Assembly (NCBI RefSeq): GCF_047495875.1
Contig: NC_092497.1
Location: forward strand, 31,565,375-31,629,374
Length of the DNA: 64,000 bases
Origin: Pithys albifrons albifrons
Lineage: Eukaryota > Chordata > Aves > Passeriformes > Thamnophilidae
Direction: 5' to 3'
Made by a program: the position numbers and the translations under genes. The notes beneath the pieces were generated by a model, which saw nothing but the letters and a program-made list of their open reading frames with translations, had not been told where the DNA came from and did not search any database. Every line of letters starts with the position of its first letter. Position 1 is the first letter of the stretch. Below, one piece after another: positions 1 to 64,000 of this stretch.

Positions 1-3000
1 TAGAACCTATCATATCAACATAGTCATCACTACCCAATCTGCAAATAGAGAGTGTCACTGTCAATTTTGCTTTCTTACATTTCCTTCCTTTCACTTCCTC
101 TGATTTTTAATAATTCCTGTCAAACCACAAACAGTCCAAATTATATTCTTGACATAGAAGCTTTCAAGGAAGAGACAGAATCTCAACTTTCATTTAGTGA
201 CTACAAAACAAGCTGTCCGACTGGACAAATACTATTTCCACTCTTGGCAATATCTACAATAAAGCATGCATTTGAATTTTCACTGAAGCTGCCAAGGGTT
301 TGAGATAAGCTTCTTGTTTCCTGTCAACTGACTCACAGGATTAGCACACCAACAACTGTAGTTGTGTTTAAAGAAGCCAGCAGTTTCACATAAAAAATAA
401 ACTTGCTCACAGAAGATGACAATTGCATATCATCAGCCAACTGAATTAAGAAAAGCATTATACAAATAATTTGAATTTAGTAGATCTTATAGGATGTTTT
501 GATATCATTTTACATTTCTAACATTGACCAAATGGCTGTTGCTAGCAATGTAATATAAATCAGAACTTCAAGGAGGACAGCTTTTTATTCAACAACATTA
601 GCAACTGTCTAAGAAAGGGTTAGCATGAGACAACAGGAAATACGTTCAAGGCAAGTAAGTTCCACAGAAGGATGTTATCTTGGCTTGTCTTCAGAGAAAG
701 CTCAAGAACATAATGCGCTGTTTCACATACATCAGTTTAAAAGTAATTGATTTCTCTGATGAGGCGCAGTATTGTCTAATTAGCATTCTGTTTGAACTTT
801 ATGTGATTAATCACAGCATAACACATTTTAATATAAAATATTTTCTTCACACAGACACACCAGTCCCTAATCATCTGAAAGTCTATTGCTTGTTAGTATT
901 TTGACTTAAAGTCACAATCAGGTTATGAAAGGTTACTAGCTATGAAAAAAGAAAACAGAATAACCAAGATGCTTCCCATTAGAAGCCTCATGACAAGCAT
1001 TCGTTTAAATATCTCATATGACTGTCTCATGCACAGGCCTAATTTAAGACTAACCAAAGTCACTTTCAAAGATTCTTTGGTAACTAGTCAGCATATACCA
1101 AAACAATCTCTGACGAATCTGTAAGATCACAAAAAAATGCAGAGATATACACACAATGTACAGAGTTTCATAGCAAGAGAATCATGCTTTCTACTAGTAT
1201 AGCAGCCTTTTAGTGCTCTTGTAACAGTCTGGGCTGAAAACTGGCTCTTCATGATCACTCACACATCTTCATGGCCAGACAACCTCCTGCCTCCCTTTTA
1301 ATTGTGTTCTCCTTCCTAGTGAAGAGGAAGAGCTCACCATATTCTTCTCCTTTAGCATGACTAGTCAAAGACCAATCTTGATACTCAGCAGTATATTGAT
1401 CCTACCACAGGTCTGCATCAGATTAGATTGGCATGTTGTTTTATTTAAAAAAAAACAACAGATCCCCTAAATGAGAAAAACATATGTAAGTAACACATAT
1501 ATCAATAGCACTCTTAGTTTTTCTAGTTTATTAGAGGTAGCTTTTATATTCCCAGAGTACTAGCTCTGTATTTCAACCCAGTTTGGTCTTACTTGATAAC
1601 TTACATTATAAGACTTTATATCTTTATTTCTTGACAGGAAGTGCAAGACATCTCAACCATGATGCTACAAAAGCAAACAAAAAAGAAACATAACCAAGTA
1701 GCAATTTTAAAGACTACTTATCCACAGTGCCTTTCCATTGATGTTGAAGAAGAAAGGAAAACAAACGAATAGTTACTGTGAAAGGAACTTCCTTCTTCTT
1801 GAAGACATCTTAAACTGCATTTTCACACTTTAGCCTGAAGCTCCTTATCATAGGGTAACTAAGAGTCCTGCAGCTGTCAGCTCACAAAAGAAATATCCTG
1901 TATTCATCTCTAAGTTCATTTACGTCTATACTACTATTAGTCTACATATACCATAGAAATGCCATGTGGGTACAACTGAAGAATACTCAGAAAGCTTTAA
2001 ATACATTCAACCATCTCTTCTGGGAAGATACTGTATCAAGAATACTATTTCAAAACATGATAAAGGCAAGAGAGTAAAAAGGTGAGAGAATGAATCATTA
2101 ATAAGTGCATTCACACAGGGGAAAAGAAATAATTCTTTGGAACAAGACCAGGTCATAAATTACTATGCAAAAAGAAAGACAATCAGCTGATTTGTGATGC
2201 AGAAAGGGGTCCATCCCGCCTACCTTAAACAGCTGCTGCAAAATTTATACTACATTCTCTAGTGCAGAAATCATTTACCCTTTGGTTGCATGATTAAGAG
2301 AGCAAGTGTTCATAAATATCTTATAAGTGAGCACCGTGTATCATATTATTTCTTACATTTTTACAATTACAAGACTTAAATGAGTTGTGCAACCAGCTAC
2401 AAAGTGGAATTACAATGTAAACAACATACACTACTTGCCCATTATTTCAGATCAATTTCTGGTTGTTTTGAAGGAAGACTAGGTTTCAAGTTTCTTGAAA
2501 AAGAGGGGGACTTCACAAACTAGGAGTAAAATTTCTTTCTTAGGCCCACAACAGTAACATTTTAGCAAATTTCTTTATATTAATTTCAAAGAATGTTACA
2601 ACTTGTCTTAAAAATAAAACATTAATAAGCTATATAAAAGTTTGAAATGTATATTATAATCCAATTTTTAAATTTTAATCTATATATTTTTTGGTTTAAC
2701 TGCCTAAAACTGAGTATAGTAATAACTCTAGCAGAATATCCTTCAGAAGCATGAGTTGTGAATAGATTATCTTTATATAAGAACTCTACAGAAATAGAGT
2801 TTCATCTCTATTCTATTAACCTGTAAGATAAATTATGTTTGTTGTGAGTCAGCCAATAAAATATTTCTAACCCAAGAATCCTCTTCCCTGGTACATCACC
2901 ATGAAACAATTTGGATGATGTTACAAGCACAAATTATCCAGTGAGAAAAGTGGTTAATGGCACATATTCTGAATAAGGGAGAAAATATTCAAGGATAAAA

Positions 3001-6000
3001 AAGGGAGCAAGCATTTATTGAAATGACGCAGTTTTCCTAGATAAGCTGGTGACATCACAACACCTTTATCTTAAGAATTAAATATTACTCAGAAACTTAA
3101 AGTTTGTTCCAAATAAATGAATCAAAAGTCAATAGCTTTGCAACTGTGTATCATGCAATGGTATTGAACAAATACTCTGATTTTTAGTATCAAGGCAGGC
3201 TGGATGATTTTTTCACTTTCCTTCTCTATCACAGTGCACACCAGAGATAAGCCTATTACAGGAAAAGAACAAAGTGGGCTGTATTCCTCACTACTCTATA
3301 TCTGCATTACCTGACATAACTTACGTGTTTCCTGTCAAATGGCATCTGAAGAGTTAAAAACATTCTAGAGACTACTATTCTTATTTCAAACAATCCACTT
3401 CTTTATCTGTACTAGTGGATGATATAGCTCCCTAAACCAATTCTTCTTGGAAAGATCACAAATTTTTATTCAAGTTGGTGTTTTGTGTTATTACTCACTA
3501 ATGGCAACACAATAAAAAGAATTATGAGAAACTGACTGTACTAAGAAAAGGGATTCAGACTACTTGAAAGAGAGGCCACATTTTCTGACCCTTTTTCCAC
3601 AGGATCCTACCAAGCTTCTGTAGCAGTCACTTAGCCTGTGCAAGACAATTTATCCCTATTTACCAGGCAGCTGCATAAGCACTGATGGTGGAACGGGGCA
3701 CGTGACTGAAGTGAGTGACTGGTGCAGGCCTGACCACTTGGCAGCAGTGCCAGTTTATGCCAGATTAAGTTGAGAAAACGATGATGAAAATAATAAATTA
3801 CCTTCATTAGACTTACAGACCTTGAGAAATCATCTCTGCAGAGGAAATGAAATGATTACTCTTACATATCCATGCTACAATACCTGAACAGAAAGTTCCA
3901 TTATGTTTATCAGCAACAAAATGGGAAATCATATGTAAGAAATAACAGAAGCTGTTCACCTGCTTTTGTTTCATATTATTTTAACTAATTAAAAATCTTT
4001 TAACAAGGCTTTCTACATGTATACTTTTGGGTTATTCAGCACTGCTCAGTATAAAGGAACTGATTATTTATGTGGAAAAGAACTGGGGAGACTCTTAGTA
4101 CTTTCTGGGGGTTTAGCTAAAGTATCCCAGGACTAAGGCTCCTGTAACTCCTAAATTCCATAGAGGAATCAGCAAAGACAAAAGCAAAGAAAGTTTAAAT
4201 GAACATGTACATACTTATGCATATAAGTCTGACAATAGGAAAGGATAGCCCCTGCTCTTTAACCAACAGTCTCTCATCTCTGTTTAAAACAAAAAAACAA
4301 AGCCAACAAAGCTTGTACTGTTTACACTGCTTTTATTATTTTTCTGAAAACAGGGAATGTAAAAAAACCTATGTGAAAAATGACAGTAAGGTGGTAACTG
4401 CAACCCACAAAAGCCAAGAAACTTAAAGTTAGTCTGACATTCCATCTTTAAATCATGCAACTGTGCTTATCTTTCTTAAAATGACAATGCAAAGTAATGG
4501 CAAATTGTCAGCCCTAACTTTGAATTCCCTGAAGTTTGTTATTTGGTGTTTGTGTCACAACCTTAATGTTATTTAAATATAGTTTTTAGTATCTATTATT
4601 TAAAAAGGTCTACTTTAAGACGGAAAAAGCTTTGATGGAACAAACCTCAAAGTATACGGTAGTGCTGGTATGCCACTTCATTAGAAGTAGTGCATAAAAC
4701 ATACACTGTTGACAAATCTAATTCATTGCAGGTGAGGTAGAAGCTCTTTTAAAGCAACTGGATGGCATCATTAGCTACAGTTCCTTTAATAAATTATTCT
4801 TCTTTTCCCTTTTGAATGACTTTGACACTGTTTCCTTTTCAGACTGAATGTTTTGCCCTGAAATTCAATACCTTCAACATGTTTGGACAAGTTAAACAAG
4901 TAGCTTATTCACTAAAACTGAAATTGTAAGCAGAAACAATCACACTGATTATTTCACCAATATTAATTAATGAGAAAGAAAATTAAACAATAATGTATAA
5001 GACTCTCAGCTTTATCAAATATAAAATTTAAAAATTAAGAGAAGAGAAAATTACATGGTACAACAGAGTAACATTCTGGCAGCATTTTGCATTGCTATTC
5101 AGATTTGATATTGAATTGAATTCTGCAAGAGAGAAGGACAGGCACATCACATAGCTGACAGCTGGCTGGCATATTTAGTTATAAAAGAAAGAGTTGCTAA
5201 CTGTATTACTCAGATTCTTAGGTAAAGATCAAAAATTATACAGGAACTAAAAACTATAGAATGGTCCACAAATAAAGTTAAACTGGTATTTGAAGCATGG
5301 CCCATTAGAGCAGTCTTCCACAGATAAAAAACATAATCAGTCAAAACCTGATCAAATTCCATCTTAGAATATTGTTTGTGAGAACATTTAAATTCTTATC
5401 TTCGGATCAGGAAGAATTAAGTACTGCTGTCTTTAAAACCCAAACCACAGTGCAGGAACTTGGCTGAATCACTGAAAAATAAAGTGAAAAAGGATACTTT
5501 TGAGGACTAAACACATACAAGTTATTATGAAATTCCACTAATCACATATATAACAAAATTCTGAACAACACTGTAAACATAAAAACCAAACTAGAACAAA
5601 ATTTCTTAATCAAGGATTCTTTACGTAATGTAATTTTTCTTTTAGTCTCTTAAAAATTACCTAAATGTACTAACTGGAGAAAAAAAAAAACTAGAAATTT
5701 TTGCATAGAATGCATAATCATACTTCAATATGTCCGTACCCTGTACAAATATTTTCTAATGAATTAGCTGGATTAGCAAAGAATTTTGTCTTGTTCCAGA
5801 AAAGCCCATGAAGAGCAGATTATACCATCTGGGATATTTCTAGACAGACACAGGTACACATACACATTTTTAACTAGATCAAAAGTCTCAGATTAATGCT
5901 TTACTGTCTTCTTGCAAAGACAAAGTCATGTCAATATAACAGGTACTGTGAAAGTTTAAGAGGTGGATGTCTCACTTTGAAAAAATGGCTTGTAAGTAAC

Positions 6001-6894
6001 TTAAGTATGGAAACACTTCCAAATATAATTCATCAAGGCCTATTTTATGCCTCCGAGGATTGCAGCAAATCAGTATTTGGAAGTAAATCTAAATGTTTAA
6101 AATAAAATCCAACAGAATAATTTACTGTAAAAGTTCTGAGAGACAACATTCTGCCCATTTCTAGTCTTCTATGTTTGAATACACAAACTTCTTTCCAAAG
6201 GTCCTAGCCAAACCACAATATGCTTGTCAACTACGCCAATTGTAGCAGAGTAGCCTGACTCGGTCAGGCACAAGAAATACCACACTGATTATGTGGATGA
6301 CTTTGGTTAGGTTTACTGCTAATACAGCATCTACTGTCAGTATATAAGCAGGTCTAAAGGGCTATAGTATCAGCAGGCTCAGCTATAAACATACAGGTCT
6401 TTGCCCTCACAGAACACACAATTACAAAGTAATGAAGTACCTCTGGAGCTACTTTAGGATTTTATTTCCATATGACTAGATATTCATGCTTTTACTTAAC
6501 CAAAAGTGAGCATTCCCTGCTTTGAGGGCTTGATGTAACCTGCAGGCATCCCTGCTGGGAGGTGGCAGAGAGCCACTCGTAATTTTGGGAGACCAGTTTG
6601 TTCAGTCTCCAGCAGCATTTTATACCACTTTGCAGGTCAAGGTGCACCAAAGTCAATCACAATCATCAGAACTCCCCCATCTCTGGAATACATAAATGCA
6701 AGCATCCATAGTTCTTCCTGCAATTCCCATTGGGTGGCACTAGGCATGGATGACTTAAGTGGTAAGAATACAACAGTTACTTGCAAGACCTGCTAATAAC
6801 AGGGGTTCCACCTAAAGGAACAACTCAACAGTTGGAAGGAACCTCTATAACGCTCTGTTAACTGCTCAGGCTTCTACTCTGCTCTCAAACTTCA

Positions 6895-7075
6895 CCTGGA
6901 GCATTGCATCCAGCTCTGAGGCCCCCAACCTAAGGATGTGAACCTGCTGAAAGTCTAAAGGAGGGTGACAAAGATAACAGTGGACACAATGGCACTGTTC
7001 ACTGTGGAGAAGGTTCTGGGGAACCCCACTATAGCCTTTCAGTACTTAAAAGGGGGCTTATAGAGGCTTGAAACT
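6895..7075 (+). repeat. CR1 LINE fragment, old and 5'-truncated
   Basis: The stretch reads like the CR1 untranslated 3' part: a 'gcatccagctctgaggcccc' segment, then wording equivalent to 'gaggagggtgacaaagat', then a 'cctttcagtacttaaaaggg' motif typical of CR1 (consensus 'ccttccagtacctgaaggggc'). It is strongly diverged. No target-site duplication was found. Confidence 0.6.
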
Positions 7076-8489
7076 ACATAAAGGCCTCTCCCAACCCAAT
7101 CCATCCTATGAACCTTACCTTAAGCAGCAAATCTACATCCTACACTTGTATGTCGCAACTTTATGTAATCTTCCAGTTACATATTGATAAAATACACATA
7201 TTGTCGCATATTTGACACTTTCTTGCAGTTGTTGCACCTTCATTATCTTCCCTACAATAATTTACACCATGCTTTCTCTGGACTTCTTTTTAGGACTTTT
7301 TTAACTCCTTCCACCCACAATCATCTATACCTATTCCCTACCCTCTGCACAGAGCTCAGGTGAACTACAAAGAAGGTAAAAAGTGTACATGCAACATGTT
7401 ACCCCACTGGTTATATTAAATTGATTTTCTATTATCTGTGAGCCAGGGTTCATCTCCATTCTGGGCATCAGCCATGCAGTTGGGAAGAGAGGGAAGAGAG
7501 GTGTTACTGCAGAGAAGAAACCATTCTGAAATATTCGTATTATATATATAGCTATTAACAACATACCATTATTAAGAAAAAGTTAAAATATCTGCTAGCA
7601 TTGCCTACATTCGCAATGTTAACACCAGTTACTTAGAGAAAGAAAAAGAACAAAAAACAAAGAAAACGCATTTTACCACACTGTCAAAAAATAAGAAATC
7701 AGCAAACACAATCTGACTAGCTTACAGGTATTCTCAAAAAAAAAAAAATTAGGTTAGAGGACTTTGATGAATGAAAAATTGCTGGCCATATCAGAATGGA
7801 TCTCCCATGTAGGAAAAAATACTAGAAAGTCAGTGGGGGAATTAGGTCAATTAAGTCTTCCAGGCATTACAGCAGATTTAGGACAGGGCCAAGCAGTGAG
7901 GGACTAACTCATGTCAGACAAATAAAAGAAAGTTGAACTTTATCTGGTAGGAAAAAATAGTATTAAATGCAAAATTAAACCATTCCACTACCTGTATTTT
8001 AAAAGAAAAAAGAAACAAAACCTTAGTCCAAGTCATGAGTGACCAAATACACACTAATAAAACACAGTTCACTAATTGACTGAACTAATAAAGCATAAAG
8101 CATAGCTTCATGCACAGAATAGTTATTGAGCAAGCTGATGAATGCTGTGCATTCTCTATATTCAATCATCAACAGACTCACGGACCTACACTAACAGAAT
8201 GTGAGTTGGAAGAAGGGTAGGTAAATGCAAGGAGATAAGACAGGCTGAGCTTAATAATAAACAGGAAAATAAACATCCTTTGGAACAAAAATGGTTAAAT
8301 GAAAGAAATACAAATGATACCTCCTGAAAAGAACATACTGAAAAATGATACCTCTTTGGTTTTTAAAACCAAGTACAAAGTTACTGAGAGTTTATATAAT
8401 CAGTAAGGCTTTAAGAAAAGCTGCAACTGTCATGCTGCCTGTTTCGCATTTCTTCTACATGAAGGAAATTACAGGTACATTTATAGAAA

Positions 8490-8557
<68 letters not shown>
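8490..8557. repeat. (GAT)n trinucleotide microsatellite, about 22 units
   Basis: An uninterrupted run of GAT/ATG units covers about 68 bp. The long poly-serine frame on the minus strand is simply this repeat translated and is not a gene. A pure run of this length is likely to vary in length between individuals. Confidence 0.95.
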
Positions 8558-8558
<1 letters not shown>

Positions 8559-9829
8559 GCTATTATAGCTTCTGTGGACTTACTTTTTTTAAATTCTTTT
8601 AATCTCTTAACAATATAGAAAAAATTCAAATTCCTTCAGTTTTAACAATGCCAGAGATAGTGCTTCATACTAAAGATGGACTGACAAAGTGGACTTAAAG
8701 AGGAACAAAGATTTTTCTCCACATGCAGGCAGTGTGGAGACACTTCATACTGGTTTAGTAGCTTTTATGACTGATTTGCAGTGTAGTCTCAGGACTGGTG
8801 TTTTTACAAAACTGTGATTACTAAATGTTTGACAAAATTTGTCTATAGCATTGCTAGTTTTGTTTTGTCAAATGATACTTTTTTAAAAGAATACATGTTA
8901 TGTTTAGACAACAGAAGTAAAACAGATCTAATGAATAATTTTATTAAACTCTGAAATTGTAATCAGTCAGCTGATATAGAAAAGATTGTAATCACATAAT
9001 GCAAAATATCTTCCACTAGATAAAAAAATCCGACAGATGATATTTCACATCGGAAGAGATGCTTATGCATGGACTACCACTATCACAATTGCTGCAAGAA
9101 ATTACAGCAAATTTTCAACACAAGAAGTCAAAAGTTTAGTGAGAGACAAAAAACTGCAAAAAAGAAAAACCAAAAACAAAAGACCAAAAAAAACCCCTCT
9201 CAAACACAAAGTTGCACAATTAAAGAAAAAAGTGGTAGAGGCTTACAGAAAAAGGCTGTGAGATTAACAGACAGGGATCAATAATGATCCCACTAATGGC
9301 AGCAGCACCACTGAGGCCTGGAGAAAGATAACTCTATATACTATGTGAAGTAAACTAGCTATCTCTGGGAAATGTAAGAAGGAAAATTTCATGGTAAAAG
9401 ACATAGCAATAATACAATTACATGTAGAACATAAAGGAAACAAAAAGTAGAAGGTAGAAAGCTAGAAAAGCATAACAAAAATGAAATTTCTCTTTTGTGT
9501 CCCTAAATAAAATCAAGACAGTCTGAAAGAGATGGGCACCTCATACATTGTAAGTAAACTATTTTTATGAAAGAGTAAAAGGAATATTTATTTCTCTGAT
9601 CTTGGCTTCTTAATGAATTGAGGCCATGAGAGCTGTACAGCCATTCTTGATAGTCCTTTAAATGTAATTAGAAGTTTTATAAGTGAAATACTATTTACGT
9701 AGCACTGAAAAACACTTCTCAATTTTTATGAAAGATGTCACTTGTGCTGTAGAAGAGAATGTGCAAAAATTGATACCATCTAAAACTGCTTAAATATAGT
9801 TTATAATACTGAGCAATTGAACTATGAAT

Positions 9830-9985
9830 GTGCCTGAGAGCATTGTCCAAACACTTCTTGAACTCTGTCAGGCTTGGTGCTGTGACCATTTCCCTGGGGA
9901 GTCTGTTCCAGTGCCCAACAACCTTATGCGTGAAGAACCTTTTCTAACCTAAACCTCCCCTGACAGTTTCACAGCTTTATGCAAC
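9830..9985 (-). repeat. CR1 LINE 3' fragment, antisense
   Basis: The reverse complement reads as the CR1 3' region: glycine-tRNA-free wording equivalent to a group of 'cactggaacagactccccag' followed by 'gagttcaagaagtgtttgga' and a 'caatgctctcaggcaca' end, which is a well-known CR1 segment. It is diverged, and the exact borders are uncertain. Confidence 0.75.
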
Positions 9986-11499
9986 TTTCTCCCTAGGAGT
10001 TAGTTTACAGTATTATACGCTGCACTCTTCTCCCCTCCTGTGGCAGAAACTGCTATTAGTTTTCAATTAAGTAACGACTAATAGCTAGCTCTAGTTAGGA
10101 AGAATCAACTGTTTAAAATAAAGTATACAAAAATTAAATTAATACCCCTACAGTCCTGACAAATCAATAGTGAAGGTATAGAGATGCAACAAGTACAAAA
10201 CAGAAAACACAACTAACCTTCATTCTCAATCAAGAAGTGCAAGCAATGAATGTAGTTATTTAACTCTGAATATTTAAAGTTTTTTTCAGTGTCATTTATA
10301 TAAATAAACTAATGACAAAAGTTGCTGATGGTTATTTCATCATGCTTGCATACAAAAATATAAATGCAATGTTAAGGAAACAAAAGATAGGACAAACTTC
10401 AGTAAGCATTAAGGGTACGAGAATACTTTATAAACAGCAACACAGGACTCATCTGAGGCCTGGAAGAATTGTTTCAATATTTGGGAAATTCAGATTTAAA
10501 ACCAAGTGCCCAATCTGCTGTCAAATTTTACATGTCTGCAGCTAGGTGGTTTTGGTTTTAGTTTCCAAAAGAATACCTATGCTTTATAGCAGTGACGAGT
10601 TCAAAGCACTGTGTCTACTGATTTAAGTGGTGGTGAAAAAAAGTCAGTACCTGTGAAAGTTTTGCTACACATAACTCAACTTGCAAGTCTTAAAAGCTAC
10701 CTCGACTGTGACTTGCCCACTATAACATTTGTGGAAAATTCATTTGAAAGGGGAGAAAGTACCACTCAATTCTCTAAGGAGTCAAATTCAATCTTTTTCT
10801 TTCCCATCTGAATGAGGATGCATGTCTTCTAGTCTCAAATAGTAGAAAAAAAAGGAATAAAAGTGTTCTACAAAGCTACTTTTATTTGATATGAAGTATT
10901 CACAGACTTCTTATGCACTATCCTTTCAGTGCATTACATAACACAGGAATAGTCAAAAGTCGTATCTCAAATACGGAAGGGACCAAAATGAAGTGTGGAA
11001 CACTAAACCAAAGTTTGACAAACCATCATCATCTTGACATTTCTACATTTCTAAATCCTAAACTGAGAGCTTGAGATACAAGTTTAATAATATTCTGACC
11101 TCTTTGTACTGCTTTCTAATTTTAAAAAATCAAACCCTGACTCTCATAATGAAGAGTCTGTACCAACTTGATCAGTGGGGTAGGGAATGCCTGCACCAAC
11201 GGGGTGGAAATCCCAATACGTGGTTTGATCATCTGGCTGCAGCAGCATCTGGTCACCTGCCCAGCGGACCAACCATCATGTGGCACAAGACACTTTTAAA
11301 GCTTCTCTGAGATACCGAGAAAATGGAACTGAGGGTCACAATTCCCTGGTCCCTTTCCTGGCTCTCCAGAGGAAACCAACTTTATCTGGCATCTAGACAG
11401 AATTCCACCTAGCTCATCTGTCAGCTTTCTCTACTCTCTGAGGTCTCTTCCGTCATCCAGCATACCCCTATGAGCCCGCCTTCCGCAATTTTAATTCTG

Positions 11500-12450
11500 C
11501 CGACCAACAGAGATGGTGATTTTTATACTCCGGGCAGGGCCGGCGCGCCTCCCAGCTCGCCCTCTACCACGTGTCCCCAGTCTGCCCCCGCCTCCACCAG
11601 CCCTGAGGGGTCCCTCATCTCAGTCTGCGGGAAGACCGCCCCTTCCCACTCCACGCTGAGGTGGGAAGACGGGCCTACAGCGCCAGGGCCGCTCAGGACA
11701 CCAGCGCAGCTCTCCCGCTACAGAAGCGGGTACCCACCAGAGCCTCGGCCGCCCGGGGAACTGCGCAGCGCGCGGCCATGCCGCGGAAGAGAGCAGGCGG
11801 CCGAGGGGAACCCCGGAGCTCTACGGACGGCCGCAGCGGATCCCAGCCCTGTACCGCTCGGTGCCAAGGCCCGGTCGCACGGTAAGGTAAAAGGAAGGGC
11901 AGCTCCGGCAGAGCCACTTACCCGACCGGGCTCCCCCAGCGGCTCCGCGGCGACCACGGAGCGTCCGTGACAGCGTCCGGGAACAACCGTTCCGCCACAT
12001 CCGGGGCGGGCCGGGGGAAGGCGGGAACACGCCGCAGGTTGAAAGTGGGGTGCAGAGCTCAGCGGGGGACGCGGCCGAGCCGGACCGAAGCGAACTGAGG
12101 GACCGTAGGGCGCTAGCACAGCGCCCGCTCCCCACGCCCATGGACTGTGTACGTGATGGCCGGAGGGCTTCGCCACCGCAGCGATGGCAGCTCGCTCCAC
12201 AGATCCTGGCCGGGACGGGCGCCACTGTACCGCACCTCGGTGGCGCTTCCTTGCGCTGGGCGGGGCGGGGCGGGGCGGCGTGTTACCCCCCGGGGGCCGA
12301 GAAGAGCCTCCCGCACCTGCCAGGACCGCGCAGCAGGGGAGCAAGGGTTTGAACGGCGGAGCCTACGGGCATCCGGGTGCGGAGCCGAGATGCCAGAGTC
12401 GGAGTGGTCGGCCCATTGTAGGCCGCAGTTTGGGGGTTTCAGGCCTACCC
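11500..12450. promoter_or_regulatory. CpG island, probable bidirectional promoter of SLF1 and a divergent neighbour
   Basis: The base composition changes abruptly to GC-rich and CpG-rich, with several GC-box-like runs (for example the repeated ggggcgg at about 12257-12276), while both flanks are AT-rich. The SLF1 coding frame starts 200 bp to the right on the plus strand. A strong minus-strand donor lies at 11916-11921, and a plus-strand donor-like site (g then gtaagg) at 11882. Together these fit a head-to-head promoter. The many long open frames inside are expected from low stop-codon density in GC-rich DNA and are not called as genes. Transcription start sites cannot be read from the sequence alone. 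Confidence 0.8.
11922..12060 (-). other. Candidate 5' exon of a divergent minus-strand gene (KIAA0825 in the human order)
   Basis: On the minus strand the sequence gtcgg is followed by gtaagtgg, a near-perfect U1 donor, at 11921 down to 11916, inside the CpG island and pointing away from SLF1. This is what a short untranslated first exon would look like. The right-hand limit (transcription start) is a guess. The link to KIAA0825 comes from recalled vertebrate synteny, in which that gene and SLF1 are divergent neighbours. No KIAA0825 coding sequence was recognised in the window. Confidence 0.35.
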
Positions 12451-12649
12451 CGTTATCGCCTTTCAGGTGTCCTAACAGTGGCAGGCAGGGAGAACATTTT
12501 ATGCTTCTGGCAGCTGTCTTTCCCCTCTGTGTGTTCTCCCATTGTAACGGAAAAGAAGTAGGAAATCCTAGAAAGACCTTGCAAGCAACGTTTCATGGTA
12601 TATATTTTGTGGGCTAATGTTTGCTTTTGGTTCTTTTTTCTTTGACCAG

Positions 12650-12763
12650 GTGGCAAGTGGCAGCCAGAAACGCATAGTCCAAATAACTGGATTTAAAAAT
12701 CAAGAGAAAAAGACCCTGCTCAAATGGCTGTTCAAACTGAACTGTGTTTTCATAGACTGTAAG
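12650..12763 (+). CDS. SLF1: SLF1 first aligned coding exon (BRCT1, first half)
   Basis: The acceptor is tttgaccag and the donor aag/gtattg. The frame reads 38 codons, including QITGFKNQEK and the hydrophobic core strand LLKWLFKLNCVF typical of the first BRCT domain. Position 1 is GTG where the human protein has its Met, directly after the acceptor AG. The exon ends in phase 0. Confidence 0.9.
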
Positions 12764-15700
12764 GTATTGTTCACTAAAGTACAATAAAGAGGGTTAGAAC
12801 AGAAAGTAAAAATGCAAGCCTTAAAAGAAAAAAACTGCAGTAATTCAGTGGTATATAAATAGCCAAGGAATTTAAACTGTTTCTAGTAATACAAGTGTGT
12901 TGTTTTGGTTTTGTTTTGTTAGAAATACAGAAATTGTACACATCTTGTAGCAAAAAAGCTATGCAAGAGTGAGAAGATCCTAGCTGCCTGTGCTGCTGGT
13001 GAGTAGAAGGTTTGCTGTTATATTTCGTAGCATCACAGCATAGGTCTGGAAAGAACCCTTAACAGGGTTATCTGCTTTCATTTTGTGAGTGAACTGTCTC
13101 ATTCTTCTTCCAATAACTTTGATTTTTAACATAGTAATATGTTCAGGTTATGATTTACTTCTTTTTTGTTTGAATTTTTTTCCTAGATTATAGTCCTGCT
13201 ATCTGCCTTTGTTGGATTTACATATGTTCCCAAACAGAAAGCTTTGTTGTGTATTAGATCCTGAAGTCATACCCAAATTATTGCAGAAAGAACTTAGGTT
13301 TGAATATTTTCCGCAACAAAATTAAAACTCAAAATAAGTTATCCATTAATTTAAAAAACTGATATATTATTATTAATTAATTAATTGCTAAGAGATGCCT
13401 AGAGAGAGGAAATAAGGAAAAGTTAGAAAAACGCTAAGATTACTTTTAGAAGCAAAGAAAATACTAAGATTACCACCAAAAAGCTACCTTTTGTTGCCAA
13501 ATTACTATGGGGGGGGAAAAGCAGTTTTTACCCTTTTTTTTGTCTTTGTTTCTCTGTTGCTTTCGATGTTATCTCTGTGGCTCCAGGGGGGTCTGGCAGC
13601 AGTCTTGAAATGCAGATGTGGTGCCTGGCCCCTCACTACTTAGGAATGCAACACGGCTGGTCCGCATTCTGTGGAGGGATCTGTCGAACACGTGAAGCTG
13701 TGTCGCAGTCTACCCCAAGCCGAGCAGGGCCAGGTCTTGATTTAGCAGAGAAAGAACTCACGCATGTAGCATGCCAGATCTCTGTTTTCTTCAGGTCACC
13801 AGAGCCCCAGTCTCTGATGGCAGGCAGCTTGTTTGTCAGAGAAAGAAGATGGGAAGGTGAGGCCAAAGGGGGAGGTAGGAAGAGTGATTCTTAACTGTAG
13901 TGGCTGGTTCTCTCTCTTTTCCCCACACCCCCGACTTAATTTCCAAGTTGTCTTTTTTGAGGTTTTTATAGTGTCTGAAAAACCATGTACATGATCTTTG
14001 GCATGTGGCTTATCCAGACGTTTCGAAGACCTCACAATGGCAGGAAATTTTGGTGCTGGCCAGATGCTTTGTAAGAAACTCTAGTAGCAGGCAGGCTTCA
14101 GCAGAAAGTTTTGTTTGTGAGAGTTTTCTAGCAAGAACTGCTAACACATAACTTTTGTGATAAGATGCTTTTTTGACAGAGGATGTTTTTGTTAGATAGA
14201 AATAGTGGTTAAAACATTATTTATTACATTTTTATGTGATTTCAGTGTTACACATGCACACTTAAAAATGAAATGCTTAAGAGGGCAGAGAGAGTATGGA
14301 CACCCCTGGTCAGAGTGGCTTTTGACACCAAATTCATGCACAACATTCACTGGTAAAGGCCACTGTCTCTATATTCCTGTTTATCCAGCAAGAAAAATTT
14401 CCAGACTTCTGACACTGGTCTTCAGACTCTGGTCTTTCCTCTTGCTTTCCCTTTAACTGAGGCCTGGTGCTGAAATCCCATACATAAACAAGTTAGATGT
14501 TTTTAGCATGAGAATTCTGTATTTTAAGATTTCATTATAGACTAATTACATGTGGTGATTCTACAATGAGTTTAGACTATCTTGTAGTTATGAGGTATCA
14601 CAGTACTGATTTTAAACATGATCTTTATTTTCCATATATCATATTATACCAAACTGTTAAAGCAATTTTTAGAACAGATTATCTTAATAGAAATAACTAA
14701 ACATATATTTGGGTTTAAAGATGCATGTAAATTTCTTGATTTCATGCTTGTGTGTAGGGGTCATGCAAAACTCTATTATATTTCTCTACTTAGAAATCTT
14801 CACCAATACCATCTAGTAGTTTTTAATCCTGAAGAGGTGCTAGTTTTGCATAATCCTTGCTCTTAACTCTTGATAGAAGAGACAGGGTATTCATTCCTAC
14901 TGTAAGTTTTTCTAAGTAATGAAGACGGATGATTAAACACATGTAGAACTCTGTAGGGTTGAGCAGTAATACTAAAGGATGCCAGTTGTCATGCTGACAG
15001 AAGTTTTGACATGGAAACTTTGAATGGAAGTGGTTTTAACACACAGATTGTGCACAACATACTTTTTCCAGTCATAACTCTACTGGTGCCTGTGCTAGTT
15101 CTATAAAAGTACCATCTGTGGTCCTTCACTGAGACATTTTGCCAGTCAACCCTGCTGTTTGGTGAAACCAATTAGGTTTGCACAATTCAAGTCAATTTCT
15201 CTTACAGTGTCTTCTGTAGGTAGTGTTTCAATACATGTACAGCATACTAACCACTGCTTTTGACCTGAACCTGTAAGAAGAGACAGAGAAAAGGGGAAGA
15301 CCATTACATACTATATCGAAAGCATACATGTGGAAGATGAACGAGGAGAGGTGGAGGAAGTGGAGCCAAAGGATGAGAGAAAAGGATGTGAAAAGAAGAA
15401 AGGGGACAGAAAAAAGTCTAATACTATGTCCCCTGAATATTGATATTCACTATACTAGCAGTGCAAGTAATATTGAGTAAATATAAGAGAAGAAGCTTAC
15501 ATGCTAAAAGTTTAGTTTTTTCTAAATCATTGGTATTAAAATATTACTTCATTTTAGTGCATTTGTGTGAGTGTCAAATGATATTAAAAATAAAGTGTGT
15601 ACTGAGATTCTATGGAATTCATTAAGAACCAAATCTGGGAAGCTGAAAAAATGTATTTGGAGATTTTTGAGGAGATGGACATTTATTGTTGTATCATTTA

Positions 15701-18700
15701 AAGAAAACAGAACAATCATTTTCAGTGGCCTTGTGAGATATTTGATTCTAAAATCCGAAATTGAGAACCCTTATAACAGGAAGAAGTTTTTAAAATGATA
15801 CTTATAATTCCAGCTATCATTTGCACAAGGAAGGCTTAAGGTAATCGTAAATTAGTTCTTCAGCTGGTTGCCATTTGTCTGCACAAAAAAAGTCTCTTGT
15901 GGTTGACAGTTTATTTGCTTTTTAGGAAAGTGGGTACTAACGAAGGAGTACATAATTAATAGTGCTGAAAGTGGCAGATGGCTTGATGAAATAACATATG
16001 AATGGGGATACAAAATTGAAAAGGATACCCATTATTCACTTCAAATGCAATCAGCACCTAAAAGGTGGCGGGAAGAACTGACACGCTCTAGTGCTCCAGG
16101 GGCCTTCCACAGATGGAAAGTTGTCCTCCTCGTTAAAGATGGTAAACGAATTGCATCTATTAGAAGGTAGGAGTATATGTCTTTAAGATTAAATGATGTA
16201 CAATGGGGTACTTATTGTACAGTTGAACAGATTTTTGTTCTTCCATCCCAGTTAATTTGGTCCACAGCAACCTCTAGCTCTCCATATTCTGAATTCGTTT
16301 CATTAACATACTTCTGTGTTTTTATAATGACTTTAAGTCTGTAACATCACTGCTTTTCTTACTTTTTTAGTGTAGTATCAAAACCAAATGCATTTGTGTA
16401 TGTTTTTGTCAAGTAAGCTGCCAAGAGAAACTCCCCTCATGAGGCAAGATACACAGTCTTTATGGTTCATTTTGTGTGGATGTTAGCTGTAACAAGATAT
16501 CTTACTTCACTTGGTTGGTTGACCTGAGAGTGTGTCTTATGACTCTGGGCCACACTGTTACTGACTTGGTCAGTCTTTGTGTCACATCTGTATAACAGCT
16601 TCTTGTAGTTCTGAAGATCTAATTTGTATCAGATGTTTCTGATACATTGTAAATACAAACAGTTTGGAATGGAAGGACAAAGGTGTAAAGGAAAAGAGAG
16701 AAAACAATTGAAGTACAAGAATTCTGGAACTATTTTTCTTTTCCATACTCTTCCTACACATTTGGATTCATTGGTTTAAATGCTGGACTAAATTACAAGC
16801 AGAGCATATTTAATGATTGCATCTGGTAGAGTAAAAGAAGCGTCTCCTGACACTGTTTTAGAGCTTTCTGATCAATCAAAAATTGTCCCGCTCTCTGCTG
16901 AAATCCTAGTGTTAGGAGTGCTCTGATCTGGACATTCCACAGATGTACAGGCAAGAAGAGAAGTCCAGTTTGGTGAAACATACCATGAGGTTGTATGCTA
17001 CATCACAGAATGCCTGTCTGTCTGTAATTCATAAAGACAAAGTGAGGTGTAGCTGAAGTTACCATCTTTTGATTTTGCCAACTGAAAGCATTCTAAGTAT
17101 GCTGTTTTCCTGGCTGAGTGGAAGAGTTTATTATGTCCTGCTACACTTGAGAAAAATGCTGCTTCTTTTTCCATAAAACTGCTTATGCAGATCTTCCTGA
17201 TAACAATGTTGAAATGCTGTCTTGCACAACCATCTGATTGCAATAGAAATAACCTTTTACAGGAACTATATCAGCAAGGCAGGTGAACAAGCAGTTTTGT
17301 GGAAGATGTCTTTTTTCCCAGACTGATTCCTATACAGTCAACATGAGAATCCTTTTACTCAGTTGCAGAACACTGACAGGTAGATATACTTGTCTTCAGC
17401 AAGTACTATTTTCAATCATAAAGGCCTCTATAGCTTTGGGAAAAAAACAATTTTTTTCTAGTATTTAACAATACTGTGCCTTTTTCCGCCTTTATATGCT
17501 CTTTTGCTTTTAGTGCCTAGCTATTGGATTAGTAAGTGCATGAGACCAGTAGCATTATCTGTTTACATACCTGAATGTCACAAGACCTTATTTTTGCAGC
17601 ATTTTGTTGTCTGGCATCTTGTTCTAAAACACAGGAATACTTGCACCAGTACAGCTCTGGAAATTGTCCCTGGGAAAACTCTTGTGTAATGGTGTCCCAA
17701 AGACAAACAAATCTGTTCTCTATATATGATACTGGACAGCACCAATACTGTAAATGTGTTGTGAAAGTGTGTTCTACATATTATGAAAATATTGTGTTAC
17801 AGTTCAAAAAAGTGGTGTTCCTTTTTTGTAAACTGCTTAATTTATAGGAAGACTTAATTGAAAGACCGTCATCATTTTAGGGGAAATAATGAAATAAATT
17901 ATAGCTGCTATCAAATTTGATATTTGAGAAAGTGCACAGGTAAAGCTTTCTATGAGATATGTAGGAGGTGTACATTAATTAATAGAATTAAATTGTGAGG
18001 AGACAGATGTCTTGTTAGGTGGGCTCTTTCATTTTCTGAAGGCTATGAAGTGCCCTTTTTATCTTTCTAATGAAGTTTGTGCAATGCCATACATACATAG
18101 ATGTCTTACTCGGTTGCACTTACATGCTTGTAATTTGTGAATTCTCTTGTAGCTTTAGGCAGTATTAATATAATGCAGTAAATAAATCTTTCCAAATGTG
18201 TTTATTTAGAGTTCTTCAAGCTGGAAAGGCAACCATATGTTCATTTCATAATGCAGAGCACAATATAACTCATATATTCATCGGCAATAAAGTTTGTCCT
18301 CTGCAAAACAAAAAATGTCTCTCTGAAGATCGATACTACCCTTTTCAATATCTAGGACATTACCTTTTTGAGGTAAGTAAGCTAATTTACTGATTACTGT
18401 AAATAATGCAGTGTTGATAACACAGGGGAGTATGATCAGCTTGATTGCTTTATAATTTAATTCAAGGTAAGATAACTTTCTGATTCTGGGACTGTGTATC
18501 CAAAAGATAGGAAGGCTCATGAATGTACACAAATATCTGATGGGAGGGTGCAAAGCAGACAGAGCCAGGCTGTTGTCTGTGGTGCTCTGTTACAGAACAA
18601 GAGGCAGTGAGTACAAACAGTCACAGGAGGTTCTCTGTGAAAGTCAGGAACCACTTGTTTGTTTTGCTGTGAGGGTGATGGAACACTAACTGGTTGTCTG

Positions 18701-21700
18701 AAGAGGTTATAAAGTCTACAGACTACTGTCTGGACGTGGTCCCAGACTAGTGCAGAATTCAGTAGAACTAGAATTTTTTGTTACTCTTTCCCTTAAGAAC
18801 AATGCCCAATGATTCATAGTTGTTTGCTTATGGGATGCACTGTTCAGAACTTAGTATTTTGGTCTGGAATACTCAAAGACATCAGAATATCCTTTCAGAA
18901 TGGTAGTTCCTCAGACTCTGAGATGACTTCAGTCAACTGCTAATTGACAGTACTATCTTTGCAAGCATGTAGGAGCCAAAACTGTTTGTTACCATTTGAA
19001 AATCCTTTGGATTCTTCAGATCAAAACACTTTGTTCTCCCTGTAGTAAAGCTGTTACAAAAGGTGAAAAGGTTGGAAGGTCATAATTTTTACACTCTTAA
19101 TAAAACACATCTTACTCTGGTGCTTATTCTTAGTGAAACTTGTTCAGGGAAACTGTTCTGATAACAGCTTTCAATCTTAACCAGTCCATTAACTTCCACA
19201 TTACTTCTTTTTCTTAGATTTCATTAAAGTAACTCACCTCAGATGCCAAGAGAATACTAGTTTTCTGTTTAATGAAACTGAAGTACTGAGAAAACTGCTA
19301 GGACTCCTAGTCTCCTAGAAGGAAAAGAATAAAACAGGAAATCAAATCACAGCACCTGTCCAAATGCATTAGGTTGTATCAAAGAATATTGCACACATGC
19401 TCTTTTCTTTGTCCCAGAAGTACTTGGCACATAATTTGTTAGATTGTTCCAGCTTTGTAAATTTGTAGACATGCTATTTGACTGCTACTTCTAGCAAATG
19501 TAAATCCTCTTCCTCTCATAACCATCCATATATGTATCCAAATGATGAATTCAGCAAAATAGCATTATTATTCATCAAGTAGCATTATTATACTCTTTTT
19601 TTCAGTGGAACTGCACTGGTATTCAGACTATTCTCAATGTGAATTTTTTTAACCTAGTCTTTGCTTCGTGTTTATATTTCAGTGTCTAGTTACCTCAGCC
19701 TCATAACTCTACTGTTGAAATAATCTGTGGGATTGTCATTAATTATTTGATTCTGCAAGGTGTCAAAATTATTGGTTCAGGATATTATAACACATGCATG
19801 ATTTTATAAAGCTAGTCTCAAATAGTGACTTTAAATGCTTTGTCGTATGCATGCTGGAGTTCATAAATTTCTGCCTTGATTGTACATAAATTGTTTGAAT
19901 GTAAGTATTTTTTTGAGCGCATTGAAAATAATGTGTGCAAAGGGCCACAAGAAGTAAAGAGTAGTTAATACATCAGAGTTCAGTTGTTCCTGGCTCACCA
20001 AAAACTACTTACACTCTTTAGTAATTACCAGAAATACTTCACCATCTTCTAAATGTGCAACAAACTCAATATTTGTTTAGAAATACAGTTATGCACATGC
20101 CAAATACGTTTGTTTTGAACTACACATTTAAGGGAAAATCTGAAAAAAGAATCAGGCATGTAACTTTTGAAACACTATCTTAAGAACTTAAAAGTACAAA
20201 GTGCTTACATCTTGTCATTGCATACTGGTGTTTCCCATATTTCCCATACTTGATTCATCCATCCAGTTTAGGTGTTAGAACTAGTAGGCAAGCTATGCCA
20301 AGTCTTCCACACCTGCTCACAATAAAAATTGGCTATCAGTATATGACCAACAAAACATTTCACCTGTACCTACATTCTTAATTCATCACACTTCAAGAGG
20401 AGTCTGGTTTTGTAGTTAGATGTATATTTATCTAAAATAAAAAAGGTGTTGTATTCTTTATCTGTGTGTATTTGAAGAAAAGCATACATTGAAACTCCTA
20501 CTGAAATGTATTGTTCTCAATCCATGCAGTAAAATATTTTTGTAGCTGTTTTTATTTTCAAACAAGTATTACGTCCATCTTGCCATTTCACCCTAAGGAA
20601 CTGGATCTCTCTGGCAGGTCCCTTGACTTTGCTCTTTTTGACAGCAAAACCAGCTTTGAGGAGAATCTGGATAATCTTTTGTCCTTTTCTGAACACTTCT
20701 TTTGCTGTGTCTCCCCATACAATGACGTCATCGATGTACTGGATGTGTTCTGGAGCCTCACCCTTCTCTAATGCGGCCTGGATCAGCCCATGACAAATGG
20801 TAGGGCTGTGTTTCCACCCCTGGAGCAGTCGGTTCCAAGTGTACTGCACACCCCTCCAGGTGAAAGCAAACTGTGGCCTGCACTCTGCTGCCAAGGGAAT
20901 GGAGAAGAACGCATTAGCAATGTCAATAGTGGCATACCACTTTGCTGCTTTGGACTCCAGCTCATACTGGAGCTCCAACATATCTGGCACAGCAGCACTC
21001 AACGGTGGAGTGACTTCATTCAAGCCACGATAGTCCACAGTCAGTCTTCATTCTCTGTCTGATTTACATACAGGCCAGATAGGGCTGTTGAAGGGTGAGT
21101 GTGTTTTATCAACCACCCCTTGACTCTCCAACTTTCTGATCATCTTATGGATGGGGATCACAGCATCTCAGTTTGTACGACACTGTCGCTTATGTACAGT
21201 TGCAGTGGCCATCAGTATTTCTTGGTCTTTGACTCGGAGTAATCCCACAGCAGAAGGGTCTTCTGAGAGACCAGGGAGGGTAGACAACTGTTTGGACTCC
21301 TTTTCAATCACTGTGGCTACACCAAAAACCCACCGATACCCCTTCAGGTCCTTGAAATGTCCTTTTTTTAGGTAGTCTATACCAAGGATGCTAGGGACTT
21401 CTGGCCCTGTCACAACGGGCTTTTCCCATTGGTCTCCTGTTAGGCTCATGTTGGCCTTTACCGCCGATAGGTCTTGAGACCCTCTGGTTACTCCAGAAAT
21501 AGAAACGGTCTCTGTACTCTCATGTTCCGACGGCATTAATGTACACTGGGCACCAGTATTTACCAAAGCTTGGTATCTCTGAGGATCCGATGTGCCAGGC
21601 CATCGAATCCACACAGCCCAGTAAACCCGATTATCATCCTGGTCCCTCTCCTCCTCCTGGCAGAAGGCAGGGCCCCTCTATTGTTGTTCCTGGTCAGAGT

Positions 21701-24700
21701 ATTCTCCATCTGACTTAAGCAATGCTCTGTCAGAGGCTCCTTCATCAGAATTGAGGGAGTTGCTTCTTTTGCATCTCGGAGATCGATGTTTCTTTTCCGG
21801 GGTCTTTGCTTCAACTATGTGGACAGCTTTCTTGCCAGCGAATTTCTGTTTTAATTCTTGCAGTCGGGCCTCAGGTTTAGGGGTGGGTTCACCGTGCCAT
21901 TTTTTCATATTCTTCCCTAGTTTACGCAGAACGGTCTACAAGACACTACGCTCACCCTGTGTCTTACTCCTGGGACTTCCAGTTTTCCCTCATGTCGCAT
22001 GAGGTGAACAAGAACGAGAACTAGAACGAGAATGAGAACAAGATCCTTCATTGCGACCTTTAGAACTTTTGCCTTTAGGTTCTTCTTCATACACAGAGCG
22101 TTTAGTATTTCTCTCTACCCCTTCCCCACTGTAGAGGGAAGAATGCCAGAGTTTGGATGGGACCTTCGTAGTTTCCGATCTTCTCCGTATTCATTGACAC
22201 ATTTTGTCCACGTCTATTTTGTCTAAGCTTAGAGGGTATGCGGATATCAGACAAGACATGTAAAGCGTAGGGGCACCTTCCATTACCTTATCCCACATTG
22301 GTCGTGTGCATGCAATCTTCTCTGAGACCATGATGTCATAGTAACCTGGATCAGAGAATATAATCTCTAGCATGGCCAATTCCCACAGATACTGGATGCC
22401 TTCTTCTGCGGTATTCCACTCTTTCGGAGCACTCATCAGATACTCTTTAAATGGGTATCTTGCCTTCACAGCACAGAGGATTCAGATCCAGAGACTGGAT
22501 GCCATCTCCCCCTGTCCTATTTCCTGTTCTGTTTCTCAGTCTCGGGCAAAAGATCCCAATTGTTGTGCTTCATGACCCTCCAGCATATGACTACTAGCCC
22601 CATTGTCCCAGTATCACACCAGCCAGGTGAGGATTCGTTCATCGGGCAACCAACTGTAATCCCTTCATATATCCCAAATCTCCTTTGGGGTCAGTGATCA
22701 CGTAATTTCACTTTCCCTCATTATTTCCCATCCATCTCTCCCACGTACTGTTCTCTCCACTTGTGTTTTTACTCTTCCGTTCTTTCGTGGAACCTCTCTC
22801 ATCTCTTTTTTGACCCTCACGCAAAGATGGGGACTGTTCGCACTGCGAGGACGAGCTTCTATGCTGTTCACTCCAGGGGGATGGGCTCCTACGTCGCCCA
22901 TGCCGTGGAGAGAGACTTCTAACCTCATTCAAGCGGTGGGGAAAGACTCCTAGCTCATCCACCCATGGAAGGGGACTCCTGCGTTGTTTATCAGATCCAA
23001 TGACTGAAGGTAGCACATAGTCCATGGAAGGCCAGAGTAAGGGCCTTCCCCAGTCATCTGTTCTCTCAAATGTAGATTTAGTACGGGGAGGTGGAATCAC
23101 ACCTCCAAGGGAGGGTTGCATTTGGATGGGTAGAAGCAGTTCTTCTCAGGCTGACGGAAACATGTTGACCTCCTCCTTTCCTCTACTGGGAACTGGTGTA
23201 TGTAGTCAGAGCACCAATCATCGAGTGTTATTCTATCCCAGGTCACTTGCACCATCTCCTTCTTTTATCTGGACACCCCTCTGCTCTCTTATGGACGCGT
23301 CCCAGTCCCATTAGATGTGCCCCGTTTCTTGTGACCACTCCTCCCTCTCTGGCAGTTGCTCCCTCCTCTACTGTGACTACTCTTTCTTCTCTTGCAGTCG
23401 CTCCTTCCATTGTCACAGCAGTGTCTTCCTCTCTCGCAGCTACTCCTTCGTCTGCTTCTTCTTTTTCTTCTTATTTTTCTTCTTCTTCTTCATGTTCCAA
23501 TTGCAGGGGTGGCTCTATGGGTTTTGTAGTCTCCTTCATTCTTGCCGTCTTTTTCTTTATGGGGGCAATGGTAATCTTCGATTTTGTGGCTTGAGTTTGA
23601 GTTCCCACAGAGCGAATAGGAGCTGTATTAGCGTCGGCTTGAGTCTGAGCATCAACTGTGGTCGTAGTGGGCTTAGTAGAGATGGCAACTTCCAGCTCTG
23701 CAGCTTGAGTTTGAGTTTCTACAGAGCGGACAGAGCCTGTATTAGCGTCAGCTTGAGTCTGGGCTTCAACTGTGGGCTTAGTAGAGATGGCAACTTCCAG
23801 CTCTGCAGCTTGAGTTTGGGTTTCTACAGAGCGGACAGAGGCTGTGTTAGCTTCAGCTTGAATCTGAGTTTCAACTGTGGTTTTAGCAGGGACAGCGGAG
23901 ATAGCCATGTCCAGATCTGCAGCTTGAGTTTGGGTTTCTACAGAGTGAACAGGGGCTTTGTTGACCTCGGCTTGAGTCTGGGTCTCAGAAACAGCATTGG
24001 CCTTATGCTGTGTTTGGACTCCGCTTTTGGTAGGCTGGATGGGAACTACACGGGTCTCAGACGGCATATTTCCATTTCCTATCCTGTCCTCAACCCTTTG
24101 ACAGTGGTCCATGGCAAATCGATGAGCACTTGCCAGGCCCCAACACAAAGCCGAGAATTGGATCCTCATAGGAAAAGCTTCCTTCTGATAAGTGGCAGGC
24201 CAGCTCATCAGAATCACACACTTGTTCTGATGTGAACTCCCAATTAATGGGAGGTGCCAAACGCCCTAGCACTTTACCAAGATCCAACCAAGCTCCATCC
24301 CACCCAGGGACTGGCCTGTCCGAAGCCCCTTCCAAAGTTCCAGCGAGTCCCCCAGAGGCATGGCCTTTTTTAGATCTAAAAGAGGGGAAGCAACAGAGTG
24401 CCAGCATTCTTCCAATCTTAAACAACAGTTCCATTACCTTCATAAACACTAGGGCTGTCACAATACAATTTAGGTAATAACTGGAACCAATCGTAACAAT
24501 AGGAATCCCTTTTAACAGGCCGTTAAAGTCACATTTCAACAGGCCACCAATGCCACATTGTAACAGGCCTTTAATGTCACCATTGAAGACAGACTCACAT
24601 GGGTTACATTCATCATCCAGACTTGGCCTCTTCACTATGGGACTTCCCAAAACGGGAACAAGTGTTACCAACATCAGTATGTAGAAGAGTAGAATGACTT

Positions 24701-27700
24701 CTAACAAGAGGCCTTTCACTATAAGAAGCCGTGGGGCCATGCCAACTTAGGGGCCATGGTTAGAGTGACCTCCTCTGGTACCCCTCAGGTGGTTGCTAGA
24801 AAAGGGTAAAACTATTCTTTCCGTTGTTTACCTTATTCTGAGCCCTCTGTTCCCAAACAAAAACCCTTGTTTATATCAGCAAAGTACTCTTGGCTGCCTT
24901 CCTGGTAATTATTTTGTAAATACAACTTCAGTTGGCAGTTGTCCTGGACTCTGTTTACAGAATGAACTAAAACATCTGAAGGTCACTCCCCGTACGGGCC
25001 ACCAAAGATTATGTCTCAGGTTGGCCTATTTTTGTATCAACCCTGGACTGCCTCCTCCCTCCCCTCAGAGTGTTCCCAGCAAGGAAAAAAAAACTGAAAA
25101 GAACTTAGAAGAAACGGAACTGAACTAAAAAGAAATTATATTTTATAACATTTGCAAGTACATTTGCAATTTGTACACACTACGTGGATCCTCACCCCAG
25201 GGGGAAAAGGGAAAAAGGGAAAAAAAAAGGACTGGTCAACCAGAAATAGGGAAAAAAAAACCAAAACCAAAACAAAATAAATGAAACAGATAAATAACAA
25301 TTAAAGACCTCAGGAAAGGAGAACAAGTATGAAATAATCTCACCACGTCCCAGGATAGAAAAACCAACAGAAACAGAACAGGCCGTCCAGGCTTCCCTGC
25401 TCCCAGCTCCCAGAAGAAGGGAAAACTACCACCCCCTCCTATCTCCCCTCCTCCTACTGTTACGTGGAAAACATGTGTGGAATACTTTGTAATGTGCACT
25501 TCCTTAGTTACACCTAGTTACTGAGGAAACCATGGATCAAACCCATTACATGATGTCACTCAGAGTCTTTTCAGAATGAGCTGAAAACCCATTTAAGAAA
25601 TATTTGCTCATTTCCTGTGCTGAAGAAATACCTGGAAATGATAGCTGGACTCAAAGAATAAATTATTTAAACACAAAATATAAAAAACCCCAACCAACAA
25701 CCATTTAAAAAGGTGAAAGACCCTTTTACATTTTAAGTTACTAGTTTATTTTAGTTTTATAGGCAAAACTGAAAAGATTTCATTATAGTGGTGTATATAA
25801 AATAAGTTGAAAAAAAAGTCTTAAAAAATCCTTACTACATATTTGACTAGTTGAAAATGGGCTTTGGTTTTAGTTTTCAAAAAGTGTTGAGAGAGAGTCC
25901 ATTATGGAAACACAGCTCTTGCTTGAGCCACAGGGATTGTGACTGAGTTAAAGTCACTTAGGAAAAATAAATATAGGGAAGCTTTCTTTGATAGTTGTTA
26001 TGCTACAGCTTCCTTCAGCATCAGTAATTTGTTTCCAAGCCACCAGCTGCTTATCTAGCACTTAGTGTAGACCCCTAAACAACTTTATAAACATACATAG
26101 ACATGCAAGGGTTTACAATACAGCGTATAGATAGACTTAGCACATTAAAGTTGGTTAGACTATTAGCTTTGAATCAAAGGAATTATGTTTTTCTGCTCTG
26201 CACAGAATGAAATACAAAATACTAAAGATATCCAAATGAATCATTTCCCGGCTGCACAAGAAACATACCAAGTCGTGTCTAAAATGCAACTTGCTAAAAT
26301 GAAAAATGCTGTTATAAAACATATGTATTTTGCTGTGGTAAGTAACAGTTAATGCTTTCTTAGCATAAAATGTAAAATGTATATTATTGACTATATCTTT
26401 CATTATAGTACTGAACTAATGAAGTAGATAGTTTAAAAACCACTTGAATCTTGCTGGAATATATGAGATAAATAGTGGCAAATGTTGTACAACAAAATTG
26501 AATTACAGTCTTTGAATTCGCTGTTTTGTTGCTGACTTACAGTCGCACATTTTTCAAACTAATATCATTCTGTTGATTCACGTGAATGTTTTTTATCGTA
26601 AGTCAAAAATAGAGCTAATGCACTCCTTTGGTCCTGTGTTATCACATATCTCATCCTGATAAAAGTGGTACATTAGTAAATAAACTCACTATTTCATATC
26701 TAGAAAAAAAGTAATTACTCTGAGTTAGGATATATTATCTTGTTAAGTTACAGTGATGCAGATGATGGTCTATAAGTACTTTTGTAGGAGCGTGTTTACA
26801 TGAAGCACTATAAGTTCTTATTAGCAAAAAAAATAGAATTTTTAAGTCCTGAAGGTACACAATGTTTAAACAAGATCAGCAAATAGAAGGCTCGTGCTGT
26901 TTAAATCTGTGCATCTTCAAATCTTTTATCAGTGATGTTTTATCAGGACTTTACCTCCAGATATTTTTTAAAAAATTGTTGTTGAGTTTTCATGAACATT
27001 ACACACGACAACTGTATTTGTTCACAGTATTATATAATAGTGTGCAGATGGAATAATCCTAATCCTAAATACATTCTCTCCTAAAGATTGTTTTAGTAAC
27101 ATCTTTTAGTAAAGTTGTGACATTAGGTGATAACCAAATATAGCAATAAAAGTAATACATTTTTGCACCTACTGCCATATCTTTGCATTATGGGTAACCT
27201 GCAAGAGGAATCCAAAGTCTGCATTCTGCCATAGAAAAACTGAAAACACTTAGTGTTTAATATCTAATCTAGGAACAATGTCCTGTCGTAGCAACCACAT
27301 AATAACAAACGGATAATAACACGAAAAAATGGGAAGAAAAAATTGACCATATTTTATTCCTTTTGAGTCACTAATCCTCTACTTCATGGTTTTACCATCC
27401 AAGTATTAAAAAACAAATATTGCTGTGTTGAATGTTGTGGTTAAACTGTGTTTAACTAAAGTCATGGGACAGATTTATGCGGTATTTATTGAATATGTTG
27501 ACTTGTATCCAGTGTGTAGGTTTTCTTTATCCTGTTTTACAGACTTTTAAGCACAGGTTTGCTCAAACAGACCAGCTGAACAAATGTGATCCACAGGTAA
27601 GAATTTTAACAAAGAGGGCATATTGCATATATGGTATTTTATTATGAAGTTGGGCAACCATAATTTCATTGTAAAAGTAGCTGTCAAAGAAACATCCAGA

Positions 27701-30700
27701 ACTCAAATAAAATTATTGAAGCATTAAAGAGCATCATTAGATGTTGAATGTTGTTTGTTCTTGTTATACCTTCAGTACCTTCAGATTGCAAGTAGAATAC
27801 ATTTTCAATCTTGTTTCATAATTGACTTGATTTCTTTTTTTGTACTATTTAATTTCTCTTTTTTATTTTCATTAAGCCTAATACATGCCATAAATCAGGT
27901 ATAGGTCAGCAATAGGTTTTGTTAAGTCTTTGTTAAATATATTTGAAGTAAATAAATACTTCTAAAAATTTCCCTTTTCTACCTCTAATACTAGGAATAA
28001 AGCTTTAAAAAATGTTGAAACATTGCCTCTTAAGGCAGTTAAATGCCTCCCTGACATCCGATCCCGTCAGATCTCGGAAGCTAAGCAGGGTCAGCCCCGG
28101 ATTAGTACTCGGATGGGAGACCTCCTGGGAAATGCCGGGTGCTGTAGGTTCTAGTCCTGAGGACTTCACTGGCACTGTCCAAGCTCGCTCGGCCATGGCA
28201 GATGAACCTCAGGACTTAAACGGTGGGGCCAGTTCTGCGCACGCTGAGCCTCACCTAAAATCCACTGCGCAGGCTGGAAGGGCACACCCATGTGGGGACA
28301 GCCCTTCCCAAATCTTCGTTCGCGAAGCTGAGCCACACACACACAAATAAATACTTCTAAAAATTTCCCTTTTCTACCTCTAATACTAGGAATAAAGCTT
28401 TAAAAAATGTTGAAACATTGCCTCTTAGTACTTAAAATGCATTTTACATAATAAATATAAGCTACTAGTAGTGTGCTTTATATGGTAACTTCTGTTACTT
28501 TAAAAGGGAAACATTTAAAATATTATTAGCTTACTATATTTCTTGGTAGCTGAAGATTAAGTGTGAACCATACTACATAAATAGTTACTTGAAATCTCTT
28601 TATCTGATTTCTTTCTATTGACACAATAAGGAAGGGAGGAGAAAAATAGTTTTAAAACATGAGCACTAAAAATGCCTTTGTCATGGTCCAACACCACTAA
28701 TGATCAGCAAAATGCTGTATGCATTTCTGCTTCTGAACAGATTTGCATTGAAATATAATCCTAGTATTTAGTTTCTTGAATAATGGATTAAAAAACTTAG
28801 CTGTCTTGCAAGCCAAAATTAGTTTTCTGTATTCTTTAAGCCTAATTGTAGTACTTTTCTTATGTGTAACCTATCGCTGCCTTGTAGTGTTTTGTGGAAT
28901 ATTCATTGCTAGCTTTTTCATCTGATACTGGACTTTTATCGGCAGTACAAACAGCCATATTTATGGCTTTTATAAACAGCTCCAATAAACATTTCCAATA
29001 CTAGTAATGAAGTAAAATCAAACCTACAAACTAAATTAACACATTAGAACTACCTGATATATCTCATCATCTCAGTTTGCATCCGCTAGGAAGACTTAAC
29101 TCAGCTAAGTGTTCTATTCTCTATCATTATCCCAAAAATATTTATATCTCTTTTGTTAGCTTTTCTTCCACATTACACAATGTAAAACACAACTTACTGT
29201 GTGTGGACCTGAATTTTTCATTTGTCTCCTCTCAAGGTGTTAATGATTGTACTAGCAGTGCTTCACAAGATAATGCTAATTCCTTATCAGTCAGAATGCA
29301 AGCCTGCCAAGCTTTGTACAGCTCGTTGGTTATTAAGTCTCTTTGCTAATAGCCGTCTCCTGATACTGAAACAAATGTCACCTCAGTTTTGTATCATCCT
29401 TCTTTACCTCTTACAAGTATGCTGAAAGCAAGTTCTCCAATTCCTTCTTGTCTTGAATGTAATGCTAAAGGCCTCACACACTTTCCAAAATGTCTTTATT
29501 TTAGTGTACTTTCAAAATAATGCATCAGTGTTGCTGTTTCCTCTAGTACCAGAATTTTCAAGAGATAAAGCTTTCAATCACAGTGTAAAAAGCTGGACAC
29601 TGGTGCAATCAACCAGATGTGACGCACTGGTAACATGCTTGTACTTGCACAATATACTGTCATCTTCACACAGCTTAAATCCAGGCAGCAGAGAGGTTGT
29701 TCTTTGACTGTCATTAAAAAGGTTTTGATTGTTCTTTAGATGTACTGTTTGCATATAATCAACATTACAAAAGTGTCAGTGCAACCATTATTTCCAATGG
29801 AAACTTTAGTGGAGGTTATAATGGTGCATATATGAATGAAAAAATTGAAGTAAATATGAGTTGCAAACACCAGATATACAAAAACTTAATTAAAAGAAAA
29901 TAGTATAAATAAGCATCTTTAGTCATGTAACAACACGTGCATTAGGAATCAGAAATATTTAGAGAAACTAAATATCTAATGCTGAGGTGGAGTTCATTCA
30001 CTGAGGCTTTTGTTCTGAATTTTTTTCATGTTTTACCAGAGGTCCAAATGTTTTTAGCTTACTACTGGAACATTTTTGGAAGCTATCTTATAGCATTATA
30101 GTAGACTGCAAATCCACAACTGGACTCAAAATCCATGTTAATGTAAAATTTAAACTAATTTTAAAACAATTTGCAGGTTGTTTAGATAATGGAAAAATTT
30201 CTTCCCCAGAAGGGTTGTCAAGCACTGGAATAGGCTGGAGTAATGGAGTCACCATATCTGGAGGGATTTAGAAGATATGTAGATGTGGCAAATCTGGTGC
30301 ATGGTTTGCTGGTGGTCTTGGTGGTGCTGAGTGATTGGTTGGACTCAATGTGTTAGAGTTTTTTCTCAACCTAAACTGGTTCTGGGATTCCATGTCTTGA
30401 GTAACCTTACCCAATGTACATTAAAAAACAGAGGGTTTTGGCAGAGATCATAAATTCTACAATTTGCCGGGTACTAAAGGAACAATAAATTTATGTAACT
30501 CTATAATTCCCAGCAGTCCAATCAGTTATCTTACTACTTCTCTCAGTTGTGACTCGTTATCCCAGTTTCTTTGAATTAAGGAGAGCCTCAGGCTGTGTGG
30601 TGAAATGCAAAAGCCGGATTTCAAAAGAGAAGTTATTGGGCAGAGGGAAGCTATGCTTCAGTTAGCGATATCTCTGCTACTGGTTTGTGCATCAGCTTTG

Positions 30701-33700
30701 GCTTGAACCTGTACTAGAGGAAACATGTAAATAGGAATGTAGGTGAGGCCTTCGTTAGTTCATTATTATCATTAACTGAGATTTTTGGAAGGTTTGAAAG
30801 TACAGACAGTAACAGGGAAGTTGCAGAGCAGATAAAGCATGTCATGAAAGCCATTAGATCTATGTGAATTCTTGGAAAGCCTGCAAAGTTTTGCTGTTAT
30901 GAATGGCAGAGAACAAGCAGGAAGCACTGTGCCACTAAGATTTTCAGAGTTTTGAAATCCATTGGGATTGCTGCTTGTGTAATCTGTAATGTTAGATGCT
31001 TCTCTGACATTCTATATGGGAGTAGGAGAGGTAGGGAGATAAAACAGTTATATAGGTTTTGGTTTTATGATGTATACCCTTAAATTATGTATTTCATGGT
31101 TTTGTACTTTTCTCTGGAGGCAGTTAAATGCCTTCCTGACACCTGATTCCATCTGATCTCGGAAGCTAAGCAGGGTCAGCCTCCGTCAGTACTTGCATGG
31201 GAGTCTTCCTGGGAATACTGGGGGCTGTAGGTTCTAGTCCTGGGGACTTCACTGTCACCATCCAAGCTTTCTCAGCCGTAGCAGATGAACCTTAGGAGTT
31301 AAAGGGTGAGGCCAGTTTCATGCTCACTGTGCCTCACTTGAAAAATCACTGCACAGGCTCAAAGGACACACCTGTGTGGGTAGAGCCCTTCCCAACTCTT
31401 CATTCACGAAGCTGAGTCATACATACATACTTTTCTGTGGCCTTCTTAACTGTTCCATGCTACTCATTATCTTTCTTTCTTCAGCTATATGTTGTGGGAT
31501 GTACTCTGCACTTTTGGAAATTCTAAAACTCTTTTGTATAGCTTTCCAGAATAAGTTACAGACAAATTACCGCATGTGTGAACTGTAACTTGTTTTTTAA
31601 AGGCTAGATGTAGTCTGATCTAAGAAGAGAAGCATATTCTGAAACCTACTTAAAAGCCTTATTCAGGTAGCGGGAGGGCCCTTCTAAAACAAAATTATTT
31701 AGACTGGATGAGACAATAAGTAATTTTTCTTTTAGTTTGTAATCATTCCTGTTACATTGTGGTTTTGGAATTATATTCTCCAATTTAGTACTTCTGCTAA
31801 AATCATGGGCCATTTCCCCTTGCCTCTCACCTGCTGGAGGCACAAAAGGCAAAGATCATGGTCTAGATAAGAGCAATTTACTGGAAACAGCAATGAGATA
31901 AGAAAATGAACAGTAACAGCAACAATATTAATAACAAAAGGCATAAGAAAAAAGGATTCAATATGGAAAGCCTGCCACAATAAACCAGTGGACAGCTCCC
32001 CCTGCCAGATTTTCTTAGAACGCCCATCTCAGAAGCAAGAGTCCCCTTTCCCTGCCCCTGGCAGTGATGTGAGAATAACTTCCAGAATAACCTCCTTGTC
32101 TTAGCCATGCCTTCTCATAACTATTGCAAAAATGAACCCTGTTGCAACCAAGATACATATTAGCAATATTTTACTTAGACATTGCCTGTTGGTTATGTTA
32201 GTTAGTTATGGGGTGATTTTATTTAAGGTATTATTTTATTTACTCTTTTTTACAAAGATATCTCATTTCTAGGTTAAAAGTGCCTTATCCAGAGGCAGCT
32301 GGTATATACTTCAAGGATTAGTGGAAGAGCAATTATTTCCTGATGTAATCACAGAACTTGCTTCAGGTCAGAAGTATCGTGCACCTCCTGTGCAACTTCT
32401 TCATTCTCTTCTAGAATATGTCTTCTTGGTGAGAGCTGAAGACTAAAGTATTTTAAAAATTAAAGCAATAAATGGAAGTAAATGGATCTTTGCTTCTGAC
32501 ATTGTATTTAGTAGTTTTAGTGATGTGTTCGCTCATCTCTATGTGTTCACCAATGTGTTTGTGTTACAAAAAAAATCCCAAAACCCAAAACATTTTAATA
32601 CTTCAAGGTTTGTTTTAATTTGTATTTGTTTGCAACTGTATTAATGTAGTACTCTATTCTGGAAGACCTGGTCACAAATATTTTTTGTCACATTTATACA
32701 CAGCACTATGCTAGTAGGCCACAGGTAGAGACATCAATTGAGAAGGTTTGTTCTAAATAGTGCATTCAGCTGGAATATCTCACTAGAGCAAGTTATTCTT
32801 CCTTTTTTTTTCTTAAGTATGATTTTTTTCTGCTTGTAGTTATGCATTAAATTAAATGTTACTTCAGTCTCTTAGGATTGTAAAGAATAAGGAAAATAAA
32901 TAAACTCTTAGTGATTATGAATATTTAGCTAGTATGGAGCCATTATTATTTTCTCATTTTATTACAGGGAAATACCAATGCAACATTTTTTGCCAAACTT
33001 TGTCACATTTTCTACCTTATTCTCCAACATGATCCTCCCTGGAAGTCCCTGTCTATGTTAAAATATTATTTGGATCTTCTTCAGTGTCCTATCTGTAAGA
33101 AAGGTACATGGTCATTGATAGAGATGCTTGTAAGGTAAGAAAGTTTAATGAGGTGCTGGATGCTATAGTTTTTATGTTACTCCAAACTCAGGAACAAGGG
33201 AGGAGAGTTGGCTTTCTGTTGCCTCAAATTTGCATTTTCAAGAGAACAAGCTATGACTGTCTGGAATTGTAACAGATATGGACATTTCACTTTGTGTTTC
33301 ACAATGCATTGGCTCGCAGGCAGATGGAGATTTTGTGGAAAGAAAAATATGTACATTTTCTTAGCCTTATTCCTTTAAAAAAATCTTTTACTTTTTATGC
33401 TTTCCACAACATGTAATAATCCATCTATTATTGCTGTCATGGTTTGTCTGTGTATAGACACACACACATACATATGCCTGCAGTTACAGAGAAAATAAAA
33501 GTTTTATCTTACTCAACATGAAGTTTCATGTTGTTTTTGATTTTAATCATAACCTCTACCATCTTATTGCGAAGTCTGATTATATCTTATACATCTACAA
33601 ATGTAACACAGCACATAGGAGTTGTTTTGGTAATTAGTCTCTGCTTTATCCTAAGAACTCATTTTTTGTAATTTGCATCAACAGAATTTAGTTCTTCTGT

Positions 33701-36700
33701 TCATTTGGAAGAGAACTAAACCTCTTTTTGTTGCTGTCGTAAAATGTTAAGTAACATTTAAATACTTTGATACAACCGTGATTAGAGATACATGAATGCG
33801 TATGATTGTAAGCATGTCTTGAAGGGCATTGAATGCCTGTAATTTGCTATCAAATAGTTTTCACTAGGAACATGTCACATGGAATGGAAGAGATTTGGTC
33901 TTTTAGATGAAGTGTTTTGTCTTTTCTGCAGTGTCAGTTCCCAGCAATTGTTTACCTGGTGGTTCTAGTACTCAATTCTAGCCAAAAAATGTGTCTGCAT
34001 GTTACTTCAGAATTATCTCCATTGTGTTTGGTAGTATGCAGTCCTGTCAAATGCTCTGTGTGAACTGTTATCTGAAATAATGTTTGTAGAATTTTACAAT
34101 GTCTGTAAAATATTACAAGATTATCTTGTATTAAAAGATGTTAAAGAAGTTCTGTTGAATGTAGTAATTGTACAATAACACACGTAGAAACAGTAAAAAT
34201 GAAACAGTGAAATTATTTAATATACACTATCATACAAAATCATCTGAAATACAGAAGCTGAGTCACAAACATGTTGATTTTTTTTTCATTCTCTGAAAAT
34301 AGCTTTAAAGCCAGAAAATCAGGCTTTAAAATGTTGAATGTTTCCAGGGAGCAAGTAATTTCCTTGTCAAAACAGTCAAAATTCAAAGCTGACATTTTTG
34401 ACAAAAGATCAAACTATGATTTCTGTCATACAAATGAATTTTTTGGGTTTTATTTTTCAGGTCATGCCTTTATTGCAAAACCATTTGCCATGCGGAACCA
34501 ATTTCAGGGAGAGAAGATGAACAGAAGATAGTTCACAAAACATTACTGAAGTTTTTCTTTGACTTAGTAAAAGCTGAAGTAGAGTTTCTGAAAAAAAGGT
34601 GGGGTTTTTAGGATATTACTTTTTTATTTTTCACAATTTCACATACATTTCTTTATCTGCAGCAGCTTGTATCCCGGTGTTTGTATATCCCTATTAGTAT
34701 ACTGTTCTACAGAGATGGCTGTTGAGCATTTCCTTTTATATCTATCAATTCTTAGTTTATTTATATAGACTTTTTCTAATCATGTTTTAAGGCCTCTTGC
34801 TTTTCGCAGCATGTTATTTTACTGTATTACAAGTTTCATAAGCACTTAATTTTGCTCACAAAGTTGTATTTTTAGCCTTGCAGTGCTTCAGCATTCGTCC
34901 TTAGAGGTAAACAAGCAGCATTTTGAAGATACTGAGTTTTATGTTGTTTGGGGTTTTTTAATTCAATAAACTTATCTCCCTATTATCTTAGGGAAACAAT
35001 TATTTTTCCTTGGTTTGTGAAGTATAAAAGAAGTCGTGGTTTTCCACTACCTTTATACACTAAAGGTGGCCTTTAGTTTATGTAAATATTAGCACAATAT
35101 TAGAATTCCCCTAGTCTAATAGTAATAGTCATCATTATGGTAACTTTTCTGACTTATCCTTCCATACTTAAAAATTGCCAAACCTGTGTGTGTTTTGATA
35201 GAGGACAAGGTTTCTGTCTGGTAACTGCAGTGTAATAAGGCAGCATAAAATTTTGGGATTTTTTCACTTTTTTTTTTTACAGTTTGGTTGAAGGGACCAG
35301 TTCACAGCATCAGCAAGTCATGCCACAGACAGTTCTTTTGAAGACATTTTGGGTGGGAAGCGGAACCTCAGTGCTTTTTACCAAACACATAAATATTCTG
35401 GCAGATTGGGTCATACTTTCCCATAGAGAATTGAACAGAAAAAATGATGTGAGTATGACTTTTACACTTTAAAATAATGAAGACTGACATATTTTTTGTA
35501 AAGACATTTTTTGTTCATTCTTTTGTATGGAATTATATGTAATATCACAGCTGCTTGTTATAGCTGCCTTTTGTTGTGAAGCATGCTGGGTTTTGCTCCA
35601 CTAAAGGAAATGAATTGATCCATAAGATTCTCATATAGATGTGCAGAGAAGAAACGAGTCATGAGTAGTTTGTTGGCTACATTCAGATGTTCATGTACCC
35701 TTACCAGCAGGTATTACTGTAGTTACTAGGGACACCAGCTTAAAAAATCCTGTCAAAAAACATGATGTAATGAAAGAGGTGATTATCTTGTTTTACACTG
35801 GTGGATTCAGGAAATGTTTGAAAGAGAAACCTAAACAAAACTAATACCTTTTTGCTATTCTACAGATATGCATTATTTTACTCTAATAAATGCCCTTTTT
35901 CTTCACATTTTTTTTATTCCCAAGTCCTTTAGTTTCATTTGGTATCTTCCCTAGGACTTTTCATAAAAATGGAATTGAAGGCAACTTAATTGCTGTTCTG
36001 TGACCTACTGACCAGCAGGACATTGACCTGAAAAGTACTGAGTGTCCTCTATAGCAGCTCTTTATTTTCAGAAGCAAGAGGCCTTATAAAACACCTTTGA
36101 CTTCTGGATTCTCACATAAAATAAAAAGTTAACTGCTGTCTCTGCATTCTCTTTTAAATTATAGTGAAAGCACAGAATAAATTGGTAATTCATGCACTTT
36201 TTCAATCCAGTAACAGAACAATAGCAAATCAAGTATTCTGGAAAAAAAGCATTTTCAGTGTAATACCTAATAGTTCTTTATTATGTTATGAAAGCAAAAA
36301 GATGAAACATAATGAGAGCTTTTCACTCATCTTACCTAGGCAGACCTCCTACCTTTTTTGAGGGCTATCAAAGCAAGACATTCTGAAACAGTGCTGCTTT
36401 TTCTCCGTGGTCAAAGTATCTTAGAAGTGCCTAAAATTAGGCTTCTATGCTCATATTTATATTTAAACAACCTACCTTTTCAAACTTAGGGAGCACCAAG
36501 CAGGCTTTTTTTTCTGCTATGCCTTCTTTTCAAGTAAGTATGTTCAAGCACTGTAAGTCATACCTTTTTCTTAAACCTTTCTTTACATAGAATAATCACT
36601 TGTGTCAGAGTCTATATATGAAAAATAACCTTAAAAAAAGGAATAAAACATAACATAAAACACAGAGACCTACCTCTTGTTTAGATTCTTTTTGCGTTAT

Positions 36701-39700
36701 ATATGTAAGAATTGTAGTTTCAGCACAAAACCCAGATGCCTGTTACTTTCTCACCTTGAACTTATGCACTGTAATGTACAATATCCCTGCAGATGTGAAT
36801 TCTAGCCTTAAAAAGAAGCTTGTTGCCTCATATCCATAGAGTTTTTATGTTACTTCTAAGAGCGTTATTTATATATTGCACTGTACTCTCTTTCCCATTA
36901 CACTTTTTGGGAAAAATAAACCAAAATTCCATATTTTTACAATCCAGCTTGTCATTATCCCTTCTTTCACTGTCAATGTTGTTACACTGCTTTTTCTGTA
37001 TACTCAGAGACTCCTTTTAAAATTCCATTACATAGTTTGAAAGGTCATTCAGAAAGCCAAAAGAGCAGATCCTCCCCAGCTGTGCAGGCAGCACTGTGTT
37101 TTCTCATTCCTTTTTTATCTTTTTAGAGATGCATAAATAAATCCACAGTATTTCCATGTCACTAAATGTAGCATATACAGTGCTAAATTTACCCTTGGTT
37201 TGAGGGTATGAGCCATTGTTACCAGTTTTTGTTTTTAAAAGCTGTTCACTTAAGAGGCAACATCTTGACAAGGACCATTCAGAAACCTAATTAAAAGGAA
37301 TGACTTTTAAGTATTGTTACTATCTCCATGGTCACACAAAGGATGTGGTTTGTAGCACAGTTTAAAGGGGTGACCGTGTTTCCCAGTGTGCTAGCTTGTG
37401 AGAAGAAACAAACATGCCACTTGTGATATACCAAACATACATGCAGTTCTGCAGCAAAAACATCTGTAAATAGAAACAGATGAATATTTTAACTAAATTA
37501 TTTCTTGAGACATATCTAACATAATCTTTTTTAACTGTTGAAAGTGGGAAGTTACTAATTTTTAATTTTATTTATTTTTATTTACTTTTAATTCTCTCTC
37601 TGTGATACAAAGAGATTGCAACAAATAATCCTTAAAGTGCAGGGAAAATAATTGTTTCCTCTCTTCTGGTGCTGATTTGTTGCAAAATTATGTATTATAT
37701 GTGTGTAAGTGTAAACACACCATGTAAAAAGAGCAATCAAAAAAAACTAAGTATGAGGGGCTATAAAGACTGAAGTTACATATATGAGTGCTTTTGCTTT
37801 CTAGTGGTAGATAGAATTTCCAGTAGCATGAAAGTTCCAGAATGAAATTTGTGACAAGAAATTGGATGCCTTTCGTGATCATTCCATTAATCTGTTGGGA
37901 CAACTTGAAGGAATGAAACTGAAACTATTTTTGAAGATAAAAAGGCACTGCTGAAGAACATAGAAGTTTTTGTATCTCTTGAGCTTTTCAAATCAATATT
38001 GAATATAATTTTAATATGAATAAAATTTATTATTCATTATATTATTTAAAGAGGAAATCCAGCTGGAAGCAGTCTGGGAGATCACAATCCTAACCGATTT
38101 TGTTTGGCCACTTCTTAAAAACATTCAGTGATGGAGGTTATGCTACCACCCCACACCATGTTTATTTGTAGTTGTGTTTATAGCTTTTCTTTTGAATAAC
38201 AAGTAACTGTTAACTGTAGGGACAGTATTTACATAGGTTTCTGACAAATTACTTTCTAATCCTTTTATTATACAACTTAGTTATGTCAAGGGTCTCCATT
38301 GCTCATATACATGTCTGTTTGACCTATTGATGCTCAAACTGGTTTTGGTGCTTTTCAGCTCCTGAGGGAGTCCTATTAGACTATTTTAAACCAAGGTTGA
38401 ACATATTTTGTTCTCAAAGAAGTATGAGACAAACATACTCAGTTAAATTTCCCTGTTAACCAAAACAGTCCAATTTCAAGTACTCGTTCTCTTTCACTAC
38501 ATGCCAAATATCAACTGGTGCTCTAGTGTAACAGTAGTGATTCTCTGGTAGAGCCTTAGATATGTTTCTTTTTTGGTCAAATTAATTTTGTGTGTTCCTA
38601 CTATGGTGCATGTATTCTTCCAAGTTGCTATTTCAGTCATAACTAAGTTTTCTGTGGTTCTACACGTGGTCAGAGGAATAACTTCAGAATCATTACATAA
38701 AATACTTCCACATGGCACAGAAAGGTATTGAGTAGACGGAGATGACTTCACTTTGCACAGACTAACTCAGACACTAGAAACGCTGCTTTACGCAACAAGT
38801 ACTGATTAAGTTCTGACATGGGTGAAAATATGCATTGGTCTATGTCACGGTATGTCTGGATAGTATGCTAAAGTAGAATAATAGATCACCATCATCATGG
38901 CTAGCCTTCGCGAACGAAGATTTGGGAAGGGCACTACCCACACTTGCTGAAAGTGTGCTGGTGGCTAAAAAGGCTGGTACGGGATAAGCAGGTCCGGTCA
39001 CAAAAGGCAGAGCGGAATGTCTCTTTAGGGGATATTGGTGAGGAACGGTTCTTTCTGCGTTGTCTTCTCTCCTCAAGACTGACTCTGTGTGCGTTCTCAA
39101 AGGAAGCAGCAGCGTTGTGAATGGTGTGTCTCCATGAATCCCGATTGGAGGCCAGAGTGGACCATTGATGGCAGTCAATATGGCCAAGGCTGAGGTGTTG
39201 TTTCAGGGAGTCCTTGTATCTCTTCTTTGGGGCACCTCTCTTGCGGCAGCTGGTGGCGAGTGCACCATAGAGTACAATCTTCAGGAGGCTGTGATCCTCC
39301 ATCCTGGAGACGTGCTCTGCCCAGCACAGCTGCATTCTCATCAGCATGGCCTCGATACTGCTGACCCCTGCCTGTTCAAGAACAGACACATTGGTCACGT
39401 AATCAGACCAGTGTTCGTTTAGGATTGAACAGAGGCAGCGCTGATGGAAGCATTTGAGAAGCAGCAGGTGGTGACAGTAGATGACCCAGGATTCAGACCC
39501 CTATAAAAGAGTAGACAGGACAATGGCTCTGTAGACGCTGATCTTTGTACTTTTCTTCAGATGTTTATTGGACCAGACTCTTTTATGGAGTTTTCCAAAG
39601 GCTCTGTATGCCTTTGCTAGCCTGTTGTCTATCTCTTTGTTGTTCTTACCGTCTGAGGAAATGATACTTCCCAGATAGGTGAACTGCTGGACTGACTTAA

Positions 39701-42700
39701 GCTCTGATTTGCCTGTGGTAATGTGAGGATGATCGAAAACTTCTTGAGGTGTAGGTTGGTAGAGAACTTCTGTCTTCTTCAGGCTGACTTCCATCCCAAA
39801 AAGCTCAGCAGCCTCTGCAAAGCAGGATGTTAAGCGCTGCAGAGCTGCTTCTGTGTGAGCAACGAGGGCGGCATCATCAGCAAAAAGCAGGTCATGGACA
39901 AGGTGATTTAGGGTCTTGGTGTGGGCCTTCAGTCGCCTTAGGTTAAATAGGCTTCCATTGGTACGATATCAGATGTAGATGCCGTTTTCTTTATCGAGGT
40001 CTGCCATGGCTCTTTGGAGCATCATGCTGAAGAAGATTGTGAATAGAGTTGGTGCAGGAACCCAACCTTGTTTCACACCACTGGTTATTGGAAAGGGCTC
40101 AGAGAGTGCATCGCCATATCTGACTTGTCCACGCTGATCCTCATGTAGCAGAATGATCATTTTGAGGAACTTGGGGGGACATCCTAAATGTTCCAAGATC
40201 TGCCACAGGCCTTTTCTGCTTACTGTGTCGAAAGCTTTGGTGAGGTCAATGAAGGTTACATAGAGACCTTTGTTCTGTTCCCTACACTTCTCTTGCAGTT
40301 GTCTGAGAACAAATACCACGTCTGTGGTGCTCCTATTGGCTCTGAAACCACACTGGCTTTCAGGTAGAAGTTCTGCAATAGGGGGTACTAATCTGTTCAG
40401 AAGTATTCTTGCAAGGATTTTACCAGCAATGGAGAGCAAAGTAATACACCTCGGTAGTTTGAGCAGTCTGATTTTTCTGCTTTCTTCTTGTACAGGGTGA
40501 TAATGATTGCGTCACAGAGATCTGATGGTAGTTCCCCTTGTTCCCAGCTATGCACAACAAGCTCGTGGAATTTGGCATGGAGTGCTTGACCTCCATGCTT
40601 CCAGATTTCGGGTGGAATTCCATCAACCCCAGCTGCCTTGCCAGTTTTCACCTGTTGTATGGCCTTAAGTGTCTCTCCCATAGTAGAGGCTGCATCCAAT
40701 TCATTTTTCACTGGTTGTTTTGCCATGTGCTGAATTGCTGAGCCTTGTACTACATGGTTGGCACTGAAGAGAGTCTGAAAATGTTCAGACCATCGGTTCA
40801 GGATGGAGGTTTTATCTGTGAGAAGCATTTGACCATCTGCACTGAGTAGGGGGCTTTGAACCTGGTGTGTGGGTCCATACACTGCTTTCAGGGCCTCATG
40901 GAATCCTCCTTGATCATCCAAATCTGCGCATAGTTGTGTCTTTTCTGCTAGACTGAGCCACCATTTGTTCTGGATGCCTCAAAGTTTCTGTTGGAGCTTA
41001 CTGCATGCAAGAATAAAAGCGGCTTTTCTTATATGGCAAGATGGCTGAGCAAGGTGTGCTTCGTTTGTAGTTCTCTTCTTCTTCAACAATTCCTGGATCT
41101 CTTGATTGTTTTCATCAAACCAGTCTTTGTTTTTCTTGGAGGAGAACCCTAAGGACTCTTCAGAGGACTGCAGGATGCAATTTTTAATATGTTGCCAAAG
41201 CACTTCAGGAGAGGGATTTATGGGATTATCTTTAAGTCCAGTTTGAAGGTTTACGTGAAAGCTGTCTCTCACTGTGGCTGTTTGAAGATTGCTGGCTTGG
41301 AGCCTCCTCCTTTGAATGCCGCCTCTCTTAGGTTTGGGCTTGAAGTGGAGGTTAAGTTTGCAACGCACAAGGCGATGGTCTGTTTGACGTTATGCACTAG
41401 GCATCACTCGAGTATGATGGCCATCGCTGACATTTCTCTGTTGCACTAAGATATAGTCAGTGAGGTGCCAGTGCTTGGATCGAGGATGCATCCAGGTTGT
41501 CTTCAGGCTGTCTTTCTGTTGAAAGATAGTGTTGGTGATGGTGAGCTGCTGTTCTGCACAAAACTCTAGCAGGAGCCATCTGTTGTCATTGCAGTTTCCA
41601 ATGCCATGCTTGCCCAGGACTCCTTTCCAGGCTTCAGAATTCTTACCTACTCTGGCGTTGAAGTCACCAAGGATTATGATCTTATCATCTGCAGGAACCT
41701 TTTGGGTGAGGCGGCACAGGTCAGTGTAGAATTTGTCTTTTTCCGCTGGGTCAGCTTGGAGTGTTGGGGCCTATACGCTAAAAAGAACATCACGTTGCTT
41801 GTTGTGTAGAGGGAGGCGTAAGGACATAATGCGATCAGAATAACCTGTCTGCAGATTTTCAAGTTTGGAGGCAATGGAGTTTTTAATCATGAAGCCAACT
41901 CCTGAAAGGTGTCTTTCGGTTTTGGGTTTGCCAGACCAGTAGAGTGTGTAGCTGGCACCATTTTCTTTAAGGCTGCCTTTCTCATGAAGATGAACTTCAC
42001 TGAGAGCAGTAATGTCAATGTTGAGCCATGACAGTTTGTGGGCAATTCGAGCAGAACGACGCTCAGGATGTCCACTATCCCCAGTATCAAGCATCGTTCT
42101 GGTGTTCCAACATGCGAGTGTGCATTTGAACACACCTTTGGAGGCAGGTGTATGCCTTTGAAATCTCTTTGTTCCTGTTTGACAGCATTGAAGATGCTGG
42201 TTGGCCGCAGTTATCCAACCGGGTGTGGAGATGAGCTTTGTTCAGGCCACCTTTTCTAGGCCCCTCTCCATGTGGAGCAAGCAGTGCTGTCCCTAGAAAA
42301 GGCTGCTTGGTCATTCAGGCTGCTGCCTCAAGAGACTGTCATCAACAGGGTCAAGTCTCAAATGATGAATATCCTGAACCGCCTGCATGCAGGGTTGTGT
42401 CTGCGGCTTCCAGCTGCTTCCTATCACCTGCCGTTTTCGACCCTCGCCTGTCGCTACAGGGCTTTGTAATGTGGGTGAACCCTTCAAGCCTGCGCAGTGG
42501 ATTTTTTAGGTGAGGCACAGTGTGTGCAGAACTGGCCCCACCCTTTACTCCTGAGGTTCATCTGCCACAGCCTAGCGAGCTTGGACGGTGACAGTGAGTA
42601 CCTCAGGACGTAGGTTTGGTTAGAGTATCCTTCTCTTGGATAGGCTTATAGGGCTAAGTGAGCTCCATCTGCCTGGATCTGGGGTTGGAGTTGTCCTTCT

Positions 42701-45700
42701 CCTAGGAGTGTTGCCAAGGGGCTAGTGAGCCCATCCTATCCATGGACACACTTTGTCTGACCCTTCAGCTGAGACCTGTCTGGCATGGGAGACCCTACTG
42801 GTGGCATAAATCACCACCAGCATAGCTCTCAACCTCATGAGGGCACGCAAGCTTCTCCCCCACAGCAAGGGGGTGTCCCCGGAGAAAAGTATAATAGATA
42901 GAATCCTGTATATTCTCTTGTTGTGTCCTGAAGAAAATACACTTCGGCTTTTTTATTTATACATGACCATTTTGTGCCAATTAAGGGGGGAAAATGGTGA
43001 GGCTAATACCCAAAGATATGTGGGTTTTTTTTTTTTCTGAATTTGGACCTGCTAGTCTCTTAGGAAAGAAGAGTTTCCTCTTGCAAAGTGGCTGCCAATG
43101 TTTTTTCTGCAGGAAACTAACACCTTATACCCTTTTCCTTTTTGGTGTAGACATACATGGTTAGTCAAAAAAGGAGCTTTAATTTCATGATGAAATTATT
43201 AGGAAAAGAGAATCCTGATAAAGTAGGGAGAAGATCCTCGTAATTGTCAAATGTGAGGTTGACTGGAATAAGTCCAGTACTTGAAATCTCACGGCTAAAC
43301 AAAACCTAATTTAAAAAGAAATCACGTAATTGTAAGCTTTGATCCCATTTTGTTTATAGTTTTAGATAGGATGTTTTCAATAACTTCTTTCTCTCTAGTG
43401 CTAAATCTTAATTGGTGTGGCATCAATGACATTTATTTTGTTGACCTGTCTGCAACAGTTAGCTTTTGAGAAGAAAAAGAAAGGCCAGTGAAGGAGTGAC
43501 ATGGCAACAGAGTGGGCTTTTTATCTAAAAATATCATCTTCATCATAGACCAGTTCTCTACTTTATAGATGGTACATTATCAATTTCAATTTGTTATACA
43601 GTACAATATAGATGCTCTTTTTTTTTTTTAGGCTTTCAGGTGTGAAATTGCTGATATACTAAATGCGCTTCTTGGAATTGTAGTGGAGTATTGGATCATC
43701 ACAGGTTTTATTATGGACAGAAATGTGTTTCATCAAGTAGCTGATGATTTGGCACAGTACCTTGCCGTTTCATGTGATGGTAAGTGTTAGCAAGACCTCT
43801 CAAAAGTCTTCTGATCAGATACACTAAGTCCTAACTAAAATCCTTTGTTTACTTCTGTGCTGCTTTAAAGGTAAACCGGCAGAAGAAACGAACCCGACAC
43901 GAAAGAGGTTAAGTCAGAGTTACAATTTAATAAAAATATTACAATAAATGCAATGGCACAAAGAGAACCCACAAAACCCAGAAGTATACCCAGCATCCTG
44001 GGGCACAAACACAATGGGGTTTGTTAGCCCCTGTGCTGAGACCCATGTGGTTCCCCCAAATCCCAAGTAAAAGGAGGTGAAAAACCTGTAGGTGCAGATG
44101 ATGGTTGCTGTCTGGTCAAGAGTGGTGATCTCTTCCTGCTGAGGTTCTGGTCCTCCTCTGGATCCAACAAGTGGTTCCCCAAGTCCCAAAAGCCCCAAGA
44201 TTATATACCCTCAGGTCCAGGTGGGACCACTCAGTACCTCCCCCAGGGCAGGGAATTACACAATGGGTGATCTAACTCTGTGAGTCATGGGATATTTTTG
44301 GAATCGTTGATGGCCCATTAGCAGACATGACCCCTCAGGCTGGGTATGAAGGTGCCAATGACTTCCTGGAGGGGAGTTACCACAGCTCTTATCTCACAGG
44401 CTTCTTTAACACCCAACTTACATCCTGAGGGGTCAGGTGTGCCCTGGGCAGCTGCTGCCAATGGTCCATTGTTAACAGTTCATGCGAAATTAAGTAGAGG
44501 GTGTAGAATACACAGCTTTGGTCACACCCACACAGTGATAAACTGATTCCAGCTTGCTGAAGTGGAACAACTTTCAAGTTACTTTTTACCTCCTGTTGCA
44601 GCTGTGCACTCTTAACGTTGTGTGTACATATGCAGGAAAGTTTTCCACTGTGTGTGTGTCTGTCAGTGTTAAGCAAAGGCTACAGAGAACAGGCTTTTGC
44701 ATTAAAATCACTCTAAATAAATCTCAGTAAGTATAAATGTGAATTATTTTTCTCCTTCATTAAATATACTGGTTAAAGAGAAATGTCATGGTTATCATTT
44801 ACCATGTAATGTTGGTAGAGGTATCTGTACTTTTAACAACTAGGGGTTGTGGAACTCAAAAAGCAAAAAAAATAATCTCAAGAGAAACACTGAATTTTAA
44901 TTTCATTTCCAAACTTAATTCCTTCCAAAGCTTCCCCCCCGTTCTTTCTACTACCCTCCATGTAACAAATATGGATATTCTAGTTTCAGTCATTATTTTC
45001 TGTAGTAACAGGTGTGTATGTAGGCTTCGTTTAAAGTGTATCTGCCTTCTACCTGGGCCCTTCAGAAATATGCTGAAAAAAATTAAACTAAAATCTTAAT
45101 CTCTGTACAAATATTTCCACTCCAGTCTTACAGAAAGCAAATTATCAGAACTGTTATAGCCTGCCTTGCATTTTAGAAGGCCAAAGCACTTGGAACTTTG
45201 TAGTATTTAAATTAATGGTGCTTCTAGTTTGTACGGCTATTGCCACCTCTCCAACATATTTTCTAGTTGTCCTATAATAGGGAGAATTTTAGTTATATAT
45301 TTCTGTAAGACTTCCTTACTTTCTTATACACAAATGGAAAATAAAAACAGCATTCACTGTCTGCTTATAAAGAATAAAGATTCTTTGACCTGTGCCACCT
45401 GGCACAATCCAAAGCAAAATTGTTGCAGAGTTCTTCTAAATTCAGTTACTCTTACAGTAGAGAACATCTGTACTCTTAAAACTTGTGTTTTTATTGAGTC
45501 TTCAGATCAGTTAATTTATGAGCACTTCTTAGAAGACTAAAATATTCCCTCCATACAGTAAAGAATTCCTTCCTCATGGCACATATTCGTCTCCACCTGA
45601 TTTAGTTATTGTTTTGACAAAATTACTATGCCAGGATCAAAATGCAAATTCATATCAGTCATTCTACCTCCTTTTCCACAAAAAGAAAGGTAGGCCAGAC

Positions 45701-48700
45701 ATATTCCTGATATATATTGAGATAGATACGTATGTATATCTATATATAATCTGCCACTGAGTGGTTTTCTCTTTTGTTAACAGTATAAGCTATTTGATGC
45801 ATCTGAATGGGATTGCAATTTGCCTACAGTCACTTTTAATGTTGAACTTGTAAGTCACCCTGCATTACTTGAAGACTTATTGTTTATGTGCTACAGATCT
45901 AATTTGAATTTGTGTCACTTAGAGATTTAAAAGGTGATCACTTGAATAACTTCACAAATAAGTAGTTTTATTGTCAAAATAAAGGAGTAACTTTATAAGA
46001 TTATATTGAGAGCATTTTAAAAAATTTCACATAAGATTGATGCTTTGTCTTTTAAAACATGTTAAACATTCTCTTAGTAGCTGGTCATTATCTTATATGA
46101 TGGATAAAATGTTTCTTAATGTGATTACTTTTAGTAATTCTTCTGGAGAATAGCTTCTGTGTCTGTAACAGGAGGAAAAAAATTCTGGAAAAGCTGTATT
46201 CCAGATAACTAGGTGTATAGATTTCTGTATTCTCATTCTGATACTCACTTTATATTTTTTGCCCCTATTGCTTTTATCCAGATTTTTCTATATGTGAATT
46301 AAAAATGTTTATTTGCGCCATACCATCCCTCTGGCTTCAAATGTTTGTTGCAGAAGCAATTTTAAAACAAATGTGTTTACAGAGGAATATAACTGTACCT
46401 TCAGAACCTCTTTCTCTTCAGAAAATAGTAAGTAACTCTTCTACTCATTAATAACCTATCACACTTCAGTATTTTATAAGTAAATGGATTCATGAAAGTC
46501 TTGAAGAACTTATTTTATTTGTGGTCTAAGGTCATTCTTGTTGCATGCATTGTCTTCCATGTGTTCCATTGCATATGAATATCTTTTTGCTTGAGATCTG
46601 GCTCCAGAACAATGATAAGATTTTTCTTACCAGAGAGTTTTTCACACCTAATTAATTTGTTTACATGCAGTTAACATGAATATGAAACAATGCAACAACG
46701 GTGAACACAATAAAAGTTTTTTAAAATAATCTCTGATATAAATAGTTTACTGCAATGTTACATTTGTAATAAAGGAAAATGCCAAATATTGTGTGATTTT
46801 CCTGGGCTACCTTTTCCTTCCGTTTTTTTTAAGAGGTAACAGTCGTATTCTGCTGTGTCTTTGCATTTGTTACATACAAGATTTTATGATTTTGAACCCC
46901 AATGTATTTCTATGAATTTCTCATCTTAAAAATTTTCCTACTTACAAACCTTTGCCTGCCTTCGAGTCACAATTTCAGATAGTTTGTGAGGAACTACATG
47001 ATGAAAGCTGTGAAAGAAATTCTCAAAACCATGACTTCTGGCAGGTTGCAGACAAATCAGGACGATCACATGATAATGACGTGCCCTAACCTGGAGCCTC
47101 ATTTCAGTAATCTTAGTACTAATGACTGAATAGAATATGGAATCCATAACTGTTTCTCTGTATCCTAAAACTCTACAGGTAGAGTCACAGAAAAATAAAT
47201 TCACACTTTAATACATTTACCATGCATGAATTTTTGTGAATTTTACAGGAGTTTATTGTGAACAGAGGTCATTGTTTATTAATACAGTATTTTTAAATAG
47301 AGCTCAAACAAAAGATTCAGAATTTTAAAAATAAACCAACTATATATCTATTATTTAATGTATATTGCCAACATATGCACATTGCCTGCAGAATCTACAG
47401 TGATCTCAAATAATCTAAGTACTGTATACTAAGAGCCTTCCTTAATGCCTTTCTTCAGATACAATCATTGTGTTTTCAATAAATGAATCCCCTCAGTGGA
47501 CTTCTTCCTATGGTCTTGTCAAACTGCAGAAACTTATATGAATTTTTAAATGAACTGTATAAGTAAGTTTGAAGGCCTGAGTTACTGGAAAGAAGCTAAC
47601 TTTTCTAGAACAGCCAACATTATCCTATTATTGAGAGAGCACTAAGAGATCCCTGGCTGATTGTCTTTATTTGCCTAAAGATTTAATCCAGCCCCTCATC
47701 TTAGAAGAGATAAAGGAGGGGAGTATTTCTTTATCAAATTGCTCCCTGAGTTGGGAACAGAAAGTTTGTAAATTCTTTCATTAAATGCATAAAAATCAGT
47801 TAACTGTACTCCAGTCTTATGTCCAGATAAAGTGATCCAAATTTTCTCAGCTACCAGAAACCCAAGAGAGAGGTATAGAATTGCACACTTACTGGCTCAG
47901 ACACAAGCCACTCACCTCTGAGGCCAGCATAAAAAGTGAATTGCAAGAATATCAAAAAGGATTCCTAAAGACACACCTTTAAACTATCTCTATGTACAAT
48001 GACTTAGGGATCAGATTTATGAAAACTGATACAGCAAGCTGTGGGTCATAGATGACTGCTTTGCAGCAAAAGCAACAAAAGAAAATTACTTCATTTTAAA
48101 AATATTACTTTTGCAACAGGTCTGTTCCTATTCGCCTGCTTTAAGAGAGATAGCATTGCATGCAACAAAGATACACAAAGCAGAGAAAAGGAAAATAGGG
48201 CAACAGCCATTCCCTGAGTCTCAAAAGGCCTTACAGATGCTAAGCGGTGATAAGCAGAACCAAGTCAAAGTGCTGTCTGATGTACCGTAAGTAATACCTA
48301 TAACAGGTTCTGACCTGACAAATTTCTTGAACTTTATATGACCTGTTTTGTTTTCTACAAATTGCTGCAACTGACAGAAAGCTCCATAGTAAACCTGTAA
48401 CACCTCTGGGCTGGGACTTCCCCCATTTGCTTTGATAGTCAATTTCAGTGTATACGCAGATTGATGTAGTCAAATTTGCCCAATGTTAAATTTATGAGGG
48501 TACACAGAGAAGTTGAACTATTCATAGGTTTACATTTAAAGAAAGTTTAAATGTGGGCAATGCAATTTTATTACTCTTTTAAATAGTTACAATTAAATCA
48601 CATAGAAATTATGTAATTAAGATATTTGAGAAATGACGCTGAAATGAGTAGATCTAAGTATGCAATATATACAAATTTAAAAGCGTTAAGTATATATACA

Positions 48701-51700
48701 TTATCTTAAAATATGAAATAGGGATTTTAAACCTATCCCTCTCTTTTCAGAGACCGAACCTTTAGTAAGCTTAGAGGAAAAGCAGAAGTTCAGACTGCAC
48801 ACACCAAGGCAAATTGCTGTCTTCTGGCTGAAGAGATATACAAGAGAAATATTAAAGGTATTCTATATCTCTGATTAATTTTAAGAATTTTAAAATGGTT
48901 AGTATGAACAGTTTCAGGTTTAAAAACGTATCCCAGTGAATGCTGAACTAAAATGATGGCTTATGCCCAGTTTTCTTACAGTTTGTATTTCTTTTTAGCA
49001 ATGTCTTTTTAAAATGTGGAGTTACATATGGTGCAATAAAGTTGCCTTCTTCATTACCCTCCTCCTCCCAAATAATAAATACAGTGTACAGCTTGTGTGA
49101 GCATATTCCAGTCTTTCCTGCCTTACTTTGCTAATCCACCTCAACCTGTGCTTGGTAGGATCAATGTCTTCTGATTTTAAAGTATAATTCAGTCTTCATC
49201 GCTCTGAGCCCTAGACATTTTGTGAACAAAGACTGAGGAGTATACTATGTTACATAGCTGTGTTAAGCATATGGACTGTTTTCTTCCAGGCATTCAGCCC
49301 AGACTATGAAAGGCATTTGGCTTTTGTCTTAGCTATGCTGGAACTCAAGTACCTAAGGAATAAAACAGCACTGTAGTAATTTGTTCAATTCCTACTTATT
49401 ACACAAATTTAATAAATTCTACTTTGCATGAGCCTTTGCTTGAACAGAGTTACTGGCTGGAACTTCTTTTTGTCATCTTCATCATCAGAAATTTACCTAC
49501 GACTATATCAATATGACACCCAAGAGAAGGCTCAGAAAAAGATCTGGCAAAAGCAAGCTGGGATTGTTCAAAAAAACAAAAAATTGTATCACAACACTGA
49601 AGGACAAAAGAAAACCTCATTCCCTTTTGTTATTTAAGAGAGCTTCAGTAACAGAGCCAATTTTTAAAATTGGTTCCCTTTCTTTTGTTTTTGCAAGTAA
49701 AATTGGTGTGAATTATTACATGCTGACTTCTACAAAGACAAGTGAGGTGAAGGACTGGGGGGGGGGAGCAACAAACCCTGCTTTGTTTCTATTCTTCTTC
49801 TGCCAAAATTGCAAGTAATGTCTTCTGTTGAAAGAATGAGTATGGAGTTGATAGATTTATGTAGTGAAGGTATTAATATAATGAAGTGTTCTATATAAGT
49901 CTTAATCACAAAGGCTGACAGATTTAGCCTGAGATATTTTGAATTTCTGAGATGTTTGGTGTGTCATCTTTCACCTGGCATCAGGATTTTCTTCTGGCTC
50001 TTCTTCAGATCTAATCAATTTTTGAAATCCAAAGAGCATTTAGAATGGGACTGAAGTTTTTATTAGGCAGAAACTAATGGTGTCTTTACATATAAGCATC
50101 AGCTCTCAGTTGCTTGTTGTTTTAATTTTTCACACTTATTTCAGCTTTACATGGTACTAGGGCTAGGGATTTTTTTCCAGATCATTTTCTTCTTATTATT
50201 ACTATTATTATTTATTTCTTTTTCCCCCTCCTTCACTACTGTAGCCAAGTCAGACAGCCTATTAAGAAACAGCAAACCATCTGTTAACAGATTTGAAGTT
50301 CTGAATTATACTTAAGTGTGTCGAGGCATTCGTGCTTAGCCAGAAATATTCATTTGAATTAAGCTATAAATGCTGTGTAAAAAGAACCATACATTTTAAT
50401 GTAGGTTCATGAATAAATTTAAGGGAGGGCAACTGCGCTCTGAAGTTTTATTGCTTCAAAACCTGGTATTTTTTGGTGTTCTGTGATCATTTGGTGCTTT
50501 TGTAGTGTGATTGAAGCTTTAAACCTTGAACCATAGGGGAGATAATTCTTGTGTTAAACCGCTTGCATTACAATTTTGTTGCTGGATCTTTGGTGGAACA
50601 GAAGCTCTGTGGGGGTTTTTTTTCTTAAAAGATGGTTAAAAAGGATAAAGAAAAATCTTACTTATTGAGTTTTCTGGTACATAGCCAGGTCTCCTAGTTC
50701 CAGGCACTTTGAGTATTTTCCTTAGTTGCTATCTTTTCTACTCTAGTGTAATATATTAATTTTTCATGATAGGAGAGACAGCCCTCCATAAAGCTTGCAT
50801 AAGTAACAATGTGGAGAGACTGATTCAGCTTCTTGCTTTCCCTGGAACAGACATAAATGTTAAAGGTAAGTTATTTGTTTTCTCTAGAGAACTAAGAAAT
50901 TAAGCCAGATAAAGAACTCTCTTAATATCTATTTGGTAATAAAGTTTGTATTTATACTATTGAGACTGTCTTTATTATTTTAAACAACACAAAATGAAGA
51001 CTTTATAGCAAACATTGACATAAGATGAATTTATAAGTAGAGCGTGTTTTACTATCACCTTTTCTACTGATTTTTAAAAATGCTATTTACTTTTTTCAGA
51101 TGTTTTTCATTGGAATTTCTTGTTTTGATATCATAGGCTGCCACTCTAGCCATCATGAACACTAAAAAGTAAAGTATTTTGCTGCCTAATTAATGTTAAC
51201 ATTTTAGTACTATTTCTGCTGTTTTAAAACTTCCCTTCATTTATAATGCAGACTATGCTGGCTGGACACCTTTGCATGAAGCCTGTAACCATGGCAGCAT
51301 AATGTGTGTCAGTGAAATTTTGCGGCGTTGTCCAGAGGTAGACCTGCTCAGTCAAGTGGACGGCGTGACTCCTTTGCATGATGCACTATCAAATGGACAC
51401 ATAGAAATTGGCAAGCTGCTACTTCAGCATGGGGGTGAGTGCATTTGTGCTAAACTGGTGTAGAGAAATTACCTATATGACGTTCATGATGTTTTTCTTA
51501 ATAGTTGTTTAAAATGCAGTGTTATTGGGGAACATGTATTTTAAAGCATTTTTAAGCCAAGCTGGTTTGGTTACAATAAAAATATTACTGTTTTCACAAT
51601 TATCTTGGTCAGCTGATTATGAAGTTAACTGGGATTTTCCCAAATTTTTTCCAATATGTTGATGTTTTTATTCTGCATTTTACACCATATGCATTGTAAC

Positions 51701-54700
51701 TATATTCTCTGTACTCATTAATGAAGCTGAAGATTGCCTAGCCAGCAAGCAAGGCTAAGGATTTTCTTTTGGTTTGATCAATTTTTACCACAGTGCCAAA
51801 ATAGATCAGTAAATCTCTATATAAATCATATGTTTCAATATAAATTTGTTCAGCATTTATGAAAATTAATGTGATGGTCTTTGAAGAACACATTTAGCTT
51901 GGTAATTGGTTCAAGAAAGGAATCTATATTTTAATGATGATAACTGCTCTTTAGGGATAATAGTGGGAGGGATGCCTTAGTTTCTAAAAAAAGATACTTT
52001 GCCCCTTAGGCATGCCATGACAAATGTTTTAAACACATGATAAATGTTTTAAACTATTTTTTGTTCAGAGAGAGGGTATTCGTATCTTGTTTTGAAATAT
52101 GTACTATATCAATGTATTTAACATAGCATATTTAAAAAACCCCAAAACCAAACCTCTGCAAAGAATGGTCTTGGGTATCAACTCTTCCTTCTTTAGTTAA
52201 TTTACTGAAGTGAATGTTTTTTGATATCTGTACAATTGACCTACTCTATCAGCATAAACTGTATTTTATGTGCCAAGTCAATTTTTTCAATAAAAATCTT
52301 CTGTGTATAGTCTTGAGGAATAGGAGTGCACTGTGTTTAGATGGCCTATTAAATAAGGTAGAGAAACAAAATTTTATTTCAGTCTGTATTTACTGTCTTC
52401 TCCTGCCCCCTAAGGGCTGTGTCTGTTTATGTTGTGCAAGTACTGGATCATAATCAATACGTTCCTGTGCAGTTCTACCTCTGTGTTGGAGGAGCCTCAG
52501 TTCTGTGTCTCCCAGGTGTTTTATATATTTACTAAACCGTGTATCTAGCATGCCAAACCAATACCTGGGCTCAGTTCAATCAGTCTAAGTGATGCATCAG
52601 CCAATATTCTAGAAAGCCCAGCTCCTCAGCTGGAAGTGGCATTGCACTGGCAGATGTGCAGTTTTCCTAGGCTATTGTAAAGAATTGGTAGAGGATGGTC
52701 TTCTTGTTGATGCTTAGAGTTTTTTGATTTTTTAAATTTTTATAGATTTTAAAAGTAGCTACCGTGAATGTAGATTTTAATGCACCAGTATTTCTAGCAA
52801 AAGAAACCCCATACCGATATCCCCATATCAATCCCTCAAAATTCCATTAGCTATCTAATCTTCCTAAAATTCCATTAGCTATCTAATCTTCTTTTCAAGG
52901 TAGAAATGCATAAAAACATCTTAAGGCCTGCACCAGGAGACATAAACATAGGCAGAGTGAGCTCAAAGTCCAGAATGCTGGAAAGCCTCCAAGGACCTGA
53001 CATGATACGAGGAAGACAAAGATGATGAAGGAGGGGTCCCAAACTCCCCCAGATTCAATTCCTGATGGGGTGTGCCAGGGGGTGGAATGGGGCAGAACTG
53101 GGGTGTGGCAGAATGAGGATTGGGTGGACATTATTATAAAAACCGTGGAACCAGTGTGTCAGGGCACGCATGTGGATATGCATTCCTGACGCCTGGGAGG
53201 CTCAGTAAAACTTCTGCTCTTTTATCTTATCTCCTACTAAAATTGGCCTGGAGGTTTTTCTCTGCAGTGTTTTAAGACAACATTGTCTTAGAGGAAGAGT
53301 TCTACTTGCACTTGCATTCATCAAGGTTTTCTGGAAACTGTAAGACTGTGTATATTCTTATCTTTGCCTTTGACACTCTGAGTTATGGCCTGATGAGCAA
53401 CTGACAAGACTGTGATAGAAAACATCTTACCCAATTCAGTGTGGATTTACTTAGCTCAATAACTTAGGACACATCTATCTGAAAACTTACTCGGTTTTCT
53501 GTCTCTAAAAACCTTCAGCTTGCAGGAGATTTAATGATACTAAATAATCAGTAATGATACTACAGCTTAAATCAGAGCAAAGTTAAAATGTCTAGTATGG
53601 ATATGTAAAGCGGGGATATGTAACTTTATGCAATAAAATGTATTTCTGAAGAAGTATTCAAGTTAAAGTGACATCATTACTTTAGCCTAGTAACCCAAAT
53701 TTATATAAGTAGATTTCTGATGTGTTCATCATTGCAAAACACCTATAGTGTCTTAGCAACCATCATTTTTTCTTACTGATGCAGCCTGTCTTAAACGTAT
53801 CAAGAAATGTGTAAGCTGTTTGAACATTTATTAGGTCCATTTATTAAACAGGAAATACCAAAAGAATGCAGTGTAGTCTGAAAAGTAAGCATCCCATTTA
53901 CTTACTTCAATTCTATTTATTAGAGAAATTATGGGTTGCATTTCAGAAGTCTGTCAAGACCAAATTTTGAAACTCAGTTGTTGGGGAAGACTTGGATTCC
54001 TACTTCAATAGTTTACCTTGCTGCATATCCTAAGGCAAGATTGGCCACACCATCCAGAAAAGTAAAATAAAAACCATCACAGTAACATGCCTTAAATTTG
54101 AAGTGTCAGCAAAAAACCTCATATATAAAGTACTTAATACAATTTTGGTACAGTAGTAAGATTACCTTTTTCCATACGCTGTGTAAATTAAGACAATATG
54201 CTAAAGAAAACGTTACAAAGTGTCTTTCTGCATGTTCTAGATTGTATTGCAAATATATAATTCATCAGTTACATCAACATAATTAACCATGAAAAGGAAC
54301 TTAAACAGACTCCCAGCTACTGGCAAAAAACATTCCAAAATCTTGCTTGTCTGCTAAATCGAATGTGCTGTTGTTAATAATGTTTATATTTTCTCTGCAG
54401 GACCAGTCCTTCTACAGCAGAGGAGCTCCAGTGGAAAATTGCCACTAGATTGTGTGGAGTCGATAGTAGTAAAGGAAGAACTTTTGAATCTTGTTCACCC
54501 AGATGAGAGTATTGAAAGCTTTTATGAGTGCACAGAACAAGAGTTTTGCAGTCAGCAGAGAGAACTGTGTTTGATTTTATTTAATAAGATGCTGCTGAAT
54601 TTTTGTTCAGTTTATAATTTGTCTTCACCCTTGACTTTAACTCTCAAAGAGGTAGCTTGTTCAAATGTACTTCCATTGATGGCTTTTAGTAACTCTAAGA

Positions 54701-54897
54701 CGAAAAATGCATTTTCTGAAGATTGGTTGGTAGATACATATTTTAGAGAGCTAGAAACTTTTCAAAAGCTACCGCAGTTTCTTCAAGAAGTATCTGCAAA
54801 CATGCTTTTCTTCCCTGGAGAACAGATGAAAGCCTTGTTAGCAACTCTGCAAACTATGGTAGAAGCATATCAGCTCTTAAAACTTTTTAGCAGTTAA
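12650..54897 (+). CDS. SLF1: SMC5-SMC6 complex localization factor 1 (SLF1/ANKRD32), 17 coding exons
   Basis: SLF1 works in the nucleus. With SLF2 it links RAD18, bound at ubiquitin-marked DNA damage such as interstrand crosslinks, to the SMC5/6 complex (known for the family). Coding exons: 12650-12763, 12923-12998, 15926-16166, 18210-18372, 26206-26337, 27543-27596, 32273-32428, 32968-33134, 34461-34598, 35283-35448, 43632-43779, 46282-46427, 48120-48286, 48751-48857, 50773-50865, 51252-51434, 54401-54897. All junctions are AG/GT and the phases join to 915 codons. Residues 4-75 and about 112-198 are BRCT domains; 199-260 are a linker; about 261-570 are helical (the NSE5/6-like middle); 659-751 hold three ankyrin units; 752-915 are C-terminal. 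The human protein is about 1,060 residues, so the linker is short here or an exon was missed. The codon aligned with the human initiator Met is GTG (12650), so the true start probably lies in an unresolved exon 1. Confidence 0.93.
12923..12998 (+). CDS. SLF1: SLF1 exon, BRCT1 middle
   Basis: The acceptor is tttgttag and the donor gctg/gtgagt. It codes for YRNCTHLVAKKLCKSEKIL and AACAA, the classic BRCT 'THL.A......K...A...G' pattern. It runs from phase 0 to phase 1; the split codon makes the conserved Gly of the BRCT GxW signature. Confidence 0.95.
12999..15925. other. SLF1 intron after the BRCT1 exon; no gene seen
   Basis: AT-rich intron with no recognised exon or well-defined repeat. A GC-richer patch at about 13.56-13.90 kb stands out in composition and may be an old repeat, but I could not classify it. 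A weak antisense CR1-tail-like stretch lies near 13.03-13.08 kb. Confidence 0.6.
15926..16166 (+). CDS. SLF1: SLF1 exon, end of BRCT1 and start of BRCT2
   Basis: The acceptor is gctttttag and the donor agaag/gtagga. It codes for GKWVLTKEYI (the BRCT1 helix with the invariant Trp), the very conserved block EWGYKIEKD, APKRWREEL, then GAFHRWKVVLLV, which opens BRCT2. Phases are 1 to 2. This is the best-conserved segment and the main identification of the gene. Confidence 0.97.
18210..18372 (+). CDS. SLF1: SLF1 exon, BRCT2
   Basis: The acceptor is tttatttag and the donor ttgag/gtaagt. It codes for RVLQAGKATI, NITHIFIGNK and YPFQYLGHYLFE, matching the second BRCT domain of SLF1 (strand, THI motif, last helix). 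Phases are 2 to 0. The next intron is about 7.8 kb and contains the ERVL provirus. Confidence 0.95.
20517..21038 (-). pseudogene. ERVL reverse transcriptase, palm and fingers part
   Basis: 173 codons. Visible motifs: DYRGLNEVT (motif 1-2), WYATIDIANAFFSIPL (motif A with the first catalytic Asp), FAFTWRGVQYTWNRL, then YIDDVIVWG (the catalytic DD pair). The usual L-P-Q-G reads LLQG. The frame ends at the truncated edge of the provirus, so the connection, RNase H and integrase are missing. The type matches ERVL, class III. Confidence 0.9.
21168..21614 (-). pseudogene. ERVL retroviral-type aspartic protease, degenerate
   Basis: The core aligns as QALVNTGAQCTLMP, followed by PSILGIDYLKKGHF (the conserved flap-side GxDxL motif) and GYRWVFGVATV. 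The usual catalytic Asp of D-T/S-G is Asn here, so this copy would be inactive even if the frame were open. It lies between gag and RT as expected. Confidence 0.8.
21678..21908 (-). pseudogene. ERVL gag end, basic/charged segment before protease
   Basis: 76 codons beginning MKKWHGEPTPKPEARLQELK, rich in Lys and Glu, located where a nucleocapsid end would be. No CCHC zinc knuckle is visible, which fits ERVL elements and their spumavirus relatives but could also be due to decay. Confidence 0.45.
22191..23121 (-). pseudogene. ERVL gag-like region: SR-rich part and conserved capsid-like part
   Basis: Two broken frames. The upstream part (23121-22708) is rich in RSLSP, RRRSPSP and RSSSS motifs, reminiscent of SR repeats. 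The downstream part (22469-22191) contains AMLEIIFSDPGYYDI and PTRPMWDKVM-like wording, more ordered and possibly capsid. Frames are separated by stop codons and shifts. The family-level gag call is by position. Confidence 0.5.
23471..24217 (-). pseudogene. ERVL gag-like region with 35-38 residue tandem repeats
   Basis: 248 codons. The middle consists of about four tandem copies of a unit containing SVETQTQAAELEVAISTKPT, spaced 114, 105 and 114 bp apart (unit starts near 23587, 23701, 23806 and 23920). It ends in a basic patch followed by an acidic run made by a TTC-rich stretch. Low-complexity Gln/Thr-rich repeats of this type are not a catalytic domain; the location between the leader and the protease places it in gag. 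Confidence 0.6.
24090..24740 (-). pseudogene. ERVL leader/gag-start open frame with hydrophobic N-terminus (216 codons)
   Basis: This is the first long frame after the primer-binding site. Residues about 8-32 are strongly hydrophobic (LLLEVILLFYILMLVTLVPV), like a signal or membrane segment, and residues about 84-105 form a second hydrophobic stretch. Between them are three short imperfect repeats with the pattern GLL.C/G. The end overlaps the next gag frame (24217-23471) in another register, so both may once have been one polyprotein broken by a frameshift. I do not recognise a domain; the gag assignment comes from position alone. Confidence 0.5.
24987..25004 (-). other. Primer-binding site complementary to tRNA-Ile
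   Basis: The plus-strand 18-mer tccccgtacgggccacca is identical, including the CCA end, to the 3' end of vertebrate tRNA-Ile (AAU) as I remember it; on the element's own strand it is the complementary binding site. It sits just downstream of the LTR and 246 bp before the first gag-like start. This fixes the direction and the LTR edge of the provirus. Confidence 0.85.
25005..25498 (-). repeat. 5' LTR of the ERVL element
   Basis: It lies directly upstream of the primer-binding site on the minus strand. A likely 3' end is the ACA complementary to tgtctcagg at about 25012, leaving a short spacer before the binding site. A TATA-like motif (ttataaaat on the minus strand, about 25140) is followed by a T-rich R/U5. 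The outer border near 25498 is an estimate; no second LTR exists in the window to define it. Confidence 0.65.
26206..26337 (+). CDS. SLF1: SLF1 linker exon A
   Basis: The acceptor is tctgcacag and the donor gctgtg/gtaagt, with phase 0 at both ends and 44 codons. The start NEIQN matches the human sequence right after BRCT2, and the end (KMKNAVIKHMYFA) matches the human end of the linker, where human has far more residues between the two. Homology is modest but the frame and splice sites are good. Confidence 0.8.
27543..27596 (+). CDS. SLF1: SLF1 linker exon B (18 codons)
   Basis: A 54-bp exon with a strong pyrimidine tract and acceptor (ctgttttacag) and donor ccacag/gtaag, phase 0 at both ends. 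It codes for residues resembling the human stretch between the linker and the helical middle. Its small size makes the call rest mainly on splice sites and phase. Confidence 0.75.
27950..28032. repeat. 83-bp direct repeat, left copy (target-site duplication of the SINE)
   Basis: The 83 bases from aaataaatac to gcctctta recur at 28345-28427 with no mismatch at a constant offset of 395 bp. They flank the SINE exactly on both sides. Confidence 0.95.
28033..28344 (+). mobile_element. 5S rRNA-headed SINE, young copy
   Basis: About 312 bp. The head (28033 to about 28149) is 5S rRNA sequence with the core atctcggaagctaagcaggg and the promoter boxes. The middle (about 28151-28292) matches the 5' untranslated part of the RTE LINE at 42470-42617 in this same window, and the tail (about 28300-28334) matches the LINE 3' end at 38903-38940 (cttcgttcgcgaag), followed by a short AC repeat. 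It is therefore a non-autonomous element presumably moved by that LINE type. It is flanked by perfect 83-bp repeats and sits in SLF1 intron 7, sense to the gene. Confidence 0.92.
28079..28123 (+). promoter_or_regulatory. Internal 5S-type RNA polymerase III promoter of the SINE
   Basis: Box A (28079-28093, close to the 5S consensus agctaagcagggtc) and box C (28106-28123, with ggatgggaga) are both present at the spacing found in 5S rRNA genes. These are the sites bound by TFIIIA and TFIIIC in 5S genes, so this copy could still be transcribed. The match to a 5S gene is read by eye. Confidence 0.8.
28345..28427. repeat. 83-bp direct repeat, right copy
   Basis: Identical to 27950-28032. The identity ends exactly after cctctta, where the left copy continues into the SINE head and the right copy into unique intron sequence. 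Confidence 0.95.
30190..30392 (+). repeat. CR1 LINE 3' end, plus orientation
   Basis: It reads as the CR1 3' region: 'cttccccagaagggttgtca', 'agcactggaataggctg', 'atttagaagatatgtagatg', 'ggttggactcaatgtgttag' and a 'tttctcaacctaaactg' end. It is diverged and 5'-truncated, and lies in SLF1 intron 7. Confidence 0.8.
31118..31427 (+). mobile_element. 5S rRNA-headed SINE, older copy
   Basis: About 310 bp, same architecture as the copy at 28033: the same aggcagttaaatgcc start, 5S head, LINE-5' body, LINE-3' tail (cccttcccaactcttcattc) and an ACAT/ATAC tail. It differs by many substitutions, including in box A/C. A 13-bp target-site duplication (tacttttctctgg at 31105-31117 and 31428-31440) has one mismatch. 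Older than its neighbour by divergence. Confidence 0.9.
32273..32428 (+). CDS. SLF1: SLF1 exon, start of helical middle region
   Basis: The acceptor is catttctag and the donor ttcttg/gtgaga, phase 0 at both ends. It codes for WYILQGLVEEQLFPDVITEL and PPVQLLHSLLEYVF, aligning with the human segment containing LIESLIEGHFF and LHALLENVL. Helical leucine-rich pattern. Confidence 0.92.
32968..33134 (+). CDS. SLF1: SLF1 exon, helical middle with CPIC motif
   Basis: The acceptor is tttattacag and the donor gtaag/gtaaga, phases 0 to 2. It codes for DPPWKSLSMLKYYLDLLQCP and the CPIC pair (residues 352 and 355), then GTWSLIEMLVR. The human protein keeps the paired cysteines at this place. Confidence 0.95.
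34461..34598 (+). CDS. SLF1: SLF1 exon, helical middle with second cysteine cluster
   Basis: The acceptor is tatttttcag and the donor aaaag/gtgggg, phase 2 at both ends. It codes for CLYCKTICH (Cys 370, 373, 377) and KTLLKFFFDLVKAEVEFL. The donor is preceded by a seven-A run and followed by gtgggg, which is weaker than its neighbours. Confidence 0.93.
35283..35448 (+). CDS. SLF1: SLF1 exon, helical middle
   Basis: The acceptor follows a long T tract (tttttttttacag) and the donor is aatgat/gtgagt, phases 2 to 0. It codes for LLKTFWVGSGTSVLFTKHIN and WVILSHRELN, matching the human LLEIFWSGSETSGLLTK region. Confidence 0.95.
38085..38290 (-). repeat. Possible old CR1 fragment, antisense
   Basis: The stretch around 'aaaaacattcagtgatggag' and 'gctaccaccccac' resembles an antisense, decayed CR1 3' part. 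The match is weak and borders are uncertain. Confidence 0.35.
38878..38886. repeat. Target-site duplication of the RTE LINE, left
   Basis: ataatagat, repeated at 42891-42899. Longer matching with a gap (agtagaataatagat against agtataatagat) supports a true duplication rather than chance. Confidence 0.75.
38934..39470 (-). pseudogene. RTE LINE C-terminal region with Cys/His motif
   Basis: Wording MLMRMQLCWAEHVSRMEDHS, RKRGAPKKRYKDSLKQHL and WRHTIHNAAASFE is the usual C-terminal part of RTE-like ORFs (seen in many animal genomes). It ends with a Cys-x3-Cys and His-containing tail (FCDRTCLSRTSLFSHQHTF), resembling a small zinc-binding motif. Confidence 0.75.
39501..40921 (-). pseudogene. RTE LINE reverse transcriptase domain, interrupted
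   Basis: Reads through several frames: TGKAAGVDGIPPEIWKHGG (upstream part), CGFRANRSTTDVVFVLRQLQ, LTKAFDTVSRKGLW (catalytic Asp), SGVKQGW, then FADDAALVAHTEAALQ (catalytic DD) and LKSVQQFTYLGSIISSDG. The order matches RTE-clade reverse transcriptase. Stops and shifts near 40.44 and 39.96-39.80 kb show that it is inactive. Confidence 0.9.
41400..42135 (-). pseudogene. RTE LINE endonuclease domain, frameshifted
   Basis: The N-terminal part (from 42133) contains LACWNTRTM and DITALSEVHL, the first blocks of the APE-type endonuclease. The rest continues in another register with LGDFNARVG (catalytic Asp and Asn) and HPRSKHWHLTDYILV (C-terminal Asp and His side). This domain nicks target DNA to start target-primed reverse transcription. 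At least one frameshift near 41.77 kb makes it non-functional. Confidence 0.85.
42891..42899. repeat. Target-site duplication of the RTE LINE, right
   Basis: Second copy of ataatagat immediately beyond the 5' end of the LINE. It marks a complete insertion, unlike the usual 5'-truncated LINE copies. Confidence 0.75.
43632..43779 (+). CDS. SLF1: SLF1 exon, helical middle
   Basis: The acceptor is ttttttttttag and the donor gatg/gtaagt, phases 0 to 1. It codes for EIADILNALLGIVVEYWIIT and DDLAQYLAVSCD. The intron before it contains the 4-kb RTE LINE. Confidence 0.95.
43860..44535 (-). repeat. Solo-LTR-like block, antisense, in SLF1 intron 12
   Basis: GC-richer than the surrounding intron. On the minus strand a TATA-type motif (gggtatataatc, about 44201-44210) is followed about 250 bp later by ATTAAA-type poly(A) wording near 43926. 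A start TGTGTGGG at about 44534 is plausible. No internal retroviral genes are present, so a solo LTR of an avian ERV is the likely identity; family and exact borders are not determined. Confidence 0.55.
46282..46427 (+). CDS. SLF1: SLF1 exon, helical middle
   Basis: The acceptor is cttttatccag and the donor aaaata/gtaagt, phases 1 to 0. It codes for LWLQMFVAEAILKQMCLQ and SEPLSLQKI, closely matching human. Confidence 0.95.
48120..48286 (+). CDS. SLF1: SLF1 exon, basic region before the ankyrin repeats
   Basis: The acceptor is ttgcaacag and the donor gtacc/gtaagt, phases 0 to 2. It starts VCSYSPAL (human VYSYLPAL) and continues with a basic stretch, KIHKAEKRKIGQQPFPESQ. This region is poorly conserved and probably flexible. 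Confidence 0.9.
48751..48857 (+). CDS. SLF1: SLF1 exon, linker to the ankyrin repeats
   Basis: The acceptor is ctcttttcag and the donor aaag/gtattc, phases 2 to 1. It codes for a variable, basic segment ending KRNIK before the first ankyrin unit. It is identified by position, phase and splice sites more than by sequence identity. Confidence 0.85.
50773..50865 (+). CDS. SLF1: SLF1 exon, ankyrin repeat 1
   Basis: The acceptor is ttcatgatag and the donor taaag/gtaagt, phase 1 at both ends. It codes for GETALHKACISNNVERLIQL followed by PGTDINVKD, a full ankyrin consensus unit (xTALHxA...LL..G.D.N..D). Confidence 0.97.
51252..51434 (+). CDS. SLF1: SLF1 exon, ankyrin repeats 2 and 3
   Basis: The acceptor is tataatgcag and the donor atgggg/gtgagt, phase 1 at both ends. 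It codes for AGWTPLHEACNHG and GVTPLHDALSNGHIEIGKLL, two tandem ankyrin units almost identical to human. These are the strongest domain matches in the window. Confidence 0.98.
52823..52891. repeat. 28-bp tandem duplication
   Basis: The 26 bases starting aaaattccattagctatcta occur at 52838-52863 and again at 52866-52891, separated by two bases. Only two copies are present. Confidence 0.85.
52908..53285 (+). repeat. LTR-like block, plus strand, in SLF1 intron 17
   Basis: The block is GC-richer than its surroundings and holds a good TATA box (ttattataaaaaccgtgg, about 53133) followed by AATAAA-like wording (cagtaaaactt) and a pyrimidine-rich end near 53285 (gacaaca). This matches the layout of a short LTR in the sense direction. 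No internal genes and no certain target-site duplication were found, so the call is tentative. Confidence 0.4.
54401..54897 (+). CDS. SLF1: SLF1 terminal coding exon
   Basis: The acceptor is ttctctgcag; the exon is open for 165 codons to TAA at 54895-54897. It starts GPVLLQQRSSSGKLPLD, completing the last ankyrin unit, and continues with a helical C-terminal part (KMLLNFCSVYNLSS, FQKLPQFLQEV) that aligns with the human C-terminus. The ending residues differ from human, as is common in this protein. Confidence 0.95.
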
Positions 54898-55392
54898 CTT
54901 CCTACCAACCACATTGGCTGAATCTTGAGTGATAACCTTTGATAGGGACCTAACTTTTCTCCAACAACCAAAGAAGTACAAATTTCACAGTCCTACACAA
55001 GCCCCTACATGTTGGTATCTCCCATATTGTTAGTAGTTTCCTATGGCAGATCCTGAAAGTCGCATACACTGATTCAACACATTTTTTAGGCAAAATTTTT
55101 CCAGTACCAATGCCATCTAGTTGCCTGACACATCTGGATATCTGTGTTCTTCTTAGGAGAGTGCTATACCATTTACACATACACAACTTTGTATTTTCTA
55201 TCTTGGAAGTCTTTGTTACCTGTCTCATGCCATAGATCACTTTGGTTTTCAGAGGTAATGACCCTAAATTTAAACTAAGTAGTTGATTGTTTCATTCCCT
55301 GAGAAAATCTTGTGCCTTCATATCTTAATATCCTTTAATAAAGCTAATGTTGTAAATATCTGTCATGAAATAAAAACAAATGGAGAAACAAA
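54898..55392 (+). other. SLF1: SLF1 3' untranslated region with two AATAAA signals
   Basis: After the stop codon there are AATAAA hexamers at 55337-55342 and 55369-55374, the second about 20 bp before a likely cleavage zone. No splice site or other gene intervenes. The exact cleavage point is inferred. Confidence 0.7.
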
Positions 55393-57570
55393 TTCCTTAC
55401 ATCAGTTTTTGTTTTATTTCTCCTTATAAAAATTAAAATTATGTAGATTAATTATGTCTTGTAAAATTCAAAACAGAAGGCACTATATTTACAGAATCAA
55501 TATACTAGCATTCCCTTGTCTTTGTTTGATAGAAACGGTAATACAAAGAGGTGTGGAAAATATCATCAGCACCATGTCACTTGTGGTCACATTCAGTGAC
55601 CGACTTGAGAAGACTGGTCCAGACACCCAAGTGATTTACGAAGTTCCAGCAGGTATCACTTAGTAGAGCTTTAAAACAATCAAGTCATCATGCTGCTTCC
55701 CAGGACAATGATGTTTTGAAGGGCCGAATCCACCCTCAGCAAAACTTGAGGGTGTCCTTGGCTCTGCTCTAACTCATGTCTTAAAGGGATGTGTATAAAG
55801 TCAAGTACACTGGCAGTGTATAAAATGATCTGGTAACACTGCTTAGATTCCCTCACTGAAGATGCTAGTGAAAGCAGTGGCAGAAACCTAGTTATGTTGG
55901 CAGGGGAATTTACAGAGAACTTTATACAAGATAGTTTTAAGTATGTACTGGATGTTAGATTCTGATACTGTGGATCTCCTTAAAAATTTCACCCCATTTA
56001 ATTTGAAACTTTTGTTTCCATTCTTTGAAGACATGCAAACTACACACAATAAATGCTCTAAATAAATCCTCTAGCCTAATTTAGGATTGTGTGCTACATA
56101 TGCTATGATTACTTGAGAAAAAGAGAAATTCCCAGGATGTTCTTTAAAGGTATTGAGGCTTGCAAGGCAACTGAGCTACCTAACTGTGCTTATGGTGTAG
56201 CTGATGCAGAAGAGTTATGTGTTTTGGAGAGCCCTTATTGCTCATTTATACGGCAGAAGCTACTCTTCCTGCCTTGCTTTTTAGTACTGATCCAAACTAA
56301 TTCCACGCTAGGATGTGGGAGGAGAAACAAAGGGAAGTCTATCCTTTTCACTTCCAAGGGAAGAGAAGGAAGTGATGCATTAGAGTAAAGATACCTGGGG
56401 GGGATTCAGTAGTAATTTTAAATTTAGTCTTCAAAAGGTAGGTATTAATTAGCAACCCATCTGATTCCAGTTCTTCTCTAAAAGCAATTTATAATATTAA
56501 AAAAAACAAACAAACAAAACAAAAAAAAACTAAAAGAGTGTGGATTAATAGGTGCTTCTGAAATTTGTGTTGCTTAACTGGAAGGAATAATTCCATTGAT
56601 GGCAGCTGGCTTGCAGAACATTAAAATTTCCATTTAGACTTTCTGCAGTTGAGATACATGATCTCATAGCAATCCATGGAAGATGCTCACAACACTGAGT
56701 TGATCTTGGTATCAGACCCTCATTGCTGTTGTTCTGTGTTTATTAGTGACTCATCTGTGGATTTGTTTCTGTCTATGCATTTGTAATGTTACTCTAGTAA
56801 GAAAGCAACGCCAAAAACACCTTTGTCACATATGAGGTGGACAAATAAACAATATTTCCTGTTGGAGGACACAATGAAAGAAAAGCAATGTGTATACTTT
56901 GTAAAGAATGCCAGTCAGGTGAGTAACACTGGTCAGCAGCACAAGAATTGAGAGCAATAAATAGAAGGTAGAGCAGACTGGGATATGCAGTCAGGTATTT
57001 AGGTAGCATACAAAGGTCTTGGTCAAGGCTCAAAGTTTCCAAAATATTACATTAAGCCAAATTTCAGTGTTGTATTTTCTCTGTTATATATTCTTTTTTT
57101 TTCCATTACAAGATATGAAGCACATCAATTCATGTGCAAAAATCTTGGTGTTATTTGTAAGAAGTTTTGTGGAGTCTTTCTTGGTTTCGAAATGGTCGCA
57201 CTGTCAAATAAATCACTACTGAGTGGTGGCTCAGAAGTTTTGTTGGTTTTTTTTGCTTTATGTAGTGGGAAAATTTAGCACATAGAATTTAAATATTACT
57301 GTAGTTTCAATAATCATTTAGATTTTTTTATAACAGAGGGCAGTTTCAAACCTCAGAGCCTGACCTCACTTTAAACTGTCTAATTCTAAATAGTCCTGAA
57401 GATGTTTCTGAAACATCTACAATCCTGACTGCTATTAAACAGCTGTATTGCAAAAGAGCAGCATCATAAATGCCCTGTGGAGGTTAGTATCGAACCACAT
57501 CTGTCACGTGAAAGGGGGAAGAGACAGAAATGCAAAGATTTCTAGTCTCACCTGCATTAATATAAAAGCT
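55393..57570. other. Intergenic DNA downstream of SLF1; no gene seen
   Basis: AT-rich with A-rich simple sequence near 56.50 kb (AAAC repeats). Short open frames exist, including one of 69 codons at 55454-55663 with an acceptor-like site in front, but none resembles a protein that I recognise. Confidence 0.6.
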
Positions 57571-57578
57571 GTAAGTGT

Positions 57579-57822
57579 CCTCAGAACAATCAAAGCTTTA
57601 TGAACCCAGCACTGCCTGTCAAACACTGGACAGAACACAGGCTGGAAAGATTTTTGACCTTCCTGTGAGAACCACACTTACACCAGGGAGAACTTAATAG
57701 CAATAAGCGCCTCCAGAAAATCAGAGCCTTATGGTCCTAATGCTGCCTATCGACATGGATAGCACACAGGTTGGAAGGGTTTCTGACCTCTCATATGAGA
57801 CCACACGTAATAGCAACAAAAG
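57579..57822. repeat. Imperfect tandem duplication, unit about 131 bp
   Basis: Unit 1 (57579-57709) and unit 2 (57710 to about 57822) align from 'cagaacaatcaaagctttat' / 'cagaaaatcagagccttatg' through 'ggctggaaagatttttgacc' / 'ggttggaagggtttctgacc' to 'taatagcaa'. Unit 2 lacks about 18 bp near the end. The family is unknown, possibly part of an old LTR. Confidence 0.7.
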
Positions 57823-58589
57823 AACTTTCCCCACAACAGCTCCTGAAATAACATTTATTAATACAAGTATGTGACAATGACTTTATGGGTTACTTAGGCG
57901 GTGATATCATTTAGCTGCAGGATTGTATTTAATTGATGACAAAATACCCCCAAAGAAACCGGCACAAAACATATTTTACAGGCAACTCCAGCAGTATACC
58001 TATCCCAAGACTAACTTTACTAACAGAGGATTACTAAACAGAAACACAACAGTTCAACACCACATTTAAACCACTCAGTAACCCAAAAGAAAAGCAACAG
58101 GAAGAATATAGCTGCTTTCTCCTAGCACGTATACACCCAGTGAGCTGTAACAACTTATAATTAGTAAGGCACAGGAAAATAAAGTAAGAATTTGGTTGCT
58201 TACCCCTGCAATGTCCAATGGGGTGGGGGTAGGGGAGATGGTAGCTCATAGGTTGCCCTCCCAGAGATGGTGGAAGTTTTTCTCCCCAATTTTGCCTTAT
58301 GCTCGGTCTCTCTTTATACTGTTTATTTTCTTTTAGGTGGTTTGTGTGACTAAAGTCAGTACTTTGGGGGTGATAGACAGATGCCTGAGGGGTGGCTTCT
58401 TGGGTCTCTGCAGGGTGCCACATGGTACAACAAAGAAAAGCTATGTTATTTCCATAACACTCTATTCTTTGGTAACACCATCAATCCTGTCAACATCCCT
58501 CCAGGGGGGCTGAGGCTGAGGCTATTCCCTCAACTCATCAAGACCTTATCAGGGCCATAATCCCACACATACCTCATCCCCCTGCTCTC

Positions 58590-59145
58590 GACAATTAATA
58601 CTGTGCTCAGCTTTGGGTCCCTTATGACAAGAAGCATATTGAGGTATTAGAGCATGTTCAGAGAAGGACAACAGAACTGAGGAATTGTTAGGAGCACAAC
58701 TTGTGTGAGGAACAGCTGGGGGATCTGTGGGTGTTTCCCTCTTTTTCCCTTTTCACTCTGTCTTGGACAGTTGGCATTTTGCCAGCTCAACCCAAGACAG
58801 CTGAAGAAAAGGAGGCTTATCACTCTACAACTACCTGAAAGGAAGGTGTAGACAGGTGGGGGTCGATCTCCCAAGTAACGAATGACAGGACAGGAAGAAA
58901 CAGCCTCAAGTTGCACCAGGAGAGGTTTAGGTTGGATACTAGGAAAATTTTCCTCACAGAAAGGGTCATCAAGCCCTGGAACAAGCTGCCCAGCACAGTG
59001 GTAGAGTCATCATTCCTGAAAGGATTTAAAATATATGTAGATGTTGCATTTATGACATGGTTTAGTAGTGGGCTTGGCAGTGCTGGGTTAAGGATTGGAC
59101 TTGACGTTCTTAAATGTTTTTCTCAACCTAAACTATTCTATGACC
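58590..59145 (+). repeat. CR1 LINE 3' region, plus orientation, with internal insertion
   Basis: It follows the CR1 3' order: 'tcagctttgggtcccttatg', 'agagaaggacaacagaactg', 'cttatcactctacaactacc', 'aggagaggtttaggttggat', 'gaacaagctgcccagcacag' and the 'ttctcaacctaaactattct' end. About 70 bp at 58728-58800 do not fit CR1 and split the element. Truncated at the 5' end. Confidence 0.88.
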
Positions 59146-59569
59146 AACAGCCCCTTGGCCCACACATTCAAGCACCACACAGAGCCTTTTTGCCTTAGCA
59201 TTGTGCCATGCTCCCATGTGGTCAAGAGTGCCCAGTAAATTCAAAGAGATCCATTTCCAGTTTATTTTCCAGTAAGGAGAGCCTTCATTGCATGGTCTTA
59301 CATTTCATGCTCAGTGATTATTCACAAATGAATACAGTTTTAAATCTGTCAAATAGCTTCTTTTTAATCTGTTAAATGTATATAAAGTAATTACCATCAC
59401 AAAACTATAATATATAAAGATCCTTAGAAATTCATAAATTTATCATCATATTGACCAGGATATGATATTATACCTTTCCAAGAAAAAATAACTTTGGAAA
59501 ATATTAGTCTCTGCACTCACATTCAGATAAAGATAGAGAAATGTCTGACAGTTGATATAAGCATGGACA

Positions 59570-59815
59570 CTCTGTGTCAGAGGACATGAGAGAAGCAGTT
59601 TATTGAAGTGTGTGCACATGCTTTATACCCGGGGTTGGGGACATTGACATATCCCGGGAATGCTCACAATCTGACCAATGAGTTTAAAACCTCAGGACAT
59701 GGCACACACAATAGGGTAGTTTCTTCTCGGGCTTTTGCATGAACACCAGTTCCCAGCAAGACCCACGGTGTCTCTGTGGTGTCCATCCCACAGGAGGTTA
59801 CCCCACTCCTACATA
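59570..59815 (-). repeat. LTR-like fragment, antisense
   Basis: On the minus strand a TATA box (ccgggtataaagc, near 59625) is followed closely by AATAAA (cttcaataaactgcttctct), the compact U3-R layout of avian LTRs. A start TGTAGGAGTGGGG near 59811 is plausible. No clear duplication of the target site. Confidence 0.5.
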
Positions 59816-60188
59816 CTCCCATTTTTATTAATTAATAACCAGGAATAACCGTAGAGAACAATACAACTTAGAACTTGAACCTTGAAACAACCTTGTTATG
59901 AGTGCCTGCTTAGTTGAGAACCTGTTTCAAACCTGCTTTCTTTAACCATTATTGAAACCTTTATTGAAACCTTTATTCACTCTAAACATTTACTGAAATT
60001 TTTATTAGAACTGAACCTTTCTTTATGAATGTTTTAACTCTGAGGGAACCAGGGTCTGTGACTTTTAGTTTCTGAGGGTTTCTTTGTGTAACGGGGGTAT
60101 AACATATAGAACCCTTATTGAAGAACCCTTGTGTTAGTGGGGTAGAAATCATTTAGGAGACATTATTCAGTGAGCAGGGTATGATGAG

Positions 60189-61160
60189 TGTCCTAGTTTA
60201 AAGGAAAGAAAAATGTTTACCAAGACTAGAGGAGGGGAGTAGTCCTCAGTAACCACTTCGCCACTTATTAAATTTAAAAGAACTTTAAGTAGCAAACATA
60301 TAGAAGAAGGATAACTGTTCTTAACTACTATATATAGATATAGATAGACATAGATATATAAACAGACCAGAGCAAACAACTCTCCCAGCACCCAAACAGC
60401 CCCAAAACAGTCATTTCCTCCTGGTGCAAATATATTTATGGACAGCAGGTGGCAGTGTCACACCTCGGCTGGCTGTGAGGTCTGTTCCCCAGTCTTCCAG
60501 GCAAAGTAGACACAAGTCAGGAAGAGGTGCCAGCCTTATGACTCATGTGGGGGCAGGATGGAACCTTTTCTTGGGGAAGAGCAGACTCTCTCCTTGTCCT
60601 TTGTTCAAAGAAGGAAACGTTGGAAGTTGAGGGGTGGTAGTAGTTTCCAGCAATCTCCTTGCAGCCAAAGTCAGTCCCCAGGAAAAGTCGGTAGTGTATC
60701 CTGAAGCAGCTGTGACCCTTCTCTCTCTCTCTCTCTCTGAAGCTCAGGGTACCTACAGATGGAGGGGGAAAGGGGGAAGAGCAGAGCCAGAAGGAGCTCC
60801 TTCCGAGATGCCAGCTCAGTAAACGGTGGCTTCTAGTCCCAGCAGCTGCCCAAAACGAAGTAAACTCAGCACTTCAGAAAACCTCAGAAACTCAGAGAAG
60901 CCTCTACCCCTCCCAGTTGCTGGGGGTCTGTTCCTCACCTTCCCCTCACCATTTAGTTGGAATCGAGAGTCATCAACCACACCTTTGTTCTCAGTCTTGG
61001 TCCTTCGAGTCCCAAAACCTTTGTGTCTGTAGGGAGACCCTCCCACCACCACCTTTTTTTTTTGTTTTGAACCTTTAACAATGAGGTAGGAAGATTGTAT
61101 TTTCCTGTGTATCAATAAATTGAGGAGTTCACACTCTTGATACACATCTCACACGCTGGC
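60189..61160. repeat. GC-rich repeat-like block, possibly an ERV LTR
   Basis: It begins TGTCCTAGTTTAAAGG, a start seen in avian ERVL-type LTRs, and ends near an AATAAA (tcaataaattgagg, about 61112). It contains a (TC)n run at about 60720-60739. The composition differs from the surrounding DNA. Identity is a guess. Confidence 0.35.
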
Positions 61161-61849
61161 ACACATCTCATTCACCATGGCAGCTGCCTTTCTAATACAC
61201 TCATGCAAACATTCTGAGAACTTTGGGGTTTGTATGTACTAATTGTACAGTAGTGGTTAGTGTCAGTCTTTAATTTTTTGCCTCTCTAGGGTCAGATATG
61301 TCATTTGTTATGTCTGGTGAGTGTCCCTCCTGTCTTGATGACAAGACAACCCCAACTAAGAATCTGTAACAACATAAACATATTTTTTCCCCAAGTTTAA
61401 CCCAAAAATTTAACTTGCAAAAACATAAATATTCCAGTGGGTTAGAAGGAGACCCAGTCTCGCCCAGTTTTTTTGTTTTTAATTGCAGAAACCATACAAA
61501 ACTATTCAAACCTGTAACAACACCCATAATAACAATCATATGCAACTGCTCTTACTAGAAAAGTAAGTAAGTTGAACTTGAAGCCCAAAACACTAATGAG
61601 AATACCTTCAAAACCTGCTGATGCAAAGACTTGTTGGAAAAAGTCTTTTGTTTACACCAGTCCACACACACTGGTTCAGCACGAGCCCTCTCTCATGGCA
61701 CTGCCACTGTTGCCTAACCAGAGCCCAACCAGGCTGTTCTTTCTTGTTGGGGTTAATGGGGTTGACAGGGGTCTGACAATACCCTGACTCCTGAAGCAAT
61801 CAGTCTTGAGTATTTTAAAGTGTAACCTTGAAATGTAAGAAAAAATCCC

Positions 61850-62199
61850 TGTTTCAGTCAATTTAGAAGACAGCTTTTTAAAAGGACAGAGCAAGAATTT
61901 ATTGTAGCTGCACGTGCAGGGTGCATCACCTAGTAACAAGCTAGGGATCACACCCCTGAGAAGGAGGGTTGCTACATTTATACACTCCTAACCATGCCCC
62001 CTACCCTCCCCCGGGTATCTCGGCCCCTTCCTTCTTTGGTGTCTTCCCTTATAAGGTGAATTTCTTGCTGCGTCAGTTCTCCTAAATGGTCAACAGCTCC
62101 TCCTATCAAGGCCCTTCCCCAGCTGAGCCCTCCCTGGCAGCAGCCCCTGATTGGTTCTGCTAACTTACGGGCCCCCCATCAAGCCTAGCCTGTTTGACA
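61850..62199 (-). repeat. LTR-like block, antisense
   Basis: About 350 bp. Minus strand: start TGTCAAACAGGC at 62199, TATA box (gtgtataaatgtag, about 61979), AATAAA (caataaattcttgc, about 61896) and an end near 61850 with TGTTTCAG on the plus strand. A solo LTR is the simplest reading; target-site duplication not resolved. Confidence 0.55.
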
Positions 62200-62457
62200 C
62201 CCTGCAAGGGAAAAAAACCCCAAACCACTATATCAGAAACTCTAATAACCCTGTGAAACCAGCAAGCTAAGTTATTGGCACTGCAGGTCCACAATTTTGA
62301 ATACAGAAATCTCTAGTTTGGTTTAATTTTTTTTTTTTAACTTAGCTTTGCCTTCCCTCAATTTTTTACAGCACGATAGTTACATATCTTGGAAAAATAT
62401 CCACTGGTTTTAAATAAAAGAGAAAGGTGATTTAGGTGCATTGGGAACTAAACAAAA

Positions 62458-64000
62458 ATGAGAAGGTCTTTACATGACTTTAAACGAGGTTTGAAGGGGG
62501 AAGAGACGGCAACCAGGCTCTCAAGAGATAAGCCTAAGGGTGTAGAGCCTGAGTTGAGAGTAAAATCAAAGGCCCAGCTGAAGTGCATGTACACTAATGC
62601 ACGCAGTATGGAAAACAAACAAGAGGAGCTGGAAGCCATAGTGCAACAGGAAAACTATGACATAGTTGCTGTCACAGAAACATGGTGGGATGACTCATAC
62701 AACTGGAATGCTGCTATGGGGGGCTACAAGCTCTTCAGAAAGGACAGGCAGGGAAGGAGAGGTGGAGGGGTGGCTTTATATGTTAGAAAGTCTCTTGACT
62801 CTGTTGAAGTTGAGGTCAGCAGTGACAAGGTTGAGTGCCTGTGGGCCAGAATCAGGGTGAAGGCCAACAAGGCTGACATCCTTGTGGGTGTCTGTTACAG
62901 ACCGCCCAACCAGAATGATGAAAAGGATGAATTATTCTACAAGCAGCTGGCAGATGTCTCAAAATCTCCAGCCCTTGTTCTTGTGGGTGACTTTAACCTG
63001 CCAGATATCTGCTGGGAGCTTAATACTGCAGAGAAGAGACAGTCAAGGAGGTTCCTTTAGTGTATAGAGGACAATTTCCTTCATCAACTGGCAAATGAGC
63101 CTACCAGAGGTAAGGCCCCGCTAGACCTACTGTTTACAAACAGAGAGGGATGTAGTGGTTGGAGGATGCCTGGGGTACAGCGACCATGAAATAATAGAAT
63201 TTTCAATCCTCAGGGATGCAAGGAGAGCCATCAATAAGACCTCTACACTGGAATTCTGGAGGGCAAATTTTGGCCTACTCAAAAGAATAATTCAGAGTAT
63301 ACCCTGGGAAACAACCCTTGAGAACAAGGGGGTCCAGGAGGGATGGACATGTTTCAAGAAGGAAATTTTGGGTGCACAGGAACAGGCTAGACCAGTGTGC
63401 CAAAAGGCCAGCCGGAGGGGAAGACGGCCATCTTGGTTAAATAGGGAGATTCTGAAGGAAATCAGGGATAAAAAGAAAGTTTAGCAACTGTGGAAAAAAG
63501 GGCTGGCTACTTATGAAGAATTTACAAAGATAGCTAGGTTATGCAGGAAAAAAAGTACAATTTGAAGTTAATTTGGCTAATTCAGCTAGGGATAACAAAA
63601 AGTCCTTTTATAAATACATTAATAACAAAAGAAGAGCAAGGCAAACCTCCATTCTCTGTTGGACTTGGAGGGAAATATAGTTAACAAAGATGAGCAGAAG
63701 GCTGAGGTACTTAACACCTACTTTGCCTCAGTTTTTACCACTAAGACAGGTGGCCCTCAAGACAACTGACCTCTGGAGCTGGTAGACAAAGAGAGGGAGA
63801 TGAATAGCCCCCTGAGTTCCAGGAGGAAATAGTGACTTACTGAGCCAGCTGGAACCTCACAAGTTTATGGGACCAGATGGGATCCATCCCAGGGTGATGA
63901 GGGAGCTGGCAGAAGAGCTTGCCAAACCACTCTTCATCATCTTCCAACAGTCCTGGCTCTCTGGGGAGGTCCCAGGCGATTGGAAGTTGGCGAATGTCAC
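62458..64000 (+). mobile_element. CR1 LINE, ORF2 endonuclease part, running off the right edge
   Basis: The first frame (62458-63060, 200 codons) has the APE-type endonuclease blocks MYTNARSMENKQEELEAIV, VAVTETWWDD, YVRKS, GVCYRPPN and LVGDFNLPDICW (catalytic residues visible). After a stop codon the sequence continues in shifted frames with ANEPTRGKAPLDLLFTNREG, GYSDHEIIEF, LNTYFASVFT and finally wording equivalent to GPDGIHPRVMRELAEELAKP, the start of the RT part. This is the standard order of CR1 ORF2. Stops and shifts mark it as a dead copy. The 5' start at about 62.45 kb does not include ORF1. Confidence 0.92.

Follow-up and report, generated by a model that had tools for sequence, protein, structure and literature searches.

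All SINEs mobilised by AviRTE, a LINE of birds, have been described as having a bipartite tail taken from the 5' and 3' UTRs of the LINE behind heads of differing origin, and one of them, GymnSINE of the antbirds, has a head derived from 5S rRNA (Suh et al. 2016, PMC4844689). Non-autonomous RTE elements of bipartite structure are common, some of the SINEs derived from them carry 5S sequence (Kojima 2020, PMC7245038), and RTE chimeras with tRNA or 5S rRNA have been noted as well (PMC13174262). The architecture of the SINE found in the window (the whole 64,000-nt stretch of Pithys albifrons albifrons DNA analysed) is therefore already known and, because it has been in print since 2016, its design is no surprise. 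An earlier sequence-only reading of the window had presented a body taken from the LINE 5' region as unusual; the novelty that this implied does not hold, bipartite AviRTE SINEs being described in PMC4844689 and PMC7245038. The window SINE illustrates cleanly how SINEs arise from RTE-type LINEs, and since a single genome has the LINE, headless deleted derivatives of it and the finished SINE, the steps can be compared side by side.

The closest described element, GymnSINE (known by description only), shares with the window SINE the 5S-rRNA head and the bipartite tail from the AviRTE 5' and 3' UTRs (PMC4844689), one difference being the long duplication around the window copy alone. ManaSINE1, ManaSINE2, BuceSINE and MeloSINE have the same bipartite tail and partner LINE but heads from tRNA-Glu, GC-rich sequence or 28S rRNA (PMC4844689, figure legend). 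The bipartite RTE-derived SINEs of PMC7245038 likewise consist of an internally deleted RTE with both ends and a non-coding RNA head, 5S included, and belong to other RTE lineages and hosts. With the SINE3 class (Kapitonov and Jurka 2003, cited in PMC7245038) only the 5S-derived head is held in common, as that class is defined by head type alone and its bodies and partner LINEs vary. HaSE3 of Helicoverpa (PMC3272025) combines a 5S head with an RTE-like 3' tail, and a template switch was proposed for it; its body, however, is common to a tRNA SINE and is not described, in the accessible part of that paper, as a LINE 5' region. PittSINE (PMC5729268) is also a bird SINE for which the authors proposed head exchange by template switching, but it has a tRNA head and a CR1-derived tail. 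The L1/5S chimeras of PMC13174262 are typically antisense and truncated, in which the head of the window SINE differs from them.

The SINE occupies positions 28033-28344 of the window and consists of a 5S rRNA head, a body from the LINE 5' region and a tail from the LINE 3' end. This composition had been proposed from the sequence alone, with segment limits that proved right to within a few bases. The element and its immediate flanks contain the following features:

27950..28032, plus strand: left copy of an 83-bp target-site duplication, 100% identical to the right copy
28033..28150, plus strand: 5S rRNA-derived head, near-complete, extending to the 3' end of the 5S model
28154..28291, plus strand: body from the LINE 5' region, equivalent to LINE 42609-42471 (LINE nt 278-416)
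28292..28335, plus strand: tail from the LINE 3' end, equivalent to LINE 38941-38898
28336..28344, plus strand: terminal (CA)n repeat, read from the sequence, with CA-type ends also in the other copies examined
28345..28427, plus strand: right copy of the 83-bp target-site duplication, 100% identical to the left copy

The Rfam model RF00001 matched 28028-28150 along its entire length (model 1-120 of 120; 61 bits, E 2.4e-10, gathering score 38). This match begins five bases before the SINE head, in the duplicated left flank. The body is 138 nt long and its LINE counterpart lies on the minus strand; positions 122-259 of the SINE consensus aligned to LINE 42609-42471 at 87% over 140 columns (E 3e-43), and positions 260-303 to LINE 38941-38898 at 86% over 44 (E 1.4e-9). 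Body and tail are joined directly, with zero filler, and a short hairpin closed by a UUCG loop is predicted in the tail. Within 28033-28344 there is no stretch of four consecutive T. Boxes A, IE and C of the pol III promoter presumably lie inside the head (28033..28150).

The window SINE has both the bipartite tail (a LINE 5' UTR fragment plus the 3' UTR) that marks SINEs mobilised by AviRTE and the 5S-rRNA-derived head that marks GymnSINE. In our reading it was mobilised by an AviRTE-like LINE and, with its 5S head and bipartite tail, is probably GymnSINE itself or closely related to it (probability roughly 0.85), because of its three-part structure, the LINE ends and insertion site that it shares with the LINE, the presence of headless deleted LINEs and the many similar copies.

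The last point follows from a search of the window's own genome (1.144 Gb, 53 contigs), in which the SINE belongs to a multicopy family. There were 3,472 first-look candidates, a figure that is not a copy count, and the best 40 of them, i.e. those nearest the focal copy, all matched it at 97% or more. A consensus was built from these 40 by projection on the focal copy; the focal SINE departs from it by three changes (1.0%) and the remaining 39 copies by 1.0-2.6%. The window holds another member of the family:

31118..31427, plus strand: older member of the SINE family, the second in the window, 82% identical to the family consensus

The 5S model still recognised this older copy with 47.5 bits, and by eye the 12-nt segments on either side of it (31106-31117 and 31429-31440) form a duplication with a single mismatched base.

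The partner LINE lies in the same window:

38898..42886, minus strand: AviRTE-like LINE, both ends present and reading frames broken, recognised by Pfam domains and primer sites

It is a contiguous element of 3,989 nt flanked by a 9-nt duplication, ATAATAGAT (by eye). One piece of its reading frame matched RVT_1 at 2.6e-24, and other pieces matched RVT_1 (4.7e-6) and Exo_endo_phos_2 (5.4e-4), both below Pfam's cut-off; the combination of endonuclease and reverse transcriptase domains that defines the RTE clade is present, with the endonuclease match below that cut-off. Sites for nine of the ten published AviRTE primers were found in it with 0-5 mismatches, the best being 3R (0/21), int-R (1/19), 4F (2/22), 4R (2/19), int-F (3/21) and 2F (3/20), followed by the less well matching 1R (4/22), 3F (4/21) and 2R (5/22); the tenth, 1F, had 5/18 mismatches at the LINE, no better than chance matches elsewhere in the window. 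The 3' UTR measures 36 nt (stop at 38934 to 38898), against ~40 for AviRTE in print (PMC4844689). Judged by these primer sites, the domains and the short 3' UTR, the partner LINE is AviRTE-like.

An independent 5S-headed AviRTE SINE, born outside the antbirds, would be alike in design and different in family. Six of the ten primers had median mismatches of 2 to 4 on other LINE copies versus 5 to 9 in shuffled sequence, and by these medians the copies are ~10% or more off the published primers, which leaves some room for such a separate origin, as do the several lineage-specific SINE births with different heads reported by Suh et al. (PMC4844689). The antbird SINE is, however, the sole 5S-headed AviRTE SINE met in the accessible part of that paper, and the name GymnSINE is confined to a single source in the literature searched. 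We consider a birth outside the antbirds unlikely.

A search of the window's own genome with the LINE 5' region gave 3,704 candidates, and the best 40 were scored. We set the 5' end at 42886 because 31 of these 40 start at the equivalent base; eight others start 3 to 13 nt further out, and the fortieth is the window's own copy. The 40 are 5'-complete by choice, since the best matches were taken. Not one of them has 5S sequence upstream (0/40 of the best 40 of 3,704, checked over 1.5 kb in 30 copies and 0.6 kb in 10), as the sequence-only reading had held for the LINE in the window, and the segment shared with the SINE body lies, as ordinary sequence, within an uninterrupted LINE of 3,989 nt, a position that rules out a simple-repeat origin. 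Thus neither of the two findings named beforehand as fatal to a LINE-derived body, a 5S-headed LINE or a simple-repeat middle segment, was made. The expected LINE 3' end was present in 18 of the 20 copies that were followed; in L086 and L090 it was not at the expected distance.

SINE and LINE also share their insertion site. Exact target duplications of at least 8 nt flank 33 of the 40 SINE copies, and the site counts exclude the seven copies without them. T occupies position -1 in 28/33 and A position 0 in 26/33, with T at -13 in 23/33 and at -12 in 22/33; at the LINE sites T is found at -1 in 18/18 and A at 0 in 15/18 (counted by eye). The common T|A site resembles the Tn-TA insertion signature reported for Bov-B LINEs, related SINEs and RTE elements (PMC13295347); by the definition in the accessible part of that paper the SINE copies show a Tn-TA-like signature, the LINE rows having been scored for T|A only. 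Despite their common 3' UTR and insertion site, the two elements differ at their termini, which are (CA)n in the SINE copies and mostly (TGA)n in the LINE copies; this difference counts against our reading.

It is mainly by an unusually long target duplication that the focal SINE copy stands out. The duplications of 32 SINE copies measure 8-15 nt, as do those of all 18 LINE copies with both ends (18/18), so that a perfect duplication of 83 bp in the assembly sequence compares with 8-15 nt in 50 other measured copies (32 SINE, 18 LINE). It seems to reflect a second-strand cut of exceptional width, and no mention of the duplication was met in the literature searched, a scope outside which most subscription papers fall. 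A pre-existing tandem repeat is disfavoured by reasoning, because an element inserted into such a pair should be bordered on its right by a short duplication of its own and because the 83-bp repeat starts, like the other copies, at a T|A site (the left copy is preceded by ...GAAGT|A).

Internally deleted LINE copies without a 5S head had been predicted as intermediates, and this part of the prediction stood: at least 5 of the best 40 of 3,704 candidates (L058, L060, L099, L103 and L104) retain the two ends of the LINE and carry no 5S head. Five is a lower bound, because a deletion escapes notice unless the 3' end comes to lie within ~1.5 kb. Not counted as internal deletions were L067 (LINE match only as far as nt 861, and the locus lacks a 3' end), L065 (3'-end match upstream on the other strand) and L086 and L090 (3' end away from the expected distance). 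Exact duplications of 8-14 nt flank four of the five and an imperfect one, judged by eye, the fifth; a deletion after insertion could leave such duplications too. The five junctions lie at LINE nt 932/3732, 938/3870, 781/3815, 598/3378 and 519/3700, and the junction of the SINE, 416/3946, was found in none of these five copies (0/5). An intermediate of the right kind exists in the genome, and the direct ancestor of the SINE is not among the five.

Two minor points concern these copies. The 5' breaks of L058 and L060 fall within 6 nt of each other (LINE nt 932 and 938) and are joined to different 3' sites. In L103, positions ~1380-1780 of the locus, in LINE sense, form an array of ~37-nt repeats that includes LINE nt 3568-3596.

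An internally deleted LINE that acquired a 5S promoter is the best-supported origin of the family; template switching, the means that the sequence-only reading had suggested, would be the inferred part of it, and that reading is overall partly supported. The family would have been born by loss of LINE nt 417-3945, and the reverse transcriptase, with ~275 nt of the LINE 5' region still to be copied, would have switched to the 3' terminus of a 5S rRNA. The 5S head, judging from its sequence, may then drive pol III transcription, and the AviRTE protein would recognise the 3' end and reverse-transcribe the RNA at a nicked T|A site. The 5S part ends at its own 3' end beside the body, which fits an end-to-end jump; RNA ligation would look alike. 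For L1 chimeras both ligation and template switching are discussed, and both yield same-orientation fusions (PMC13174262). Together with the absence of microhomology at the body/tail junction this lends some weight to joining of the 5S head by RNA ligation or DNA recombination, for which we met no positive evidence in the window's genome. The L103 junction, by contrast, has an imperfect 13-nt overlap as a homology-guided jump would leave, and DNA repair could leave the same. We regard ligation or recombination as a minority possibility and the reverse-transcriptase jump as the preferred route.

There is no support for splicing as the source of the internal deletion, because the removed piece, which in the family consensus starts with ATTGC and ends with AAGC, lacks GT...AG. 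A search of a plasmid collection gave no match.

The position of the body/tail junction raises another question, for which three further features are needed:

28276..28308, plus strand: predicted hairpin across the body/tail junction, from folding
38926..38941, minus strand: LINE 3' arm GTGGGTAGTGCCCTTC, complementary to the LINE 5' arm
42471..42485, minus strand: LINE 5' arm GAAGGGTTCACCCAC, ending at the end of the SINE body

The family consensus reads ACCCAC|GTGGGG at the junction, which forms, with no microhomology, the apex between two complementary LINE segments, one from the 5' and one from the 3' region; in the literature searched on other aspects of the SINE no mention of this complementarity was met. 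The AviRTE protein might need an RNA stem in which the LINE 5' segment GAAGGGTTCACCCAC pairs with the 3' segment GTGGGTAGTGCCCTTC, and the bipartite tail might be retained for that stem, the SINE keeping both arms and dropping the loop. Perfect end-anchored arms of at least 6 occur in only 31 of 83,984 5'/3' position pairs, which puts the junction at a rare palindrome centre, and the duplex of the window-copy arms was equalled by 9 of 20,000 random pairs; keeping the 3' side constant gave 2 such pairs in 3,893, and keeping the 5' side constant 0 in 3,855. The lower stem has 8 pairs in the SINE versus 7, with wobble, in the LINE; the upper stem, however, has fewer pairs in the SINE than in the LINE. 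The hairpin energy of the joined family-consensus arms was reached by as many as 300 of 20,000 random pairs (11/457 and 7/174 with one side fixed), and the SINE fold at 28233-28335 had a z of -1.69, with 15 of 200 shuffles as good. The older SINE copy at 31118 lacks this fold, the five other internal deletions join elsewhere (four of these with exact duplications), and the coincidence of the arms was spotted after the fact. A functional stem is on this modelling a weakly supported lead, and we think it improbable that the bipartite tail is retained for one. Slightly less probable is the stricter form, that AviRTE recognises its RNA through a stem of its 5' and 3' regions, that every mobilised SINE must keep both arms and that the birth junction is the stem apex. 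If true, the stem would explain the repeated origin of bipartite tails in birds, and a junction at complementary LINE ends offers a testable reason for the 5' fragment in AviRTE SINEs.

Elsewhere in the window, 23568-23987 consists of two direct copies of ~200 nt that are 75% alike and start 219 nt apart.
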